Part shown: one piece after another, positions 1 to 64,000 of the stretch
Position numbering within the stretch: the stretch's first letter is position 1
Layout: every line of letters begins with the position of its first letter
Source of the DNA: Thiohalorhabdus denitrificans
Lineage (GTDB): Bacteria; Pseudomonadota; Gammaproteobacteria; Thiohalorhabdales; Thiohalorhabdaceae
Direction of reading: 5' to 3'
Assembly: GCF_001399755.1 (NCBI RefSeq)
Contig: NZ_LJCP01000010.1
Location: 186,001 to 250,000, forward strand
DNA: 64,000 nt
The notes under the pieces: generated by a model
What the model saw: only the letters and a program-made list of their open reading frames with translations
Told to the model about the DNA's origin: nothing
Databases searched by the model: none
Made by a program: the position numbers and the translations under genes

Positions 1-774
1 ACACCGGGCTTGGTGTTCCTGCCGCCCTGGGCGGAGGAGGCCAACAAGGCCCGCCGGATGATGGCCCGCCTCGGGCATTCGTTAGCTGGCGCCGGCTTCC
101 GGACCCTGGTCCCGGATTTCTACGGCACGGGGGACAGCGAGGGGGATTTCGCCGAAGCCCGGTGGGAGCTTTGGAAAAACAACGCACGGGATGCCCGCGA
201 CTGGTTGAGGGACCGGGAGACAGGGCCCGTGTATCTGGGGGGCCTGCGCCTGGGCGGCCTGATCGCCGCGGAGACCGCCCGTGAGCTTGCCGAGCCCCCG
301 CCGGGACTGCTCCTGTGGAGCCCGATCATAAACGGGCGGCAGACCCTCCGGCAGTTCCTGCGCCTGCGCCTGGCGGCGGGCCTGGGGGTCGGAGGGGACA
401 CGCCGCAGGAGCGCACCGCGGACCTCCTGGGGCGCCTGGAGGCCGGGGAAAGCCTGGAGGTCGCCGGCTACGAGCTGCATCCCGGCCTGGCCGGGGCCCT
501 GGACGCCCGCTCTCTCCAGGGGCTGCTTCCTTCGCCGGAAACGGAGGTGATCTGGCTGGACGTGGTTTCGGGCCCGGAGGCAGGCCCACCACCGGCCTCC
601 CGCAGCGTGGTGGAGGCCTGGCGGGAGCAGGGCAGGTCGGTCCGCCACCAGGGGGTCCCTGGGGACCCCTTCTGGGCAACGCAGGAGCTGGTGGATGCGC
701 CCGCCCTGGTGGAAGCCTCCGCGGGGTTCCTGGAGCGCCTGGAAGATGCCGAAGTCTCCGGCCATGCCCCCTGA
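1..774 (+). CDS. Exosortase A system-associated hydrolase 2 (5' end outside window)
   Basis: Alpha/beta-hydrolase-fold protein resembling the hydrolase 2 family found next to exosortase A (XrtA/PEP-CTERM) exopolysaccharide genes. The reading frame is open to the first base, so the true start lies upstream; at least 254 residues are visible. The N-terminal part has the strand and oxyanion region (VFLPPWAEEANKARR) followed by DFYGTGDSEG, typical of this family. At the nucleophile elbow the sequence reads GGLRLGG, so the usual serine of G-x-S-x-G is an arginine. A classical serine hydrolase mechanism is therefore doubtful. Its end overlaps the start of the next hydrolase, so the two are probably translationally coupled. 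The family is known only from genomic context; the substrate is unknown. Confidence 0.85.
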   Translation, partial: TPGLVFLPPWAEEANKARRMMARLGHSLAGAGFRTLVPDFYGTGDSEGDFAEARWELWKNNARDARDWLRDRETGPVYLGGLRLGGLIAAETARELAEPPPGLLLWSPIINGRQTLRQFLRLRLAAGLGVGGDTPQERTADLLGRLEAGESLEVAGYELHPGLAGALDARSLQGLLPSPETEVIWLDVVSGPEAGPPPASRSVVEAWREQGRSVRHQGVPGDPFWATQELVDAPALVEASAGFLERLEDAEVSGHAP

Positions 775-1615
775 ACGGCCCTTCGCCTTCGAATGCGCCA
801 GCCACACCCTGTGCGGCATCCTGCACCCGCCGGCCGCGCCCTCGGCGGCCCGTGGGGTGCTGGTGGTCGTGGGAGGCCCCCAGTACCGGGTTGGCAGCCA
901 TCGCCAGTTCGTGCTCCTGGCCCGCCACCTGGCCGAGCAGGGGATCCCGGTGCTGCGCTTCGATTACCGCGGCATGGGGGACAGCGAGGGCCGGCTCCAC
1001 GAATTCGCGGAGATCGAGTCCGACATCCGGGCCGCCGTGGACGCCTTCTTCGAACGTTGGCCGGACCTGGAAGAGGTGGTCCTGTGGGGGCTCTGCGACG
1101 CCGCCTCGGCGGCGGCCTTCTACGGTTTTCAGGACAGCCGGGTCGCGGGGCTGGTGCTGCTCAACCCCTGGGTGCGAACCGAGGCCGGCGAGGCGAGGAC
1201 CCGCCTCAAGCACTATTACCTGGCCCGGCTGACGGAGCCCGCCTTCTGGAAGAAGGTCCTGACGTTGCGCTGGGAGCCTCGGCGTTCTCTCGGCCATGCG
1301 CTGGCTGCCTTGCGGACGCTCGGTGGCCGGGAGAGGGTGGGCCCGGCGGAGGACTGGCGGCAGATGCCCTTGCCGCAGCGGATGCTCCACGGGCTGGAGC
1401 GCTTCCCGCGGCCGGTCCTCCTGATCCTCAGCGGCCGGGACCTGACGGCCCGGGAGTTCGAGGACACGGTGGCCGCCTCCAAGGGGTGGCGGCGCTGGCA
1501 GGGGAGCCCGCGGGTGGATACCCGGCGGCTGGAGGAGGCGGACCATACCTTCTCCCGCCGGGTCTGGCGCGAGCAGGTGGAGACGCACACCGCGGACTGG
1601 CTCCGCTCCTGGTGA
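746..1615 (+). CDS. Exosortase A system-associated hydrolase 1
   Basis: A second alpha/beta-hydrolase, 289 residues, matching the hydrolase 1 family of exosortase A loci. It has VVVGGPQYRVGSHRQFVLLA near the N terminus, then FDYRGMGDSEG, and an elbow reading WGLCDAASA, where a cysteine replaces the usual nucleophilic serine. A C-terminal LSGRDLTAREF and EADHTFSRR supply the likely acid and histidine. The ATG at 746 overlaps the upstream hydrolase by 29 bases; an ATG at 764 is an alternative. The pair probably modifies an acyl or peptidyl intermediate made with the neighbouring ligase and decarboxylase, but this is inference from co-occurrence. The gene converges on the decarboxylase with only 27 bases between stops. 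Confidence 0.85.
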   Translation: MPKSPAMPPERPFAFECASHTLCGILHPPAAPSAARGVLVVVGGPQYRVGSHRQFVLLARHLAEQGIPVLRFDYRGMGDSEGRLHEFAEIESDIRAAVDAFFERWPDLEEVVLWGLCDAASAAAFYGFQDSRVAGLVLLNPWVRTEAGEARTRLKHYYLARLTEPAFWKKVLTLRWEPRRSLGHALAALRTLGGRERVGPAEDWRQMPLPQRMLHGLERFPRPVLLILSGRDLTAREFEDTVAASKGWRRWQGSPRVDTRRLEEADHTFSRRVWREQVETHTADWLRSW

Positions 1616-1642
1616 AGGCGCGGCCGCGGGGAAGGGCAGGAC

Positions 1643-2878
1643 CTACACCAGGACCTCTTCCGGGGGCGGGTGGCCGAGGAAGCGGTGCGGGCTGGCGCTG
1701 TAGCCGTAGGCGCCCGACTGGAGCACGGCCACCAGGTCGCCCTCCTCGGCCCGGCCCATCTCGACCCGGTCCGCCAGCAGATCCAGGGGGGTGCACAGCG
1801 GGCCCACCACGCTCACCGTTTCCCGGGGCCCGTCGTGGACCCGGCGCGGGGTGACCACCGGGTAGTTCTTCCGGATCACCTGGCCGAAGTTCCCCGAGGC
1901 GGCGAGGTGGTGGTGGAGTCCGCCGTCGGTGACCAGGAAGGTGTGGCCGCGGGATACCTTGCGGTCGAGCACCCGGCAGGCGTAGACGCCGGCCTCTCCC
2001 ACCAGGTACCTCCCCAGCTCCAGCATCACCTCCACCGCGCCCAGCCGGTCCCGGCATTCCTCTACCCGCCGCTCCAGGTTCTCGCCGCAGGCGGCGATGT
2101 CCAGGGGCTCCTCGCCCGGAAAATAGGGGATGCCGAAGCCCCCGCCGATGTTGAGCATCTCCAGCGGGGCGGGGGCGTCCTCGGCGAGGCGATAGGCCAG
2201 GTCGAATGTGGCGTTCTGGGCCTCCACGAGGCTGGCGACGCTGAGGTTCTGGGAGCCGCTGAAGATGTGCAGCCCCCGGAAGTGCAGCCCCAGCTCGCCC
2301 AGGCGCCCCAGCACACCGGGCACCTCCTCGGCGTCGATCCCGAATTGCTTGGGGCCGCCCGACATCTTCATGCCCGAGGACTTGAGCTCGAAGTCCGGGT
2401 TCACGCGGACCGCGGCCCGGGGCCGCCGGCCGGCAGCCTCGCCAGCCTCCGCCAGCCGCTCCAGCTCCCCGGGCGACTCAACGTTTACCGTCACCCCCGC
2501 TGCCACGGCCGCCCGCAGCTCCTCGCGACGTTTTCCCGGGCCCGCGATGCTGATTTCCTCCGCGGGCATCCCCGTGTCCAGGGCCGTGCGCATTTCCCCC
2601 AGGGAGGCCACGTCGAAGCCGTCCACCAGCGTCGCGCAATGGTCCACCACCGCCGGCATGGGGTTCGCCTTGACGGCGTAATGCAGGCTGACCTCCCGGG
2701 GGATGGTGGCCCGCACGGCGTCCACCCGCCGGGTAATGGCGTCCCGGTCGTAGGCGTAGAAGGGGGTCTGCCCCACCTGCTCCGCCAGGGCGGTAAGGGT
2801 TCGGCCGCCGAGCAGGAGCTCGTCGTCCTCCACGGCCAAGCGGGACAGGGCGGGATGGGACATGGCGGCGCGGTTCAT
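1643..2878 (-). CDS. PLP-dependent decarboxylase, exosortase A system-associated
   Basis: Fold-type III pyridoxal-phosphate decarboxylase, 411 residues, of the diaminopimelate/ornithine decarboxylase family. Visible landmarks are the PLP lysine K70 in HYAVKANP, the glycine-rich phosphate loop NIGGGFGIPY, ELGRYLVGEAG, and the C-terminal VVGPLCTPLD that carries the active-site cysteine. The start at 2878 overlaps the stop of the upstream ligase as ATGA, which supports it over the ATG at 2863. The context (acyl-CoA ligase, hydrolases 1 and 2) identifies the exosortase A-associated subfamily rather than lysine biosynthesis: no lys genes are nearby. The amino-acid substrate is unknown. Confidence 0.88.
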   Translation of the reverse strand: MNRAAMSHPALSRLAVEDDELLLGGRTLTALAEQVGQTPFYAYDRDAITRRVDAVRATIPREVSLHYAVKANPMPAVVDHCATLVDGFDVASLGEMRTALDTGMPAEEISIAGPGKRREELRAAVAAGVTVNVESPGELERLAEAGEAAGRRPRAAVRVNPDFELKSSGMKMSGGPKQFGIDAEEVPGVLGRLGELGLHFRGLHIFSGSQNLSVASLVEAQNATFDLAYRLAEDAPAPLEMLNIGGGFGIPYFPGEEPLDIAACGENLERRVEECRDRLGAVEVMLELGRYLVGEAGVYACRVLDRKVSRGHTFLVTDGGLHHHLAASGNFGQVIRKNYPVVTPRRVHDGPRETVSVVGPLCTPLDLLADRVEMGRAEEGDLVAVLQSGAYGYSASPHRFLGHPPPEEVLV

Positions 2879-4464
2879 GGCTCGGGGTCCTGGAAGAGGT
2901 TCTGGAATTCTTCCGCCAGGGCCCGCCGGTCCAGCTTGCCGTTGGCGTTGTAGGGCAGGGCGTCCTTGAAGCGCACCGCGCCGGGCACCATGAAGGGCGG
3001 AAGCTCCCGGCTGCAATGGCCCATGATCCCTTCCGCGGTGACGCCGGGGGCCTCCGGCTGGATCACCACCACCACCGCCTGGCCGAGCACCGGGTGGGGT
3101 ACCCCCAGGGCCACAGCCTGGGCGATATCGCCATGGGCGTAGACGGCCTCCTCCACCTCCGTGGGGCTGATGCGGTAGCCCGAGGATTTGATCAGCTCGT
3201 CCTGCCGGGTGAGGAAGTAGAGGAATCCCTCCTCGTCCTTCTGCACCTGGTCCCCGGACCATACCGCGATCTCGGGGTGGGGCAGCTCGTCCGGTTGACC
3301 GGGGGCCGGGCGGAAGCGTTCCGCCGTTTTCTCCGGGTCGTTCCAGTACCCTCGGGCCACCAGGGCCCCGCGGTGCACGAGTTCCCCCGGCTCCCCGGGA
3401 GCGCATTCCGAGCCGTCCTGGCGCACCACCTGAACCTCCGCGTTGGGAATGGCCTTGCCCATGGAGCCGGGGCGGCGATCCAGCTCCTCGGGAGGCAGGT
3501 AGGTGGAGCGGAAGGCCTCGGTGAGACCGTACATCAGGTAGAGCCTGGCCTCCGGCAGGGCCTGGCGCAGGGAGTGGATGGTGGCCCGGGGCATGGCCCC
3601 TCCGGAGTTGGTGAGATAGCGCAGGCTTTGTCGGGCCTCGCCGGGCCAGTCCAGGTTGGCCAGCTGGTTCCAGAGGGGCGGTACGGCGGCCAGACCCGTA
3701 GCCCCGTAGCGGGCCACCGCCCGGGGCACGTCACGCGGCAGGAGGTAGTCCATCAGGGCTACGCTCGCCCCCCGGGAGAAGGCCGTGGTCAGCTGGCTCA
3801 GCCCGTAGTCGAAGCTGAAGGGGAGCACCGCCAGCAGGCGGTCCCCGGGGTGGTTGTCCAGGTACCGGGCCACGCTGTCCGCCCCCGCCACCATGTTGCG
3901 GTGAGAGAGGACCACCCCCTTGGGGCGGCCCGTGCTGCCGGAGGTGTACAGGATGGCGGCCAGGTCGGCGTCGATGCCCCCCTCCGGCAGGGGGTGATCC
4001 GGCTCCGAGAGCAGGCTTTGCCAACCGAGCCCCAGGCCGCCCAGGGAGGCGGGCAGCTCCCCCGAGGGTCGGTCCGTGACCACCACTCCCCGGAGCTCGG
4101 GGCAGTCCGCCAGCTCCCCGGCCAGCAGATCGGCGCGGTCGGCGCTGGTGATCAGGAAGCGGGCCCCGCTGTCCCGGAGGATATGGGCCACTTGCCGCGG
4201 TTTTAGGAGTGGGTTGACGGGCACGAAGACGCCCCGGGCGGCCGCGGTGCCGAACATCCCGTACACCACCTCGGGGACCTTGGGGAGGTACAGCGCCACC
4301 CGGTCCCCGGAACGGAGGCCGAGCTCCCGGAGGCCACCGGCCACCACCCGGACCGTCCGCTCCAGATCCCGGTAGGTGATCTCGAGGGACCCGTGCAGGA
4401 GGGCGGGGGCGTGAGGAGCGTCCTCCGCGGAGCTATGGATGAAGTCCTGAAGGAGAATCGCCAT
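2875..4464 (-). CDS. Acyl-CoA ligase (AMP-forming), exosortase A system-associated
   Basis: ANL-superfamily adenylating enzyme of 529 residues, a normal length. The ATP-binding loop YTSGSTGRPKG lies at about residues 173-183, YGLTEAFRS forms the A5 region, and the C-terminal YNANGKLDRRAL carries the catalytic lysine. Such enzymes activate a carboxylic or amino acid as the adenylate and pass it to CoA or to a carrier protein. In exosortase A loci this subfamily travels with the PLP decarboxylase and an acyl carrier protein; no carrier protein gene is visible in the window. The stop overlaps the decarboxylase start by four bases, so the two are coupled. The upstream methyltransferase gene ends 37 bases away and probably shares the transcript. 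Confidence 0.88.
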   Translation of the reverse strand: MAILLQDFIHSSAEDAPHAPALLHGSLEITYRDLERTVRVVAGGLRELGLRSGDRVALYLPKVPEVVYGMFGTAAARGVFVPVNPLLKPRQVAHILRDSGARFLITSADRADLLAGELADCPELRGVVVTDRPSGELPASLGGLGLGWQSLLSEPDHPLPEGGIDADLAAILYTSGSTGRPKGVVLSHRNMVAGADSVARYLDNHPGDRLLAVLPFSFDYGLSQLTTAFSRGASVALMDYLLPRDVPRAVARYGATGLAAVPPLWNQLANLDWPGEARQSLRYLTNSGGAMPRATIHSLRQALPEARLYLMYGLTEAFRSTYLPPEELDRRPGSMGKAIPNAEVQVVRQDGSECAPGEPGELVHRGALVARGYWNDPEKTAERFRPAPGQPDELPHPEIAVWSGDQVQKDEEGFLYFLTRQDELIKSSGYRISPTEVEEAVYAHGDIAQAVALGVPHPVLGQAVVVVIQPEAPGVTAEGIMGHCSRELPPFMVPGAVRFKDALPYNANGKLDRRALAEEFQNLFQDPEP

Positions 4465-4501
4465 GGTCGTGCTGCGGCCTTTCGGGGGTCCTGCGGGCTT
4501 C

Positions 4502-5353
4502 TTACCGGGCGGTGGCGCCGGCGCCCTGTTTAATGGCCACGATGCGGGTATAGGGGGTCAGGACATGCGCCAGCAGTCTGAGCGGTGGCATCTGCCCGAT
4601 GGCGGCCAGGGCCAGGCGCCCCGACGGGCTCTTGCGCGAGGCGTCGGTGGTATCGAACCGATCGAAGGCGTTGAACCCGCGCTTTCCCAGGTCCTGCCGC
4701 AGCCCGTAGAAGGTGAACCAGTTCACCGCGGGATAGGTGGCGTAATTCACCAGTTCGGGACGGGTGGTGCGGGCCAGCTCCTCGAAACGACGCTTGAGGG
4801 GCCCGGGATACCAGCTGTATAGGGGCAGGTTGAATTCCTCCTGCACCGGGCAGAGGCGGTTGTTGGTGCTCAGGAACAGCACACCACCCGGCCGCAGGAT
4901 CCGGGCGAACTCGTCGAGGCACTCCTTCCAGAACGGCACGTGCTCCAGGAGCTCCGGCACCAGGCAGACGTCCATGGTGCCGTCCTCCCAGGGCAGCTCG
5001 GTGGCGCTTCCCACCACGAACTCGATGTCCTGGCCCTCGCGCTCCGCACGCCGGCGCGCCAGCTCCACGAGCTCGGCGTTGATGTCCAGGCCGTGGACAT
5101 GGTGGCCGTCGTCGGCCCACATCTGGCTCTGGGCCCCCGGCCCGCAGCCTATGTCCACCACCTCCAGGGGGCCCTCCCGCTGGTCCGCGGGGAAGGCCCA
5201 GAGGACGTCCGCGCGGATGCGCTCCAACCGTTCGCGGTTCTCCTCCGTGAGGCTCTGGCGCGCATAGTAGTCCACGAACCGGGAATCGCTGGAATGGTCC
5301 CACTCTTCGCCCGCGGCGGCCTTCGCCTGGTTGCCGGTACGCTCTTCCTGCAT
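4502..5353 (-). CDS. Class I SAM-dependent methyltransferase
   Basis: A 283-residue methyltransferase. Motif I is VVDIGCGPG at residues 65-73, followed by an acidic loop (GLDIN) and the post-motif VPELLEHVPFW and ILRPGGVLFLSTNN, typical of UbiE/UbiG-like enzymes. The C-terminal extension (YSWYPGPLKRRFEE onward) is not one I can assign. The gene lies three bases after the amidotransferase stop and upstream of the ligase and decarboxylase, so it is part of the exopolysaccharide operon. It probably methylates a sugar or an intermediate of that pathway; this is inference from context. Confidence 0.8.
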   Translation of the reverse strand: MQEERTGNQAKAAAGEEWDHSSDSRFVDYYARQSLTEENRERLERIRADVLWAFPADQREGPLEVVDIGCGPGAQSQMWADDGHHVHGLDINAELVELARRRAEREGQDIEFVVGSATELPWEDGTMDVCLVPELLEHVPFWKECLDEFARILRPGGVLFLSTNNRLCPVQEEFNLPLYSWYPGPLKRRFEELARTTRPELVNYATYPAVNWFTFYGLRQDLGKRGFNAFDRFDTTDASRKSPSGRLALAAIGQMPPLRLLAHVLTPYTRIVAIKQGAGATAR

Positions 5354-5356
5354 GGG

Positions 5357-7219
5357 TCAATCCGTGCCGGTGAGTATTTCGGTTTCGGCGGCGGGCTCGG
5401 AGCGGTGCGTGCGGAGCCACTGTTCCAGCATCATCAGCACCCAGGTGAGGGTGCCGAAGTAGTCCGCGTGCTCCTCGAGCCGGGCCCCGGTCAGCTCGTC
5501 GATCATGGCGGGGCGGATGATTCCCCGGTTGCGGAGGCCGTCCAGGCTGTCGCGCGCCAGGTCTTTCAGGGTCGGGTCCTCCTGCATCCAGACCCCGAAG
5601 GGCAGCCCGAACCCCTGCTTTTCCTTGGCCAGGACCTCCCGGGGCAGAAAATCCGCCAGCGCCTCCTTGAAGAAATGCCGGAGGCGGGTGCCCCGCATCT
5701 TCTGTCCGGGGGGGACCCGTGCCGCGAGATCCACCACCGGGTCGTCCAGGAAGGGGAAGCGGGTCTGAACTCCGCCAAGCTCCCCGGCCAGGGCCACCTT
5801 GCGCAGGTCGTCGTCCGCCAGGGTGTATTTCATGTCCAGGCCGAGGAGCCCGTTAATCAGGGCGTACCCGCGGAGGTCGGCGAACTCCCGGCGCATCTCC
5901 GCGAGGGGCTGGGTGGGGTCCACCTCGGCCAGGAGGTCTTCCGTGAAAACCCGCCCGGCCCCGAGGTGGTCCAGCAGGTTGTAGGTCTCCAGGCGGTCCG
6001 GCAGGGGAACGTTGGCCTGCTCGATGTAACGGCGCAGCTTGCGCACCGGAGGTACGGCGTCCCCTCCGGGGAGGTCCGAGACGGGCTCCAGGAAACCTCG
6101 CCGCAGCCAGCCCGGGACCCGGTGGTAGAGGGAGAAGATCCACTGCTTGGCGTAGCGGACGTTGCCGGCGAACAGCTCGTCCCCCCCGTCCCCGCCCAGC
6201 AGTACCTCGATGCCGTCCTCCCGGGCCAGGCGGGCGCAGTAGTAGGCGGGTACCACGGAGGCGTTGCCGTAGGGTTGGTCGCTCCCCGCGGCCACCTCCG
6301 GGATGGCCTTGGCCACGTCGCCGGGGGTGACGAAGTATTCGTGGTAGTCCGCACCGAAGTGGTCGGCGGCGATCCGGGCGTAGGCGGTCTCGTCGTAGCC
6401 CGGGGCGTCGAAGCCGATGGCGTAGGCCCGCGGCGCCTCGCCGGTCACTTCGCCGAGCATCCCGGTGATGGTGGAGCTGTCGGTGCCGCCGCTGAGGAAG
6501 GTTCCGGTCCTGCCCTGGCTGGCGGCCCGCTCCACGGCCCCGCGCAGGTTGGAGCGGAACCCTTCGCGCAGTTCAGGAAGGGGCGTGGCGTCGTTCTCCT
6601 GGAATTCGGGACGCCAGTAGCTCCGGGTTTCCAGCTGATTGTCGGCGAACATCACCACCTCCCCGGGCCGGAGGCGGTGGATGCCCTGGTACACCGTTCC
6701 GGGGCGGGGGATCACGTGGTGGAACAGGTAGTTGAACAGGCTCTGCGGGTTCAGTTCCGCCCCACAGCGGGGGTCGTGCGCCAGCCGGTCGGCACGGGGG
6801 CCGAACAGGAGCGTGTCTCCGCTGAGGGTGTAGGCGAGGTCCATGACACCCAGGCGGTCCACCGCCAGCAGCGCCGTCCGGGATCGTGGATCCAGGATGG
6901 CCAGGGCGAAGGGGCCGTGCAGGCAGCGCGGCAGGTCCTGGCGGTTGTGCCGGTACCGGTTGGCCAGACGGTGGGCAAGGGCCTCCCCATCCCCGGCGCC
7001 CCCCGAGGAGTCCCGGGGCTGGCCGTGAAAGGCCACCAGGAGGCCGTCCCGGTTATAGACCCGACCGCCGTGCGCGGGGCGACCGGCCACGGCGCCGTTT
7101 TCCAGGTGGATCCGATCCGCCGTGGGGCCTTCCCCTTCCTGTCCGGGAGCCAGCCCGGCCAGTAGGGGGTCGGGATCCCGGTTTCCCTGAGGGCCCACCC
7201 AGCCCCAGATTCCCTGCAT
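5357..7219 (-). CDS. Asparagine-synthetase-like amidotransferase lacking the N-terminal cysteine
   Basis: A 620-residue protein with a class II glutamine amidotransferase domain (about 1-200) and an asparagine-synthetase ATP pyrophosphatase domain. The PP-loop is SGGTDSS at residues 243-249; LLGGDGGDELFAGN is also present. Normally the initiator Met is followed by Cys2, the glutaminase nucleophile. Here the protein begins MQGIWGWVG, with Gln at position 2. The ATG at 7219 is chosen because GGGAGA lies four bases before it and because the reading starts exactly where the family starts. In-frame ATGs and other starts further upstream only add unrelated residues. The enzyme may use free ammonia or another amine, or form an amide or lactam in the polysaccharide pathway. 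First clear gene of the minus-strand operon. Confidence 0.82.
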   Translation of the reverse strand: MQGIWGWVGPQGNRDPDPLLAGLAPGQEGEGPTADRIHLENGAVAGRPAHGGRVYNRDGLLVAFHGQPRDSSGGAGDGEALAHRLANRYRHNRQDLPRCLHGPFALAILDPRSRTALLAVDRLGVMDLAYTLSGDTLLFGPRADRLAHDPRCGAELNPQSLFNYLFHHVIPRPGTVYQGIHRLRPGEVVMFADNQLETRSYWRPEFQENDATPLPELREGFRSNLRGAVERAASQGRTGTFLSGGTDSSTITGMLGEVTGEAPRAYAIGFDAPGYDETAYARIAADHFGADYHEYFVTPGDVAKAIPEVAAGSDQPYGNASVVPAYYCARLAREDGIEVLLGGDGGDELFAGNVRYAKQWIFSLYHRVPGWLRRGFLEPVSDLPGGDAVPPVRKLRRYIEQANVPLPDRLETYNLLDHLGAGRVFTEDLLAEVDPTQPLAEMRREFADLRGYALINGLLGLDMKYTLADDDLRKVALAGELGGVQTRFPFLDDPVVDLAARVPPGQKMRGTRLRHFFKEALADFLPREVLAKEKQGFGLPFGVWMQEDPTLKDLARDSLDGLRNRGIIRPAMIDELTGARLEEHADYFGTLTWVLMMLEQWLRTHRSEPAAETEILTGTD

Positions 7220-7340
7220 ATCGTCTCCCATGCCTTGGCAAAGCGGTTTGGAACGGCCTTCCCGTGGGGGAATGCGTACCTCTCCCGCCAGAAGACCACG
7301 CCGGGCTTTCCGAAAACGAGGCCCCGAACCCGGCTCGGTC

Positions 7341-7357
7341 AATTATCCGCGATAATT
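7341..7357. promoter_or_regulatory. Perfect palindrome upstream of the amidotransferase operon
   Basis: AATTATC-CGC-GATAATT has seven-base perfect arms around a three-base centre. It stands out as AT-rich in GC-rich DNA. It lies about 120 bases upstream of the amidotransferase start, between the amidotransferase and the vanZ-like gene. It could be a repressor operator for the minus-strand exopolysaccharide operon. No well-spaced -35/-10 pair could be placed over it. Confidence 0.4.
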
Positions 7358-7418
7358 CAGGGCCCAAGCGGGCTCTCCCCATTGGCCGGCGGGGTTTCCC
7401 TATCTCGGTTAGAAGGGG

Positions 7419-7805
7419 TCAGGCGCGAACGGAAGGGCGGCGACGGGTCAGGAAGATCCCGACTGCGGCCAGGGCCCCCAGCCCGTCCACAGCGATGTCT
7501 GTGGCGGAGGGGTACCGCCCGGGGACCCAGCTCTGGTGCCATTCATCGAAAAGGGCGTAGGCCATGGTCAGCACCCAGGCCGCCCCGGCGATGCCCTTGG
7601 GGCCCAATGGAAGGCCGGCCAGGGGGCGGAGCCAGAGCCAGGCCAGGAGGCCGTAGGCGGGCAGGTGAAGAAGGTTCTGGAGGGTGGCGGGTACCCAGGT
7701 GAAGGCATGGAGGACGGCCCCGTCCTCGGGGGCGGCCGTCCCCGGGATGGAAGAAAGGACAAAAAGGAGGGCCATGTACAAAAAGGGCCAGAGCACTGCG
7801 CGCAT
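7419..7805 (-). CDS. VanZ-family membrane protein
   Basis: A small integral membrane protein of 128 residues with about four hydrophobic segments. The VanZ signature is clear: NLLHLPAYGLLAWLWLR, then ALFDEWHQSWVPGRYPSATD and DGLGALAAVG, matching the E/Q, R-x-x-x-x-D and G pattern of the family. VanZ-like proteins are frequent in exosortase-linked exopolysaccharide loci, and the original VanZ gives low-level teicoplanin resistance; the biochemical role is unknown. The gene precedes the amidotransferase operon on the same strand with a 200-base gap. Confidence 0.8.
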   Translation of the reverse strand: MRAVLWPFLYMALLFVLSSIPGTAAPEDGAVLHAFTWVPATLQNLLHLPAYGLLAWLWLRPLAGLPLGPKGIAGAAWVLTMAYALFDEWHQSWVPGRYPSATDIAVDGLGALAAVGIFLTRRRPSVRA

Positions 7806-8026
7806 GGTGGCTCGCCAATGGCGGTTGAACGGAAGCCTGTGGGGATACCTGGGCGGGCCCCTCCGCCACCCGTAGCAGGAGCCCGTCCCCGGGACAAGCT
7901 GTCCGGGGGCGGGTTGCCGGGGGGCTCCCTTGCCGGTAGCGGGGAATGGTGTTTGGTTGGTTGATAGGTGCCTGGCGGGATGGCTCCGGCAGGGACAGTC
8001 TTCCGGTCGGTCGAGGGGAATTGCGG

Positions 8027-10228
8027 ATGGAACGCCTAGCGATGTGGGCGGGAAGGGTGCTGGGACTGCTCTTGCCGCTGGCCGTTGCCTCCGCGGCGGT
8101 GGCGGAGGTGCCCGCGGATACCTGGGTGAAACGGGATCCCGAAGGCTCCGGGAAGGCGTCCGGAGAGCCGGAATACCGACCCTATTCCGCCATGGTGGCG
8201 GGCGGCGGGTACGTCTTCTATTGGGGCGGCGGCCACAAGACCCACGGCGGCAACGACGTGGACGCCTATATCCCGGCCGAGGATCGCTGGGTCCAGCTGA
8301 CCGAGGAGGAGGACTGGTCCGAGGCGGACTCCTGGGACCACCTGACCGACGAGCAGAAGGAAAAGCTTAGGAAGGCCCGCGGGGGCGGCTGGCACGTGGA
8401 CTATCTGAGCCCACGGGGCCGCCCGCTGACCGCCCATTCCTACACCCAGATGGCCTGGTGGGCCGACCAAGAGCGGTTCTGCATCTCCAAATTCGGGATC
8501 TGGTGCTACGCCCCGGCCAAGGGCGACGAGGAAGGCGCCTGGGAAGAAGTGGGGGAGCGGGTCCCCGTGGACAAAAACGCCATCGCCCCCTGGAACCTGA
8601 CCTACGACCCCGACCTCGAGACCCTGGTTGCCTTTACCGGCACGGGGAAGATCGAGGGCTATATGTTCAATCCCGGGCTCGGGACCTGGGAGCGGCGTGT
8701 GAAGACCGGGGGAAAGAGCTGGGATACCTGGACCGAGGTGTTCTCCGTCTACGCCCCGGAACGGAAGGAGCACATCGTCTACGGGGCTGGACGCTGGGCC
8801 CGGGTGGATCTCCAGAAGATGCGGGCGGAGGAGATGACCCAGCTGGAGGAGATCGCCGGCTCCCAGCCGCAGAGCTTCTCCCTGGTGTGGGCCCCGGAGC
8901 TGGAGAAGGCCCTGCTGGCGGCGCGGATGGACGGGGAGCTGCAGCTCTGGACCTACGACCCGGAGAAGGACGTGTGGGGGCGGTTTTTCCTGGATGGGAG
9001 TGGACCCACGGACGCCCACGGCAAATGGAGCACATTGGTCCGTGACGCCGAGACCGGGCTGTACGTGTTCCTGGCGGCCGACTCCGAAAACATCTCCCAG
9101 ATCCCGGAGACCTGGGTCTTTCGCCTGTCCGGAAGGGAACGCAAGGTGTCCCGCTGCCCCTACGACGCCTGCGTTGGGGGAAGACACCTGCACGGTAGCC
9201 TGCAGGCCGCCCTGGACGCGGCCCCGAAGGGCGGTACCGTGGGTGTGGCCCCGGGCACCTACCGGCAATGCGCCGTGATCGAGCGGGCCGTCACCATCAA
9301 GCCCCTGGAGGGTCGGCCGCACCTGCGCGACGAGATCTGCAAGGGTAAGGGGGTTCTGGTCGCGGAGGCCCCCGGACGGGTGGTGGTGGAGGGGCTGGAG
9401 GTCAGCGGAGCCAGCCGGGAGAAGGCCATCTGGATGCACCAGGGGGCCGGGGAGCTGGTGCTTCGCGATCTGAAGATCCACGACAGCGGCATGGGGGTCC
9501 TCGCTGTTCCGGGGGCCGGGTCCCTGCGGATCTACGATTCCGAGATCTACGCCATCCATGACCCCGGGGAGCACGCCCATTTCGTCTACGGGGGGGAGAA
9601 CGCCGAGCTGGTCATGGAGGGGAACTACCTGCACGGCGGCTCCGACGGCCACTTCATCAAGGCCAAGTCCGTGGACTCGCGTATCCGCTACAACTTCATC
9701 CATCAGCGGGCCCGGACCGACGCGAACATCATCAACATCTGGGGCTGCGGGGAGAATCAGGTGATCGGCAACGCCATCCGGAGCGAGGCGCGGGGCCACC
9801 CGGCCATCGCCATGGATTTCACCCCCCGGGTCAATTACGGCGAGGGGGTTCCTTGCCCCGTGGACCATGCCCGGGCCGAGGTGGTGTATAACAGCTATCT
9901 CAAGGAAGGGAAGAAGGGCTGGTCGGCCCTGGTCATGGACAAGGTCGGGATGGATCTGGTCCTGAAGAATAACCTAGTGGCTGGGGCCTCTCTCCTGCGC
10001 GGGGGGGACCACCGTGGGGCTTCCCTGGAACGGGAGAACGCCCGGGTGCGGGGTTTCGGGGACCGCCTTCTGCGGCCTGTCCGGACCGTCCCGGCGGTGG
10101 CCTCGCCTACCAAACCCGACCGGCAGTATTCCCCCATTGGGACCGAGGCGCGGGGGGCCGCCAACGTTATGGGGGCCTATGGGGCCAGCCGGGGGGAACG
10201 CTCCGGCGTGGCCGACAGGAACCCTTGA
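8027..10228 (+). CDS. Secreted protein with beta-propeller-like N half and right-handed beta-helix C half
   Basis: A 733-residue exported protein. The ATG at 8027 gives a signal peptide (MERLAMWAGRVLGLLLPLAV then ASAAVAE) and has GAGGGG upstream. Residues about 40-370 contain Kelch/galactose-oxidase-like strands with repeated aromatic-glycine patterns (VFYWGGGHKTHGGND; WNLTYDPDLETLVAF; FSVYAPERKEHIVYG). From about 378 to 640 there is a pectin-lyase-type beta-helix, opening with LQAALDAAPKGGTVGVAPG, with regular N/G turns. Beta-helix proteins of this kind occur in exosortase A polysaccharide loci. It could bind, trim or epimerise the polymer in the periplasm. I see no PEP-CTERM tail. Confidence 0.72.
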   Translation: MERLAMWAGRVLGLLLPLAVASAAVAEVPADTWVKRDPEGSGKASGEPEYRPYSAMVAGGGYVFYWGGGHKTHGGNDVDAYIPAEDRWVQLTEEEDWSEADSWDHLTDEQKEKLRKARGGGWHVDYLSPRGRPLTAHSYTQMAWWADQERFCISKFGIWCYAPAKGDEEGAWEEVGERVPVDKNAIAPWNLTYDPDLETLVAFTGTGKIEGYMFNPGLGTWERRVKTGGKSWDTWTEVFSVYAPERKEHIVYGAGRWARVDLQKMRAEEMTQLEEIAGSQPQSFSLVWAPELEKALLAARMDGELQLWTYDPEKDVWGRFFLDGSGPTDAHGKWSTLVRDAETGLYVFLAADSENISQIPETWVFRLSGRERKVSRCPYDACVGGRHLHGSLQAALDAAPKGGTVGVAPGTYRQCAVIERAVTIKPLEGRPHLRDEICKGKGVLVAEAPGRVVVEGLEVSGASREKAIWMHQGAGELVLRDLKIHDSGMGVLAVPGAGSLRIYDSEIYAIHDPGEHAHFVYGGENAELVMEGNYLHGGSDGHFIKAKSVDSRIRYNFIHQRARTDANIINIWGCGENQVIGNAIRSEARGHPAIAMDFTPRVNYGEGVPCPVDHARAEVVYNSYLKEGKKGWSALVMDKVGMDLVLKNNLVAGASLLRGGDHRGASLERENARVRGFGDRLLRPVRTVPAVASPTKPDRQYSPIGTEARGAANVMGAYGASRGERSGVADRNP

Positions 10229-10325
10229 TACCGACCCGTCCGCCGAGGGGCCTCCCTTTGCGTTTTGTCAGTCCGCCCCGTCCCGAGCCGTTCCGTCCGG
10301 GCCGCCCGTCCAGCAACCGGGGGCG

Positions 10326-11123
10326 ATGATGCACAGGACCCGACCTCCTTGCGGTTGGCACCGGCTGGTACCGCTGGCGGCGGCCGCGCTCCTGTGGCTG
10401 GTCCATGGTGGCCCCCATGCGGAGCTTGCGAACCGCCTCCCGGCGATTAAGGCATCGGTGGTGGGAGTGGGCACGGTGACACCCACCCGGCAGCCACCGG
10501 GGGAGTTCCGGGGGACAGGGTTCATCGTCGGGGACGGGAACCTGGTCCTTACCAATGCCCACGTGCTTCCCGAGTCCCTGGACGAGAAGCGGCGTGAGCA
10601 CCTGGCCCTCTTCGTCGGGGAGGGGAAGGACGGGGAGGTCCGCCGGGCCCGTGAAGTGGCGATCGATCCGAAGCACGACCTCGCCTTGCTGGAGATGGAG
10701 GGTAGCCCCCTGCCGGCCCTGCCCCTGGGGGATTCCGACCGGGTGCGGGAAGGGGAGCTGTACGCCTTCACCGGTTTTCCCATCGGCATGGTCCTGGGAT
10801 TGCATCCCGTAACCCATCGCGGCATCGTATCGGCGGTTACCCCCATCGCCACGCCCATGAACCGGTCCCAGGATCTTGAACCGGGCACGGTGCAGCGGCT
10901 GGATGAGCCCTACGAGGTGTTTCAGCTGGACGCTACCGCCTATCCCGGGAACAGTGGAAGCCCCCTCTACGACCCGGAGCATGGGGAAGTGGTGGGCGTG
11001 GTGAACCGGGTGTTCATCAAGGAAAGCAAGGAGGCCATCCTGGAGAAACCGAGCGGGATCTCCTACGCCATCCCCATCAAGTACGCCAAGCCGCTCCTCC
11101 GCCGGCGGGAGACCGCCGAGTGA
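10326..11123 (+). CDS. Trypsin-like (S1C/DegP-type) serine protease, exported
   Basis: A 265-residue chymotrypsin-fold protease. The catalytic triad is readable: H79 in LTNAHVL, D118 in KHDLALLE and S210 in YPGNSGSPL. The N terminus has a basic stretch and a hydrophobic segment (LVPLAAAALLWLVHG), consistent with a signal peptide or anchor. There is no PDZ domain, so it is shorter than DegP/DegS. The stop overlaps the next gene's GTG start by four bases, so it is coupled to the VanZ-like protein. A role in processing proteins of the exopolysaccharide machinery is possible but unproven. Confidence 0.83.
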   Translation: MMHRTRPPCGWHRLVPLAAAALLWLVHGGPHAELANRLPAIKASVVGVGTVTPTRQPPGEFRGTGFIVGDGNLVLTNAHVLPESLDEKRREHLALFVGEGKDGEVRRAREVAIDPKHDLALLEMEGSPLPALPLGDSDRVREGELYAFTGFPIGMVLGLHPVTHRGIVSAVTPIATPMNRSQDLEPGTVQRLDEPYEVFQLDATAYPGNSGSPLYDPEHGEVVGVVNRVFIKESKEAILEKPSGISYAIPIKYAKPLLRRRETAE

Positions 11124-12469
11124 ATGTCGGGGATTCCCCGGCGGGGGAGGGTGCCTCCGAGCCCGGATTGCGGGGGCTGCTTCTCGGCATGTGGGGTGCC
11201 TACCTCCTGCTGGCCGTCTTCTTGAGCCTGCTACCCCTCGAGCTCGAATGGCACACCCCCGCCGAGGCCTGGCGGGCCTTTCTTTCCGCCCCGGACATCC
11301 AATCCCCCTTCGGCTCGCGTGTGGATTGGGCGAGCAATGTGGTCCTCGCCTTCCCCGGCGGGTTGCTGCTGGCCGCGGCCCTGGGCGGTTGGCACCAGGG
11401 GCGACGTGCGCTTCTCCGTCTGCTCCTGGCCCTTGGACTTACCATGCTGGTAGCCCCTGTCCTGGAATTCCTGCAGGTGTACGTCCCCGAGCGGGTACCC
11501 GCTCGGAACGACATCCTCGCCCAGTGGATGGGCGGATTCCTCGGGGTGGTGACCTGGGCCCTCCTCGGGGGGTGGGCCCGGGAGGTGGTGGCCAGCCGCT
11601 CGACGGAGCTGCACCGCGGGGTGGAGGTTCTGGGCGCCGGCTACCTGCTGGTCTACCTGGGGATGTCCCTGTTCCCCTTCGACTTCACCCTGCAGGCCCC
11701 GGCGGGGGAGGGAAGCGGGGCTTGGGTGACCCTGCTTGAGCAATACCCCTGCGGCCCGGTCTGTGTGGGGGGGCTGGCTGCCGAGGCGCTGCTGGCCCTG
11801 CCCATCGGTTGGGCCCTGGGGGTTTTTCTGCTGGACCGGGGTTGGGGAGCCCCGGGCCGGGCGGCGGTGGCGGCCTTCCTGTTCGCGGGGGTCGTGGAGC
11901 TGGCCCAGGGGACCCTGGCCTACGAGACGGCAGAGGGCGTTTCCATCCTGACGCGGACAGCCGGGATCCTGGGGGGGTACGGCCTGGTGGCGGCGGGGCT
12001 GTATCCGCGGGCGGGCTGGCTGCGACGCCACGCCTACGCCTTGTGGGGCCTGGGCCTCGGGGGGTACCTGATTCTTCTGGCCGTACTGAACGGTTGGTTC
12101 GGCGGGCCGATGCGCAATCCCCACGAGATCGCCGGGGCCGTGCTCGACCTGGATTTCTCCCCCCTGCGTTCCTATGGGCGGGAGGTGGGAACCCTGGGAC
12201 TGGTTGTGGGGCATGCCCTGATGTACGCGCCGATCGGCCTGTTCTGCTGGCTGCGGGGCCGACTCCGGGGCGTCCCCGGGGCGCCGGGCTGTGCCATCCG
12301 CTGGGGCGTGGTGGTGGCCCTGCTTGCCGAGGCGGGGGCCCTTTTGTTCGCAGGCCAGGAGCCCCACCCCTGGAGCTTGGTGGTATCGCCCGCGGCCGCT
12401 GCCGGCGTGCTGGTCCTGGCGCGCCGGGTGGCCAGCACCCTGGATTCCCCCGAAACAGCCCCCGGCTGA
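11120..12469 (+). CDS. Multi-pass VanZ-family protein
   Basis: A 449-residue integral membrane protein with roughly ten to twelve hydrophobic segments. The first half carries a VanZ module: WASNVVLAFPGGLLLAA, then EFLQVYVPERVPARNDIL and WMGGFLG, the E-x-x-Q, R-x-x-x-D and G pattern. The second half repeats a related pattern in degenerate form (YLGMSLFPFDFTL; VVELAQGTLAYETAEGVSI), suggesting internal duplication. Translation starts at a GTG that overlaps the protease stop (GTGA). This is the second VanZ-type protein in the locus. Function unknown; probably part of the exopolysaccharide export or assembly machinery. Confidence 0.72.
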   Translation: MNVGDSPAGEGASEPGLRGLLLGMWGAYLLLAVFLSLLPLELEWHTPAEAWRAFLSAPDIQSPFGSRVDWASNVVLAFPGGLLLAAALGGWHQGRRALLRLLLALGLTMLVAPVLEFLQVYVPERVPARNDILAQWMGGFLGVVTWALLGGWAREVVASRSTELHRGVEVLGAGYLLVYLGMSLFPFDFTLQAPAGEGSGAWVTLLEQYPCGPVCVGGLAAEALLALPIGWALGVFLLDRGWGAPGRAAVAAFLFAGVVELAQGTLAYETAEGVSILTRTAGILGGYGLVAAGLYPRAGWLRRHAYALWGLGLGGYLILLAVLNGWFGGPMRNPHEIAGAVLDLDFSPLRSYGREVGTLGLVVGHALMYAPIGLFCWLRGRLRGVPGAPGCAIRWGVVVALLAEAGALLFAGQEPHPWSLVVSPAAAAGVLVLARRVASTLDSPETAPG

Positions 12470-12567
12470 GAACCGGAAGCCCCTCCACCCAGGGTTCGGC
12501 CAGCCCGGTTCCCGGAAGGCAGGGGCGCGGGTTCAGGGCAGTATCGGGCCCGCTTGATCCTCTCCGG

Positions 12568-13554
12568 CTAGGCCCAGGCCTCGCAGCGCTTCCGCTCCCA
12601 GGCCAGAGCGGTGCTTACGATCTCCTCCAGGTCGTCGTGCCCGGGCCTCCAGCCCAGCTCCCGGCGGATCCGCTCGGTGTTGGCCACCAGGGCGGGCGGG
12701 TCGCCGGGGCGTCGGTCCTCCTCCCGCACGGGCAGCTGGCTGCCGCTGACCCGTTCCACCGTGTCCAGGACCTCCCGGACGCTGTAGCCGTGACCGTAGC
12801 CCACGTTGAAGGTGGTGGATGCGCCCCCGCCGCGCAGGTAATCGAGGCACCGGATGTGGGCGGCGGCCAGGTCCTCCACATGGATGAAGTCCCGTACCCC
12901 GGTGCCGTCTGGGGTGGGGTAATCGTTTCCGTAGATGGGCACCAGGTCCCGTTGGCCGGTGGCCGCCTCGCAGGCGACCTTGATGAGGAGGGTCGCCTCC
13001 GGGGTGGACTGCCCGATGCGGCCTTCGGGGTCCGCCCCGGCCACGTTGAAGTAACGCAGGGAGACGTGGCGTAGGGGCCCGGAGGAGGCGGTGTCCCGCA
13101 GCATCCATTCGCTGACCAGCTTGGAGGTCCCGTAGGGGTTGATGGGGTACAGGGGATCGTCCTCGGCCACCGGGATGTGGTCGGGTATGCCGTAGACCGC
13201 CGCCGAGGAGGAGAATATGAAGTGGCGGACCCCGGCCTGCAGGGCGGCGCCTGCCAGGGCCCGGGTCTTGCAAGAGTTCTCCCCGTAGTACATCAAAGGG
13301 TCCGAGACGGATTCGGGGACCACCGTGCGGGCGGCGAAATGCATGACGGCGTCCAGCTGGTGATCCTCGAGCAGTTCGCGGACGAGCGCCGTGTCCCCGG
13401 CGTCTCCCAGCACCAAATCCCCATGGAGGACCGCTCCGGCCCTTCCGGTGCTCAGGTCATCCAGGACCACCACCGGCTCTCCCCGCTCGCCGAGCTGGCG
13501 GACCACGTGGCTTCCGATATAGCCGGCACCGCCCGTTACCAGGACTCCACCCAT
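12568..13554 (-). CDS. galE: UDP-glucose 4-epimerase
   Basis: Extended short-chain dehydrogenase of 328 residues that interconverts UDP-glucose and UDP-galactose (or the N-acetyl forms). The NAD-binding TGGAGYIGS lies at residues 7-15. The catalytic pair Y141 and K145 is in PYGTSK, and the serine cluster SSSAAVYG precedes it. The length is typical of GalE. It supplies precursors to the adjacent polysaccharide locus. It is divergent from manC, with 245 bases between the starts that must hold both promoters. Substrate preference (Glc versus GlcNAc) cannot be told from the sequence alone. Confidence 0.93.
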   Translation of the reverse strand: MGGVLVTGGAGYIGSHVVRQLGERGEPVVVLDDLSTGRAGAVLHGDLVLGDAGDTALVRELLEDHQLDAVMHFAARTVVPESVSDPLMYYGENSCKTRALAGAALQAGVRHFIFSSSAAVYGIPDHIPVAEDDPLYPINPYGTSKLVSEWMLRDTASSGPLRHVSLRYFNVAGADPEGRIGQSTPEATLLIKVACEAATGQRDLVPIYGNDYPTPDGTGVRDFIHVEDLAAAHIRCLDYLRGGGASTTFNVGYGHGYSVREVLDTVERVSGSQLPVREEDRRPGDPPALVANTERIRRELGWRPGHDDLEEIVSTALAWERKRCEAWA

Positions 13555-13799
13555 TTATCGCGATCCTCCGCTGTATGTCTCGCGTTATTCCTTCACCTAT
13601 CCCCGCCGGATGGAGGTTTGGTCAATCGGGCGGATTCCTCAACCGAACCGAAATCAAGAGGGAAATGGGAATACGGCGACGGATGCCGGCGGTTGACCAT
13701 GGTCAAGCCCCGCTCATGGCCAGGGGGTGCCGGGGGATATAACTTGGAAATGGAATGCTGGCCGGTCGGTCGACAATTTCCGGGTTTCGGAGGGCATCC

Positions 13800-15224
13800 A
13801 TGGACGGCGAAACGGTGGTACCCGTGCTGCTTTCGGGAGGGGTGGGAAGCCGCCTGTGGCCCCTGTCCCGCGAGCTGTATCCGAAACAGTTCATGGCCCT
13901 GTCGGGGGAGGACACCATGCTGCAGGAGACCTGCCGCCGGGTGGCCGACCTGGAGGGGCTGTCCGCGCCCGTGGCCGTCTGCCATGAGGACCACCGCTTC
14001 CTGGTGGCGGAGCAGCTGAAGCGGATCGGGGTGGAGGATGCCAGCGTCCTCCTGGAGCCGGCCGGCCGGAACACGGCCCCGGCGGTGGCGGCGGCGGCGC
14101 TGGAGGCCATGAGCCGCCAGGAGGACCCCCTTCTCCTGGTGATGCCGGCCGACCATGTCATGGAGCATGCCGACCAGTTCGTGCGGTCGGTGCGGAAGGG
14201 GATGGATAGCGCCGCCCGGGGCGGGCTGGTGACCTTCGGGGTGCCGCCCACGGCGCCCGAGACGGGGTATGGGTATATCCGTGCCCGGGACTTGGGTCCC
14301 GACGGCGGGGCGGGGCCGGTGGTGCAGTTCGTGGAGAAGCCGGACCGGGCCACCGCCGAGGGCTTCCTGCGCTCCGGCGATTATCTCTGGAACAGTGGGA
14401 TCTTCCTGTTCCGGGCCAGCCGGTTCCTGGAGGAGCTGGAGAGCCATGCCCCGTCGGTGCTCGAGGCGGTCCGCGCCGCCTATCAGGGGGCGGAGCGGGA
14501 CCTGGACTTCCTGCGGCTGGAGGCCCAGGCCTTCGGAACCTCGCCCAGCAATTCCGTGGACTACGCGGTGATGGAGCACACCGACGCGGCCTATGTGGTG
14601 CCCATGGAGGCCGGTTGGAGCGATGTGGGCTCCTGGAGCGCCCTGTACGAGGCGGGGGAGCGCGACGAGGGGGGCAATCTTCTGATCGGTGATGTCATAA
14701 GCCACGGCGGCCGGAACAACTACATCCGTTCCGAGAATCGCCTGGTGGCGGCCGTAGGGGTGGAGGACCACCTGGTGGTGGAAACCGCCGACGCCGTGCT
14801 GGTGGCTCCGCGCGCCCGCGCCCAGGAGATCAAGGGAGTGGTGGAGGAGCTCCGGGAGGCGGGCCGCGAGGAGGCCCTGAACCATCGACGGGTGCTGCGT
14901 CCGTGGGGCTCCTACGAGACAATCACGGTGGCGGAGCGCTTCCAGGTGAAGCATCTGCTGGTGAAACCGGGCAGCAGCCTGTCCATGCAGCTGCACCACC
15001 ACCGCGCCGAGCACTGGGTGGTGGTGCGGGGGACGGCCCGGGTGACCCGGGACGGCGAGGAGTTCCTGCTCACCGAGGACCAGTCCACCTATATCCCCAT
15101 CGGCACCAGCCACCGTATCCTCAACCCCGGCAACATCGCGCTGGAGCTTATCGAGGTGCAGACGGGCAGCTACCTGGGGGAGGACGACATCGTCCGCTTC
15201 CAGGACGCCTACAACCGGGGATGA
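13800..15224 (+). CDS. manC: Mannose-1-phosphate guanylyltransferase / mannose-6-phosphate isomerase
   Basis: Bifunctional GDP-mannose enzyme of 474 residues, the usual size. The guanylyltransferase domain opens with LLSGGVGSRLWPLSREL and YPKQF; MPADHV and FVEKPD follow. The C-terminal type II isomerase cupin has PWGSYETI, the metal-binding HHHRAEHW and TYIPIGTSHR. The ATG at 13800 is preceded by GGAGGG at good spacing and starts right before the nucleotide-binding region, so it is preferred to a start at 13755. It makes GDP-mannose for the polysaccharide. Equivalent names in other species are algA, cpsB and xanB. Confidence 0.93.
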   Translation: MDGETVVPVLLSGGVGSRLWPLSRELYPKQFMALSGEDTMLQETCRRVADLEGLSAPVAVCHEDHRFLVAEQLKRIGVEDASVLLEPAGRNTAPAVAAAALEAMSRQEDPLLLVMPADHVMEHADQFVRSVRKGMDSAARGGLVTFGVPPTAPETGYGYIRARDLGPDGGAGPVVQFVEKPDRATAEGFLRSGDYLWNSGIFLFRASRFLEELESHAPSVLEAVRAAYQGAERDLDFLRLEAQAFGTSPSNSVDYAVMEHTDAAYVVPMEAGWSDVGSWSALYEAGERDEGGNLLIGDVISHGGRNNYIRSENRLVAAVGVEDHLVVETADAVLVAPRARAQEIKGVVEELREAGREEALNHRRVLRPWGSYETITVAERFQVKHLLVKPGSSLSMQLHHHRAEHWVVVRGTARVTRDGEEFLLTEDQSTYIPIGTSHRILNPGNIALELIEVQTGSYLGEDDIVRFQDAYNRG

Positions 15225-15225
15225 G

Positions 15226-15249
15226 GGAGGACGGCGGGGCCCGTCCTCC
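15226..15249. terminator. Hairpin between convergent manC and the UDP-sugar dehydrogenase
   Basis: GGAGGACGG and CCGTCCTCC form a perfect nine-base-pair stem around a six-base loop, exactly filling the gap between the two convergent stop codons. There is no T-run on either strand, so it may be a weak bidirectional terminator or may only insulate the 3' ends. Confidence 0.5.
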
Positions 15250-16550
15250 TACAGGCTCCAGTACACCGTTTCCGGGGGAAGGGTGGCCGGCTCCAGGCGG
15301 GCCTTGAGGTCCACCAGGACCCCGCCGGCGGCAAGGGGGGCCAGGAGCTCCCCAGGGGCCATCTCCTGATAGGTCCGGTGGGGCACCGCCAGGATCATGG
15401 CGTCCACCTCCGGCCACTCCTCCCGGTCCATGAGCTCCACGCCGTACTCCTCCCACGCGGCCTGCGGGTCGGCCAGGGGATCGGAGACCAGGGTCTGGAC
15501 GCCGAACTCGGCCAGCTCCGCGATAATGTCGGGAACCCGGCTGTTGCGGATATCCGGCACGTTCTCCTTGAAGGTCAGGCCCAGAATACCCACCCGGGAG
15601 CTTTTCACCCGCCGGCCCGTCTGGATCAGCAGCTTCACGACCCGCTGGGCGAGGTACTCTCCCATGCCGTCGTTGACCCTGCGGCCCGCCAGGATGACGT
15701 GGGGGTGGTAGCCGACGGCCTCCGCCTTGGCCGTAAGGTAATAGGGGTCCACGCCGATGCAGTGCCCGCCCACAAGGCCCGGGGAGAAGGGCAGAAAGTT
15801 CCACTTGGTGCCCGCCGCCTCCAGGACCTCGTTGGTGCGCACGCCGATGCGGTCGAAGATCAGCGCCAGCTCGTTCATCAGCGCGATGTTCAGGTCCCGT
15901 TGGGTGTTCTCGATGACCTTGGCCGCCTCGGCGGTCTTGATGGAGGGTGCGCGGTGCACTCCGGCCGAGACGATGGCCCCGTAGGCGGCGGCCAGGCGCT
16001 CCAGGGCCTCCTCGTCCTCCCCGGACACCACCTTCACGATGCGATCCAGGGTGTGCTCCCGGTCTCCCGGGTTGATCCGCTCCGGGGAGTAGCCGAGCTT
16101 GAAGTCCACCCCCTGGCGAAGCCCCGAGTGCTCGGCGAGGATGGGCCCGCAGCACTCCTCCGTTACCCCTGGGTAGACCGTGGACTCGAAGGCCACGAGG
16201 TCTCCTCGGGAGAGCCTCGGCCCCAGGGTGGCGCACGCCTGCCGCAGGGGACGCAGGTCCGGCTGGTGGTTGCCGTCCAGCGGAGTCGGAACCGTCACCA
16301 CGTACAGGGTGCACCGTTCGAGGTCGTCCGGGTCGGCCGTGAACGACAGGGAGGTTCTGCCCAGTTCGTCCTCGTCCACCTCCCCCGTCTCGTCCCGTCC
16401 TTCCCGCAGCGCGGAGATGCGCCGCGAGCTGATGTCGAAGCCCACGGTGTCCTCGAACTGCCCTGCGAAGCCAAGGGCGACGGGTAATCCCACGTAACCC
16501 AGGCCCACCACGCCGATCCGTTCTTCCAAGGTCTTCCCCTTCCCCCGCAT
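15249..16550 (-). CDS. tviB: Nucleotide-sugar (UDP-GlcNAc/GalNAc-type) 6-dehydrogenase, TviB/WbpO-like
   Basis: A 433-residue UDP-sugar dehydrogenase. The NAD-binding GLGYVGLP is near the N terminus; VPTPLDGNHQPDL, ESTVYPGVTEE and the active-site cysteine in GGHCIGVDPYYL follow. The STVYPG and HCIGVDPYYLT forms are characteristic of the Vi-antigen TviB/WbpO branch rather than of UDP-glucose dehydrogenase. It would produce a UDP-hexosaminuronic acid for the exopolysaccharide. A conserved C-terminal domain (GLTFKENVPDIRNSRV) is present, so the protein is complete. It converges on manC. Confidence 0.88.
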   Translation of the reverse strand: MRGKGKTLEERIGVVGLGYVGLPVALGFAGQFEDTVGFDISSRRISALREGRDETGEVDEDELGRTSLSFTADPDDLERCTLYVVTVPTPLDGNHQPDLRPLRQACATLGPRLSRGDLVAFESTVYPGVTEECCGPILAEHSGLRQGVDFKLGYSPERINPGDREHTLDRIVKVVSGEDEEALERLAAAYGAIVSAGVHRAPSIKTAEAAKVIENTQRDLNIALMNELALIFDRIGVRTNEVLEAAGTKWNFLPFSPGLVGGHCIGVDPYYLTAKAEAVGYHPHVILAGRRVNDGMGEYLAQRVVKLLIQTGRRVKSSRVGILGLTFKENVPDIRNSRVPDIIAELAEFGVQTLVSDPLADPQAAWEEYGVELMDREEWPEVDAMILAVPHRTYQEMAPGELLAPLAAGGVLVDLKARLEPATLPPETVYWSL

Positions 16551-17043
16551 CCGCGACAGGTCAGCGGATCGGGATGTATGACAGCCTATCCCGGGCCCGA
16601 TGCAGGCCCCTATTCCGTCTTCATAGCAGCGGCCGGGGAGAGCCGGGAATGGCGATTCCCGTTGGACTTGACCGGCCGGGCTGGTACCCGGCGGGAGGGG
16701 GTAATGCCGTTCTTAGGGATTCGGTGCTCGGAGACTACTCAGGCTACTGAAAACGAGGGGATCAACCCGGGAAATGACCCGAAAAATGGGGTTTGCTCGT
16801 ACCGGCGGAGGTAAGACCCTGACAGGAAAATTCCTATACAGACGGACAGACCCTCCATGGTTGTAAAATGGTCTTTCGCTCCTCTGGTAACCTGCCAATT
16901 CCATGGGTTTTTTGGCCCTTTGCAGGAGCAGGCCCGTCCCTATCTCCGGGCGGCGGATCTTAGGAAGAAGACCATACGGACGACGCTTTATCACCTTTCC
17001 TTTTCGTCCCTCACGCATGCATCCGGGTCCCGTACGGCCAGCC
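16551..17043. other. Long intergenic region before the exported barrel-like protein
   Basis: About 490 bases between the divergent dehydrogenase and the next gene, more AT-rich than its surroundings between 16740 and 16900. A 78-codon open frame at 16578-16814 has no ribosome binding site or recognisable product. A TATACA hexamer at 16835-16840 lacks a partner -35. I see no RNA gene or clear operator, though promoters for both flanking genes are expected here. Confidence 0.4.
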
Positions 17044-18150
17044 ATGCCCGTTTTTCAACCGCGTCTGCCCGCCAGTAGGGGGTGGGCTTGGCTAGGCTTT
17101 GCCTTGTTCCTGGTTATGGGGAACGTGGGCATGGCGGATCCGTTATTGGGCTCCCCGGAGCCGTCCCCATCGGCCTGCCCCTGGTGGGCGGCAGTGGAGA
17201 CCGAAGGACAGTCCCAGGATCCCGATGGGGTAGGGGAGGAAAGCCCCGAGGGCGGGGAGAAGAATCAGCTGGCCAATGCGCTGGATAACACCCATGCCTC
17301 CATCACCCGGGGCCTGGAGTACACCGTGCGGCAAGTGGACGCCTTTTTCGCCAACGAGCGCGTCTTCGAGGAGGCAACCGACAGCTATCTGCAGATGGAA
17401 GGTTCCGCGGTCTGGAGCAAGCGGGGAGGTACCCGGTTCGGGGGGGACATCAAGGCCCGTGCCGAGCTGCCGCGCCTGGAGAGAAAATGGGCCTTGCTCT
17501 TCGAGTCCGACGGGGAAACCACCAGCGGGGAGGATCGGGACGGGGTGCAGAGACGCCCGAAGGAGGTGGTGGAGCAGAACGATTACTTCCTTTCCGTTCA
17601 GCGCCGTCTCAACGGGGATTCCGAGTGGGATATCCGTCCCTCGGCCGGGGTCAAGGTGAAGTACCCCCCGGATCCCTTTGCCCGTCTCCGGGTCTATCGA
17701 TACTTCGATATGGGGGCCTGGCTCGGCCGGGCCTCGGGAGACACCTCCTGGTTCGTCTCCGATGGCTTCGGCGCCGGGGTCCAGTGGGACCTGGATCGTG
17801 CCCTGGGCCGCACCATGATGTTCCGGGCCACAACCTCCTTCGGGTGGCAGGAGAAGAACGATTATTACAAAGGGCAGCAGAAGCTCACCCTGTTTCATGA
17901 CCTAAGCGACCATGACGCCTTCGCCTACGAGGGGGGCATGGTCTTTACGGACGAGGAATCCTGGGCCGCAACCGAGTATTTCGTTCGGGCCGATTACCGG
18001 CGGGAGCTGACCCGGAGGTGGCTCTACCTGGACATTACCCCGGAGGTGTCCTTTCCGCGCTCCCGGGGATTCCGGGAGGAACGGTCCCTGACGGTCACCC
18101 TGGGCGTCATCTTCGGGCGGGAGTACCTACGGCGGTCGGAGGGGAGGTAG
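17044..18150 (+). CDS. Exported protein, probable outer-membrane beta-barrel, unknown function
   Basis: I do not recognise the family. The ATG at 17044 gives 368 residues starting with a signal peptide (hydrophobic WLGFALFLVMGNVGMA). An upstream ATG at 17017 is an alternative. An acidic linker with one Cys (about 45-85) is followed by alternating polar/aromatic strands: KARAELPRLERKWALLFES, YFLSVQRRLN, VKVKYPPDPFARLRVYRYFD, WLYLDITPEVSFPRSRG and a terminal LTVTLGVIFGREY. Such amphipathic strands suggest a transmembrane barrel of roughly twelve strands. It may belong to the exopolysaccharide export machinery next door, but that is only positional. Confidence 0.6.
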   Translation: MPVFQPRLPASRGWAWLGFALFLVMGNVGMADPLLGSPEPSPSACPWWAAVETEGQSQDPDGVGEESPEGGEKNQLANALDNTHASITRGLEYTVRQVDAFFANERVFEEATDSYLQMEGSAVWSKRGGTRFGGDIKARAELPRLERKWALLFESDGETTSGEDRDGVQRRPKEVVEQNDYFLSVQRRLNGDSEWDIRPSAGVKVKYPPDPFARLRVYRYFDMGAWLGRASGDTSWFVSDGFGAGVQWDLDRALGRTMMFRATTSFGWQEKNDYYKGQQKLTLFHDLSDHDAFAYEGGMVFTDEESWAATEYFVRADYRRELTRRWLYLDITPEVSFPRSRGFREERSLTVTLGVIFGREYLRRSEGR

Positions 18151-18235
18151 GCGCCTTGCGGTCCCCGGAAGGGGAAGAAGGGTTAATTCCTTTTCGGTGC
18201 AAGCCCATTCGGGGGGAGCAGCACCCCCGGACCGG

Positions 18236-18739
18236 TCAGGCTCGACGGGCCTGCAATTCCCGCAGGGCCGACACCAGTTCCCCGCCGTGGCCCGTGGGCT
18301 TTACCCGGTTATAGATCCGGGCAACCCGCCCCTCCGGATCGATGAGAAAGGTTCGGCGCTTGGGGAAACGTATGGGGCCGAGGGCGAACAGGGCACCGTA
18401 GGTCGCGGACACCTCTCCATCCCGGTCGGCGAGAAGGGGGAAGGACAGGCCATGCCGACCGGCGAAGGCCGCGTGGCGTTCCGGAGGATCCATGCTCACC
18501 CCCAGAATTTGTGCCCCCAGCTCCTGCAGCGGGTCCCCAGCATCCCTCAGGCTGCAGGCTTCCCGGGTGCAGCCCGGGGTGTTGTCCCGGGGATAGAAGT
18601 ACAGCACTACCCAGCGGCCCCGAAATTCCTGAAGGCTCCGGGGCTGGCCGTCCTGGTCCGGGAGCCGGAAGTCGGGCGCGGCTTCCCCTTCGGCGGGCGG
18701 GTGGGAGCGGGAAGTATGAGGGGCCTTGAACGGGTTCAT
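18236..18739 (-). CDS. bcp: Peroxiredoxin, Bcp/PrxQ type
   Basis: Thiol peroxidase of 167 residues that reduces hydrogen peroxide and organic peroxides. The motif NTPGCTREACSLRD carries the peroxidatic cysteine C57 and the resolving cysteine C62, the arrangement of the atypical two-cysteine PrxQ/Bcp group. YFYPRD and the arginine region FPKRRTFLID complete the fold. The preceding gene on the same strand (the small zinc-ribbon protein) ends 71 bases upstream. Confidence 0.92.
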   Translation of the reverse strand: MNPFKAPHTSRSHPPAEGEAAPDFRLPDQDGQPRSLQEFRGRWVVLYFYPRDNTPGCTREACSLRDAGDPLQELGAQILGVSMDPPERHAAFAGRHGLSFPLLADRDGEVSATYGALFALGPIRFPKRRTFLIDPEGRVARIYNRVKPTGHGGELVSALRELQARRA

Positions 18740-18810
18740 GGGGCCACCTTACAAGATGGCTGGGGCCTGGGCCATCGTAGGCTTCGAGAGCCAAACATCT
18801 TCCTGGCCGA

Positions 18811-19089
18811 TCAGCTGTCCACGGGCTCGACCACGATTCCTCCCATGCGGGCCTCGTCGGCCCAGCACCGGGTGGAGCCGATGTAGCAGGTGTGTCCTGG
18901 GGCATCCGCCCCGGTATCGCGGTAGACGGCTTGGAAACCGCCGGTCGGGGACACGTTGGCGAAGCCCAGGGGCCTTCCTCGCTCGTCCGTGGCTTTTTCG
19001 ACGCAGGCTTCACAGATGTGATTCGGGTACCTGCTGGAAGCCGGTAACGGCGTCCCGCAGATCGGGCATTCATGGTCCAGCTCGGACAT
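18811..19089 (-). CDS. Small cysteine-rich protein with zinc ribbon
   Basis: A 92-residue protein of unknown function. Two pairs, CPICG (8-12) and CEAC, form a likely treble-clef or ribbon zinc site. They are followed by a conserved-looking block with GGFQAVYRDTG, CYIGSTRCWADEARMGG and an IVVEP tail. I recall similar unnamed bacterial and eukaryotic proteins with the C-Y-I...EAR-x-GG pattern, but no function. The peroxiredoxin gene follows on the same strand. Confidence 0.7.
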   Translation of the reverse strand: MSELDHECPICGTPLPASSRYPNHICEACVEKATDERGRPLGFANVSPTGGFQAVYRDTGADAPGHTCYIGSTRCWADEARMGGIVVEPVDS

Positions 19090-19334
19090 CGGTCTCTCCG
19101 GGGGTTTTGGAGGCTGCCGGCGGGTGCCGTGTTAGCGCAGGATGATGCTTTCGCTCTCCCCGGGTACGGAGCCCGTCCGGGGGCGTGCGAACGGAGTGGG
19201 TTTCCTTCCGTATCTGGCGCGGAACCAGGAGCTCTCTGTTCTTCCCCTCCGTACGAGACCGTGAGGGGCTCCGTTACGATCCTCTTACCCTTCCGGGGGT
19301 GTGACAAGAGGGTGACAGGGCGGGAAAACGAAAG

Positions 19335-19367
19335 AAAAAGGGCTTGCGGCGATAACCGCAAGCCCTT
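19335..19367 (-). terminator. Rho-independent terminator of tRNA-Ala
   Basis: AAGGGCTTGCGG pairs with CCGCAAGCCCTT (12 base pairs, six-base loop). Read on the minus strand, the stem is followed by a run of T residues. It lies 20 bases downstream of the tRNA 3' end. Confidence 0.85.
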
Positions 19368-19386
19368 GATTCGGCGGGTTTTCGAA

Positions 19387-19462
19387 TGGTGGAGCCGTGG
19401 GGAGTCGAACCCCAGACCTCCAGAGTGCGATTCTGGCGCTCTCCCAACTGAGCTACGGCCCC
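19387..19462 (-). tRNA. tRNA-Ala (anticodon CGC)
   Basis: A complete 76-base cloverleaf on the minus strand with encoded CCA. The acceptor stem GGGGCCG/CGGCTCC contains the G3-U70 pair that marks alanine tRNA. The anticodon stem CCAGA/TCTGG encloses ATCGCAC, giving anticodon CGC for codon GCG. The T-arm has GGTTCGACTCC. In GC-rich genomes this isoacceptor is often a separate gene. Confidence 0.96.
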
Positions 19463-19494
19463 GCGGCGGGCGAAAGCCCGCTCAGGAGCCCGAT

Positions 19495-19523
19495 ACTCTA
19501 ACGGAAGTGCCGGCCCCCTGCAA
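19495..19523 (-). promoter_or_regulatory. Possible promoter of tRNA-Ala
   Basis: On the minus strand TTGCAG (19518-19523) and TAGAGT (19495-19500) are 17 bases apart, at a distance suitable for a short leader before the tRNA. The match to sigma-70 consensus is partial. A GCGGGC-TTTC-GCCCGC hairpin lies between the promoter and the mature tRNA end. Confidence 0.35.
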
Positions 19524-19534
19524 GCTGCGGATGT

Positions 19535-20077
19535 CTATGCCTGCACCTGCGGACGCAGCCCGATGAGCGCGGCGATGCCGGCGATCAACAGGCCCGCGAG
19601 GAGGGCGATGGGCCCGATGCCGGTGCCGAGCACGGTCATGGCCCAGCCCTGGTCGAAGATGACGCCCAGGTAGAGCATCCCGGAGTGGAAGACCGCCGCG
19701 ATGAGGAAGAGCCAGCTGATCACCTGCTTGAGCACCGATGGCACCGCCAGGAACATCAGCAGGATGCCGATGACGATGTTGGCCATGGACTCCAGGTTGC
19801 CGTGGGCATGGGGGCCGCCCTTGATGGCGTTAACATTTTCCTCCTCAACGTTGAGGAGGTTGTTCAGGGCCATGAGGGCCTCGCCGGTTACGACGGCGGG
19901 CTCTTCGGCCATCATGAACTGGCTCTGGATCTGCTGCTCCAGTTCGGAGAACTTTTCCGATTTCTCGGCCGTGGCCTCGGCCACGGGTCCCGCCATGTTG
20001 CTGCTCATGAGCAGGCCGAGGGCGGCGGTGGCGACAAAATAGATCAGCCCGAATACGATATTCTTCTTGCCTTCCAT
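19535..20077 (-). CDS. Membrane protein of unknown function paired with cytochrome b
   Basis: A 180-residue protein I do not recognise. It has an N-terminal membrane segment (IVFGLIYFVATAALGLLM), a polar, acidic middle of about 70 residues outside the bilayer, then three hydrophobic segments in the second half. The middle contains a histidine pair in GGPHAHGN. The start codon overlaps the stop of the cytochrome b gene by one base (TGATG), implying coupled translation and probably a shared complex. No cysteine or CxxCH haem motif is present. It may be a partner or quinone-site subunit for the cytochrome. Confidence 0.72.
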   Translation of the reverse strand: MEGKKNIVFGLIYFVATAALGLLMSSNMAGPVAEATAEKSEKFSELEQQIQSQFMMAEEPAVVTGEALMALNNLLNVEEENVNAIKGGPHAHGNLESMANIVIGILLMFLAVPSVLKQVISWLFLIAAVFHSGMLYLGVIFDQGWAMTVLGTGIGPIALLAGLLIAGIAALIGLRPQVQA

Positions 20078-20730
20078 CAGCGGATCTCCTCCTCTTGCTG
20101 GGCTTCGGGGTGCTGCTCGAGCTCTTCAGCGGTGAAATGCTTCCGGCCGTGGATCATGGCGGAGACCAGGGAGCGGCCCTCCGTCAGCTCATGCAGGGCC
20201 ACCATGGCCAGGTGCAGGATCACGAAGGCCAGGATGATCCAGAAACCGATCTCATGGATCTCCTCCCAGGCCTCGCCGAGCTCGACGGAGCTGGTGAACA
20301 TGGTGGCCCCGGTGACCACCTGGCTGATCCCCACCACCAGGAAGGCGGCGTAGGCCAGACCCGCCAGGGGGTTGTGGGCCCGATAGAAGGGGGCGGTGCC
20401 TCGGAAACCGCGGAGGTAATGCCGTGCGGTGGCGGTTACGGCGCCCCACTGCGCGGCGGTGTGTGGGAGAACGTCCCGCCACGAGCCGCTGCCGGGGGCG
20501 AGAAACAGCCACAGGATGCGCGCGAGGAGGCCCGCCCCGAAGATGTAGCCGACCGTGGCGTGGATGGTTACCAGGCTCTCTTCCCCGCCTTCGGAGAGCC
20601 CCAGGGAATCCTCGGCCAGGATCACGCCGCCCAAGGCGAACTGGATCAGCACTGCGATGGCGATCCACCAATGGAGGATGCGGAGAACCGGATCCCACAC
20701 GCGGCGCCCGTACAGCGGGGTATCTTCCAT
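20077..20730 (-). CDS. Cytochrome b561/Ni-Fe-hydrogenase-type di-haem membrane protein
   Basis: A 217-residue, four-helix membrane cytochrome. Likely haem ligands are H20 (RILHWW), H57 (TIHATVGY), H159 (IHEIGFW) and H173 (ILHLAM), as in cytochrome b561/hydrogenase cytochrome b subunits. The ATG at 20730 is supported by AGGAG six bases upstream; longer frames starting near 20877 would overlap the divergent gene. Such proteins pass electrons between quinol and a periplasmic partner. No hydrogenase or cytochrome c gene is adjacent; the only partner is the unknown membrane protein translated with it. Confidence 0.85.
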   Translation of the reverse strand: MEDTPLYGRRVWDPVLRILHWWIAIAVLIQFALGGVILAEDSLGLSEGGEESLVTIHATVGYIFGAGLLARILWLFLAPGSGSWRDVLPHTAAQWGAVTATARHYLRGFRGTAPFYRAHNPLAGLAYAAFLVVGISQVVTGATMFTSSVELGEAWEEIHEIGFWIILAFVILHLAMVALHELTEGRSLVSAMIHGRKHFTAEELEQHPEAQQEEEIR

Positions 20731-20787
20731 TGGAACTCCTTGAGACGGGAAGGGAAATCGATTCAGCGAGTATACGCAGAAGGAGTC

Positions 20788-20811
20788 CTGGATTGTCCAG
20801 ACAATCTGGAC
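20788..20811. promoter_or_regulatory. Composite palindromic operator between cytochrome b and hpnD
   Basis: Overlapping inverted repeats: CTGGA-TTG-TCCAG (20788-20800), ATTGTC-CA-GACAAT (20792-20805) and GTCCAGA-CAA-TCTGGAC (20795-20811). Three half-sites alternate in orientation within 24 bases. The site is centred 60-75 bases from both divergent start codons, where a repressor could control both genes. The TTGTC-NN-GACAA core resembles GntR/FadR-type operators, but the regulator is unknown. Confidence 0.5.
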
Positions 20812-20875
20812 GGCGGGGGGGAGGAGGGCTACCATTGCCGCCATTTCCACCCGCCCCACGGCAGCGCAGCGCCCC

Positions 20876-21739
20876 ATGAGCCCCCACGAATATTGCGCCG
20901 AGAAGGCCGCCTCAAGCGGCTCCAGCTTTTATTACGCCTTCAAGTTCCTGGCCCCCCGGAAGCGTGAGGCCATCCAGGCCCTGTACGCCTTCTGTCGGGA
21001 GGTGGACGACGCGGTGGACAATGTCTCCGATCCCGCCGCGGCCACGGCCCGTCTGGCCTTCTGGCGGGGCGAGGTTGAGGAGGTGTTCGGCGGGCGGCCC
21101 CAGCATCCGGTGGGCCAGGCCCTTGCCGAGGCGTCGCAGCACTTCAACCTGGAGAAGGCCTATTTCCACGAGATCATCGACGGGGTGGAGATGGACCTCA
21201 CCACCCAGCGGTACGAGTCCTTCTCCGACCTCCAGCTCTATTGCTACCGGGTGGCGTCGGTTGTGGGCCTGCTGTCCATCGAGATCTTCGGCTATAAGAA
21301 TCGGGCGACGCGCCGGTACGCCCACAAGCTTGGGCTTGCCTTCCAGCTCACCAATATCCTGCGGGACGTGGGTGAGGACGCCGGGCGCGGCCGCATCTAT
21401 CTGCCCCAAGAGGACTTGCGGGCCCATGGGGTGGCGGAGAGCGACATCCTTGCCGGGAGGCCTTCCGAGGCGTTCTCCCGCCTCATGGAATTCGAGGGCC
21501 AGAGGGCCCGGGACTTCTACCGCCAGGCCCTGGAGGAGCTCCCGGAGGAGGACCGCTACAACCAGCTGCCCGGGTTGATCATGGCGGCCATCTACCGCCA
21601 GACCCTCCAGGAAGTGCTAAACGCCGAGCAGAGCGTACTGAGCCATGAGATCCGGCTGACGCCGCTGCGCAAGTTCTGGATCGCCTGGAAAACCTATCGA
21701 CGGGAGCGCAAGCGGGCCAAGCGCGCTGCCAAGCAATGA
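20876..21739 (+). CDS. hpnD: Presqualene diphosphate synthase HpnD
   Basis: Squalene/phytoene synthase family, 287 residues. The first aspartate-rich motif is REVDDAVDNV (D44, D45, D48) and the second is NILRDVGEDAGRGRIYLP, which together bind the two farnesyl diphosphates through magnesium. The RGRIYLP and length match HpnD, which makes presqualene diphosphate in the HpnCDE route to squalene and hopanoids. hpnC, hpnE and shc are not in the window. The start at 20876 is the first Met before the conserved region. The stop overlaps the SDR start by four bases (ATGA). Confidence 0.87.
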   Translation: MSPHEYCAEKAASSGSSFYYAFKFLAPRKREAIQALYAFCREVDDAVDNVSDPAAATARLAFWRGEVEEVFGGRPQHPVGQALAEASQHFNLEKAYFHEIIDGVEMDLTTQRYESFSDLQLYCYRVASVVGLLSIEIFGYKNRATRRYAHKLGLAFQLTNILRDVGEDAGRGRIYLPQEDLRAHGVAESDILAGRPSEAFSRLMEFEGQRARDFYRQALEELPEEDRYNQLPGLIMAAIYRQTLQEVLNAEQSVLSHEIRLTPLRKFWIAWKTYRRERKRAKRAAKQ

Positions 21740-22515
21740 ACGGTCAGGAGGACGAAGTGGCAGGGGAGACAGGAACGCCATCCGCGCCGGCCCTGGAGGG
21801 TCGGGTTTACCTGGTTACCGGGGCGGGCGCCGGGGTGGGGCGGGCTGTGAGCCTGGCCTTCGCCGCCGCCGGGGCCACCGTGGTCCTGCTGGACAAGGAG
21901 GTGTCCCGGCTGGAGGCCCTCTACGACGAGATCGAGCAGCAGGGCCATCCCCAACCGGCCATCTTCGCCGTGGACCTGGCCGGGGCCCAGCCCGAGGACT
22001 ACGCCCGCCTGGCGGATACCATCGAGGAAGAGCTGGGCCGGCTGGACGGTGTGGTACACGCCGCGGCCATCCTGGGCGCCCTGACCCCGCTGGAGCAGTT
22101 CTCCCCCGAAACCTGGGAGAAGGTTCTGCGGGTGAACCTGACCGCGCCCTTCCTGCTCACCCAGCCCCTGCTACGCCTCCTCCGGCAGGCCGAGGATCCC
22201 ACGGTGACCCTCGTCAGCGATGAGGTGGGTGGGAAGCCCAGGGCCTACTGGGGGGCCTATGGCGTCTCGAAGGTGGGGCTCGAAGGGCTGGCCCGCATGC
22301 TGGGAGAGGAGACGGAGCAGGCCGGCGTCCGCGTCAACGTTGTGGAGCCGGGCGCAGTCCGTACCGCCCTGCAGGAGGAGGCCTACCCCGCCGTCGATCC
22401 GGCCCAATGGCGGGATCCCGCCGACTTGGCCCCCTTGTTTCTGGAGCTGGCGGCCCCAACCGAGACGCCCCGTCGGGGAGAGCGCGTGGGTCCGGATGAT
22501 CCCCTAGCCGGGTAA
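21736..22515 (+). CDS. Short-chain dehydrogenase, YciK-like
   Basis: Classical NAD(P)-dependent SDR, 259 residues. The cofactor motif TGAGAGVG lies near residue 29, HAAAILG replaces the usual NAG region, and the catalytic pair is in WGAYGVSKVGLEG (Y-x-x-x-K). The serine lies in LVSDEVGG. The sequence resembles E. coli YciK, an SDR of unknown substrate. The overlap with hpnD makes the two a transcriptional unit. A role in isoprenoid metabolism is possible, but YciK proteins are usually found in other contexts. Confidence 0.83.
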   Translation: MNGQEDEVAGETGTPSAPALEGRVYLVTGAGAGVGRAVSLAFAAAGATVVLLDKEVSRLEALYDEIEQQGHPQPAIFAVDLAGAQPEDYARLADTIEEELGRLDGVVHAAAILGALTPLEQFSPETWEKVLRVNLTAPFLLTQPLLRLLRQAEDPTVTLVSDEVGGKPRAYWGAYGVSKVGLEGLARMLGEETEQAGVRVNVVEPGAVRTALQEEAYPAVDPAQWRDPADLAPLFLELAAPTETPRRGERVGPDDPLAG

Positions 22516-22537
22516 GCCCGTAAGTGGTTTGCCTACC

Positions 22538-22562
22538 AGGCCGGCGCCTTTCGCGCCGGCCT
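22538..22562 (+). terminator. Hairpin terminator after the SDR gene
   Basis: AGGCCGGCGC pairs with GCGCCGGCCT (10 base pairs, five-base loop), followed by TCGTAATTTTC. The T content of the tail is modest, but the position 22 bases after the stop suits intrinsic termination of the hpnD-SDR transcript. Confidence 0.65.
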
Positions 22563-22976
22563 TCGTAATTTTCAAACCCGCCTTTATGCCCTCTGCGCGC
22601 GTAATCTTTCTGCCCCACCGGCATGAACGACTACACCGCGCGCCGTGCCAAACCGGCCACCGTGGCCTCCCCCCTGTCCAGTTTGGCCCAGGTTCCCGGG
22701 AGGGGGGAGAGGGATGTTCCCCATATGGTACGGCGTTAGATATGGTATGGGGATTGCAGAAAGGGACCCGTCTCCGGATGGGGACGGTGCCGGTCTCCCG
22801 TACGGTCCGGCCCTGCGGGCGGCTACCGCGGGGTCCCTGCTGCATTGCCGGCATCGGCGGCATTCCCGACCAGGGTCGGGTGGGGAATGCCGACGGGCAC
22901 ACCGGACGCAGCCGTTATCGAAGAGCCCTGGTCGGGCGGGTTCGAAAACCCAACGGATGGTTTTGAGGTAAAAGCA
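22563..22976 (+). other. Long untranslated leader upstream of the YeeE/YedE gene
   Basis: A 414-base region without a supported gene. An in-frame extension of the transporter from 22845 is open, but it has no ribosome binding site and would add a soluble stretch before the first membrane helix. At 22858-22892 CGGCATTCCC pairs with GGGAATGCCG, enclosing a smaller GAC/GTC stem: a strong hairpin 85 bases before the start. It may be a regulatory leader structure. AT-rich TATGG repeats at about 22722-22748 may contain the promoter. Confidence 0.4.
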
Positions 22977-24230
22977 ATGGATCTCACCCTAACCCAAGAA
23001 ATCCTCCTCTGGGGGTTCCTGGTGGCCGTAGTGATGGGCGCGGTCGCCAACAAGACCAACTTCTGCACCATGGGTGCGGTGTCGGACTGGGTAAACATCC
23101 AGGACACCGGCCGCATGCGCTCCTGGATCTTCGCCATGGCCGTCGCCATGGCCGGCGTCATGCTGATGGGCGTAACCGGGGTCATGGACCCCGCCATTAC
23201 GGCGATCGGCTCCGGGCAGGCCGACCCGTTCACCGGCCTGAGCACCTTCCCGCCGTACCGGAACGGCAACTTCGTCTGGCTGGGCCACCTCGTGGGCGGC
23301 CTGCTGTTCGGCATCGGCATGACCCTGGGCAGCGGCTGCGGCAACAAGACGCTGGTCCGCATCGGCGGGGGTAACTTCAAGTCGGTGGTGGTGCTGGTGT
23401 TCATCGCCCTGGGCGCCTACCTGATGATGTTCCACGCCCCCACCCAGCGGATCCTGCAGGTGCCGATGAGCTCCGTGGCCGTGGACCTGCAAGGCCTCGG
23501 CGCCACCGACCAGTCCCTGGGCGGCATCCTCGGTCCCATCCTGGGCGCCTCCGCGAGCACCATGAATTACGTGCTGGGTACCATCCTGGTCATCGCCCTC
23601 CTGGCCTTCGCCTTCAAATCCCAGGATTTCCGCGGTCGCTTCAACAACATCCTGGGCGGTGGGGTGATTGGCCTGGGCGTCGTGGCCGCCTGGTACGTGA
23701 CCGCCGGCCCCAAGGGCCAGGAGTGGATGGGCGAGCTGGCCATGGCCTCCGACAAGCCCGTGCAGCACGCCTCGGCCCAGTCCTACACCTTCATCTCCCC
23801 CGCGGGGGACTTGGCCCGCTGGGTGACCGAAGGCTTCGGCTCGAGCCTCCTGAGCTTCGGCCTCATGGCCCTGGCCGGCGTGATCGTGGGCTCGCTGCTG
23901 TGGTCCCTGGTGAGCCGCACCTTCCGCTTCGAGTGGTTCGCCTCCTGGAAGGACGCCGGCAGCCACATCATTGGCGGCCTGCTGATGGGCATCGGCGGCG
24001 TGATGGGCATGGGCTGCACTATCGGGCAGGGCGTGACGGGCGTTTCCACCCTGGCCCTGGGCAGCTTCCTGACCTTCGCCGCCATCGTGGTGGGCGCCGC
24101 CCTGACCATGAAGATCCAGTTCTACAAGATGGTCTACGAAGACGAGGCCACCTTCGGCAAGGCCCTGATCGCCGGCCTCGCCGACATGAAGCTGCTGCCC
24201 AACGGCATGCGCTCCCTGGAGCAGGTGTGA
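22977..24230 (+). CDS. YeeE/YedE-family sulfur-compound transporter
   Basis: A 417-residue inner-membrane protein with about ten membrane segments in two inverted repeats. Conserved cysteines expected for the thiosulfate channel TsuA family are present: C30 in NKTNFCTMG, C121 in LGSGCGNKTL and C347 in GMGCTIGQGVTG. In TsuA these residues relay thiosulfate across the membrane. The full-length two-repeat form is seen here, not the split YeeE/YedE pair. The ATG at 22977 has GAGG nine bases upstream. A strong terminator follows. Likely cargo is thiosulfate or another sulfane-sulfur compound. Confidence 0.87.
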   Translation: MDLTLTQEILLWGFLVAVVMGAVANKTNFCTMGAVSDWVNIQDTGRMRSWIFAMAVAMAGVMLMGVTGVMDPAITAIGSGQADPFTGLSTFPPYRNGNFVWLGHLVGGLLFGIGMTLGSGCGNKTLVRIGGGNFKSVVVLVFIALGAYLMMFHAPTQRILQVPMSSVAVDLQGLGATDQSLGGILGPILGASASTMNYVLGTILVIALLAFAFKSQDFRGRFNNILGGGVIGLGVVAAWYVTAGPKGQEWMGELAMASDKPVQHASAQSYTFISPAGDLARWVTEGFGSSLLSFGLMALAGVIVGSLLWSLVSRTFRFEWFASWKDAGSHIIGGLLMGIGGVMGMGCTIGQGVTGVSTLALGSFLTFAAIVVGAALTMKIQFYKMVYEDEATFGKALIAGLADMKLLPNGMRSLEQV

Positions 24231-24286
24231 GGAGCGTCGCCACGCTTAGGCATCCTTTCTAGAAGCTCTAGTAGGTTGCTCGTGCC

Positions 24287-24313
24287 AGCCCCCGCCTTGC
24301 GGGGGCTTTTTTT
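24287..24313 (+). terminator. Rho-independent terminator of the YeeE/YedE gene
   Basis: AGCCCCCGC pairs with GCGGGGGCT around CTT, followed by seven T residues. It lies 56 bases after the transporter stop and just before the convergent egtB end. Confidence 0.92.
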
Positions 24314-24322
24314 GTCGGGGGC

Positions 24323-25594
24323 TCAGGAGGTTGAGCGGGCGAGGCGGAAGCCGGTGAAGGGCCAGCGGGCGTCGGTGGGGAAGAAGTTGCGGTAGGTCTC
24401 CCGGATGTGGGAGCGGGGGGTGGCGCAGCAGCCGCCGCGCAGGACCATTTGGTCGACCATGAACTTGCCGTTGTATTCCCCCACCGCCCCTTCCGGGGGC
24501 CGGTAACCGGGGTAGGGGAGATAGGCGCTTCCCGTCCATTCCCAGACGTCGCCGAGCATCTGGACCGGGGCCCGGCCTTCCCCGGGGGACGAAGCCGGAT
24601 GCAGGAGGTTGTCCTCCAGGAAGGTCCCCGCGGGACCCGGCCGCTCCCGGGCGGCCACCTCCCACTCCGCCTCGGTGGGGAGGCGGGCCCCCGCCCACCG
24701 GGCGAACGCGTCGGCCTCGAAGTAGCTCACGTGGCATACCGGTTCGTTGGGGTCCACCGGGCGCCTGCCGTCCAGGGTGAAGACGGTCCACGAGCCGTCG
24801 CCGTCCCGGCGCCAGTATTGCGGCGCCTCCCAGCCCTCCTGCCGGAGCCGGGCCCAGCCCGCCTCCAGCCACAGCTCGGGGCGGCGGTAGCCGCCGTCGG
24901 CGATGAAGTCCAGAAATTCCCCGCAGGTGACGGGGCGGGAGGCGATCCGGAAGGGTTCCAGGAAGACCCGGTGCTGGGGTCCTTCGTTGTCGTAGTGGAA
25001 GCTTCCACCCGGATGGCCCAGCTGGCGGATTCCCTCGTCGAAATGGTGCCAGGTTATTGCGGGGGCCTCGTGCCCAGCGTGGGAGGGGGGATTCCAGTAG
25101 ACCGGGTTCATGGGGTTGCAGCTGAACAGGTGCTTGAGGTCCATGAGGATCAGCTCCTGGTGCTGCTGCTCATGGTTGAGGCCCAGCTCCACCAGCCAGG
25201 CGATGGCCTCCCTTTTCGGGGAGTCCAGCAGGGCACCGATGGCCGCGTCCACATGGGCGCGGTAGGCGTAGACCTCTTCGAGGGCAGGCCGGGTCAGGAG
25301 CCCCCGCTGCGGGCGGGGATGCTGCTCGCCAATGCCGTTGTAGTAGGAATTGAAGAGCACCCGGTACTGTTCCCCAAAGGGCCGGAATCCCTCTTGATGG
25401 GCTTCGAGAACGAAGGTCTCGAAGAACCAGGTGGTATGGGCCAGGTGCCACTTGACCGGGCTGGCCTCGGTCATGGACTGGGCCAGGCAGTCCTCGGGGG
25501 AGAGCGGGGCACAGAGGGCCTCGGTGGTTTGGCGAATCCGTCGGTAGCGATCGGCGAGGCTGTCCGTGGCGGGGGCGTCTTTTATGCTCGTCAT
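24323..25594 (-). CDS. egtB: Ergothioneine biosynthesis protein EgtB (sulfoxide synthase)
   Basis: Non-haem iron enzyme of 423 residues that joins trimethylhistidine and a thiol (gamma-glutamylcysteine or cysteine) through a sulfoxide. The N-terminal DinB-like domain shows the iron ligands H50 or H53 in KWHLAHTTWFFE and H141/H145 in GLNHEQQHQEL. The C-terminal formylglycine-type domain has LPTEAEWE, GDVWEWTGS and the closing GFRLARS. The ATG at 25594 is preferred to a TTG at 25618. egtD, the histidine methyltransferase needed for the pathway, is not in the window. Confidence 0.9.
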   Translation of the reverse strand: MTSIKDAPATDSLADRYRRIRQTTEALCAPLSPEDCLAQSMTEASPVKWHLAHTTWFFETFVLEAHQEGFRPFGEQYRVLFNSYYNGIGEQHPRPQRGLLTRPALEEVYAYRAHVDAAIGALLDSPKREAIAWLVELGLNHEQQHQELILMDLKHLFSCNPMNPVYWNPPSHAGHEAPAITWHHFDEGIRQLGHPGGSFHYDNEGPQHRVFLEPFRIASRPVTCGEFLDFIADGGYRRPELWLEAGWARLRQEGWEAPQYWRRDGDGSWTVFTLDGRRPVDPNEPVCHVSYFEADAFARWAGARLPTEAEWEVAARERPGPAGTFLEDNLLHPASSPGEGRAPVQMLGDVWEWTGSAYLPYPGYRPPEGAVGEYNGKFMVDQMVLRGGCCATPRSHIRETYRNFFPTDARWPFTGFRLARSTS

Positions 25595-25668
25595 GGGATC
25601 CGGTTCCGTTTGGAGCAAAGGGCCAACCTGGATTCAAGGGTCTAGTTAGGCAAGTGGGGGCCGGGCGG

Positions 25669-26364
25669 TCAATCGGGGGTTCCGGAAGCGGGACAGTCCC
25701 CCCGCAGGGGGCAGGTACCGCAGCGGGGACGGGGCTTGCAGTAGTCCTTGCCCAGGGCAACCACCAGGGCGTGGTATTCGTTGAACAGGGCGCGCTCGGA
25801 GGGGAGGGCGGCGTGGAAGCGCTCCTGAACGTCTCCGTAGGAGAGGCCCGGCTCCAGCAGGCCCAACCGCTCGAAGATGCGTACGGTGTAGGCATCCACC
25901 ACAAAGACAGGGTGGTCCAGGGCGTAGAGCAGAATGGAATCGGCGGTCTCCTCCCCGACTCCCTTGACCCGCAGGAGGTCGCTGCGGACGGCAGGGGTGG
26001 GGCGCGGGGCGAGGTGCCGGATATCCCCGTCCGGGCATTCCCGAACGAGGAATTCGCAGAGGGCCCGCAGGCGTCCCGCCTTGACGTTGAAGTAGCCGGC
26101 AGGGCGGATGAGGCCGGCCAGCCGCTCATGGGGGACCTCCAGGAGCGCCCCTGGGGTCAGGCAATCCGCGTCCTTGAGGTTGGCAATGGCGCGTTCCACA
26201 TTGGTCCAGGCGGTGTTCTGGGTGAGAACAGCGCCCACAGCCACCTCGAAGGGGGTGTCGGCCGGCCACCAGTGCTGGGGACCGAAGGCCTCCAGCAGGG
26301 CCTCGTAGACCCCGGCGAAGGAAAGCCGCAGGCCGGGACGAACTTCGGAATCCGGCTCAGTCAT
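25669..26364 (-). CDS. HhH-GPD base-excision DNA glycosylase with Fe-S cluster
   Basis: Endonuclease III-superfamily protein of 231 residues. AVLTQNTAWTNVERAI and the helix-hairpin-helix RVKGVGEETADSILLYAL are followed by FVVDAYTVRI, whose aspartate is the catalytic acid. At the site of the endonuclease III lysine (GVGRKTA) this protein has glutamate (GVGEETA), so it is probably a monofunctional glycosylase, like the MagIII/COG2231 group. The C-terminal C-x5-C-x2-C-x5-C holds a 4Fe-4S cluster. The start overlaps the rluB stop by eight bases, so it is translated with rluB. Confidence 0.82.
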   Translation of the reverse strand: MTEPDSEVRPGLRLSFAGVYEALLEAFGPQHWWPADTPFEVAVGAVLTQNTAWTNVERAIANLKDADCLTPGALLEVPHERLAGLIRPAGYFNVKAGRLRALCEFLVRECPDGDIRHLAPRPTPAVRSDLLRVKGVGEETADSILLYALDHPVFVVDAYTVRIFERLGLLEPGLSYGDVQERFHAALPSERALFNEYHALVVALGKDYCKPRPRCGTCPLRGDCPASGTPD

Positions 26365-27118
26365 CCTCGCTTCCCGGAGATCGGTTGGGTCTTCTGGACA
26401 GGTCCTTGAGGGCGGCCACTGCCTCGGCCCCCAGCTCCCGGTACTGCCCGGGCTTCAGGTCGCGGGGGAGGGAAACGGGGCCGTAGCGGGTGCGCAGAAG
26501 CCGGCTCACCGGGTGGCCCACGGCCTCAAGCAGCCGCCGTACCTCCCGCTTGCGGCCCTCGGTGAGCACCACCAGCAGATCGGCATGGCGGCCCCGGACG
26601 GGCAGGAGCTCGGCCCGGCGGAAGCGGGCCGGCCCGTCCTCCAGCTCCACCCCGGAGGCGAGCCGCCCTAGGGTTGCCTGGTCCGGAACGCCGCGCACCC
26701 GAACCCGGTACTCCCGCTCCACCTCGCGGGAGGGGTGCATGAGCCCGTTGGCCAGGTCCCCGTCCGTGGTGAGCAGCAGCAGGCCGGAGGAGTTCACGTC
26801 CAGACGGCCCACCTGGAGCCAGCGCCCGGTTGCAGGCTCGGGCAGGTGGTCAAAGATCGTGGGGCGGCCCTGGGGGTCGGAGCGGGTGCAGACCTCCCCC
26901 AGCGGCTTGTGGTAGGCCAGCACCCGGGTTTCCGGGTCGGCTTGGCCCTGCACCAGGGGTTTGCCGTCCAGGGCCACCTCGTCCCCGGGCGCTACGCGGT
27001 CTCCGGGTTGGGCCATGCGGCCGTTGATGGTTACCCGACCGCCGGCCACCCAGGCGTCGGCCTCCCGGCGGCTGGCCCATCCGGCGCGGGCCAGCACCTT
27101 CTGCACCCGCTCACTCAT
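26357..27118 (-). CDS. rluB: 23S rRNA pseudouridine synthase RluB
   Basis: RsuA/RluB-family enzyme of 253 residues that forms pseudouridine 2605 in 23S rRNA. An S4 domain lies at the N terminus (ERVQKVLARAGWASRREAD). The catalytic aspartate is in VGRLDVNSSGLLLLTTDG, and EGRKREVRRLLEAVGHPV is the family signature. The ATG at 27118 has GGAGG six bases upstream. It overlaps the scpB end by eight bases. The scpA-scpB-rluB order is common in Gammaproteobacteria. Confidence 0.9.
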   Translation of the reverse strand: MSERVQKVLARAGWASRREADAWVAGGRVTINGRMAQPGDRVAPGDEVALDGKPLVQGQADPETRVLAYHKPLGEVCTRSDPQGRPTIFDHLPEPATGRWLQVGRLDVNSSGLLLLTTDGDLANGLMHPSREVEREYRVRVRGVPDQATLGRLASGVELEDGPARFRRAELLPVRGRHADLLVVLTEGRKREVRRLLEAVGHPVSRLLRTRYGPVSLPRDLKPGQYRELGAEAVAALKDLSRRPNRSPGSEDD

Positions 27119-27746
27119 CCCCATCCTCCGGGCCGGAAGGTTCGGGATCCTCCTCCGGGGCCTCGCTCTCCGCGCCGGCAGCGCTGTCCAGGTGGGCGGC
27201 GAGGGAGGCCAGGTCCGCTTCCTCGACCTCCTTTAGGGGCGGCAGTTCGTCCAGGCTGTTCAGGCCGAAGTAGCTGAGGAACTGCTTGGTGGTGCCGTAG
27301 AGGGAGGGCCGGCCCGGGACGTCCTTGCGGCCGACCACCTGGACCCATTGACGGTCCGTCAGGGTCTTGAGCACCCCCGAGCTGAGGGTGACGCCGCGGA
27401 TGTCCTCGACCTCCGAGCGGGTGGTGGGCTGGCGGTAGGCGATGATGGCCAGGGTCTCCAGCACCGCCCGGGAGAAGCGCGGCGGCCGGCTCTGGTGCAG
27501 GCGGTGGACCCAGGGGTTGGTGTCGGGGTGGGTCTGGAACTGGTAGCCGCCGCCCGTATCCACCAGGCGCACGCCGCGATCGGCGTACTCTTCCTGCAGC
27601 TCGGCGAGGACGCCCTCGAGGGACGCGCGGCCCGGCGCCGCTTCGTCGTCGAAGAGGCGCTGCAACTGGGCCACCGACAGCGCCTCCTGGGCGGCGAACA
27701 GGGCGGCCTCGATGATCCGGCGCAGCTTGTCGGTTTCCTCGGTCAT
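27111..27746 (-). CDS. scpB: Segregation and condensation protein B
   Basis: Winged-helix partner of the SMC-ScpA complex, 211 residues. The tandem winged-helix core is visible in RIIEAALFAAQEALSVAQL and LAIIAYRQPTTRSEVEDIRG, with FGLNSLDELPPL near the end and an acidic tail. It binds ScpA and helps the complex compact the chromosome. It overlaps scpA upstream by four bases and rluB downstream. Confidence 0.93.
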   Translation of the reverse strand: MTEETDKLRRIIEAALFAAQEALSVAQLQRLFDDEAAPGRASLEGVLAELQEEYADRGVRLVDTGGGYQFQTHPDTNPWVHRLHQSRPPRFSRAVLETLAIIAYRQPTTRSEVEDIRGVTLSSGVLKTLTDRQWVQVVGRKDVPGRPSLYGTTKQFLSYFGLNSLDELPPLKEVEEADLASLAAHLDSAAGAESEAPEEDPEPSGPEDGDE

Positions 27747-28519
27747 GGCACGCGAATATAGAGGGGGTGCAGGGCTTCCACCTGGACCAGCTCGATCATT
27801 CGGCTCTTGGCCAGCTCGAGCAGGGCCAGGAAGGTAACCACCAGGCCCTCGCGGCCCTCCTGGCCGTCCAGGAGCTCGGTGAAGCGGTAGGCGGTGCCGC
27901 TCTCCAGCCGGGCCAGCACCTCGCTCATGCGCTGGCGGACGGTGAGCCCCTGCGGGCCCACTTCGTGCTCCTTGTGCAGCTCCACCCGCTGCAGCACCCC
28001 CTGGAAGGCCTCCAGCAGGTCCAGCAGGGAGGCCTCGGCCTGGGGGGTCTCCGCCGCGGGGTCCATGGGGGCGCGGGCCACGAAGAAGTCGCGCTCCTGG
28101 CGGGGCAGGCGGTCCAGGGCCTCGGCCGCCTCCTTGAAGCGCTCGTATTCCTGCAGGCGGCGGATCAGCTCGGTGCGGGGGTCCTCCTCCTCGTCCTCCT
28201 CGGCGGCGGGGGGACGGGGCAGCAGGATGCGGGACTTCATCTCGGCCAGGGTGGCGGCCATCACCAGGTACTCGCCCGCCAGGTCCAGACGGTTCTGGCG
28301 CATGAGCTCCACATACTGCATGTACTGGTGGGCCACGGCCTGGATGGAGATGACGGAGATGTCCAGCCGGTGCCGCCGGATCAGATAGAGGAGGAGATCC
28401 AGGGGGCCCTCGAAGGAATCGAGGAAGACCTCCAGGGCCTCCGGGGGGATGTAGAGGTCGTCGGGGAGCTGGACCAGCGGCTCCCCGTGGACCTTGGCGA
28501 CGGCCTCGGCTTCGCTCAT
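27743..28519 (-). CDS. scpA: Segregation and condensation protein A (kleisin)
   Basis: Kleisin of 258 residues bridging the SMC heads. The N terminus has FEGPLDLLLYLIRRHRLDI and YLVMAATLAEMKSRILLPRP, the helix that binds SMC. A glutamate-rich middle is followed by a C-terminal winged helix (VVTFLALLELAKSRMIELVQ). SMC itself is not in the window. The gene follows trpS with 19 bases between. Confidence 0.93.
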   Translation of the reverse strand: MSEAEAVAKVHGEPLVQLPDDLYIPPEALEVFLDSFEGPLDLLLYLIRRHRLDISVISIQAVAHQYMQYVELMRQNRLDLAGEYLVMAATLAEMKSRILLPRPPAAEEDEEEDPRTELIRRLQEYERFKEAAEALDRLPRQERDFFVARAPMDPAAETPQAEASLLDLLEAFQGVLQRVELHKEHEVGPQGLTVRQRMSEVLARLESGTAYRFTELLDGQEGREGLVVTFLALLELAKSRMIELVQVEALHPLYIRVP

Positions 28520-28538
28520 GCTCCTCCCCGCCGGCGGG

Positions 28539-29762
28539 TCAGCGGCCCAGCCCCAGGACGCCCCGCACCTCGGTGAGGGTCTCCTCGGCGATGCCCGCGG
28601 CCTGGCGATTGCCCTCCGCCACTAGCTCCCAGACCCGGTCGGGATCGGAGGCGAGCTGCTCGGCACGCTCGCGGATGGGGGCCTGCTCGGCCAGCACCGC
28701 CTCGATCACCGGCCCCTTGCAGTCGATGCAGCCGATGCCCGCGGTGGTGCAGCCCTCGTGGGCCCAGGCCTTCGTCTCCGCGTCGGAGTAGACCTGATGG
28801 AGCTCCCACACCGGGCACTTCTCCGGCGTTCCAGGGTCGGTGCGGCGGACCCGCGCGGGGTCGGTTGGCATGGTGCGGATCTTCTCCGTGACCTGCTCGG
28901 GGGCCTCCCGCAGGCCGATGGTGTTGCCGTAGGACTTGGACATCTTGCGGCCGTCGAGGCCGGGGAACTTGGCGTCGGGGGTGAGCAGGGCCGCCGGTTC
29001 GGGGAGGATCTCCCGGCCGCGCCCTTCCAGCTCGCCCAGCAGGCGCTCCCGGTCATCGCGGCCCAGGTTCTGCTGTTCCGCGAGCAGGGCCTTGCCCTGC
29101 TCCAGGGCCTCGGCGTCGCCGGATTCCCGCCACGCCGCGCGCAGCTTCCTGAATTGGCCGGCGGCCTTCTTGGCCATCTTTTTAATGGCGGCCTCCACCT
29201 TTTCGTCGTGGTCTGCCTCGCGGCCGTACAGCCAGTTGAAATGCCGGGCTACCTGCCGGGTCAGGTCCAGGTGGGAGAGCTGATCCTCGCCCACCGGAAC
29301 CCCGTCGGCCTTGTAGATGAGGATGTCGGCGCTCTGCAGCAGGGGATAGCCCAGGAAGCCGTATGTGGCCAGGTTGCGGTCGGCCAGTTGCTCCTGCTGG
29401 TCACGGAAGGTCGGCACCCGTTCCAGCCAGGGCAGGGGGGTGATCATGGACAGCAGGAGGTGCAGCTCCGCGTGCTGCTTCACCGCCGACTGGACGAACA
29501 GCACCGCCTGCTCCGGGTCGATGCCCACCGCCAGCCAGTCCACCAGCATCTCCCGGGTGGCCTCGGGGATGCCGCGGGGATCCTCGTAGGTGGTGGTCAG
29601 GGCGTGCCAGTCGGCAACGAAGAAGAAGCAGTCGTTGTCCCTCTGCAGCTGCAGCCAATTCTTGAGGACGCCGTGGTAGTGGCCCAGGTGGAGCCGGCCG
29701 GTGGGCCGCATGCCCGATAGGATCCGCTTGCCTTGAGGCTGTTCCGGGGATGTCGTGGTCAT
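28539..29762 (-). CDS. trpS: Tryptophanyl-tRNA synthetase
   Basis: Class I synthetase, 407 residues. The HIGH-equivalent is HLGHYHG and the KMSKS loop is DGRKMSKSYGNT. It is longer than the 334-residue E. coli enzyme because of a charged helical insert of about 70 residues (KVEAAIKKMAKKAAGQ onward) between FNWLYG and PAALLTPDAKFPG. I know this from Pseudomonas- and Xanthomonas-type TrpRS, so it is a recognised form and not a fusion. It heads a minus-strand unit with scpA, scpB and rluB; the site-2 protease gene lies upstream. Confidence 0.94.
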   Translation of the reverse strand: MTTTSPEQPQGKRILSGMRPTGRLHLGHYHGVLKNWLQLQRDNDCFFFVADWHALTTTYEDPRGIPEATREMLVDWLAVGIDPEQAVLFVQSAVKQHAELHLLLSMITPLPWLERVPTFRDQQEQLADRNLATYGFLGYPLLQSADILIYKADGVPVGEDQLSHLDLTRQVARHFNWLYGREADHDEKVEAAIKKMAKKAAGQFRKLRAAWRESGDAEALEQGKALLAEQQNLGRDDRERLLGELEGRGREILPEPAALLTPDAKFPGLDGRKMSKSYGNTIGLREAPEQVTEKIRTMPTDPARVRRTDPGTPEKCPVWELHQVYSDAETKAWAHEGCTTAGIGCIDCKGPVIEAVLAEQAPIRERAEQLASDPDRVWELVAEGNRQAAGIAEETLTEVRGVLGLGR

Positions 29763-29772
29763 GGTCGGTTCG

Positions 29773-30456
29773 TTATGAAAGGAATTGCAGCAGGGTCCGC
29801 AGGTCCATGCCCGCGAGGCCCATGAGGGAATCGGAAACGTAGAAGATGGGCCCGCCGATGACCAGGCCCAGGGTGCCGGTGAACAGCAGCACCAGCAGGA
29901 TGGGCAGGCCGAAGGGCTCCAGGTAGGAGACCCAGTTGCTCGCCGGATGGGGCAGCAGGCCCGCCGCCACCCGCCCGCCGTCCAGGGGCGGGATGGGCAC
30001 CAGGTTCAGGATCATGAGCACGGTATTGATCAGGATGCCCGCCGCGCCCATGAGCATGAGGGGCTCCCCGAGGTAGGCCATGTCCGGCAGCATGGCCAGC
30101 CCTACCGCCGTCACCACGGTCCACACCAGGGCCATGCCCAGATTGGCCATGGGACCCGCGAGGGCCACATAGACCATGTCCTGCTTGGGGTTGCGCAGGT
30201 TGCCGAAGGCCACCGGCACCGGCTTGGCCCAGCCGAAGATGAACGGCGAGCCCAGGAGCACGAGGAACGCCGGCAGGGCTACGGTGCCGATGGGGTCCAC
30301 GTGCCGGAGCGGATTGAGCGTGAGGCGGCCCATGACGTAGGCCGTATCGTCCCCGAACAACCGCGCGACCCACCCGTGGGCCACCTCGTGCAGGGTGATG
30401 GCGAGCAGCACCGGCGGCGCCCAGATGACGATCTTCTGAATCAGGGTCAATTCCAT
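29773..30456 (-). CDS. Site-2 protease family (M50) membrane metalloprotease
   Basis: Intramembrane zinc protease of 227 residues with about six membrane helices. The zinc site is H23-E24-x-x-H27 in TLHEVAHGW, and the third ligand is in NLVPIPPLDGGR. It belongs to the compact family next to trpS and scpAB in many Proteobacteria, without PDZ domains. The ATG at 30456 starts directly before the first helix; an upstream start would add about 25 residues of unrelated sequence. Its substrate is unknown. Confidence 0.87.
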   Translation of the reverse strand: MELTLIQKIVIWAPPVLLAITLHEVAHGWVARLFGDDTAYVMGRLTLNPLRHVDPIGTVALPAFLVLLGSPFIFGWAKPVPVAFGNLRNPKQDMVYVALAGPMANLGMALVWTVVTAVGLAMLPDMAYLGEPLMLMGAAGILINTVLMILNLVPIPPLDGGRVAAGLLPHPASNWVSYLEPFGLPILLVLLFTGTLGLVIGGPIFYVSDSLMGLAGMDLRTLLQFLS

Positions 30457-30622
30457 CGCGGAAGTATAGGGGTTGGGCGTGTTGAGGGGCAAACCGGGGG
30501 CCGGGAAACCCACGTGTGCCATCGGGGTCAAAGGGGGGCCGCGGCCTGCTAGGGTGCCGTCCGGGATCCCCGGAGAGGAACGGGGTGACGGGGCTGATTT
30601 ATGGGTAGATCAAAGATCCTGT

Positions 30623-30651
30623 TTGCCCCTGCAGTTCGCTTATGGAATTAT
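30623..30651 (+). promoter_or_regulatory. Possible promoter of the DsrE-family gene
   Basis: TTGCCC (30623-30628) and AATTAT (30646-30651) are 17 bases apart, each matching four of six sigma-70 positions, in a locally AT-rich stretch. Initiation would leave a leader of about 60 bases with a strong AGGAGG site. Confidence 0.35.
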
Positions 30652-30719
30652 CCCACAATTCTTAAATACCCCAGACGAACAGGCGACCGCATTCGCACGA
30701 GCGCCAGGAGGAGGGCCTC

Positions 30720-31094
30720 ATGGAAAAGCTGCTGATGGTTATGGTGAACACGGACCCGCGCCACGGGTCCGAGCTGGGTGCGCCGTTCTTCCAGGCCACC
30801 GTGGCCGCGGCCATGGAGTTCGAGGTGGAGGTCGTCATGACCGGCGGCGCCGGCGAGCTGGCCAAGAAGGGCGTGGCCGAGAACCTCGTCGTTCAGGAAG
30901 GCAGCGACAAGACCGTCTATGACTTCATCAAGGACGCCCACGAGGCCGGCGTGAAGTTCATGGCCTGCACTCCCACCCTGGATCTGCTGGGCGTCGACAA
31001 GGACGGCCTGATCCCCGAGGTCGAGGAGATCGTGGGCGGCGCCTACGTCATCACCCAGGCGATGGACGAAGACACCTGCGTGATGACCTACTAA
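30720..31094 (+). CDS. DsrE/F-family sulfurtransferase-like protein
   Basis: A 124-residue DsrE-fold protein. The N terminus (MEKLLMVMVNTDPRHGSE) and the Rossmann-like strands VEVVMTGGAGELAKKG and VKFMACTPTLDLLG match this family. C83 in the loop after strand 4 corresponds to the position of the sulfur-carrying cysteine in DsrE/TusD; C120 lies near the C terminus. DsrE-like proteins bind persulfide and pass it along sulfur-transfer chains. The gene stands alone between its own promoter region and a strong terminator, unlike dsrEFH operons. The ribosome site AGGAGG is near-perfect, so high expression is likely. Confidence 0.83.
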   Translation: MEKLLMVMVNTDPRHGSELGAPFFQATVAAAMEFEVEVVMTGGAGELAKKGVAENLVVQEGSDKTVYDFIKDAHEAGVKFMACTPTLDLLGVDKDGLIPEVEEIVGGAYVITQAMDEDTCVMTY

Positions 31095-31112
31095 GGTCGA
31101 CCTTCGCGGTGC

Positions 31113-31144
31113 AAAGACCCGCCGGCAACGGCGGGTCTTTTTTT
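31113..31144 (+). terminator. Rho-independent terminator of the DsrE-family gene
   Basis: AAAGACCCGCCG pairs with CGGCGGGTCTTT (12 base pairs, GCAA loop) and is followed by further T residues. Positioned 18 bases after the stop codon. Confidence 0.94.
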
Positions 31145-31187
31145 GTCCTGTCGCAAGGAGCCGGACGCCGGAGCCCTGCCCGGGCGC

Positions 31188-31877
31188 TTACTCCAGCTGC
31201 TCGATGTGGGCGATGAGCCCGAAGCGGGGATGGTCGAAGTAGTAGTACCGGTCGGGCAGCAGGCGGCGGCTTTGGCGCAGGAAGTAATGGCGGGTATCCA
31301 CCCCCCAGGGCATCCAGCGGCGGCGCTCGGTGAAGGCCAGTTCCACGGCGAGGTGCGCGTAGCGGCCCTTGTGGAAGGTCAGGGAGCCGCGAAGGCGATC
31401 GGCGACCCAGCTGGCGGTCCCGTTCCCGTTCGTGGGGTCACCGCCGAGGAGGGCCCGAACAGGCCGGTCGGCCACGCCGTCCAGGGCGGCGAAGCCCGGC
31501 CGGATGCTGGCCGGCCAGGACTCATCGAGGATCACGGGCGCGGCCTCCTCCTCGGGGACCGCGGGGGCCGTGAGCGTGCCTTGGGCCAGGGGTCGATAGT
31601 CACCGGCGCGGCGCAGCCGCTCCCATAGGGCCGCCATGGGGTTTTGGTCGGCGGGCACCTCGGCCGAACCGATCCCGTCGGCACGAAGCTCCAGCTTGTC
31701 CCCACGCGGGGGGGAGGCGAGCGCCGGATCGTCCCAGTAGTCCTGATGCTGGAACAGCAGGAGGCGGACCACGTAGGGGGACTCCTCCTGATCCGAGGGA
31801 TCCTCGGCCACCGCCCCGGCCGGTCCCGTTACCAGGACCGCGGCCCCCGCCAGCATCGTCAGGACAAAGTGCCTCAC
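31188..31877 (-). CDS. csiV: CsiV-like periplasmic peptidoglycan-binding protein
   Basis: A 229-residue exported protein. A signal peptide (VRHFVLTMLAGAAVLVTGPA) is followed by YVVRLLLFQHQD and, near the end, YYYFDHPRFGLIAHIEQL, the hallmarks of the CsiV family. In Vibrio cholerae CsiV activates the LpoA/PBP1A peptidoglycan synthase. The GTG start at 31877 overlaps the stop of the TPR gene (GTGA) and is preferred because it begins the signal peptide. csiV is commonly near mfd; here serB and the TPR gene lie between. LpoA is not in this window. Confidence 0.78.
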   Translation of the reverse strand: MRHFVLTMLAGAAVLVTGPAGAVAEDPSDQEESPYVVRLLLFQHQDYWDDPALASPPRGDKLELRADGIGSAEVPADQNPMAALWERLRRAGDYRPLAQGTLTAPAVPEEEAAPVILDESWPASIRPGFAALDGVADRPVRALLGGDPTNGNGTASWVADRLRGSLTFHKGRYAHLAVELAFTERRRWMPWGVDTRHYFLRQSRRLLPDRYYYFDHPRFGLIAHIEQLE

Positions 31878-33583
31878 TGTTCGCTCGCCTCGCTCTCTTC
31901 CGATTCGGTGTCCGCCGCCGGGTGGGCGGCGCCCTCCAGCCATTCCAGGAACGGTTCCGCCTCAGGGATTTGGTGCGTCCCGGAAAGGGCGCGCAAGGGC
32001 TCCACGCCCCGGCTGCGCACGGTCTCCGGGTCCCCGGCAAGGTGCAGGGCCCGATTGTACACCTCCGTTGCCTCGGCATGCCGGCCCTGGCCGAGGAGCG
32101 CGAGGCCGAGGGAGAACCGGGGCCCCGGTCGGTCCTCCTTCTGGGCCAGGGCTTGGCGGAAATCGGTTTCCGCCTCGTTGAAGCGGCCGGCCTGTAGGTT
32201 GATCCGACCGCGGAGCATCATGCCGTCCACGGAGTCGGGGGCTTGCTCAAGCAGGGCGCTGACGTCGTGAACCGCTCGCTCGAGGTTACCACGTTCGAGC
32301 TCCATCTCGGCCACCTCGCCGAGCAGGGCCGGATCATTGGGCTGGACCTGGAGGGCCTGGCGGTAACGCTCGCCGGCCTCGTCCCACCTTCCCAGCGCCC
32401 AGAGCAGCCGGGCATAGGCGCTCAGCAGGGGCGGGTCCTCGGGATTGGCCTCCAGCCCTTCCCGCAGGAGGCGCTCGGCCTCCTCGGGCTGCTGGCGGCG
32501 CGCCAGCAGATTGGCGTACTGCCGGAGGGCGCCCGGGTCGCCGGGGGACTGCTCCAGGGCGTGGCCAAGGACCTGCTGGGCCTCCTCCGGTCGGTCCAGG
32601 GATTCCAGCAGGTGGGCGTAATAGCGGGCAATATCGGCGCGCGCGGGGCCCGCCTCCAGGGCCCGCTTGTAGTGGGCCTCCGCCTCTTCCACGCGACCGG
32701 TGTGCTCCAGGATCCAGGCCAGGTTGGAGAGGCTGTCGGCGGTGCTGGGATGGCGGCGCAGAAGCTCACGGGCGTAGCGCTCCGCTTCCGCGTAGTTGGA
32801 CTTGCTGTCCGCTTCCAGCATGGCGTAGTAGAGTTCGTCGTCGGTGAGCAGGTCCAGGCTGCGGTCGCTGACGGCCGTGGCCACCGTCTCCAGGTAGGCC
32901 CCCGCCTCGGGGGAAACCGGCGACTGCAGGTCGAGGTGCTCCTCGCGCAGCTTCTTCAGGGCGTTCTGCTCCTCCTCCACGGCCTGCTCGATCCGGGACC
33001 GCTCCTCGGTGAGGAACTCGTCGATGAGCTTGCGGGTGAGGCGGCGCGTCTCCTCCTTGTTTTCCTCCAGGATGGACTCGCGCGCCTCCTGGGCCACCTG
33101 CTCCACCTTCTCCGACAGGCTCCTGCTGAACTCCTCGCTGCGCAGGTGGCTGCTGGTGGCCCGCTCGATGATGTCGCGCAGCATGGTGTGGATGTAGCCG
33201 AAGCCGAACACGCCGAGCAGGATGAGCACGAAGGTCCCCACCCGCATGTAGAGGGCCAGGGTGGATTCCAGGCTGGAGGTCTCGTCGGCGAGGCGTTGGT
33301 CGAGGCCCTCGACGCGGGTCCCCGTCTGCTCGCGGATATGGGACAGGTCGCTTTCCAGCCGCGTGGTGCGCTCGCGGAGCTCCTGCACCTGGCGGCGCAG
33401 CTGACCGTTCTGCTCCCGCAGGATCTGGATGCGCTCCTGCAGCGCCCCCGACGGCCCGTTGGGGGCCCGGAGCTGGGGAAGCTCGGGGGCCTGCTGCGCC
33501 AGGGCGGAGGTGGGGAGCAGTGGCAGGGCGCCTGCCAGGAGCAGGGCGAGGGCGGCGTACAGGACCCGGAGCGTGGGCGGCAA
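31874..33583 (-). CDS. Exported coiled-coil and tetratricopeptide repeat protein
   Basis: A 569-residue membrane-anchored protein. After a signal peptide (ALALLLAGALPLLPTSALAQ) comes a coiled coil (RIQILREQNGQLRRQVQEL onward, about 45-105), a transmembrane helix (VGTFVLILLGVFGFGYIH, about 115-132), another charged coiled coil to about 225, then eight or so TPR units (YARELLRRHPSTADSLSNLA; YKRALEAGPARADIARYYA; and so on) to about 530. The TPR array would sit opposite the first coiled coil across the membrane. It is translationally coupled to csiV, so a role in cell-wall assembly is plausible but not shown. Confidence 0.75.
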   Translation of the reverse strand: MPPTLRVLYAALALLLAGALPLLPTSALAQQAPELPQLRAPNGPSGALQERIQILREQNGQLRRQVQELRERTTRLESDLSHIREQTGTRVEGLDQRLADETSSLESTLALYMRVGTFVLILLGVFGFGYIHTMLRDIIERATSSHLRSEEFSRSLSEKVEQVAQEARESILEENKEETRRLTRKLIDEFLTEERSRIEQAVEEEQNALKKLREEHLDLQSPVSPEAGAYLETVATAVSDRSLDLLTDDELYYAMLEADSKSNYAEAERYARELLRRHPSTADSLSNLAWILEHTGRVEEAEAHYKRALEAGPARADIARYYAHLLESLDRPEEAQQVLGHALEQSPGDPGALRQYANLLARRQQPEEAERLLREGLEANPEDPPLLSAYARLLWALGRWDEAGERYRQALQVQPNDPALLGEVAEMELERGNLERAVHDVSALLEQAPDSVDGMMLRGRINLQAGRFNEAETDFRQALAQKEDRPGPRFSLGLALLGQGRHAEATEVYNRALHLAGDPETVRSRGVEPLRALSGTHQIPEAEPFLEWLEGAAHPAADTESEESEASEQ

Positions 33584-33607
33584 GGCGATCCCTCCCGCAG
33601 GGATTGG

Positions 33608-34780
33608 TCAGGTTTCCGCAGGCTGGAGGAGCCCGTCGATTTGCGCGTCGGTGAGCCCCAATAGATACAGGGCCCCGTCCAGGGAGCTGTGGATGAGGTT
33701 GTAGGGGGCCCGTTCCCGCACCTTGGGCTTGGCGTGGAAAGCCAGGCCCAGGCCCGCCTCGGCGATCATGGGAAGGTCGTTGGCGCCATCCCCCATGACG
33801 ATAAGCTGGTCCCGCGCAAGGCCCAGCCGGTCCCGGAGGGCGCGGAGATTGGCGGCCTTGCGCTCGCCATCCACGATGTCCCCCAGAACTCGCCCGGTCA
33901 GTTGGCCCTCCGATACCTCCAGCACGTTGGCGTCGGTGAAATCCAGCTGGAGCTCGTCCTTCAGGCGGTCGGTGAAGAAGGTGAACCCGCCGGACACCAC
34001 GGCCACCCGGACCCCCATTCCCCGGGCGGCCTCCACCAGGCGCCGGGCGCCGGGGTTGGCCACAATCCTCTCCCGGTACACCGATTCCAGCACATCTTCG
34101 GGCAGCCCCTCCAGCATCTTGACCCGTTCCACCAGGCTGCCCTTGAAGTCCAGCTCGCCGTTCATGGCCCGCTCGGTAATGGCCGCCACCTGTTCCTTGA
34201 CGCCGGCGTGCTCGGCGATCTCGTCGATGCACTCCACGGCCAGCAGGGTGGAGTCCATGTCCATCATCAGCAGGCCGGGCACCGCCTCCTCCTTCCGGGG
34301 CGGCAGCACCGCCAGGTCCACCCCCGCCTCCTCCGCGGCGGGGCGCAGGGCCCGGGTTAGCTGGTGGGGTTCGGCGGCGGGGCCGGCGACGGTCAGCTCC
34401 ACGGCGGCGAAGCTTTCCGAGAGGGTACGCAGGCCGGTGATAACCAAGCCCTGCCCGTTCAGGGCCTCCGCCACCTCCCCCAGCCGGGCCCCGTCCAGGT
34501 CCCGGCCCAGGGCTACCGCTCGGTAGGAACGATCCCCCTCGAGGGCGGCGCGCCAGCCGTAGGCCGTGCCGGAGTCTGCCACGGCCTCGCCCAGGGTCCG
34601 GTCAAGCGCCTCCCCGGTGGGGTCCGGAAGGCCCTCCACGGTGGCCACCGCCAGGTGGAAGTCCCCGAACCGCAGGGTGTCGACCGGGTCGGCGAGCCGG
34701 TCGAGGCCCTGCAAAGCGGCGCCGGGATCGGACCCGGGCGCTGCGGAGAAGGCGTTGATCCGGTAGGCATGCTGGGCCAT
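33608..34780 (-). CDS. serB: Phosphoserine phosphatase
   Basis: HAD-superfamily enzyme of 390 residues, the last step of serine biosynthesis. An N-terminal ACT-like regulatory region (about 1-165) precedes the catalytic domain: motif I MMDMDSTLL, motif II VAVVSGGFTFF and motif IV VMGDGANDLPM. ECIDEIAEHAGVK is the cap-domain signature of SerB. The ATG at 34780 has AGGAG eight bases upstream. It lies between mfd and the TPR gene, same strand. Confidence 0.93.
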   Translation of the reverse strand: MAQHAYRINAFSAAPGSDPGAALQGLDRLADPVDTLRFGDFHLAVATVEGLPDPTGEALDRTLGEAVADSGTAYGWRAALEGDRSYRAVALGRDLDGARLGEVAEALNGQGLVITGLRTLSESFAAVELTVAGPAAEPHQLTRALRPAAEEAGVDLAVLPPRKEEAVPGLLMMDMDSTLLAVECIDEIAEHAGVKEQVAAITERAMNGELDFKGSLVERVKMLEGLPEDVLESVYRERIVANPGARRLVEAARGMGVRVAVVSGGFTFFTDRLKDELQLDFTDANVLEVSEGQLTGRVLGDIVDGERKAANLRALRDRLGLARDQLIVMGDGANDLPMIAEAGLGLAFHAKPKVRERAPYNLIHSSLDGALYLLGLTDAQIDGLLQPAET

Positions 34781-34814
34781 GTAGGGCTCCTGGAATGGGG
34801 TTTGGGGGGAGGGA

Positions 34815-37800
34815 TCAGTCCGTCTGCGAGGCCGTCGTCGGGGTCTCCGGGGCCGCGTGGTCGCTGGCCAGGAGGGCCAGGAGCTGACGCACGCCCTCGA
34901 TGCGCGCGGAAGACTCGCTCCAGTCCGCCTTGACGCGCAGCTCGCGGTCGCCGTGCAGGGCGTAGCGCTGGGGATCCTCCTGCAGCAGGGACACCAGGCG
35001 TTCCGGGCCCACCCGGGGCCGGTGGGAGAACACCACCCGGCCCCCCACGGGGCCCGCTTCCAGGCGCTCGATGCCAAGGGAGCGGGCCTGGAGCTTGAGC
35101 TGGGCCACCTCCAGGAGGTGGCTGGTGGAATCGGGCAGCCGCCCGAAGCGGTCCACGACCTCCTCGCGCAGGGCCTGCAGCGTCTCGCGGTCGGGGGCCG
35201 AGGCGATGCGCTTGTAGAGGACCAGACGCTCGTGGACGTCGGGCAGATAATCCTCGGGGATCAGGGTGGGGAGATGGAGGTTCACCTGGATGCCGTGGTC
35301 CTCTTCCTCCAGCTCCGTGTCCACGTCCACGCCGCGGCCCGCCTTGAGGTCCTCGATGGCCTCGTTCAGTAGCTCCACGTAGGTCTCGAAGCCCACGGCG
35401 TCGATGTGGCCGCTCTGCTCCTCGCCGAGGATCTCGCCAGCGCCGCGGATCTCCAGGTCGTGGTTGGCGATCAGGAAGCCCACGCCGAGGTCCTCCAGGG
35501 ACTCGATGGTCTCCAGGCGCTTCTCGGCGTCGGCGGTGAGCCCCTGGCGGCTGTTCACCAGGAGATAGGCGTAGGCGCGGTGGCTGGAGCGGCCCACGCG
35601 GCCGCGCAGCTGGTGCAGCTGGGCGAGCCCGAAGCGGTCGGCGCGGTTGATAATGATGGTGTTGGCGCTGGGGATGTCGATGCCCGACTCGATGATGGTG
35701 GTGGTCACCAGCACGTTGAAGCGCTGGTGGTAGAAGTCGGACATGACGTCTTCGAGCTCGCGCTCGCGCAGCTGGCCGTGGGCCACGCGCATGGTGGCCT
35801 CGGGCACCAGCTTCTCCAGCTGTTCCCGGGTGCGCTCGATGGTGCGCACCTCGTTGTGCAGGAAGTACACCTGCCCGCCGCGCCGGATCTCGCGCAGGAT
35901 GGCCTCGCGGATCAGGCCCTCGTCCCACTCGGAGACGAAGGTCCGCACCGCCAGGCGCTCGTCAGGCGGGGTGGCGATGATGGAGATGTCGCGGATGCCC
36001 GCCATGGTCTGGTTGAGGGTGCGCGGGATGGGCGTGGCGGTGAGGGTCAGCATGTCCACCTCGGCGCGCCAGCGCTTGAGGCGCTCCTTCTGGCGCACGC
36101 CGAAGCGGTGCTCCTCGTCCAGGACCACCAGGCCCAGGTCGTTGAAGCGCACGTCCTTCTGCAGCAGCCGATGGGTGCCCACGGCGATGTCCACCTTGCC
36201 TTCCCGGATCCCCTCCAGCGCCTGGTTGACCTCTTTGGTCGACTGCATGCGCGAAAGCAGCTCGATGCGCACCGGGTGGTTGGCGAAGCGGTCGCGCAGG
36301 CTGTCGTGGTGCTGCTGGGCGAGCAGGGTGGTGGGGGTGAGCAGGAGCACCTGCTTGCCCGCCTGCACCGCCAGGAAGGCGGCGCGCATGGCCACCTCGG
36401 TCTTGCCGAAGCCCACGTCGCCGCATACCAGCCGGTCCATGGGCTGAAGGGCCTGCATGGAGCCCAGCACCTCCTCGATGGCCTTCTCTTGGTCGGGGGT
36501 CTCCTCGAAGGGGAAGTCGGCGGCGAACTCGTGGTAGGCGCTGTCGGGAGCGGGGAAGGCGTAGCCCTCCTTGGCGGCCCGCTTGGCGTAGAGCTCCAGC
36601 AGCTCGGCGGCGGTGTCGCGGGCCTTCTTCTTGGCCCGGGCCTTGGCGCGGCGCCACTGGTCGCCGCCCAGCTTGTGCAGCGGCGCCTCCTCCTCCGCGG
36701 ATCCGGTGTAGCGGCTGATGCGGTCCAGGGCGTCCACCGGCACGTAGAGCTTGTCGCCGCCGGCGTACTCCAGCACCAGGTAATCGCTGTCGTAGCCTTC
36801 GCCGCTGGGAAGCCGGGTGAGGCCCTGATAGCGGCCCACCCCGTGGTCCTCGTGGACCACCGGACTGCCGATCTCCAGCTCGCCCAGGTTGCGGATCACG
36901 GCCTCGGGATCACGCTGGCGCTTGCGGGCCTCGGGGCGCGGGGCGCGGCCGCCGAAGACCTGCGCCTCGGGGATCACGCGCACCGCCGGGTCCCGCAGCA
37001 CCAGCCCGTGCTCCAGGCTGCCCACCGTCAGGGCAAGGTTGTCCGAGCGGGAGCAGAATTCGTCCCAGTCCGCCACCTCGTGGGGGATCAGGTGGCGCTC
37101 GCCGAGCAGCTCGCGCAGGGTTTCCCGGCGTCCGGCGCTCTCCGCCACCAGCAGGGTGGGGGTGTCGCCGTGCTCGGCGAGGAAGCGTGCCAGCTCATCG
37201 ATGGCGGCGTGGCGCTCGCGGGCGGCGGGGAAGGCGTGCGGGGCCTCCACTGGGGCATCGAGCCCCGGATCCCCGGCGGGCTCCGGGGAAAGCTCCACCC
37301 GGGTGAGCTGGCTCAGCCGGGCCTCCACGGCCTCGGCGTCCAGGAACAGCTCCTCCGGGGGAAGCACCGGCCGCAAGGGATCCTTGGAGCGGATGGTGAA
37401 GCGTTCCCGCACCTCGCTGTCCCATTCCCGGGCGATGTCCTCCCGCCCGGACGGCAGGGCCACCAGCGCGGAGCGGGGCAGGTAATCCGCAAGGGTGGCG
37501 GTGCGCTCGAAGAACAGCGGCAGGTAGTACTCGATGCCGCCGGGGGCCAGGCCCTGGGATACGTCCCGGTACAGGGGGATGTTGTGGGGATCGCCCTCGA
37601 ATCGTGCGCGGAAGGCGCTGCGGAAGTGCTGGATGCCCTCGTCGTCCAGCGGCACCTCGCGGGCGGGCAGTAGCCGCACCTCCTCCACCTGGCCGGTGGT
37701 GAGCTGGGTCTCCGGATCGAAATAGCGGAGGCTGTCGATCTCCTCGTCGAACAGATCGATGCGGATGGGCTGCTCGGTGCCCGCCGGGAACAGGTCCACG

Positions 37801-38318
37801 ATGCTGCCGCGAATGGCGAACTCCCCGGGCTCCTTGACCTGGGAGACGGCCTGGTAGCCGGCCCGGTCCAGGCGCTCCCGGAAGGATACCGGGTCCAGCG
37901 TGTCCCCGACCCGGATCCACAGGGCGAAGCGGTCCAGGAACTCCGCGGGGGGCAGGGCCTGGGAGAGGGCGGCCCAGGGGGCCAGCAGGATCCCTCCGCC
38001 GCCGTTGTGGAGGTGGTAGAGGGTGGTCAGGCGCTGGTTCACCAAGTCCGCGTGGGGGGCGAAGGTGTCGTAGGGCAGGGTCTCGCCGTGCGGAAACAGG
38101 TGGACGTGGCCGCCCAGCTCGGAACCGCCGTAGAAGCGCAGCTCCGCGGCGAAGCGCTGCATCTGCGGTATGTCCCGGCAAACCACCAGGAGCGCCCCGT
38201 CGTGCTCCCGGTAGGCGGAGAGCAGGGCGAGGGCGGCGGAGCCCCCCTGCAGGTTGCCCCACGTTGTGGCTTTTCCCGATTCGGGAAGCGGCAGGCTAAT
38301 GGCACAGGACCGGTGCAT
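34815..38318 (-). CDS. mfd: Transcription-repair coupling factor Mfd
   Basis: An 1167-residue translocase, the usual size. The N-terminal UvrB-homology module starts at LVVCRDIPQMQRFAAEL. An RNA-polymerase-interaction domain lies around HEDHGVGRYQGLTRL. The translocase has Walker A GDVGFGKTEVAMRAA, the DEEH box VLDEEHRFGVRQKERL, and TATPIPRTLNQTMAG. It frees stalled RNA polymerase and recruits UvrA. The ATG at 38318 is the nearest Met before the conserved region; no start further upstream is needed. Divergent from ispD. Confidence 0.95.
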   Translation of the reverse strand: MHRSCAISLPLPESGKATTWGNLQGGSAALALLSAYREHDGALLVVCRDIPQMQRFAAELRFYGGSELGGHVHLFPHGETLPYDTFAPHADLVNQRLTTLYHLHNGGGGILLAPWAALSQALPPAEFLDRFALWIRVGDTLDPVSFRERLDRAGYQAVSQVKEPGEFAIRGSIVDLFPAGTEQPIRIDLFDEEIDSLRYFDPETQLTTGQVEEVRLLPAREVPLDDEGIQHFRSAFRARFEGDPHNIPLYRDVSQGLAPGGIEYYLPLFFERTATLADYLPRSALVALPSGREDIAREWDSEVRERFTIRSKDPLRPVLPPEELFLDAEAVEARLSQLTRVELSPEPAGDPGLDAPVEAPHAFPAARERHAAIDELARFLAEHGDTPTLLVAESAGRRETLRELLGERHLIPHEVADWDEFCSRSDNLALTVGSLEHGLVLRDPAVRVIPEAQVFGGRAPRPEARKRQRDPEAVIRNLGELEIGSPVVHEDHGVGRYQGLTRLPSGEGYDSDYLVLEYAGGDKLYVPVDALDRISRYTGSAEEEAPLHKLGGDQWRRAKARAKKKARDTAAELLELYAKRAAKEGYAFPAPDSAYHEFAADFPFEETPDQEKAIEEVLGSMQALQPMDRLVCGDVGFGKTEVAMRAAFLAVQAGKQVLLLTPTTLLAQQHHDSLRDRFANHPVRIELLSRMQSTKEVNQALEGIREGKVDIAVGTHRLLQKDVRFNDLGLVVLDEEHRFGVRQKERLKRWRAEVDMLTLTATPIPRTLNQTMAGIRDISIIATPPDERLAVRTFVSEWDEGLIREAILREIRRGGQVYFLHNEVRTIERTREQLEKLVPEATMRVAHGQLRERELEDVMSDFYHQRFNVLVTTTIIESGIDIPSANTIIINRADRFGLAQLHQLRGRVGRSSHRAYAYLLVNSRQGLTADAEKRLETIESLEDLGVGFLIANHDLEIRGAGEILGEEQSGHIDAVGFETYVELLNEAIEDLKAGRGVDVDTELEEEDHGIQVNLHLPTLIPEDYLPDVHERLVLYKRIASAPDRETLQALREEVVDRFGRLPDSTSHLLEVAQLKLQARSLGIERLEAGPVGGRVVFSHRPRVGPERLVSLLQEDPQRYALHGDRELRVKADWSESSARIEGVRQLLALLASDHAAPETPTTASQTD

Positions 38319-38510
38319 GGACGTTATTCGGTTCCGCTGGGTGAAGGTTTCGGGGTGATCGCAACGATACGGGGCGCCGCCCACCGGGACGGGCCCGGCG
38401 GGAAAAAGCCCCCATTTTCCCGCAACGACCGCATAAGCACAATGCGATCCGCCGGGCCATGGGCTATACTCCCCGTCCCATAGCCACGACCCGGAGCAGG
38501 ACGGATTTCC

Positions 38511-39218
38511 TTGCCTGACACCAACAAACGCCGCGTTTGGGCGATCGTGCCCGGTGCCGGAATCGGCAGCCGTATGGGCAGCGAGCGCCCCAAGCAGTAC
38601 CTGGAGCTGGCCGGCCGCACCATCCTGGAGCACACCCTGGAACGGCTGCTGGACCAGGAGGAGATCCACGCGGTGCTTCCGGTGATCCGTCCCGACGATC
38701 CCTATTGGCCCGAGGTGCGGGGACGCCTGGGTGCCCACCCCAAGCTGCTCGGCGAGGCCCCGGGCGGCCAGGAACGGGCGGATTCCGTCGCCAACGGCCT
38801 GGCGGCCTTGACCCATCGGACCACGCAGGACCTGGTTTTGATCCATGACGCCGTGCGCCCCTGCATCCGCGCCGAGGAGGTCCGCGCCGTGATCGCCACG
38901 GCAGGCGAGACCGGCGGGGCCATCCTGGCGGTGCCGGTGGCGGATACCCTGAAGCGGGTGGACGGGGAGGGCCGCATCGAGGCCACCGTGGACCGCGCCG
39001 GTCTGTGGCGGGCCCAGACCCCGCAGGTGTTCCCGGCCGGAATCCTGGAGGAAGCCCTGGAGGCGGCCCGGGCCCAGCCCGCGCCCGCCACGGACGAGGC
39101 CAGCCTGCTGGAGCGGGTCGGTTACCCGGTGCAGGTGGTGGCCGGCCGGGAGGACAACCTCAAGGTCACCCGGCCGGAGGACCTGGCCCTGGCCGAGCTC
39201 TTCCTGGGGGCGCGGTGA
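38511..39218 (+). CDS. ispD: 2-C-methyl-D-erythritol 4-phosphate cytidylyltransferase
   Basis: MEP-pathway enzyme of 235 residues. The nucleotide-binding [18 protein letters not shown] lies at the N terminus, [11 protein letters not shown] carries the catalytic Asp region, and RAQTPQVFP is conserved. The start is TTG at 38511: the next ATG, at 38574, would remove part of the GAGIGSR loop. A TATACT hexamer at 38465-38470 in the mfd-ispD gap could be its -10 box. The stop overlaps ispF by one base. Confidence 0.92.
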
Positions 39219-39694
39219 TGCGGGTGGGGCAGGGCTTCGACGTGCACGCCCTCGTGGAGGGCCGTCCCCTCATCCTGGGCGGGGTGACCATCCCCTTCGA
39301 GCTCGGTCTGGCTGGGCACAGCGACGCCGATGTGCTTCTGCACGCGGTGTGCGACGCCCTCCTCGGGGCCGGCGGTCTGGGTGACCTGGGGCGCCACTAC
39401 CCGGACACCGACGCCGTTCACGCCGGACGGGACAGCCGCGAGTTCGTCCGCGACGTGGCCGGCCAACTGGCCGCGGGCGGCTGGCGGGTGGGCAACGTGG
39501 ACGCCACGGTGGTGGCCCAGCGGCCCAAGCTCGGGCCCTATGTGGGTGCCATGGAGGCCAACCTGGCCGGCGACCTGGGGGTGGATCCCGGCGCCGTCAA
39601 CGTCAAGGCGACCACCACCGAGCGCCTCGGTTGGACCGGGCGCGGCGAGGGCATCGCCGCCATGGCCGTGGCGCTGCTGCTGCCCGCCTCGTGA
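39218..39694 (+). CDS. ispF: 2-C-methyl-D-erythritol 2,4-cyclodiphosphate synthase
   Basis: MEP-pathway enzyme of 158 residues. The metal site [10 protein letters not shown] (D8, H10) and a third histidine in [19 protein letters not shown] match the family, as does [14 protein letters not shown] near the C terminus. The ATG overlaps the ispD stop by one base (TGATG). Product passes to IspG. The ispD-ispF-truD order is the standard one in Gammaproteobacteria. Confidence 0.94.
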
Positions 39695-40737
39695 CCCCTG
39701 CACCCCCCGCGGAGGCCCTGCCTGCCGACCCCTGGCCCGTGGCCCATCCCGGCTTCCGCCCCCCGGGCCGGTTCCGCCTCGAGCCGAAGGACTTCCGCGT
39801 CACGGAGATCCTGCCCTTCGAGCCGGAAGGGGAGGGCCACCATTTCCTCCTCCGGGTCCGCAAGAACGGCGTGAATACCGATCGGGTGGCCAAGGACCTC
39901 GCCCGGTTGGCCGGCTGCCGGCCCCGGGACGTCGGCTACGCCGGCCTAAAGGACCGCCACGCCGTGGCCGTCCAGCATTTCACCGTGCCGGCGGGGAAAG
40001 TAGCGGACGACCCCCGGCAATGGGCCGGGCCGAGCTGGGTGGTAGAAACCGCGGAGCGGGCCCAGAAGAAGCTGAAGCGCGGCGCCCTCGAAGGCAACGC
40101 CTTCCGATTGCGGCTGCACCTGGCCCCGGCGGGCCGTGAGGCGGCCGCAGCCCGCTTCGAGCGGGTGCTTCAACGGGGTGTACCCAACTACTTCGGTCCC
40201 CAGCGCTTCGGACGGGGAGGGGGCAACCTGGACGGCGCGCGCCGCCTGTTCGCGGGCGAGGAGCACCCCGACCGTCGACTGCGGGGGCTCTATCTCTCGG
40301 CGGCGCGGAGCTACCTGTTCAACCGGATCCTGGCAACGCGGATCGGGGAGGGCAGCTGGGACCGCCTGCTGGATGGGGAATACGCCGTGTTCCCGGACGT
40401 GAACAGCGGCTTCGTGGTGACGAACCCCACGGTGGAGGCGGAACGCCTGCGCACCGGCGACCTGCACCCCAGCGGCCCCCTGCCCGGCGTGGACGGCGCC
40501 GGGCCCAAGGGGGTGGCGGCTGCCCTGGAAGACCGGGTCCTGGCGGGGGAGCCGGAGCTTCTGGAAGGGCTGGTGGCAGAGGAGGTGAAGGCGCACCGCC
40601 GGGCCCTGCGGGTGATCCCCCTGGACGGTTCGGTGGAGGCCGACGCCGAAGGCCTGTGGGTCGGCTTTCGGTTGCCGGCGGGGAGCTTCGCCACCGCGGT
40701 GGTGCGCGAGGTGATTTCCGTGGGGAACGGGGGGTAA
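39691..40737 (+). CDS. truD: tRNA pseudouridine(13) synthase TruD
   Basis: A 348-residue enzyme that makes pseudouridine 13 in tRNA-Glu. The catalytic aspartate is D88 in [11 protein letters not shown], the TruD signature, with the conserved [19 protein letters not shown] in the second half. Translation begins at GTG 39691, overlapping the ispF stop as GTGA, rather than at 39631 inside ispF. surE and pcm, which often follow, are absent; the next gene converges. Confidence 0.92.
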
Positions 40738-40771
40738 GCGGTTCGGGTTGAGGCGGTCCGGAGGGGAGTGG

Positions 40772-40791
40772 GAGCCCGCTGAAGCGGGCTC
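40772..40791. terminator. Short hairpin between convergent truD and smr
   Basis: GAGCCCGC pairs with GCGGGCTC around TGAA. There is no T-run, so termination would be weak. The sequence resembles short palindromes that are often repeated in intergenic DNA; similar GCGGGC/GCCCGC arms also flank the tRNA-Ala gene. Confidence 0.45.
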
Positions 40792-40816
40792 TACAGGGGG
40801 CGAACCCCTCCCTGCA

Positions 40817-41377
40817 TCATTTCTTCAGCAGGACGTAGACCGCCCCTGTACCGCCGTCGACGGGCGTGCAGGAGGCGAAGGCCAGCACCTCGTCGCGTCG
40901 GGTCAGCCATCTCTGCACCTTGCCGCGCAGCACTCCCTCGCCCCCGGGGGAGCGCAGGCCCTTGCCGTGCACCACCCGGACGCAGCGCCGGCCGCGGGCC
41001 AGGGACTGGTGGAGGAAGGCGCCCAGGGATTCCCGGGCCTCCTCCACCCGCAGGCCGTGCAGGTCGATGGCGCCCTCCACGGGCACCTGCCCGGTGCGCA
41101 GACGGCGGCGTACGCGGCGCTGCAGCCCCTCCCGGCACCAGAAGACCTCCTCCCCGGTCTCGGCGGGCTCGGGGTCGGCGGCGCCGGTGGCCAGGTCCAG
41201 GCGTGCCTGCTCGGCCTCCCGCTCGCGCTGGGCGGCCACCGGAGGCGGGGCGGGGCGCTCGGGGACGGCCCGATCCGTGCTCAGGGGGGCCACGTCCGCC
41301 ACAGCCTCGCGAAAGACCGCCCGCTCCTCCGGATCGAGCTCGGCGGTCTGGCCGTCTAGGTGTTTTTCTCCAGCCAT
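40817..41377 (-). CDS. Smr-domain protein (SmrA/SmrB-like endonuclease)
   Basis: A 186-residue protein with a C-terminal Smr domain: [30 protein letters not shown] and [12 protein letters not shown]. The D-L-H-G and H-G-x-G motifs form the nuclease site. Stand-alone Smr proteins cleave DNA or, as E. coli SmrB, mRNA at collided ribosomes. The N-terminal 80 residues are low-complexity and charged. The start overlaps the trxB end by 22 bases. Confidence 0.88.
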
Positions 41378-42291
41378 TTGTCGGCCTCCATGGCCGCCGC
41401 GCAGCCGGTGCCGGCGGCGGTGACCGCCTGCCGGAAGTGCTTGTCCTGGACGTCCCCGCAGGCGAACACCCCGGGGATGTTGGTGGCGGTGCTGTCGGGC
41501 GCGGTGTTGATGAAGCCGGCGGCGTCCATGTCCAGTTCGCTGCCGAACATGTCCGTATTGGGCTTGTGGCCGATGGCGACGAACACGCCCTGCAGGTCCA
41601 GGTCCTGGGTCTCGCTGGTCTGGTTGTTGCGGACCCGCGCGCCGGTGACGCCCATGTTGTCACCGAGCACCTCGTCGAGCTCGGTGTTCCACAGCACCTC
41701 GATGTTGTCCTTCTCGAACAGCTTCTCCTGCATGATCCGCTCCGCGCGGAACTCGTCCCGGCGGTGGACCACCGTCACCTGGTCGGCGATGTTGGCCAGG
41801 AAGAGGGCCTCCTCCACGGCGGAGTCGCCACCACCCACCACCATGACCTTCTGGCCCTTGTAGAAAAAGCCGTCGCAGGTGGCGCAGGCGGAAACGCCCT
41901 TGCCCTTGAACTCCTCCTCAGAGGGCAGGCCCAGGTACTGGGCGGAGGCCCCGGTGGAGATGATCAGGGAGTCGCAGGTGTAGGTGCCCTGGTCGCCCTT
42001 GAGAGTGAAGGGACGCTCGTTCAGGTCGGCGGCGCTGATGTGATCGAAGATGATCCGGGTGTCGAACCGCTCCGCCTGCCGTTTCATCCGGTCCATGAGC
42101 TCCGGGCCCTGGATCCCCTCAGGCTCCCCGGGCCAGTTGTCCACGTCGGTGGTGGTCATGAGCTGCCCGCCGGGCTCCATGCCCTGGATCACGACCGGGT
42201 CGAGGTTGGCGCGGGCCGCGTAGATGGCGGCGGTATAGCCGGCCGGACCGGATCCCAGGATGATCAGGCGGTGGTGTTGGCTTTCGGGCAT
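41356..42291 (-). CDS. trxB: Thioredoxin reductase
   Basis: Flavoprotein of 311 residues that reduces thioredoxin with NADPH. The FAD motif [18 protein letters not shown] lies at the N terminus, the redox pair is C136/C139 in ACATCDG, and NADPH binding is in [33 protein letters not shown] binds FAD near the C terminus. The gene is the first of the block shared with E. coli (trxB ... ftsK-lolA-rarA-serS). It is divergent from ald. Confidence 0.95.
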
Positions 42292-42441
42292 TCCAGAAGG
42301 CTCCAGAGCGGTTGGGGGTTGCGGGTTTGGACCCCTTGGGGAACGGCGTTAGAGTGCTCCTTTATGCGGATCTAGAAAATACTACGCGCCCCGGGCAGCG
42401 TAAAGCTGACGGGGCGGATGAGGCATTTCCGGGGAGGCTGT

Positions 42442-43545
42442 GTGAACCAAGGCATCGAGATCGGTATTCCACGCGAGCGAAAGCCCGAGGAGCAGCGGGT
42501 GGCCCTTGTCCCCGAGGCGGTCGGCGAGCTGGTGCGTGATGGGCATCGGGTCCGGGTGGAAAGCGGGGCCGGCGCGGGCAGTGGCTATGGGGACGAGGCC
42601 TTCCGGGCCGCCGGCGCGGAGGTGGTGGCCTCCGCGGAGGAGCTCTACGCCAGCCGCCTGATCCTCAAGGTCAAGGAGCCGATTCCCGAGGAATACGACC
42701 TCTATCGCAGCGACCACGTCCTGTTCAGCTTCCTTCACCTGGCGGCGGTGCCAGAGCTGGCGGCGTTCCTGCAGGAGCGGGGGGTGACGGCGTTTGCCTT
42801 CGAGACCCTCGAGGACGACTCCGGCCGCCTGCCACTGCTGGCGCCCATGAGCGCCATCGCCGGCAAGGTGGCCGCCCAGTACGCCATCACCCTCCTGCAC
42901 GCCCCCCAGGGGGGGAAGGGGCTACTCCTGGGCGGGGCCCCGGGCACGGAACGCGGGCGGGTGGCCGTGCTCGGGGCCGGTGTCGTGGGCAGCAACGCCG
43001 CCGCCCTGCTGAGCGCGGCGGGAGCCCGGGTGGATGTCCTCGATCTGGATCTGGACCGGGCCGAGGACTTAGCCAAGCATGGACCCGGACAGATCACGGG
43101 GCTGTATCCCTACCGGGACACTGTTTCCGAGGCTGTGCGACAGGCGGACGTGGTCGTCGGTGCGGTCCTGTCCCCCGGCGCCCGGGCTCCCACGGTGGTA
43201 AGCCGCGAGCAGGTGGCCGCAATGGGTCCCGGCTCGGTGATCGCGGACGTGGCCGTTGACCAGGGGGGATGCATCGAGACCACGCGGCCCACGGATTATA
43301 TCCAGCCCACCTTCGTCGAGGAGGGGGTCATCCATTTCGCCGTGACCAACATCCCCGCCGCCGTACCGCTTAGTGCCAGCAGGTCCCTTTCGGCCCGCTT
43401 GTTGCCATACGCCAAAAAGTTGGCAAGAATGCCCTTGAACGATTTGGAGGGGGCTGTGGGACAAGCCCCGGACATGGACGCTGCGCTCAATGTTGTCCGC
43501 GGAGGCATCCATCACGAGGGGGTGGCCGCCTCCCTGTCCGGATAG
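42442..43545 (+). CDS. ald: Alanine dehydrogenase
   Basis: NAD-dependent L-alanine dehydrogenase, 367 residues. Substrate-binding K78 (LKVKEP) and H99 (FLHLAA) are present, the Rossmann loop is VLGAGVVGSNAAAL, and DVAVDQGGCIETT is conserved. A GTG at 42442 is chosen because GGGGAGG lies just before it and because the protein then begins at the family's usual position; an ATG at 42418 is the alternative. Catalyses alanine to pyruvate and ammonia or the reverse. It lies between trxB and the chemosensory genes. Confidence 0.92.
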   Translation: MNQGIEIGIPRERKPEEQRVALVPEAVGELVRDGHRVRVESGAGAGSGYGDEAFRAAGAEVVASAEELYASRLILKVKEPIPEEYDLYRSDHVLFSFLHLAAVPELAAFLQERGVTAFAFETLEDDSGRLPLLAPMSAIAGKVAAQYAITLLHAPQGGKGLLLGGAPGTERGRVAVLGAGVVGSNAAALLSAAGARVDVLDLDLDRAEDLAKHGPGQITGLYPYRDTVSEAVRQADVVVGAVLSPGARAPTVVSREQVAAMGPGSVIADVAVDQGGCIETTRPTDYIQPTFVEEGVIHFAVTNIPAAVPLSASRSLSARLLPYAKKLARMPLNDLEGAVGQAPDMDAALNVVRGGIHHEGVAASLSG

Positions 43546-43623
43546 CCGGCGCCCCTCGAAAGGGGGAGGGGACTCTTCGGGGTTCCCGGCGGGGCCTTGG
43601 CGCGGATCAGGATGGAAGGGTGT

Positions 43624-45888
43624 ATGGAGACGGGCAAAAAAGGGAAGAAACCGGACCTCGGCGCAAAGCTGGTCGAGAAGGGCCTGCTGAAGGAGCAGAC
43701 CCTTGCCAGTGCGCGGTCGCAGGCGCAGGAAATAAAGGAGCCCTTCGAAGAATTCCTGATGAAGCAGGGCTATGTTCGGGAGGAGGATCTCCTTCCGATC
43801 CTGTCCGAGCTGTACCGGATTCCCCTCGTGAACCTGAACGATCTCACCATTCGTTCGGACGCCGCCAGCCTCCTACCCTACGAGATCGCCAGCAAGTACC
43901 AGGTTCTTCCCCTCGGCCAGCGGCGTGGGTCCGTGGTGCTCGCCATGCGCGAGGCCCACAACATCCGTCTGGTGGACGAGCTGCGCTTCCATGTGGGCCG
44001 GCCGGTGCAGACGGTGTATGCCCCCCAGAAGGCCATCGAAGACCGCCTTGGCGACGTCTATGGAGCCGGGGGAGCCGGCCTCATAGGGGGCGGTGACGAT
44101 GGCGCTATTGATGAAGCCATCAGCGAAATGGAGGTGGAAGGGGGGGGCGGCGACGAGGAGGAACAGAGCCAGACTGCCGTGGAGGAGGAGGGCAATTCCT
44201 CGCCCATGGTCAAGCTGGTCAACGAGATCCTCTTCCGCGCGGTGCAGAAGGGCGCCTCCGACATCCATCTGGAGTCGGCGGAGAACTCCCTGGTTATCCG
44301 TTTCCGGGTTGACGGCGCCCTGCGGGTGATCCGTCGGCTCCCCAAGAAGGTCCAGAACGCCGTCATCTCCCGAATCAAAGTGCTGGGCGGCATGGACATC
44401 TCCGATGCCCGCCGGCCGCAGGACGGGCGCCTGAAGATGCGCATGGGAGAGAAGACCCTGGACCTCCGCGTCTCCACGCTGCCCACCTTCTGGGGGGAGA
44501 AGGTGGTGATGCGTATCCTGGACCAGGGGGGGGTCGGCCTGGACCTGGACGTGCTAGGATTTCTGCGCGCGGAGCGGGAACAGATCGAGGACATCATGCG
44601 CCAGCCCCAGGGCATGATGCTGGTCACCGGCCCCACCGGCTCCGGCAAGACCACCACCCTGTACTCCGTCCTCTCCACGATCAATACCGAGGACATCAAC
44701 ATCATCACGGTGGAGGACCCGGTCGAATTCCAGCTGCCCGGGATCAACCAGGTCCCCGTGAACCCCAAGGCGGGCATGACCTTCGCCGCGGGGCTCCGAT
44801 CGATCCTGCGCCAGGACCCCAACGTCATCATGGTGGGTGAGATCCGCGACCAGGAGACCGCCGAGATCGCGCTGGAGGCCGCCGAAACCGGCCACATGGT
44901 GTTCTCCACACTGCACACCACCTCTGCGGCCGGGGCGGTTACCCGTTTGCTCGAGATGGAAGTACCCGGATACCTGATCTCCTCCAGCCTTTCCGGGGTG
45001 ATCGCTCAGCGGCTTCTGCGGCGCAACTGTCCCGACTGCAGCGAGCCGGTGGATGTCGGCGATGCCATGCGCAAGAAGTACAACATCCCCGACCACATCA
45101 CCTTCTACGAGGGCCAGGGCTGCTCCACCTGCGACGGCCAGGGCAAGAAGGGCCGGATGGGCGTCTATGAGATGCTCATCCCCGACCGGGAGGTGATCGA
45201 GGGCCTCAACCGGGGGGCCAGCGAGGCGGACCTGGTGGAGCTGGCCCGGCGCTCGGGCATGAACCTCATGTTCGAGGACGGGCTGGTCAAGGCCATGCGC
45301 GGGGCGGTGGCCTTCAGCGACGTGCTCAACACGGTGGGCTCGCCCACGGGGGTGAACGTTGACGCCGAGCGGCTCCTGGAGCAGGCTGATTTGCCCTGGT
45401 CGGAGCGGGGTCTTACCGCCACCCGCAAGAAGGAACGGGGAGCGGACGAGCCCGAGACCATCCTGGTGGTGGACGATTCTCGAACCATCCGGGACATGAG
45501 CCGCTTCGTGCTGGAAAGCGAAGGGTTCCGGGTCATCCAGGCGGAGGACGGCCGGGAGGGGTTCGAAGTGCTCTGCAAGGAGATGCCGGATCTGGTGCTC
45601 ACCGATATGCAGATGCCCAACATGGATGGCGACGAGCTGACCCAGAAGATCAAAGGGGACCCCAGCCTCGCCCGGATCCCGGTGGTGGTGCTCACCTCCC
45701 AGGAGGGGGAGGAGACGGAAGCGGGGGTGCTCGGCCACGGCGCCGACGATTTCATCAACAAACCCATCGAGCCCATGACCCTCACCGCACGAGTCAAGAA
45801 GATCCTGGCCACCTATCGGCAGTTCTACGGGGAGGAGGGGAAAGCCCCCGGCCAGGATGACGATCTGCCCCAACAGGTGGTTTCCTAG
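43624..45888 (+). CDS. PilB/GspE-type pilus extension ATPase fused to a response-regulator receiver domain
   Basis: A 754-residue protein with three parts. The N-terminal MshEN/T2SSE_N-like region (about 10-150, LGAKLVEKGLLKEQTL and FLMKQGYVREEDLL) contains two copies of a motif that in MshE binds cyclic di-GMP, here partly degenerate. The ATPase (about 205-560) has Walker A GPTGSGKTT (K342), EDPVEFQL, the Asp box GEIRDQETAEIALE, the His box TLHTTSAAGAVTRLLEM and a tetracysteine zinc site (CPDC...CSTC) as in PilB. After a linker, residues about 612-735 form a complete CheY-like receiver: VVDDSRTIRD, phospho-acceptor D661 in LTDMQMPN, and the Lys in FINKPIEPM. PilA, PilC and PilM-Q genes are not nearby. 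ATG 43624 has GGAAGGG upstream; 43612 is an alternative. The stop shares one base with cheW. Confidence 0.88.
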   Translation: METGKKGKKPDLGAKLVEKGLLKEQTLASARSQAQEIKEPFEEFLMKQGYVREEDLLPILSELYRIPLVNLNDLTIRSDAASLLPYEIASKYQVLPLGQRRGSVVLAMREAHNIRLVDELRFHVGRPVQTVYAPQKAIEDRLGDVYGAGGAGLIGGGDDGAIDEAISEMEVEGGGGDEEEQSQTAVEEEGNSSPMVKLVNEILFRAVQKGASDIHLESAENSLVIRFRVDGALRVIRRLPKKVQNAVISRIKVLGGMDISDARRPQDGRLKMRMGEKTLDLRVSTLPTFWGEKVVMRILDQGGVGLDLDVLGFLRAEREQIEDIMRQPQGMMLVTGPTGSGKTTTLYSVLSTINTEDINIITVEDPVEFQLPGINQVPVNPKAGMTFAAGLRSILRQDPNVIMVGEIRDQETAEIALEAAETGHMVFSTLHTTSAAGAVTRLLEMEVPGYLISSSLSGVIAQRLLRRNCPDCSEPVDVGDAMRKKYNIPDHITFYEGQGCSTCDGQGKKGRMGVYEMLIPDREVIEGLNRGASEADLVELARRSGMNLMFEDGLVKAMRGAVAFSDVLNTVGSPTGVNVDAERLLEQADLPWSERGLTATRKKERGADEPETILVVDDSRTIRDMSRFVLESEGFRVIQAEDGREGFEVLCKEMPDLVLTDMQMPNMDGDELTQKIKGDPSLARIPVVVLTSQEGEETEAGVLGHGADDFINKPIEPMTLTARVKKILATYRQFYGEEGKAPGQDDDLPQQVVS

Positions 45889-46340
45889 TGGCCGCCGTCC
45901 AAGAAGGCTATGGGAGCGGGGCGGCACAAGCGGAGGGCCGCTTCACCATCGTCGGCCTCGGGGGGTGGTATTTCGCCGTCCCGCTGGAGCGCTCCGCGGG
46001 GTCCATGGAGGCCGTGTCCCTGACCCGCGTCCCCATGGCTCCGGAGGCGGTGATGGGCCTGACCCACATTCAAGGGCGGATCCTTACCGTCCTGGATCTT
46101 CGCCATCTGCTCGGCCTGGAGATCGAAGCTTCCCCGCGGCGGTTTCTTCTGGTGGATGACGAGGAGGAGCAGGTAGGGCTTGTGGTCGATACGGTGGAGG
46201 ACATTGTCCTGGTTGCGCCGCTGGATCTGGACTCCATCGAGGTGGAGCTGCCCCCCGGGGTGCGGGCGAATGCCTCGGGTTTCTTCCGGTGGCGGGGGAA
46301 CCCCGTGGTGAACCTCTCCGTCGAGCGGCTCTTGAAATGA
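45888..46340 (+). CDS. CheW-like coupling protein
   Basis: A 150-residue single CheW domain: FTIVGLGGWYFAVPLERSAG, VMGLTHIQGRILTVLDLR and LLVDDEEEQVGLVVDTVEDI. Such proteins bridge a chemoreceptor and a CheA kinase. In a Chp-type system it would play the part of PilI. The GTG start shares its G with the stop codon of the upstream ATPase-receiver gene, so expression of the two is tightly linked. Confidence 0.88.
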   Translation: MAAVQEGYGSGAAQAEGRFTIVGLGGWYFAVPLERSAGSMEAVSLTRVPMAPEAVMGLTHIQGRILTVLDLRHLLGLEIEASPRRFLLVDDEEEQVGLVVDTVEDIVLVAPLDLDSIEVELPPGVRANASGFFRWRGNPVVNLSVERLLK

Positions 46341-46407
46341 ACGGCAAATGGGCGGGGCCCGTAGCGGGCCAAAAGCCCGGCAGGGGCAATCAATAAAGGG
46401 ATGATGC

Positions 46408-47847
46408 ATGTCCACGCTTAACATCAGGCAACGGATCCTGCTGGGGATCAGTGCCGTCCTCGTGCTCTGGGTGCTGATCGTAGCCGTAACCTACCTGGTT
46501 CAAGACAAGCAGGCCCGGCTCCTGGAGGATTACTCCCAGGCGAACCACCAGGCCGAGACGGTGACGCGGATGCAGCTCGCCCTGGTGGGGCTCCTGCCGC
46601 CCATGAATGGCTATCTGCAGTCTCTCGATCCGGAGCACCGAGAAGCCTTCGAGGGGGAGCTCCAGAACTACCGGCAGGCCATGCAGAAAGTGGAGCAGAT
46701 CCCGGATCTCCCGGAGAAAGCCCAGAACAACATCAAAGAGGTCAAGGACCTAGTGGAGAACATCGAATCCACGGGGTCCCAGATCTTGGAGGTGGACGAG
46801 GTCACCTCCACCGAGGAATCCATGGCCACCATCGCGGAGTCCCTGGTCTACCTCGCCAAGGACAAGTCCGACGACTTGCGTGGCACCCTGACCCGAAGGG
46901 CCGAGGGACTGCAGGAGGATGTGCAGGAACAGTCCCAGTTCGCCATCCTTGTCAGCCTCGGGGTTACCGGGGCGGCCATCCTGATTGCGCTGCCCCTGAC
47001 CATCTTCATGGTGGGCTGGATCCGGCGCACCGTGGATGGCCTTCGGGCCCGCGTGCAGGAGGAATCCTCCGCCATTCTGGGATCCATGGAGGCCCAGATC
47101 CGGTTCACCTCCGAACTGGAACAGTCCATGGGCACCATGACCCAGTCCATGGAGCAGATGAGCGGCGTGTCCCGGGATATCGCCCAGTCGGCCTCCTCGG
47201 TGGACGAGGTGGCGCGGGAGACCCGAGAGACCGCCCGCAATGGCGCGAAGGACGTGGAGCGGGTGGTGCGCTCCATGGACGAGATCCGTAACGGCGTGCG
47301 CGACATCAACAACAAGATTACCCATACGGGTACCAAGGCCCAGCAGATCGCCGACGCGGTGGCCTCCATCGACGAGATCGCCGACGAGACCCACATGCTC
47401 GCCCTGAACGCCGCTATCGAGTCGGCGGCCGCCGGGGAGTACGGCCAGCGCTTCGGCGTGGTGGCTGCGGAGGTTCGTCGCCTCGCCGAGCGCACCCGGG
47501 AATTTACCGACGAAGCCAACCGGCTCATGCAGGAGGTGCGGTCCTCCACCGAATCCTCCATCGAGGCCACGGAGACGGGCGTGCAATCCGTGGAACAGGG
47601 AGTGGAGATGACCAAGCAGGCCGGCCAGGCCCTGTCCGGAATTCTGGAAATGACGGACCGTACCGCCCAGGCCACCCAGCAGATCGCCACCTCCACCGAG
47701 GAGCAAGACGCCTCCACTGCCGAAGTCCGGCAACAGCTCGAGGACATCTCCGCCAAGCTTCAGGAGACCACCAAGGGCCTCAAGCAGTCCGAGGAGATCG
47801 CGTACCGCATGAGCGAGGTCTCGGACCGCATGAACCGGGAGCTTTAA
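46408..47847 (+). CDS. Methyl-accepting chemoreceptor, PilJ-like position
   Basis: A 479-residue receptor. TM1 lies at about 10-31 and TM2 at about 178-204, with a helical periplasmic domain of about 145 residues between them (many QA/E-rich helices, no PAS or Cache motif seen). After TM2 no clear HAMP domain appears; helices run directly into the signalling coiled coil. The hairpin tip, residues about 322-365 (IDEIADETHMLALNAAIESA, then FGVVAAEVRRLAERT), is the classic MCP signature. Glutamate/glutamine pairs could be adaptation sites, but no CheR or CheB is encoded nearby. The spacing to cheA is nine bases. Confidence 0.87.
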   Translation: MSTLNIRQRILLGISAVLVLWVLIVAVTYLVQDKQARLLEDYSQANHQAETVTRMQLALVGLLPPMNGYLQSLDPEHREAFEGELQNYRQAMQKVEQIPDLPEKAQNNIKEVKDLVENIESTGSQILEVDEVTSTEESMATIAESLVYLAKDKSDDLRGTLTRRAEGLQEDVQEQSQFAILVSLGVTGAAILIALPLTIFMVGWIRRTVDGLRARVQEESSAILGSMEAQIRFTSELEQSMGTMTQSMEQMSGVSRDIAQSASSVDEVARETRETARNGAKDVERVVRSMDEIRNGVRDINNKITHTGTKAQQIADAVASIDEIADETHMLALNAAIESAAAGEYGQRFGVVAAEVRRLAERTREFTDEANRLMQEVRSSTESSIEATETGVQSVEQGVEMTKQAGQALSGILEMTDRTAQATQQIATSTEEQDASTAEVRQQLEDISAKLQETTKGLKQSEEIAYRMSEVSDRMNREL

Positions 47848-47856
47848 GGGCACCCG

Positions 47857-50800
47857 ATGGCCTCCGGATTCGACTTCTCCGCATTCATCGCCGGCTTCCA
47901 GGAGGAGGCCGAAGAGCGCCTCCACGCCATCGAGTCCACCCTCGTCGAGCTGGAGAAGGGCGGGGTGGACGCCGACCAGATGGAGCGTCTGCGCCGGGAT
48001 GCCCACTCGGTGAAGGGCTCCGCCAACATGCTCCAGCTACGGGACATCGGCGAGTCCGCCCATGTCCTGGAGGACGCCTTCGCCTACCTGCGGGATGGGA
48101 CCGCCGCGCCCCATCGGGACTATACGGATTTCATGTTCCAGGTGGTGGATGCCCTCCGCTCCCGGATCGGGGAAGCCGACGCCCCGGACTCCCAACCGCT
48201 GGATGCCGACGGACTGCGGGAGCAGCTGGAGGGCCTGGGGGCCCAAGAGGATGAGCCGGCCGAGGAACCGCCGCCGCAGGAGCCTGCGGCGGCCGCGGAA
48301 CCCGCTTTCCCCCAGGAGGAGGCGGAACCCGGACCGGCGTCGTCCACCCCGCTCTCCGCGCCCGATCCGGATCCCGAGCCCGACCCCGACCCCGCACCCG
48401 CGGAGCCTCCCAATGATCCCGGGGGAAGCTCTCCCGTGGAGCCTGCAGCGTCCGCGGCATCCGATCCCCTTGCGGATGTGCGCGGCGAGGCGTCCGCCAT
48501 ACTGGACGGCATCCAGGAAGTCCTCGGTTCCAACGACCCCATGGCCGCCGCCTCGGACTCCTTCCTCGACCGCACCGACAACCTGGCTGTCTCCCTGCGT
48601 CAGGCCGGACTGGAGGACGCGGCGGAGGGGCTCGACCTGATCGCCGGGGTTCTGGAAACCCCGGCGGTGGGGGGGCTGCCGGCCTCCCTCGGGGAATTGC
48701 TGCAGAACCTGGCCCATCGGGTCCGCCTCCGGCTCGACCACGCCGGGGGGCCCGACGCCCGCCCCTTGGACCAGCAAAAGATCCGGCAGGCCCGGGAGCT
48801 CCTGGAGCAATGGGGGCTCATTCAGGCCGGGGAGGGGCCGGCGGACCCTGGGCAGGCCCCTTCTCCGGAGCCGGAGCATCCCCCAGTGGCCCCTACGGGC
48901 GGGGAGGGTGCGTCCGCTGAGGAAGGGGACGAGGTCCCTGCCATCGCCCAGTCCGGGAGCGCCGCGGGACGTACTGCCTCGCGCAAAGGCGCGGGCATGG
49001 ATGTCTCCGCCTTCCTGGAAGGATTCCAGGGTGAGGCCCTGGAAGAGCTGGCCTTGATCCAGGACGGGCTGCTGAAAGCGGAGCAGGGGGAGCTGGACGA
49101 GGAGCCCCTCGATACCATGCGGCAGAAGGCCCACAGCCTGAAGGGGTCGGCCAACATGCTGGGGGTGGAGGACATCGGCGGCGGCGCCGAGCTTCTCGAA
49201 GAGGGCCTGGTAACCCTGGCCTCGGGGGAGAAGGGCGATGTCGGGGCCCTCCTGGGGCTCCATGACGCCCTGCGCGAGGCCACCGACCAGGTACTCGCCG
49301 AGGATCGGCCCCGGGTGGACGTGGCAGGATGGCGGAAGCGCCTGGAGGAGGGGCCGCCCGAAACGGTCCGCGAGCCCGATCCCGCGCCCGCCGCCGCTCC
49401 GGAAGCGCCCAAGCCTCCCCCGGAGGCACCAACCTCGGAGGAGCCGGCGCCCCCTACCGAACCCCCGCAGGCCGAGCCCGGGAAGGCCCGATCCGCCAGC
49501 ACGGGTCGCGGGACGATGCGGGTTAGCGCCCAGCGCCTCGAGCGCCTGAGCGAGGGGGTGATCGGTCTGGCCATGGACCGGGCCACCCAGGAGGACCGCC
49601 GGGCCGAGATGGACCAGATCATCTCCGACTTCCGCGCCCTGCGTAGCCAGTGGGAGCTGCTGGAGGGAGAGCTGCCCGAGTCGGGGCCCCTAGTGCAGCA
49701 GCAGAAGAGCCTCGCCAACCAGCTGGAGAACCTTTCCCAGGCCCTGAACCGTTTCCGCCAGGAAACCGAGCTGGACATCGCCGCCCGGCACGGCCTGTAC
49801 GACGAGATCCACCAACGGGTCATGGCCCTCATGGTCTCCCCCCTGGGAACCATCTTCTCCGTGCTGCCCCGATCGGCCCGGGACCTGGCCCAGCGGTTCC
49901 AGAAGCGGGTGGAGCTCTCCATCGAGGGCAGCGAGATTGAGCTGGAGCGGAAGAACGTCGACGCGCTCCTCGAGCCCCTTGTCCACTTGGTGACCAACGC
50001 CATATCCCACGGTATCGAGGATCCCGCCGAGCGCGAGGCGACCGGCAAGAATCCGGTGGGGCATATCCTGGTCCGCGCGGAGCACGTGGGCGGCGAGGTG
50101 GCCATCTCCGTATCCGACGACGGTCGCGGTATCGATTACGAGAAGGTTCGCGAGACGGCGATCCGCACTGGCGTGACCACGGCCGCGGAAGCCGAGAGCA
50201 TGCTTCCCTACGACCTGCTGCAAATGCTTTTCCGCCCCGGTTTCTCCACCAAGGAGGAGGTCAGCCAGATCTCCGGCCGGGGAATCGGCATGAACGCCGT
50301 CCGTGACGCCGTCCAGCGTATGACCGGCTCCATCCAGGTGGACTCGGAGGTGGGGAAGGGCACCACCTTCACGCTCAACATACCCGTCTCCACCGCCGTG
50401 CAGCGGGTGCTGAAATTCCGAGTCGGGAACGAAGTCTACGGCGTGCTCGCCAACCAGGTGGAGCGGATCCTCGGGCTCAACGAGGTGGTGCTCACCGAAT
50501 CCCGGGGCCAGCGGCATTTCCAGTACCATGGCAACCAGGTTCCGGCCACTTGGCTTAGCGAGCTGTTCGCCACCACCAGCGACGAGATCCAGGAGACGCG
50601 AAACCTGCGGCTGGTGGTGGTGCGCCACCTGGAGGGCTACATCGGGCTGGTGGTGGACGATGTCATCGAGGAGACCCAGGCGGTGGTCAAGGATGTCACA
50701 GGCTACCTCCGCCGCCACTCCGTCCAGGGCCTGATCGGCACCACCATCTCCGGCGCCGGCGAGGTGCAGCTGCTTCTGGAGCCCACGGGCATCAAGGAGA

Positions 50801-51240
50801 TGGAACGTACCGCGCCGCTGTCGCTGCAGTCGGGCGAGCGGCTGCCCGAGGATCCCCTGCGAGGACTGCGGGTGCTGCTGGTGGAGGACTCGCCGCTCGC
50901 CCGGCAAATGGAACGGGCGGTTCTGGAGAACGCGGGGATGGAGGTCGACACGGCCGTGGATGGCCTGGACGCCCTCGATCGCATGGAGGTGAAATTCCCC
51001 GACATCGTCATCTCCGACGTGGAGATGCCCCGCATGGACGGCTACGACCTCCTGCGCAAGCTGCGCGACGACAGCCGCTACCGCGGCCTGCCCGTGTTCA
51101 TGGTCACCTCCCGCGACAGCGAGGAGGACCGGGGGACGGCGCAGCACCTCGGCGCGGACGGCTTCCTCAACAAGATGGATCTGCAGTCCGGGAACTTGAT
51201 CGAAGAGATTCGCAGCCGCCTCGAGCAGCTTTATGTTTGA
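47857..51240 (+). CDS. Hybrid CheA-type histidine kinase with multiple Hpt modules and a receiver
   Basis: An 1127-residue kinase. Two Hpt domains carry phosphorylatable histidines: H50 (RRDAHSVKGSANML) and H426 (RQKAHSLKGSANML). Between them (about 205-320) lies a third helical segment without such a histidine, possibly a degenerate Hpt. Proline/acidic linkers separate the modules. A dimerisation region precedes the ATPase domain: N714 in HLVTNAISHGIE, DDGRGID (D754) and GRGIGMNAV. A CheW domain (about 848-985) follows. The C-terminal receiver (about 1004-1125) has VEDSPLARQ, D1054 in ISDVEMPRMDG and FLNKMD. The layout resembles ChpA/PixL kinases of twitching-motility systems, but is shorter. 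No separate CheY, CheR or CheB is present in the cluster. Confidence 0.88.
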   Translation: MASGFDFSAFIAGFQEEAEERLHAIESTLVELEKGGVDADQMERLRRDAHSVKGSANMLQLRDIGESAHVLEDAFAYLRDGTAAPHRDYTDFMFQVVDALRSRIGEADAPDSQPLDADGLREQLEGLGAQEDEPAEEPPPQEPAAAAEPAFPQEEAEPGPASSTPLSAPDPDPEPDPDPAPAEPPNDPGGSSPVEPAASAASDPLADVRGEASAILDGIQEVLGSNDPMAAASDSFLDRTDNLAVSLRQAGLEDAAEGLDLIAGVLETPAVGGLPASLGELLQNLAHRVRLRLDHAGGPDARPLDQQKIRQARELLEQWGLIQAGEGPADPGQAPSPEPEHPPVAPTGGEGASAEEGDEVPAIAQSGSAAGRTASRKGAGMDVSAFLEGFQGEALEELALIQDGLLKAEQGELDEEPLDTMRQKAHSLKGSANMLGVEDIGGGAELLEEGLVTLASGEKGDVGALLGLHDALREATDQVLAEDRPRVDVAGWRKRLEEGPPETVREPDPAPAAAPEAPKPPPEAPTSEEPAPPTEPPQAEPGKARSASTGRGTMRVSAQRLERLSEGVIGLAMDRATQEDRRAEMDQIISDFRALRSQWELLEGELPESGPLVQQQKSLANQLENLSQALNRFRQETELDIAARHGLYDEIHQRVMALMVSPLGTIFSVLPRSARDLAQRFQKRVELSIEGSEIELERKNVDALLEPLVHLVTNAISHGIEDPAEREATGKNPVGHILVRAEHVGGEVAISVSDDGRGIDYEKVRETAIRTGVTTAAEAESMLPYDLLQMLFRPGFSTKEEVSQISGRGIGMNAVRDAVQRMTGSIQVDSEVGKGTTFTLNIPVSTAVQRVLKFRVGNEVYGVLANQVERILGLNEVVLTESRGQRHFQYHGNQVPATWLSELFATTSDEIQETRNLRLVVVRHLEGYIGLVVDDVIEETQAVVKDVTGYLRRHSVQGLIGTTISGAGEVQLLLEPTGIKEMERTAPLSLQSGERLPEDPLRGLRVLLVEDSPLARQMERAVLENAGMEVDTAVDGLDALDRMEVKFPDIVISDVEMPRMDGYDLLRKLRDDSRYRGLPVFMVTSRDSEEDRGTAQHLGADGFLNKMDLQSGNLIEEIRSRLEQLYV

Positions 51241-51282
51241 ACCCTGTGCCTGTCCGTTCCCCGGACGGACACCCGCCACTCC

Positions 51283-53670
51283 ATGTTTCGATCACCACGG
51301 GGTAGCCTAGGCGGTATGCGTGTGCCCCTTCTTCGTGACAGTCTCGCCATTGTCCTGCTGGTGGCGGCGGGCTTCGCCACCCTGGCCCTGCTGACCTACC
51401 ATCCCGCGGACCCCAGCTGGTCCATAGCCGGTGGCTCCGAGGTACGCAACGCCGGCGGCCCGGTGGGAGCTTATCTGGCCGATGTGCTGTACCGTTTTCT
51501 CGGACTGGGGGCCTACCTCCTGGTGGCCGCGGTGGTGCTACAGGGGGGGAGGCACTTGCTCGGCCGTTGGGATCGTCGGCAGGCCGCCATCCAGTGGGTC
51601 GGGACCCTGGCCGTTCTCCCCGCGGTCGCGTCCCTGCTGCAGCTCCTCTGGCCGGATCCCTATCCCTGGCTCGGGGATACCGGTGCGGGGGGCATTCTGG
51701 GGATGCTGTTGACCTCCTTCCTGGTTCCCTACCTCAATGTGCCCGGGGCCGGCCTTACCCTCGCGGGCCTGCTGATTCTCGGGCTCACGGCGGCCTCGGG
51801 CCGGTCCTGGCTGGAGGTCCTGGAGACCACCGGGCGGGCCACCGTGGGCCTGGGCCGGGGCGTGAACCGTTCCCTCCGTCGAACCGGGCGGGCCCTGGGA
51901 AGGGCCGGAAGGCGCATGGCCGGCGGCCTGCGGCGCCGGCCCCGCCTCTACGGTAGCCCCCGTCCACCCCGGGCGGTGGAGTCCGGTCCCGCCCGGACCC
52001 CCGACCCGGGTCCCCCGGCCGACGAGGCGGTGGAGCCCGCCCCGCGCGTCCTCGACGAACCCCCGGCCCTCGAATCCCTGGAGGCCGAATCCGTTCCGGA
52101 GGAGATGCCGGACCCCGAGGCGCCGCCAGCATCGCCCAAGCAGAAGAAGAAGGCGAAGAAGGCCGCCGGCAAGGCCGCCAAGGGCACGCCGGCATCGCCC
52201 TATCCCGCCGTCGATCTTCTCGATGCCACTACCGGCGGTGGGGCACGGAACTCCGAGGAAGGCCTCGACGAACAGGCCCGGCTGCTGGAGGAACGGCTGG
52301 CGGACTTCAACGTCTCCGCCACCGTGACCGAATACCATTCGGGGCCCGTGGTAACCCGCTTCGAGCTCGAGCTGGCCCCCGGGACCAAGGTCAGCAAGGT
52401 CACCAACCTGGCCAAGGACCTGGCCCGGAGCCTGGCCGTACAGAGCGTGCGGGTGGTGGAGAATGTCCCGGGCAAGCCGGTGATCGGCCTGGAGGTGCCG
52501 CGCGCCAAGCGGGAGATGGTGCGGATCCGGGAGATCATCGAATCCGACGCTTTCCAGGACGCCAAATCGCCCCTGACCCTTGCCCTCGGTACCGACATCG
52601 CGGGTGCCCCGGTGGTCACCGACCTGGGCGCCATGCCGCACCTGCTGGTGGCCGGGACCACCGGCGCGGGCAAATCCGTGGGCATCAACTCCATGCTTTT
52701 GTCCCTGGTCTACAAGGCCTCCGCCGAGGACGTCCGGCTGATCCTCGTGGACCCGAAGATGCTGGAGCTCTCGGTCTACGACGGCATCCCGCACCTGCTT
52801 GCGCCGGTGGTCACCGACATGAGCGAGGCGGCCAACGCCTTCAAGTGGTGCATCGCCGAGATGGAGCGGCGCTTCCAGCTCATGGCCCACGTGGGGGTGC
52901 GGTCCCTGGCGGCCTACAACCAGCGCATCCGCGACGCCAAGGAGGCGGGGGACCCGTTGCGCGGCCCCTCCACCGACGGCGTCCACGAAGGGCCCGAGCT
53001 CGAGCCGCAGCCCTGGATCGTTGTGGTGGTGGACGAGCTGGCGGATCTCATGATGGTGGCGGGCAAGCAGGTGGAGGAGTCCATCACCCGGCTGGCCCAG
53101 AAGGCCCGCGCCGCCGGCATCCATCTGATCCTGGCCACTCAGCGCCCCTCCGTGGACGTCCTCACCGGGCTGATCAAGGCTAACATCCCGGCGCGTATCT
53201 CCTTCCAGGTGAACCAGCGGGTGGATTCGCGCACCATCCTCGACCAGGGCGGGGCCGAGCAGCTCCTCGGCAAGGGGGACATGCTGTTCTTCCCGGCCTC
53301 CTACAGCGCGCCCCGCCGGGTTCACGGCGCGTTCGTGGAGGACGAGGAGGTGGAGCGGGTGGTGAGCCACCTCAAAGCGGTTGGGGTTCCCGAGTACGAC
53401 GAGGCGGTCCTGGCCGACCCCGACGAAGGCACCGTCGTCGGAGAGGAGGGCGGGGCGGAGGACGCCGAGACCGACCCGCTCTACGACCAGGCGGTGCAGA
53501 TCGTCACCGAGTCCCGCCGGGCCTCCATCTCCAACGTGCAAAGGCGCCTGCGGGTGGGCTACAATCGTGCGGCGCGGCTCATCGACGCCATGGAACGATC
53601 CGGCGTGGTGGGGCCGCAGCAGTCCAACGGCAGTCGGGAGGTTCTGGCCCCGCCCCCGGTGGAGGGCTGA
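51283..53670 (+). CDS. ftsK: DNA translocase FtsK
   Basis: A 795-residue divisome translocase. Four N-terminal membrane helices (SLAIVLLVAAGFATLALLTY onward) are followed by a proline/acidic linker and the motor: Walker A AGTTGAGKSVGIN (K464), VVVVDELADLMM, and QRPSVDVLTG. The gamma domain at the end (YDQAVQIVTESRRASISNVQ; YNRAARLIDAMERSGVVGP) binds KOPS sites and XerD. The linker is shorter than in E. coli, a common form. The ATG at 51283 is used; an in-frame ATG at 51316 would also start before the first helix. A TGTCCGT/ACGGACA hairpin at 51250-51270 separates it from the CheA gene. Confidence 0.95.
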   Translation: MFRSPRGSLGGMRVPLLRDSLAIVLLVAAGFATLALLTYHPADPSWSIAGGSEVRNAGGPVGAYLADVLYRFLGLGAYLLVAAVVLQGGRHLLGRWDRRQAAIQWVGTLAVLPAVASLLQLLWPDPYPWLGDTGAGGILGMLLTSFLVPYLNVPGAGLTLAGLLILGLTAASGRSWLEVLETTGRATVGLGRGVNRSLRRTGRALGRAGRRMAGGLRRRPRLYGSPRPPRAVESGPARTPDPGPPADEAVEPAPRVLDEPPALESLEAESVPEEMPDPEAPPASPKQKKKAKKAAGKAAKGTPASPYPAVDLLDATTGGGARNSEEGLDEQARLLEERLADFNVSATVTEYHSGPVVTRFELELAPGTKVSKVTNLAKDLARSLAVQSVRVVENVPGKPVIGLEVPRAKREMVRIREIIESDAFQDAKSPLTLALGTDIAGAPVVTDLGAMPHLLVAGTTGAGKSVGINSMLLSLVYKASAEDVRLILVDPKMLELSVYDGIPHLLAPVVTDMSEAANAFKWCIAEMERRFQLMAHVGVRSLAAYNQRIRDAKEAGDPLRGPSTDGVHEGPELEPQPWIVVVVDELADLMMVAGKQVEESITRLAQKARAAGIHLILATQRPSVDVLTGLIKANIPARISFQVNQRVDSRTILDQGGAEQLLGKGDMLFFPASYSAPRRVHGAFVEDEEVERVVSHLKAVGVPEYDEAVLADPDEGTVVGEEGGAEDAETDPLYDQAVQIVTESRRASISNVQRRLRVGYNRAARLIDAMERSGVVGPQQSNGSREVLAPPPVEG

Positions 53671-53727
53671 CCCCGGCCGCTCGCCATCCCTCACTATGCC
53701 CCAGGAGGCACAGGCATCCTTCCCGTT

Positions 53728-54399
53728 ATGGCTGGTTTCCGAGGATCATTACGGCACGCGGCCGGTGCCCTGATGGCGGCCTTTCTAACCACCCCCCTGC
53801 CGGCCTCCGCCGATGCCCCGTCGGGCCTGGAGCGCCTGGAGCGGTTCTACGAGGAGACGCGCTCCCTGCGGGCCGATTTCAGCCAGGAGGTGGCGGGTCC
53901 CGAGGGAGAGGTTCAGGAGCGCAGCCAGGGGGAGGTGTGGATCGAGCGGCCCGACCGGTTCCGCTGGGACTATAGCGAGCCCTATCCCCAAAAGATCGTC
54001 GCCGACGGGGAAACGGTCCAGTTCTACGACCCCGAGATGGAGCAGGTCACCGTCCGGGATTTCACCCAGGGTCTGGGACATACCCCGAGCAGCGTCCTGT
54101 CGGGAAGCGGGGACCTGAGCCGCCAGTTCGAGATTCGTGAGGGCGGCAGGAAGGACGGCTTGGCCTGGGTGGAGCTGATCCCCCGTGACCGGGAGCAAGC
54201 GGGCTTCCGCTCGGCCCGGGTAGGATTGGCGGCGGATCCGGTGCGGCTGCGGGAGTTCGTTTTCACCGACCCCTTCGATAACCGGACCCGGCTCCAGTTC
54301 GAGAACATCCGCGTGAATCCCGCACTCGATGCGGATCTGTTCAATTTCCAGCCGCCTCCCGGCACCGATGTGCTCGGCGGAGGCGGACGTAACGGATGA
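53728..54399 (+). CDS. lolA: Outer-membrane lipoprotein carrier protein LolA
   Basis: Periplasmic chaperone of 223 residues that ferries lipoproteins from LolCDE to LolB. A signal peptide (AAGALMAAFLTTPLPASADA) is followed by the LolA pattern SLRADFSQEVAGP, GEVWIERPDRFRWDYSEPYP and VADGETVQFYDPEMEQVTV. Its position directly after ftsK and before rarA is conserved. An in-frame ATG at 53773 is possible, but the 53728 start gives the complete signal peptide. It overlaps the FadL gene by four bases (ATGA). Confidence 0.9.
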   Translation: MAGFRGSLRHAAGALMAAFLTTPLPASADAPSGLERLERFYEETRSLRADFSQEVAGPEGEVQERSQGEVWIERPDRFRWDYSEPYPQKIVADGETVQFYDPEMEQVTVRDFTQGLGHTPSSVLSGSGDLSRQFEIREGGRKDGLAWVELIPRDREQAGFRSARVGLAADPVRLREFVFTDPFDNRTRLQFENIRVNPALDADLFNFQPPPGTDVLGGGGRNG

Positions 54400-55568
54400 A
54401 CCTATTCATGCAGCAGCTAGTTCCAGGCAAGGCCCACCCATCGAGGGGGGCGATCCGGCACGGGCTACCCCTTCTGGTCCTTAGCATGTCCGCCGCCTCG
54501 GCCTCGGCCACGGGGTTCAAGGAAGGCAGCCGTTCCGCCGAGGGCCTGGGGGTGGCCAACGCCCTCGGGGCCGATGCCGAGCACGTGAGCAGCATGGCCT
54601 ACAACCCGGCGGCCCTGGCCTTCCAGGACGGCCGGCACGTCCAGGCTTCCCTCACCCGGCCCTATATGAAGATGGAGGCCCCCGCGAGCGGCAATAGCCG
54701 ACCGGACACCACCCTCTATCCGAGCAGCCTGTACGCCACCTACCGCAGCCCCGCCTCCGCCTTCGGGCTGGGCCTGGCCGTGGACCGGCCTTACCGCATG
54801 GACAGCGAATGGGACTTCGGGGAGGCAGATGCCGCCACCCGGACCGAGCTGGACCTGGTGGACGTCAATCCCACGGTTTCCTACCGGCTGCGGCCCGACC
54901 TGGCCCTGTCCGTGGGGGCCGACTACTACCGTGCCCTGGACTTCGAGTACTCCTCCGTGGCCTCCGATGGGAGCAGCGAGGTGGTCCGCACCGGCGACGG
55001 CGACGCCTGGGGCGGAACGGTGGGCCTCATGTTCTGGCGGGAGTCCTGGTCCCTGGCCGCCACCTTTTCCAGCGGGGCGGATCTGACCCTGGCGGGGGAC
55101 AACCTGGAGGACTACGATTTCCGCCTACCTTCCGAGGCCCGCATCGGCTTCAAATACCGGCCCTCACTGCGCTGGTCCGTGCATCTGGATGCGGTGCGCA
55201 CGGGGTGGGATGAATACGACGGCCTGGAGGGCGTGGACCCCACTGGCAAGGACTGGGACGCCACGGTTGGCTACAAGGCCGGGGCGATCGCCCGTCTTTC
55301 GGACCGCTCGGAGATCCGCTTCGGCTATTCCTACCAGCCCGACCCCAAGGACGACACCACCTTCGACCCCCGCTCGCCGAGCGGCGACGAGCACCTGTTG
55401 ACGGTTGGCGGCGGGTGGCGGGGGAAGAACCTGACCATGGATGTTGCCTACACCTACGCCATCTCGCCCTCCCGGCATGTGGACGGGGCAGCGGTGGGCG
55501 CCTATGACGGCCGGCACCGCACCAACGCCCAGTACCTGATGTTCTCCCTGGGCTGGTCCAACTTCTAG
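54396..55568 (+). CDS. FadL/TodX-family outer-membrane transporter
   Basis: A 390-residue barrel for long-chain fatty acids or other hydrophobic compounds. After the signal peptide (LPLLVLSMSAASASA) comes the plug-like N-terminal TGFKEGSRSAEGLGVANALG with SSMAYNPAALAF, the N-P-A motif of FadL. Strands follow to a terminal aromatic F (MFSLGWSNF), as needed for BamA recognition. It is inserted between lolA and rarA, which are adjacent in E. coli. Cargo cannot be deduced. Confidence 0.87.
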   Translation: MNLFMQQLVPGKAHPSRGAIRHGLPLLVLSMSAASASATGFKEGSRSAEGLGVANALGADAEHVSSMAYNPAALAFQDGRHVQASLTRPYMKMEAPASGNSRPDTTLYPSSLYATYRSPASAFGLGLAVDRPYRMDSEWDFGEADAATRTELDLVDVNPTVSYRLRPDLALSVGADYYRALDFEYSSVASDGSSEVVRTGDGDAWGGTVGLMFWRESWSLAATFSSGADLTLAGDNLEDYDFRLPSEARIGFKYRPSLRWSVHLDAVRTGWDEYDGLEGVDPTGKDWDATVGYKAGAIARLSDRSEIRFGYSYQPDPKDDTTFDPRSPSGDEHLLTVGGGWRGKNLTMDVAYTYAISPSRHVDGAAVGAYDGRHRTNAQYLMFSLGWSNF

Positions 55569-55575
55569 GCCTGGC

Positions 55576-56937
55576 ATGAGCGAGCCGGACCTGTTCAGCG
55601 CCGCCGGGGGGGACGATCCCGGCCGGCCACTGGCCGACCGGCTCCGGCCCCGGACCCTGGAGGAATTCGTCGGCCAGGAGCACCTCCTGGGGGAGGGCAT
55701 GCCCCTGCGCCGGGCCATCGAATCCGATCGCCTCCATTCCATGATCTTCTGGGGCCCGCCCGGCACCGGCAAGACCACCCTGGCCCGCATCGTCGCGGAG
55801 CGCACCGGCTACGCCTTCCTGCAGATCTCCGCGGTGTTCTCGGGGGTCAAGGACATCCGCGCCGCCATCGACCAGGCCCGCCGTGAACGCCAGGAGCAGG
55901 GCCGCCCGGCGGTGCTGTTCGTGGACGAGGTGCACCGCTTCAACAAGGCCCAGCTCGACGGCTTCCTGCCCGCGGTGGAGGACGGCACCGTCACCCTGAT
56001 CGGCGCCACCACCGAGAACCCCTCCTTCGAGCTCAACGCCGCGCTGCTGTCCCGGTGCCGGGTCTACGTGCTGAAGGCCCTGCAAACCGGGGACCTGCGG
56101 CGCATGCTGGAACGGGCCCTGGCGGACACCGAACGCGGCCTGGGCGCCTGGGATGTCCAGGTCGGCGAGGAGGAGCTGGACCTCCTGGCCGCCGCGGCGG
56201 ACGGCGACGCCCGGCGTGCCCTGACCCTGCTGGAGCTCGGGGTGGAGACCGCGCGCGCCGCTGGCGAGGAGCCGGTGCGAGTGGACCGGGAGACGGTGGA
56301 GGCGGTGGCCGGTGGCCGGGTGCGGCGCTACGACAAGGCCGGCGACCAGCACTACGATCTGATCTCCGCCCTGCACAAGTCCATCCGCGGCAGCGACCCC
56401 GACGGCGCCGTCTACTGGCTGACCCGCATGCTCGATGGCGGCGACGATCCCCTCTACATCGCTCGCCGGCTGGTGCGCATCGCCTCCGAGGACGTGGGCA
56501 ACGCCGACCCGCGCGCCCTGCAGGTGACCCTCAACGCCCGCGACGCCTACGACTTCCTCGGCACCCCGGAAGGGGAGCTGGCCCTGGCCCAGGCCGCCAT
56601 CTACCTGGCGGTGGCCCCCAAGTCCAACGCCGCCTACCGCGCTTTCAACGAAGCAGCCGCGGAGGTGGAGGCCAGCGGCAGCCTGGAGGTGCCCCACCAC
56701 ATCCGCAACGCCCCCACCCGGCTCATGAAGAAGCTGGGTTACGGCGAGGGCTACCAGTACGACCACGACCACGAAGGGGGCGTGGCCCCCGAGCAGACCT
56801 TCCTCCCCGAGGAGCTGGCGGAGCGGGTCTATTACCGGCCCACGGATCGGGGGCTGGAGGGCCGCATCCGCGAGCGCGTGGAGGAGGTGCAACGTAAGCG
56901 GCGGGACGGGGGGCGTAGGGAGAATGAGAACGAATAG
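55576..56937 (+). CDS. rarA: Replication-associated recombination protein A
   Basis: AAA+ ATPase of 453 residues (also called MgsA) acting at stalled forks. Walker A GPPGTGKTTLARIVA, Walker B VLFVDEVHRFNKAQLDG and the sensor GATTENPSFELN are present; the C-terminal tetramerisation domain includes YWLTRMLDGGDDPLYIARRL. It starts eight bases after the fadL-like gene. The tail is charged and low-complexity. In E. coli serS follows directly; here a repeat element and three helicase genes intervene. Confidence 0.93.
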   Translation: MSEPDLFSAAGGDDPGRPLADRLRPRTLEEFVGQEHLLGEGMPLRRAIESDRLHSMIFWGPPGTGKTTLARIVAERTGYAFLQISAVFSGVKDIRAAIDQARRERQEQGRPAVLFVDEVHRFNKAQLDGFLPAVEDGTVTLIGATTENPSFELNAALLSRCRVYVLKALQTGDLRRMLERALADTERGLGAWDVQVGEEELDLLAAAADGDARRALTLLELGVETARAAGEEPVRVDRETVEAVAGGRVRRYDKAGDQHYDLISALHKSIRGSDPDGAVYWLTRMLDGGDDPLYIARRLVRIASEDVGNADPRALQVTLNARDAYDFLGTPEGELALAQAAIYLAVAPKSNAAYRAFNEAAAEVEASGSLEVPHHIRNAPTRLMKKLGYGEGYQYDHDHEGGVAPEQTFLPEELAERVYYRPTDRGLEGRIRERVEEVQRKRRDGGRRENENE

Positions 56938-56997
56938 AGAGCTTAAGGGCTTACCTACAACCGGGTTCGCGTAGAACCGCGCAGGCGGGAAAGCTGT

Positions 56998-57306
56998 AAC
57001 CGCAGAAACGCGGAGGGCGCGGAGAACGGCAAGGGATAACCACGGAGCGGCCGGAGGCCACGCGGAAAGGCCTGGCTGGACTTGGCTTCCGGTACCGGCG
57101 GGCGGGGAGGCCGCTTCGTGGTAGAGCATTTGCCGGAACCTAAATACGCAGCCCGCCACAGCCCGGAACTGCACGCCGCTAGAGGGCTCCCGCCCATATC
57201 TCGTCCGGGACGTGGTCTTGCGTTCTCCTCCGTCGTGCTCCGTGACCTCCGTAGTAAGGAAAGCCTTTACTGTCTGTTTTCTCTGCGCCCTCCGCGTCCC
57301 TGCGGT
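56998..57306. repeat. 309-bp element with inverted ends (palindromic intergenic repeat or MITE-like)
   Basis: The left end (56999-57026, ACCGCAGAAACGCGGAGG...) and the right end (57279-57306) are inverted copies matching at 25 of 28 positions. Inside, related sequence blocks with CACGGAG and CTCCGTG (at about 57040 and 57230-57250) extend the symmetry. The ends look like the GCAGAG-GACGCAGAG/CTCTGCGTCC intergenic repeats found in many Proteobacteria. No transposase or supported gene lies within. It occupies the whole rarA-hrpB gap (56938-57326), and no target-site duplication could be confirmed by eye. Confidence 0.65.
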
Positions 57307-57326
57307 GAAACCCCGCATGGCCGGGG

Positions 57327-59660
57327 TCAGGACACCGGCACCAACCGGGAGCCGTCGCGGTACTGCACCTTCCAGCCCTGCCAGGCGGGCAGCTCGCTGC
57401 GCTTGGGCACCGTGGTGCGGCGCCCCCCCACCTTCTCCACGGTGACCCGCTTGCGCCGGGGCTCGTAGTGGGCCACGGCGTCGATCCCCTCCAGGGTCAG
57501 CCGGCGCGGGTAGTGTCGATCGAAGCGGGGACGCTCCCATTCGGGGATGCCTTCGAAGGCGAGGTCTCCGGCCTCCACCAGCTCAAGGTCGGCGCCCCGC
57601 TCCACGCCCAGTCCCTCCAGGCGCTCAACCAGCCACCGGCGGGGCTCCGGGGCTTCCTCCCCCTCGCCGAGGCCCAGGGCTATGTAGAGGTTCCAGGCCT
57701 CGATCTCTTCCCGGAGCCGTTCCCCCAGATCCCCCATGAGCTTGCCCTCCAGGATCAGGTCGGCCAGGGCCTCGCGGAGGGCCTCCCCCTCCGCCTCCAC
57801 CGTGTCCGAGGCGATGGTGCGTCCCGCGTAGAGGCGGCGGGCGGTGACCGTGACGGTCTCGCCGTCCCAGGCCGGTTCGTCGTGCGCCACGTCGCCGAGA
57901 CCTTGGCCCGCGAGAATCTCCAGGCCCACCGGCGCCATGCAGGTGCCGAGGTTGAGGGTCTTGGTGGTGCCTTTGCCGGGAATGCTGTGCTGATCGAAGA
58001 CCACCGCCGCCTCGGCATCCTCCGGGAAGCGCGATTCCTCCGCGGGCTGGATCTCGGTGTGGCCGTTGCCCAGGGCGCTGCGCCGCTTGGCGCGGCGCAC
58101 ATAGGCGAGCTCGGGCGCGGCGGCCAAGGCGGCCGCCAGCAGGGCCTCGCGGGGCAGCGGGGCGTCGGGGCTGCGCTCCGGCAGGTCCAGCGCCCGGCGC
58201 ACCTGGTCGGCCATGCGCCGGGCCTCGGCCAGCGCCCCGCGGTTGGCGGGCACGGCCTTCGGCGGATCGGCGCGCACCAGGCGGATGCGCGTGGCGGCGT
58301 CGCAGTGCTCGGGGGCCCAGTCCTGCAGGGCCTCCCATTCTTCCTCCTTGCGGAGGGGGCGCAGGAGCGCCCGATCGGCGCTCAGGGCCGCGGCGAGGTC
58401 GGTCATGGCCGCCCGGGTATCCGTATCGGGCATGGCCGTGATCAGGTGGGCGAACAGCGGGTCCAGGGGCAGGGGGAACAGGCGCCGGCCGTGCTCGGTG
58501 AGGTGGCCGGCATCGTCGATGGCGTCCATGGCGCGAAGGCGCTGCCAAGCGCGCTCCAGGGCGTGCTCGGGAAGGGGATCGGGGAATACCAGCTCGGTGA
58601 CCGGGGAGCCGCTGGCCGCGGCGGCGAGCAGCAGGTCGTCCAGCTCCTCCCGGGCCACCTCGGGCGGAGTGTAGTCCTCCAGGCGCGCCTCCCGGGCCCA
58701 CAGGCGCAGGCAGCGTCCCGGACCCAGGCGCCCGGCGCGGCCGGCGCGCTGGTCGGCGGCGGCCTGGGAGATGGCCTGCAGGCCCAGCACGGTGCGCCCG
58801 CCGCGGTGGTGGGTGCGCCGCTCCAGGCCGGAGTCCACCACCACACGGACCCCCGGCAGGGTCAGGGAGGTCTCGGCCACGTTGGTGGCCAGGATCACCC
58901 GCCGGTGCTCGGCGGTGCGCAGGGCCTTGTCCTGAACAGCGGTGTCCACCCCGGCGTGGAGGGGGATCACCTCCGTGTCCGTGCCGGACAGGGCCTGCTC
59001 CGCCGCCCGGATCTCGCCCCGGCCGGGCAGGAACACCAGGATGTCCCCCTCGTCGGTCTCCTGGAGCATGCGCCGAACGGCCTTGGCCACGCGCTGCTCC
59101 AGGTGTTTGGTGGAAGGCAGCGACGGCTCCCCGCCGTAGGCGATGTCCACCGGGTGGGTGCGGCCCTCCGCCTCCAGCCGGGTCCCTTCCAGGTAGCGGG
59201 CGAGGCGCCCCCCGGCCACGGTGGCGGAGGTGACCACCAGGCGGTGGCGGCCTGCGCCCTTGAGCAGCGCAGCCAGCAGGTCTGTGTCCCAGCGGCGCTC
59301 GTGGAATTCGTCCAGCACCACCGTGGCGTAGCCGGCCAGGCCGTCGGCGGCAAGCCAGCGCAGCGCCACGCCCGGAGTGACGAAGACGATGCGGGTGTCC
59401 GCGCCGTGCCGGGCGTCGAAGCGCACGGCGTAGCCGACCTCCGGGCCCACCTCCCCACCGCGCAGCTCGGCCACGTGCCGGGCCAGGGAACGCGCCGCCA
59501 TGCGGCGCGGCTCTACGATGAGGACCGGGCCCCGCTCGGCGCACCACAGGGGCAGGCGGGTGGACTTGCCGCTGCCGGTGGGTGCCTCCACCACCACGTG
59601 GCCGGCGGCCAGGGCGCCGTCGAACTCGTCCCGGAGCTTTTCGATGGGCAGTGCTTGCAT
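57327..59660 (-). CDS. hrpB: ATP-dependent helicase HrpB
   Basis: DEAH/RHA-family helicase of 777 residues, slightly short for the family (about 820). Walker A is EAPTGSGKSTRLPLW (K32), the motif II box is VVLDEFHERRWDTDLL, and NVAETSLTLPGVRVVVDSG plus QRAGRAGRLGPGRCLRLW form the second RecA domain. The C-terminal HrpB region ends with YDGSRLVPVS-like residues, so the protein is complete. The ATG at 59660 begins just before the helicase core. Cellular role poorly known. Confidence 0.92.
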   Translation of the reverse strand: MQALPIEKLRDEFDGALAAGHVVVEAPTGSGKSTRLPLWCAERGPVLIVEPRRMAARSLARHVAELRGGEVGPEVGYAVRFDARHGADTRIVFVTPGVALRWLAADGLAGYATVVLDEFHERRWDTDLLAALLKGAGRHRLVVTSATVAGGRLARYLEGTRLEAEGRTHPVDIAYGGEPSLPSTKHLEQRVAKAVRRMLQETDEGDILVFLPGRGEIRAAEQALSGTDTEVIPLHAGVDTAVQDKALRTAEHRRVILATNVAETSLTLPGVRVVVDSGLERRTHHRGGRTVLGLQAISQAAADQRAGRAGRLGPGRCLRLWAREARLEDYTPPEVAREELDDLLLAAAASGSPVTELVFPDPLPEHALERAWQRLRAMDAIDDAGHLTEHGRRLFPLPLDPLFAHLITAMPDTDTRAAMTDLAAALSADRALLRPLRKEEEWEALQDWAPEHCDAATRIRLVRADPPKAVPANRGALAEARRMADQVRRALDLPERSPDAPLPREALLAAALAAAPELAYVRRAKRRSALGNGHTEIQPAEESRFPEDAEAAVVFDQHSIPGKGTTKTLNLGTCMAPVGLEILAGQGLGDVAHDEPAWDGETVTVTARRLYAGRTIASDTVEAEGEALREALADLILEGKLMGDLGERLREEIEAWNLYIALGLGEGEEAPEPRRWLVERLEGLGVERGADLELVEAGDLAFEGIPEWERPRFDRHYPRRLTLEGIDAVAHYEPRRKRVTVEKVGGRRTTVPKRSELPAWQGWKVQYRDGSRLVPVS

Positions 59661-59734
59661 GGATCGCAGGGGCTGGTACTGGAGCGGGACAGGATAGCGC
59701 AGGGGAGGGGGGTGCGCCCAAGGGCCGGGAGCCA

Positions 59735-59775
59735 CAAAAAAACCGGCCTCCGATGCGGATGCATCGAAGGCCGGT
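59735..59775 (-). terminator. Rho-independent terminator of rhlE
   Basis: ACCGGCCTCCGATGC pairs with GCATCGAAGGCCGGT, with two mismatches, around a short loop. On the minus strand the stem is followed by seven T residues (the A-run at 59736-59742 on the plus strand). It lies 50 bases downstream of the rhlE stop. Confidence 0.88.
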
Positions 59776-59824
59776 CCGTGTCCTGCTTTACAGCCGAGGC
59801 CGCCCCGCGCGGCCTTGGGTGGGC

Positions 59825-61048
59825 CTAGGCCCGACGGCGGTCCTGGCCGCCGCGGCCCTGGCCGTTGCCACGACCCTGGCGGCCGTTGTTCGGGCCGTTG
59901 CGCCGGGGACCCGAGGAGGCCTTGGCGGTGGGCTCGAAGCCCTCCGCCACGCTGGCAGGGATCCGGCACTCCACGACCCGCTCGATGGCGTTCAGCTGCC
60001 GGCGCTCGTCGGCGCAGACCAGGGAGACCGCGTTGCCCTCGGCGCCGCCCCGGCCCGTGCGACCGATGCGGTGCACGTAGTCCTCGGCGTTGTCCGGAAG
60101 CTCGAAATTGACCACGTGGGGGAGGCTATCGATATCGAGGCCCCGGGCGGCCACATCGGTGGCCACCAGCGCCTGCACCTGGTTCCGCTTGAAGGAGGAG
60201 AGCGCTTTGGTGCGGGCGCCCTGGGTCTTGTCGCCGTGGATGGCGGTGGAGCGCACGCCCTCCCGCTCCAGGTGCTCGGCGAGCTTGTCGGCGCCGCGCT
60301 TGGTGCGGGTGAAGACCAGCACCTGACCCCAATCCTCGCTGTCGATGAGGTGGGTGAGCAGGTCCCGCTTGCGGTTGCCGTCCACCAGGTAGGCGGACTG
60401 GGTTACCCCCTCGGCGGCGGCGTTGGGGCGGGCCATCTCGATGCGCTCGGGATCGCTCAGGAAGCGCTCGGCCAGCTTGCGGATGGCCTTGGAGAAGGTG
60501 GCCGAGAACAGCAGGGTCTGGCGCTGGCTGGGCACGGCGCGCAGGATCTTCTCGATGGGCTGGATGAAGCCCATGTCCAGCATGCGGTCGGCCTCGTCGA
60601 GGACCACCGTCTCCACCTTGGAGAGGTCCACGGTGCCGCGCTCCATGTGGTCCATGAGGCGGCCGGGGGTGGCCACCAGCACGTCCACGCCGCGCTTCAG
60701 GGCGCCGATCTGCTTGCCGATGGGCATGCCGCCGTAGACGGCGGTGGTCCGAACCTTGGCCTGCTTGCCGTAGGTGCCGACGCTCTCAACCACCTGTCCC
60801 GCCAGCTCGCGGGTGGGGGTGAGCACGAGGACGCGCGGGGCGGATCCGCTCGGCCCGCCGAGATTATGCAGCATGGGCAGGGTGAAGGCGGCGGTCTTGC
60901 CGGTGCCCGTCTGGGCGGTGGCCATGACATCCTTGCCGGCCAGCACGGCGGGAATGGCCGCCGCCTGGATGGGGGTGGGCTCGCTGTAGCCCTGCGCCTC
61001 GACGGCGCTCAGAATCCCGGCGGAAAGACCGAGGGAAGAAAAGGACAT
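59825..61048 (-). CDS. rhlE: DEAD-box RNA helicase RhlE
   Basis: A 407-residue ATP-dependent RNA helicase. The Q motif YSEPTPIQAAAIP, Walker A ATAQTGTGKTAAF, DEAD box VVLDEADRMLDMGF, SAT (FSATF) and HRIGRTGRGG are all present. The C-terminal tail is basic and rich in G, R, N and Q, as in RhlE proteins that act on ribosome assembly and mRNA decay. A leader of about 250 bases precedes it. Confidence 0.92.
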   Translation of the reverse strand: MSFSSLGLSAGILSAVEAQGYSEPTPIQAAAIPAVLAGKDVMATAQTGTGKTAAFTLPMLHNLGGPSGSAPRVLVLTPTRELAGQVVESVGTYGKQAKVRTTAVYGGMPIGKQIGALKRGVDVLVATPGRLMDHMERGTVDLSKVETVVLDEADRMLDMGFIQPIEKILRAVPSQRQTLLFSATFSKAIRKLAERFLSDPERIEMARPNAAAEGVTQSAYLVDGNRKRDLLTHLIDSEDWGQVLVFTRTKRGADKLAEHLEREGVRSTAIHGDKTQGARTKALSSFKRNQVQALVATDVAARGLDIDSLPHVVNFELPDNAEDYVHRIGRTGRGGAEGNAVSLVCADERRQLNAIERVVECRIPASVAEGFEPTAKASSGPRRNGPNNGRQGRGNGQGRGGQDRRRA

Positions 61049-61369
61049 ATTGTTCGCTCCTGGTTGGACCCGTCCGGACCATGGGGTCCTGGATCCCGAT
61101 CGTGGACCCGTCGGCCCATCGATTCCGGCGGCCGAACAAGGCCGTCCCGGGTCAGTGCGATGGCGCTGACGGGTGGAAGTGCGGAACTCCCCTGATAGCA
61201 GGGGGCCGCCGATGGTTTGCGGGTACCAGCCAAGAACGCGGGGAAGGACTTCTGCGGGTACGCCGGGCGGGGTGAAGCACTGCCGCCGTTACAAACACTG
61301 CCCGTATCCTATAACAGATCCGAGGGGCTGTCAGGGATTTTCCGGAGTCGGGGCGTTTTTTCGTCCCGG
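61049..61369 (-). other. Long 5' leader of rhlE
   Basis: The 321 bases between recQ and rhlE contain no supported gene. Transcription from the promoter at 61306-61334 would leave about 250 bases untranslated. A GTCAGTGC/GCGCTGAC stem lies at about 61155-61174. Long leaders often control cold-responsive helicase genes; whether this one does is unknown. Confidence 0.4.
61306..61334 (-). promoter_or_regulatory. Likely sigma-70 promoter of rhlE
   Basis: On the minus strand CTGACA (61329-61334, five of six to consensus) and TAGGAT (61306-61311, four of six) are exactly 17 bases apart. It lies just after the recQ stop and directs transcription toward rhlE. Confidence 0.55.
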
Positions 61370-63175
<1,806 letters not shown>

Positions 63176-63315
63176 GCCTGGGTCGAATCCGGTGCCGGGT
63201 GTTGGGGGCGGCCCGTTATAGCCCAGGAGCCCGGAAACCTCAAGGACAGCGGTGGCCTGTCCGGGGGCGCCCACGCTTCCCAAAGCCCGGGTTCTCTGGC
63301 ATCTTTCCTACCTTC

Positions 63316-63350
63316 GGGGCTCCCTCACGGCGGGGAGCCCCCAGCTTTTT
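63316..63350 (+). terminator. Hairpin with T-run in the serS leader
   Basis: GGGGCTCCC pairs with GGGAGCCCC (nine base pairs, eight-base loop), followed by CAGCTTTTT. It is oriented with serS but lies 38 bases upstream of the serS start, with no gene before it on the plus strand, so it would act as an attenuator of serS rather than terminate an upstream gene. No leader peptide was found. Confidence 0.45.
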
Positions 63351-63387
63351 CCCGCCCGAAAACCCTGCCCACAGCCCGAGGGAGCCC

Positions 63388-64000
63388 ATGCTGGATCCGC
63401 ACCTGCTGAGAGAGGACCCCGAAGGGGTCGCCGAGGCCCTCGCCAAGCGCGGTTACACCCTGGATGTGGCCGCCTGGCGCGAGCTGGAATCCCGCCGCAA
63501 GGAGCAGCAGACCCGGGTGGAGGAGCTGCAGGCGGAGCGCAAGCAGGTCTCCAAGGCGGTGGGGGAGGCCAAGAAGGCCGGCGACGAGGCGACAGCCGCC
63601 GAGCGCAAGGAACGTGGGGAGGCCATCGGCCGCGAGCTGGAGGAGCTGGACAACGCCTTCCAGGCCACCAAGGCGGAGCTGGAGGCGTGGCTGCTGGAGA
63701 TGCCCAACCTGCCCGACCCGCAGGTGCCGGTGGGGGCTGACGAGAATGAGAACGCCGAGCTACGGCGCGTGGGTGAGCCGCCGGCCTTCGATTTCCCGGT
63801 GCAGGACCACGTGGACGTAGGAGCCGGCCTGGGCATCCTCGACGCCGAGGCGGGGGCCAACCTGGCCGGATCCCGCTTCACGGTGCTGCGCGGCGCCGGG
63901 GCGCGCCTGTCCCGGGCCCTGGGGCAGTTCATGATGGACCTGCAGACAGAGTTGCACGGCTACACGGAGATCGCCCCGCCGCTGCTCGCCCGGGACGACA
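63388..64000 (+). CDS. serS: Seryl-tRNA synthetase (3' end outside window)
   Basis: The first 204 residues of a class II synthetase. MLDPHLLREDPEGVAEALAK is the usual N terminus, followed by the long antiparallel coiled coil (about 30-105) that grips the tRNA-Ser variable arm. MPNLPDPQVPVG and the start of the catalytic domain (GSRFTVLRGAGARLSRALGQ) follow before the window end. The ATG at 63388 has a GAGGGAG site. It completes the rarA...serS block seen in E. coli. Confidence 0.94.
   Translation, partial: MLDPHLLREDPEGVAEALAKRGYTLDVAAWRELESRRKEQQTRVEELQAERKQVSKAVGEAKKAGDEATAAERKERGEAIGRELEELDNAFQATKAELEAWLLEMPNLPDPQVPVGADENENAELRRVGEPPAFDFPVQDHVDVGAGLGILDAEAGANLAGSRFTVLRGAGARLSRALGQFMMDLQTELHGYTEIAPPLLARDD

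Follow-up and report, generated by a model that had tools for sequence, protein, structure and literature searches.

Type IV pili are under chemosensory control in the Pil-Chp system of Pseudomonas aeruginosa (PilJ, PilI, ChpA, PilG, PilH, PilK, and ChpB), which is built upon an MCP–CheW–CheA core, with Hpt domains and a receiver in the CheA, and in which a PilB-type ATPase is the final target. The direct target interactions of PilG and PilH in this species have not been rigorously identified and the chemosensory control of its type IV pilus motors is debated (PMC10519157). In Synechocystis, the PATAN-CheY regulators PixG, PilG, TaxP2, and PixE bind to PilB1 (PMC10519157, PMC7690835), while in Xanthomonas the single-domain regulator EmvR binds and inhibits PilB, lowering its Vmax in a manner that needs its Asp residue (PMC11973254). 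Because these regulators bind PilB, the statement in an earlier, sequence-only reading of the DNA analyzed here, that the regulators of described systems act upon the motors indirectly, does not hold in general. Associations of MshEN with REC domains have also been mentioned in passing by Wang et al. (2016) (PMC5013675), and orphan proteins with the arrangement REC-MshEN-T2SSE were found beside ordinary His kinases in three Gammaproteobacteria (L208, L209, and L210).

The locus described in this work lies in a stretch of 64,000 nucleotides from Thiohalorhabdus denitrificans (hereafter the window). As in Pil-Chp, an MCP, a CheW, and a CheA with Hpt domains and a receiver occur here together, and a PilB-type ATPase is likewise proposed as the final target. 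However, PilG and PilH, the defining regulators of Pil-Chp, are missing here and the output receiver is instead fused to the ATPase; in addition, the ATPase gene is the first in the operon, no methylation enzymes are linked to the four genes, and Pfam (E ≤ 0.001) gave no PilJ-domain match for the receptor. The likeness to the Synechocystis regulators consists of a CheY-type receiver that would act directly upon the extension motor, but those regulators are separate proteins joined by a PATAN domain, whereas the fusion here is covalent and contains no PATAN. EmvR differs in being an unfused orphan, the presumed driver of which is a two-component histidine kinase and not a CheA. The proteins L208–L210 also combine a receiver and a PilB/GspE-type ATPase in one chain, but their receiver is N-terminal and no CheA, CheW, or MCP adjoins them; L204/L208 branched outside the clade of fusions in our tree. 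No description of a CheA operon with a receiver-tagged motor as its output was found in the main texts of the open-access literature that was searched.

The four-gene locus and the domains of its products

Positions 43624–51240 of the window are occupied by four ORFs on the (+) strand, in the order PilB-REC, CheW, MCP, and CheA (Table 1). Both the ORFs and the Pfam matches agree with the earlier assignment of four consecutive genes for an ATPase with a C-terminal receiver, a CheW, a chemoreceptor, and a hybrid CheA. The reported overlap of the first two genes is also confirmed, as one base within TAGTG (45886–45890) is common to the stop codon of PilB-REC and the GTG start of cheW; in both sister species of the genus the overlap is of 4 bases. 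An alternative TTG start for PilB-REC is present upstream at 43597, which would give a protein of 763 aa, and the residue numbers used here are those of the 754-aa form. The locus is preceded by a gene for an alanine dehydrogenase and followed by one for an FtsK-type translocase, both of which are outside the four-gene unit.

Table 1. Positions of the four genes in the window and of related features elsewhere in the same genome (C6, C10, and C11 are its contigs).
Feature	Position	Strand	Basis or detail
PilB-REC, PilB/GspE-type ATPase with C-terminal receiver	43624..45888	+	ATG start, 754 aa; Pfam, residues
Domains of PilB-REC (residues)	N1/MshEN ~11-150; T2SSE ATPase ~191-568; flexible linker ~561-610; receiver 613-725		
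Receiver domain inside PilB-REC	45462..45800	+	Acidic pair D617/D618, phospho-acceptor D661, T691, K713
CheW	45888..46340	+	GTG start, 150 aa; Pfam
Chemoreceptor (MCP)	46408..47847	+	479 aa; Pfam MCPsignal
Hybrid CheA	47857..51240	+	1127 aa; Pfam Hpt x2 + HATPase_c + CheW + Response_reg
pilMNOPQ (type IVa pilus)	C6:118727-123954		
pilM	C6:118727-119779		
pilC-pilS-pilR-pilD (type IVa pilus)	C6:165-170k		
pilC	C6:168873-170105		
Paralogue B, second fusion	C10:309814-312213		55% identical to PilB-REC
CheB and CheR pair	C11:164.3-166.2k		

The motor part of PilB-REC (T2SSE, E = 8.5e-135; MshEN was also matched) has the characteristics of the PilB extension ATPases of type IVa pili (T4aP), viz. 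the T2SSE fold and an intact Walker A (GPTGSGKTTT), Walker B glutamate (GEIRD), His box (STLHT), and zinc site of four cysteines. All of these are conserved in 27 of the 27 aligned fusions, with a single I-to-V change in GEIRD, and the closest solved structures to PilB-REC are those of T4aP PilB. However, although the NCBIfam model for PilB (TIGR02538) was matched over its full length (2–560 of 564), the score of 581.6 bits is below the equivalog cut-off of 675.65, and the curated cut-off for GspE (TIGR02533) was likewise missed. The proximity to pilC and pilD that is typical of pilB was not observed in any fusion locus, and neither a pilC nor a pilin or secretin gene adjoined PilB-REC in any of those that were read. 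The receptor motif of MshEN for c-di-GMP consists of RLGxx..LxxxLxxQ at the N-terminus (PMC7288161), whereas the first repeat in PilB-REC reads DLGAKLVEKGLLKEQTLASARSQ, with R changed to D and one Leu to R, and the second repeat is degenerate. As the motif is degraded, control of PilB-REC by c-di-GMP through MshEN was judged unlikely.

The C-terminal receiver (Response_reg, E = 3.5e-28) contains all of the residues of a functional receiver, and D661 is intact within this pocket, as had been claimed. The earlier reading would have been overturned by a receiver lacking the phospho-acceptor pocket, but the DD/D/T/K pocket is present without change in 25 of 25 chemosensory-linked copies, comprising the window protein, both of its orthologues in the genus, and 22/22 from the other lineage described below. 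In an AlphaFold model of PilB-REC (overall pLDDT 72, with a shallow alignment, so that the docking of the domains is not reliably readable), the receiver is predicted to fold as a canonical alpha/beta domain in which D661 terminates the third strand (pLDDT by block mostly 94–98), the linker (561–600) has pLDDT values below 50, and the ATPase part is poorly modelled. The model supports a folded receiver that is tethered by a loose linker, the length of which is alike across all fusions. With regard to the signalling partners, the chemoreceptor has predicted transmembrane segments at 10–28 and 179–197, a periplasmic domain of ~150 aa for which there was no Pfam match, and an MCP signalling domain at 267–448, while the CheA consists of two Hpt domains (with H50 and H426), HATPase_c (708–844), CheW (851–979), and a receiver (1006–1107; D1054).

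Chemosensory and pilus genes of the window genome

The counts that follow are based upon family searches of the window genome, which is 2.87 Mb in size and 99.9% complete. Exactly two of its proteins contain a CheW domain, namely the CheW and the CheA of the operon, which also accounts for the only chemoreceptor, the only CheA, and the only free-standing CheW. Each of the 25 receiver matches belongs to a protein with further domains: CheA, CheB, hybrid kinases, GGDEF proteins, regulators of the NtrC, OmpR, and NarL types, and two ATPase fusions, A and B, of which A is PilB-REC. No stand-alone CheY, PilG, or PilH was found among them or in the operon. CheB and CheR form a pair that is unlinked to the operon. 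Since there is only one MCP, CheW, and CheA and no stand-alone regulator, PilB-REC and CheB are the only evident outputs of the CheA, and the evident candidate phospho-acceptors are these two proteins and the CheA's own receiver. The genome-wide results agree with the earlier idea that the kinase could act upon the receiver of the motor. One of the sister species has 19 chemoreceptors, and the four-gene operon is still unchanged there.

In addition to T2SS, Tad, and MSHA-like clusters, all of which have an ATPase of their own, this genome contains two sets of type IVa pilus genes (Table 1) and PilT/PilU-type ATPases. However, in both the window species and G001 no pilB is present beside pilC, and its usual place is taken by aroE. 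The four GspE/PilB-type ATPases of the window genome are GspE, the MSHA-like ATPase, and fusions A and B, and none of them is part of the canonical PilB clade. Elimination thus leaves fusion A or B as the probable T4aP extension motor in this genus, and as the canonical pilB is missing, PilB-REC probably serves in this role. In G001, the only ATPases apart from those of T2SS and MSHA are fusion A and a distant GAF-bearing orphan. Paralogue B, with its dead receiver, is a competing candidate for the main T4aP motor in the window genome, where the MSHA-like ATPase is also present.

Of the two sister species, one also carries paralogue B (G000 and G002 each contain two fusion paralogues). Its motor residues are intact and chemosensory genes do not adjoin it. 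The receiver is degenerate: the acidic pair is lost, Thr is replaced by Gly or Ala, and in one species the phospho-acceptor is Glu. Among the aligned fusions, a degenerate receiver pocket is limited to this unlinked paralogue, which suggests that the phospho-pocket is kept beside cheA and lost away from it; as the loss in B is a single evolutionary event, this pattern is suggestive and not a statistical proof.

Distribution and phylogeny of the fusions

The spread of the fusion had been left open by the sequence-only reading. Within the genus of the window, the four-gene order is present in all three of the genomes (species) that were sampled. No further C-terminal fusion outside the genus was detected among the best two candidates per genome in the 369 sampled members of the same class, nor in 53 class members for which up to 19 candidates each were scored. 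A scan of contigs with PilB-REC alone as the query, in which variable peptides were picked, yielded mostly unrelated receiver proteins and no fusion. The view held after these 369 genomes, that the fusion is unique to the genus, was overturned by a phylum-wide sample, where full-length fusions with 40–48% identity were found in three further families, the majority of them belonging to f207. Within the class that includes G393, the fusion is present in 50 of 78 genomes (26 of the 39 of good quality) and in 11 of 18 genera. It is thus frequent in one class, while in the sampled part of the window's class it is limited to one genus.

When the genes adjoining the fusions were tabulated, as had been proposed, PilB-REC, CheW, MCP, and CheA were found in this order in 21 of the 22 loci read from the other lineage; the exception, L280, contains only PilB-REC and CheW. 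As fusion and gene order are kept both in the genus and in this lineage, the finding itself is genuine and a chance neighbourhood is excluded. The MCPs of these loci have a common plan with two transmembrane segments and a periplasmic domain of ~150 residues. In L288 the fusion is broken by a frameshift.

All of the fusions (27 rows) formed one clade apart from canonical PilB with an SH-aLRT value of 96, in a quick tree whose deep branches are unresolved. All genomes that were inspected closely contain type IVa pilus genes, and in the other lineage the canonical pilB-pilC-pilS-pilR-pilD cluster is also present in all five genomes read at this region (G369, G393, G378, G504, and G595). As canonical pilB is kept there, PilB-REC is, judging from gene content, an additional motor in this lineage, and a replacement of PilB by the fusion everywhere was rejected. 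The earlier description of PilB-REC as the pilus extension motor itself therefore stands only in part: its motor residues are intact and, in the window's genus only, elimination points to it as a possible main T4aP motor, but the missed PilB cut-off, its placement in a clade of its own, and its co-existence with a canonical pilB cluster make the wording too strong.

Possible roles of the receiver-tagged ATPase

We consider it fairly probable that the operon encodes a self-contained chemosensory system with a type IV pilus assembly ATPase as its output. The receptor would read a periplasmic or envelope signal and, via CheW, set the activity of CheA, whose Hpt histidines (H50/H426) would pass phosphate to D661 of the tethered receiver. 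Phosphorylated PilB-REC would then have an altered ATPase activity, or an altered docking on the PilC/PilM platform or the receptor array, and pilus extension would be set without a diffusible CheY or PilG. The CheA receiver would probably act as a phosphate sink for resetting the signal, which fits with the report that single CheAs carrying a receiver are mostly without phosphatases (PMC10542144). The direct phosphotransfer, the sign of its effect, and the pilus as its target are points that we infer. The broader proposal that the only CheA phosphorylates a pilus motor without a diffusible regulator, that this CheA-motor pair is ancient across two classes, and that it replaced canonical PilB in one genus, is in our view evenly balanced. 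The low PilB score, the position outside the canonical PilB clade, the lack of a pilC, pilin, or secretin gene beside PilB-REC, the occurrence of paralogue B and an MSHA-like ATPase in the same genome, and the presence of the unlinked CheB as another target of CheA count against the self-contained system.

It is quite possible, if somewhat short of an even chance, that the main task of the receiver is to place the motor: phosphorylation would recruit or release PilB-REC at the chemoreceptor array or the pole with no change in its ATPase activity, and the system would thereby determine the site of pilus assembly. In P. aeruginosa, PilG recruits PilB to the pole (PMC10519157, PMC12632253), and a linker of ~40 residues that is predicted to be disordered, and is similarly long in all fusions, would suit tethering more than rigid allostery; however, localisation is not readable from sequence, and the change in PilB Vmax by EmvR in vitro (PMC11973254) makes direct allostery possible. 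More tentatively, PilB-REC may be an accessory ATPase, acting either as a competitor of the ordinary motor hexamers (those of canonical PilB, or of B in the genus) or as a subunit within them, so that phosphorylation would tune a mixed motor and would not be its sole drive. The canonical cluster beside the fusion in the five genomes noted above, and the two paralogues in G000 and G002, are in accordance with such a role, but in G001, with only fusion A and the distant orphan, a purely accessory function of A is hardly conceivable.

That PilB-REC is no longer a pilus motor, and that its PilB fold now provides the output of a signalling or secretion ATPase, e.g., in exopolysaccharide control, appears unlikely. 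Although it branches outside the PilB clade, its operon lacks pilus genes, and PilB of M. xanthus is reported to regulate exopolysaccharide (PMC5544727), the invariance of the catalytic and zinc residues, the consistent presence of type IVa pilus genes, and the T4aP PilB identity of its best solved relatives argue against this. Lastly, an artefact of assembly or annotation, or an ATPase gene that merely happens to lie beside a chemotaxis operon, has a practically negligible probability and is refuted by dozens of independent assemblies in which the same fusion and gene order recur at 40–85% identity.

What is new here is a conserved variant of chemosensory pilus control; for the direct action of a receiver upon PilB, EmvR and the PATAN regulators already provide precedent. 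The receiver and the motor form a single chain here, and the genome encodes no further CheY. The passage of phosphate from CheA to this motor, and any resulting change in ATP hydrolysis, should be approachable with two purified proteins, for which paralogue B with its dead receiver provides a natural control. If the self-contained system that we favor is correct, the route from receptor to pilus would be shorter than any known to us.

The second fusion and the chemoreceptors of the genus

In the second PilB-REC paralogue, found in the window genome (G000) and one sister species (G002), the receiver is degenerate and the motor is intact, and chemosensory genes are not linked to it. The sole chemoreceptor of these two genomes is the one inside the PilB-REC operon; 19 chemoreceptors were counted in the other sister species (G001).

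Coordinates of the loci discussed
Feature	Locus	Genome, contig
Second PilB-REC paralogue	L120:9814-12213; also L127	L120: G000 C10:309814-312213
aroE-pilC junction	L142:12873-15039; also L152/L156	
PilT-like gene	L261:3-854	G369
Orphan GAF-MshEN-T2SSE ATPase	L124:6883-9528	G001 C4
Orphan REC-MshEN-T2SSE ATPases	L208:8635-10878, L209:8582-10837, L210:8207-10486	
STAS-MshEN-T2SSE ATPases	L214:7646-9685, L215:1440-3488	

The pilC locus and a PilT-like neighbour

Directly upstream of pilC, aroE occupies the usual place of pilB in two species of the window's genus, and G000 lacks a canonical pilB. In G369, of another lineage, the PilB-REC operon is followed, immediately past its cheA end, by a PilT-like gene.

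ATPases with other domains

The orphan GAF-bearing ATPase belongs to G001, which lacks the second paralogue. The orphan ATPases with an N-terminal receiver, from three other Gammaproteobacteria, are adjoined by histidine kinases. The STAS-bearing ATPases have a PilC-like gene beside them, along with a histidine kinase and a single-domain receiver, a layout resembled by L212 without a STAS match; their loci apparently represent another pilus/T2SS cluster under signalling control.
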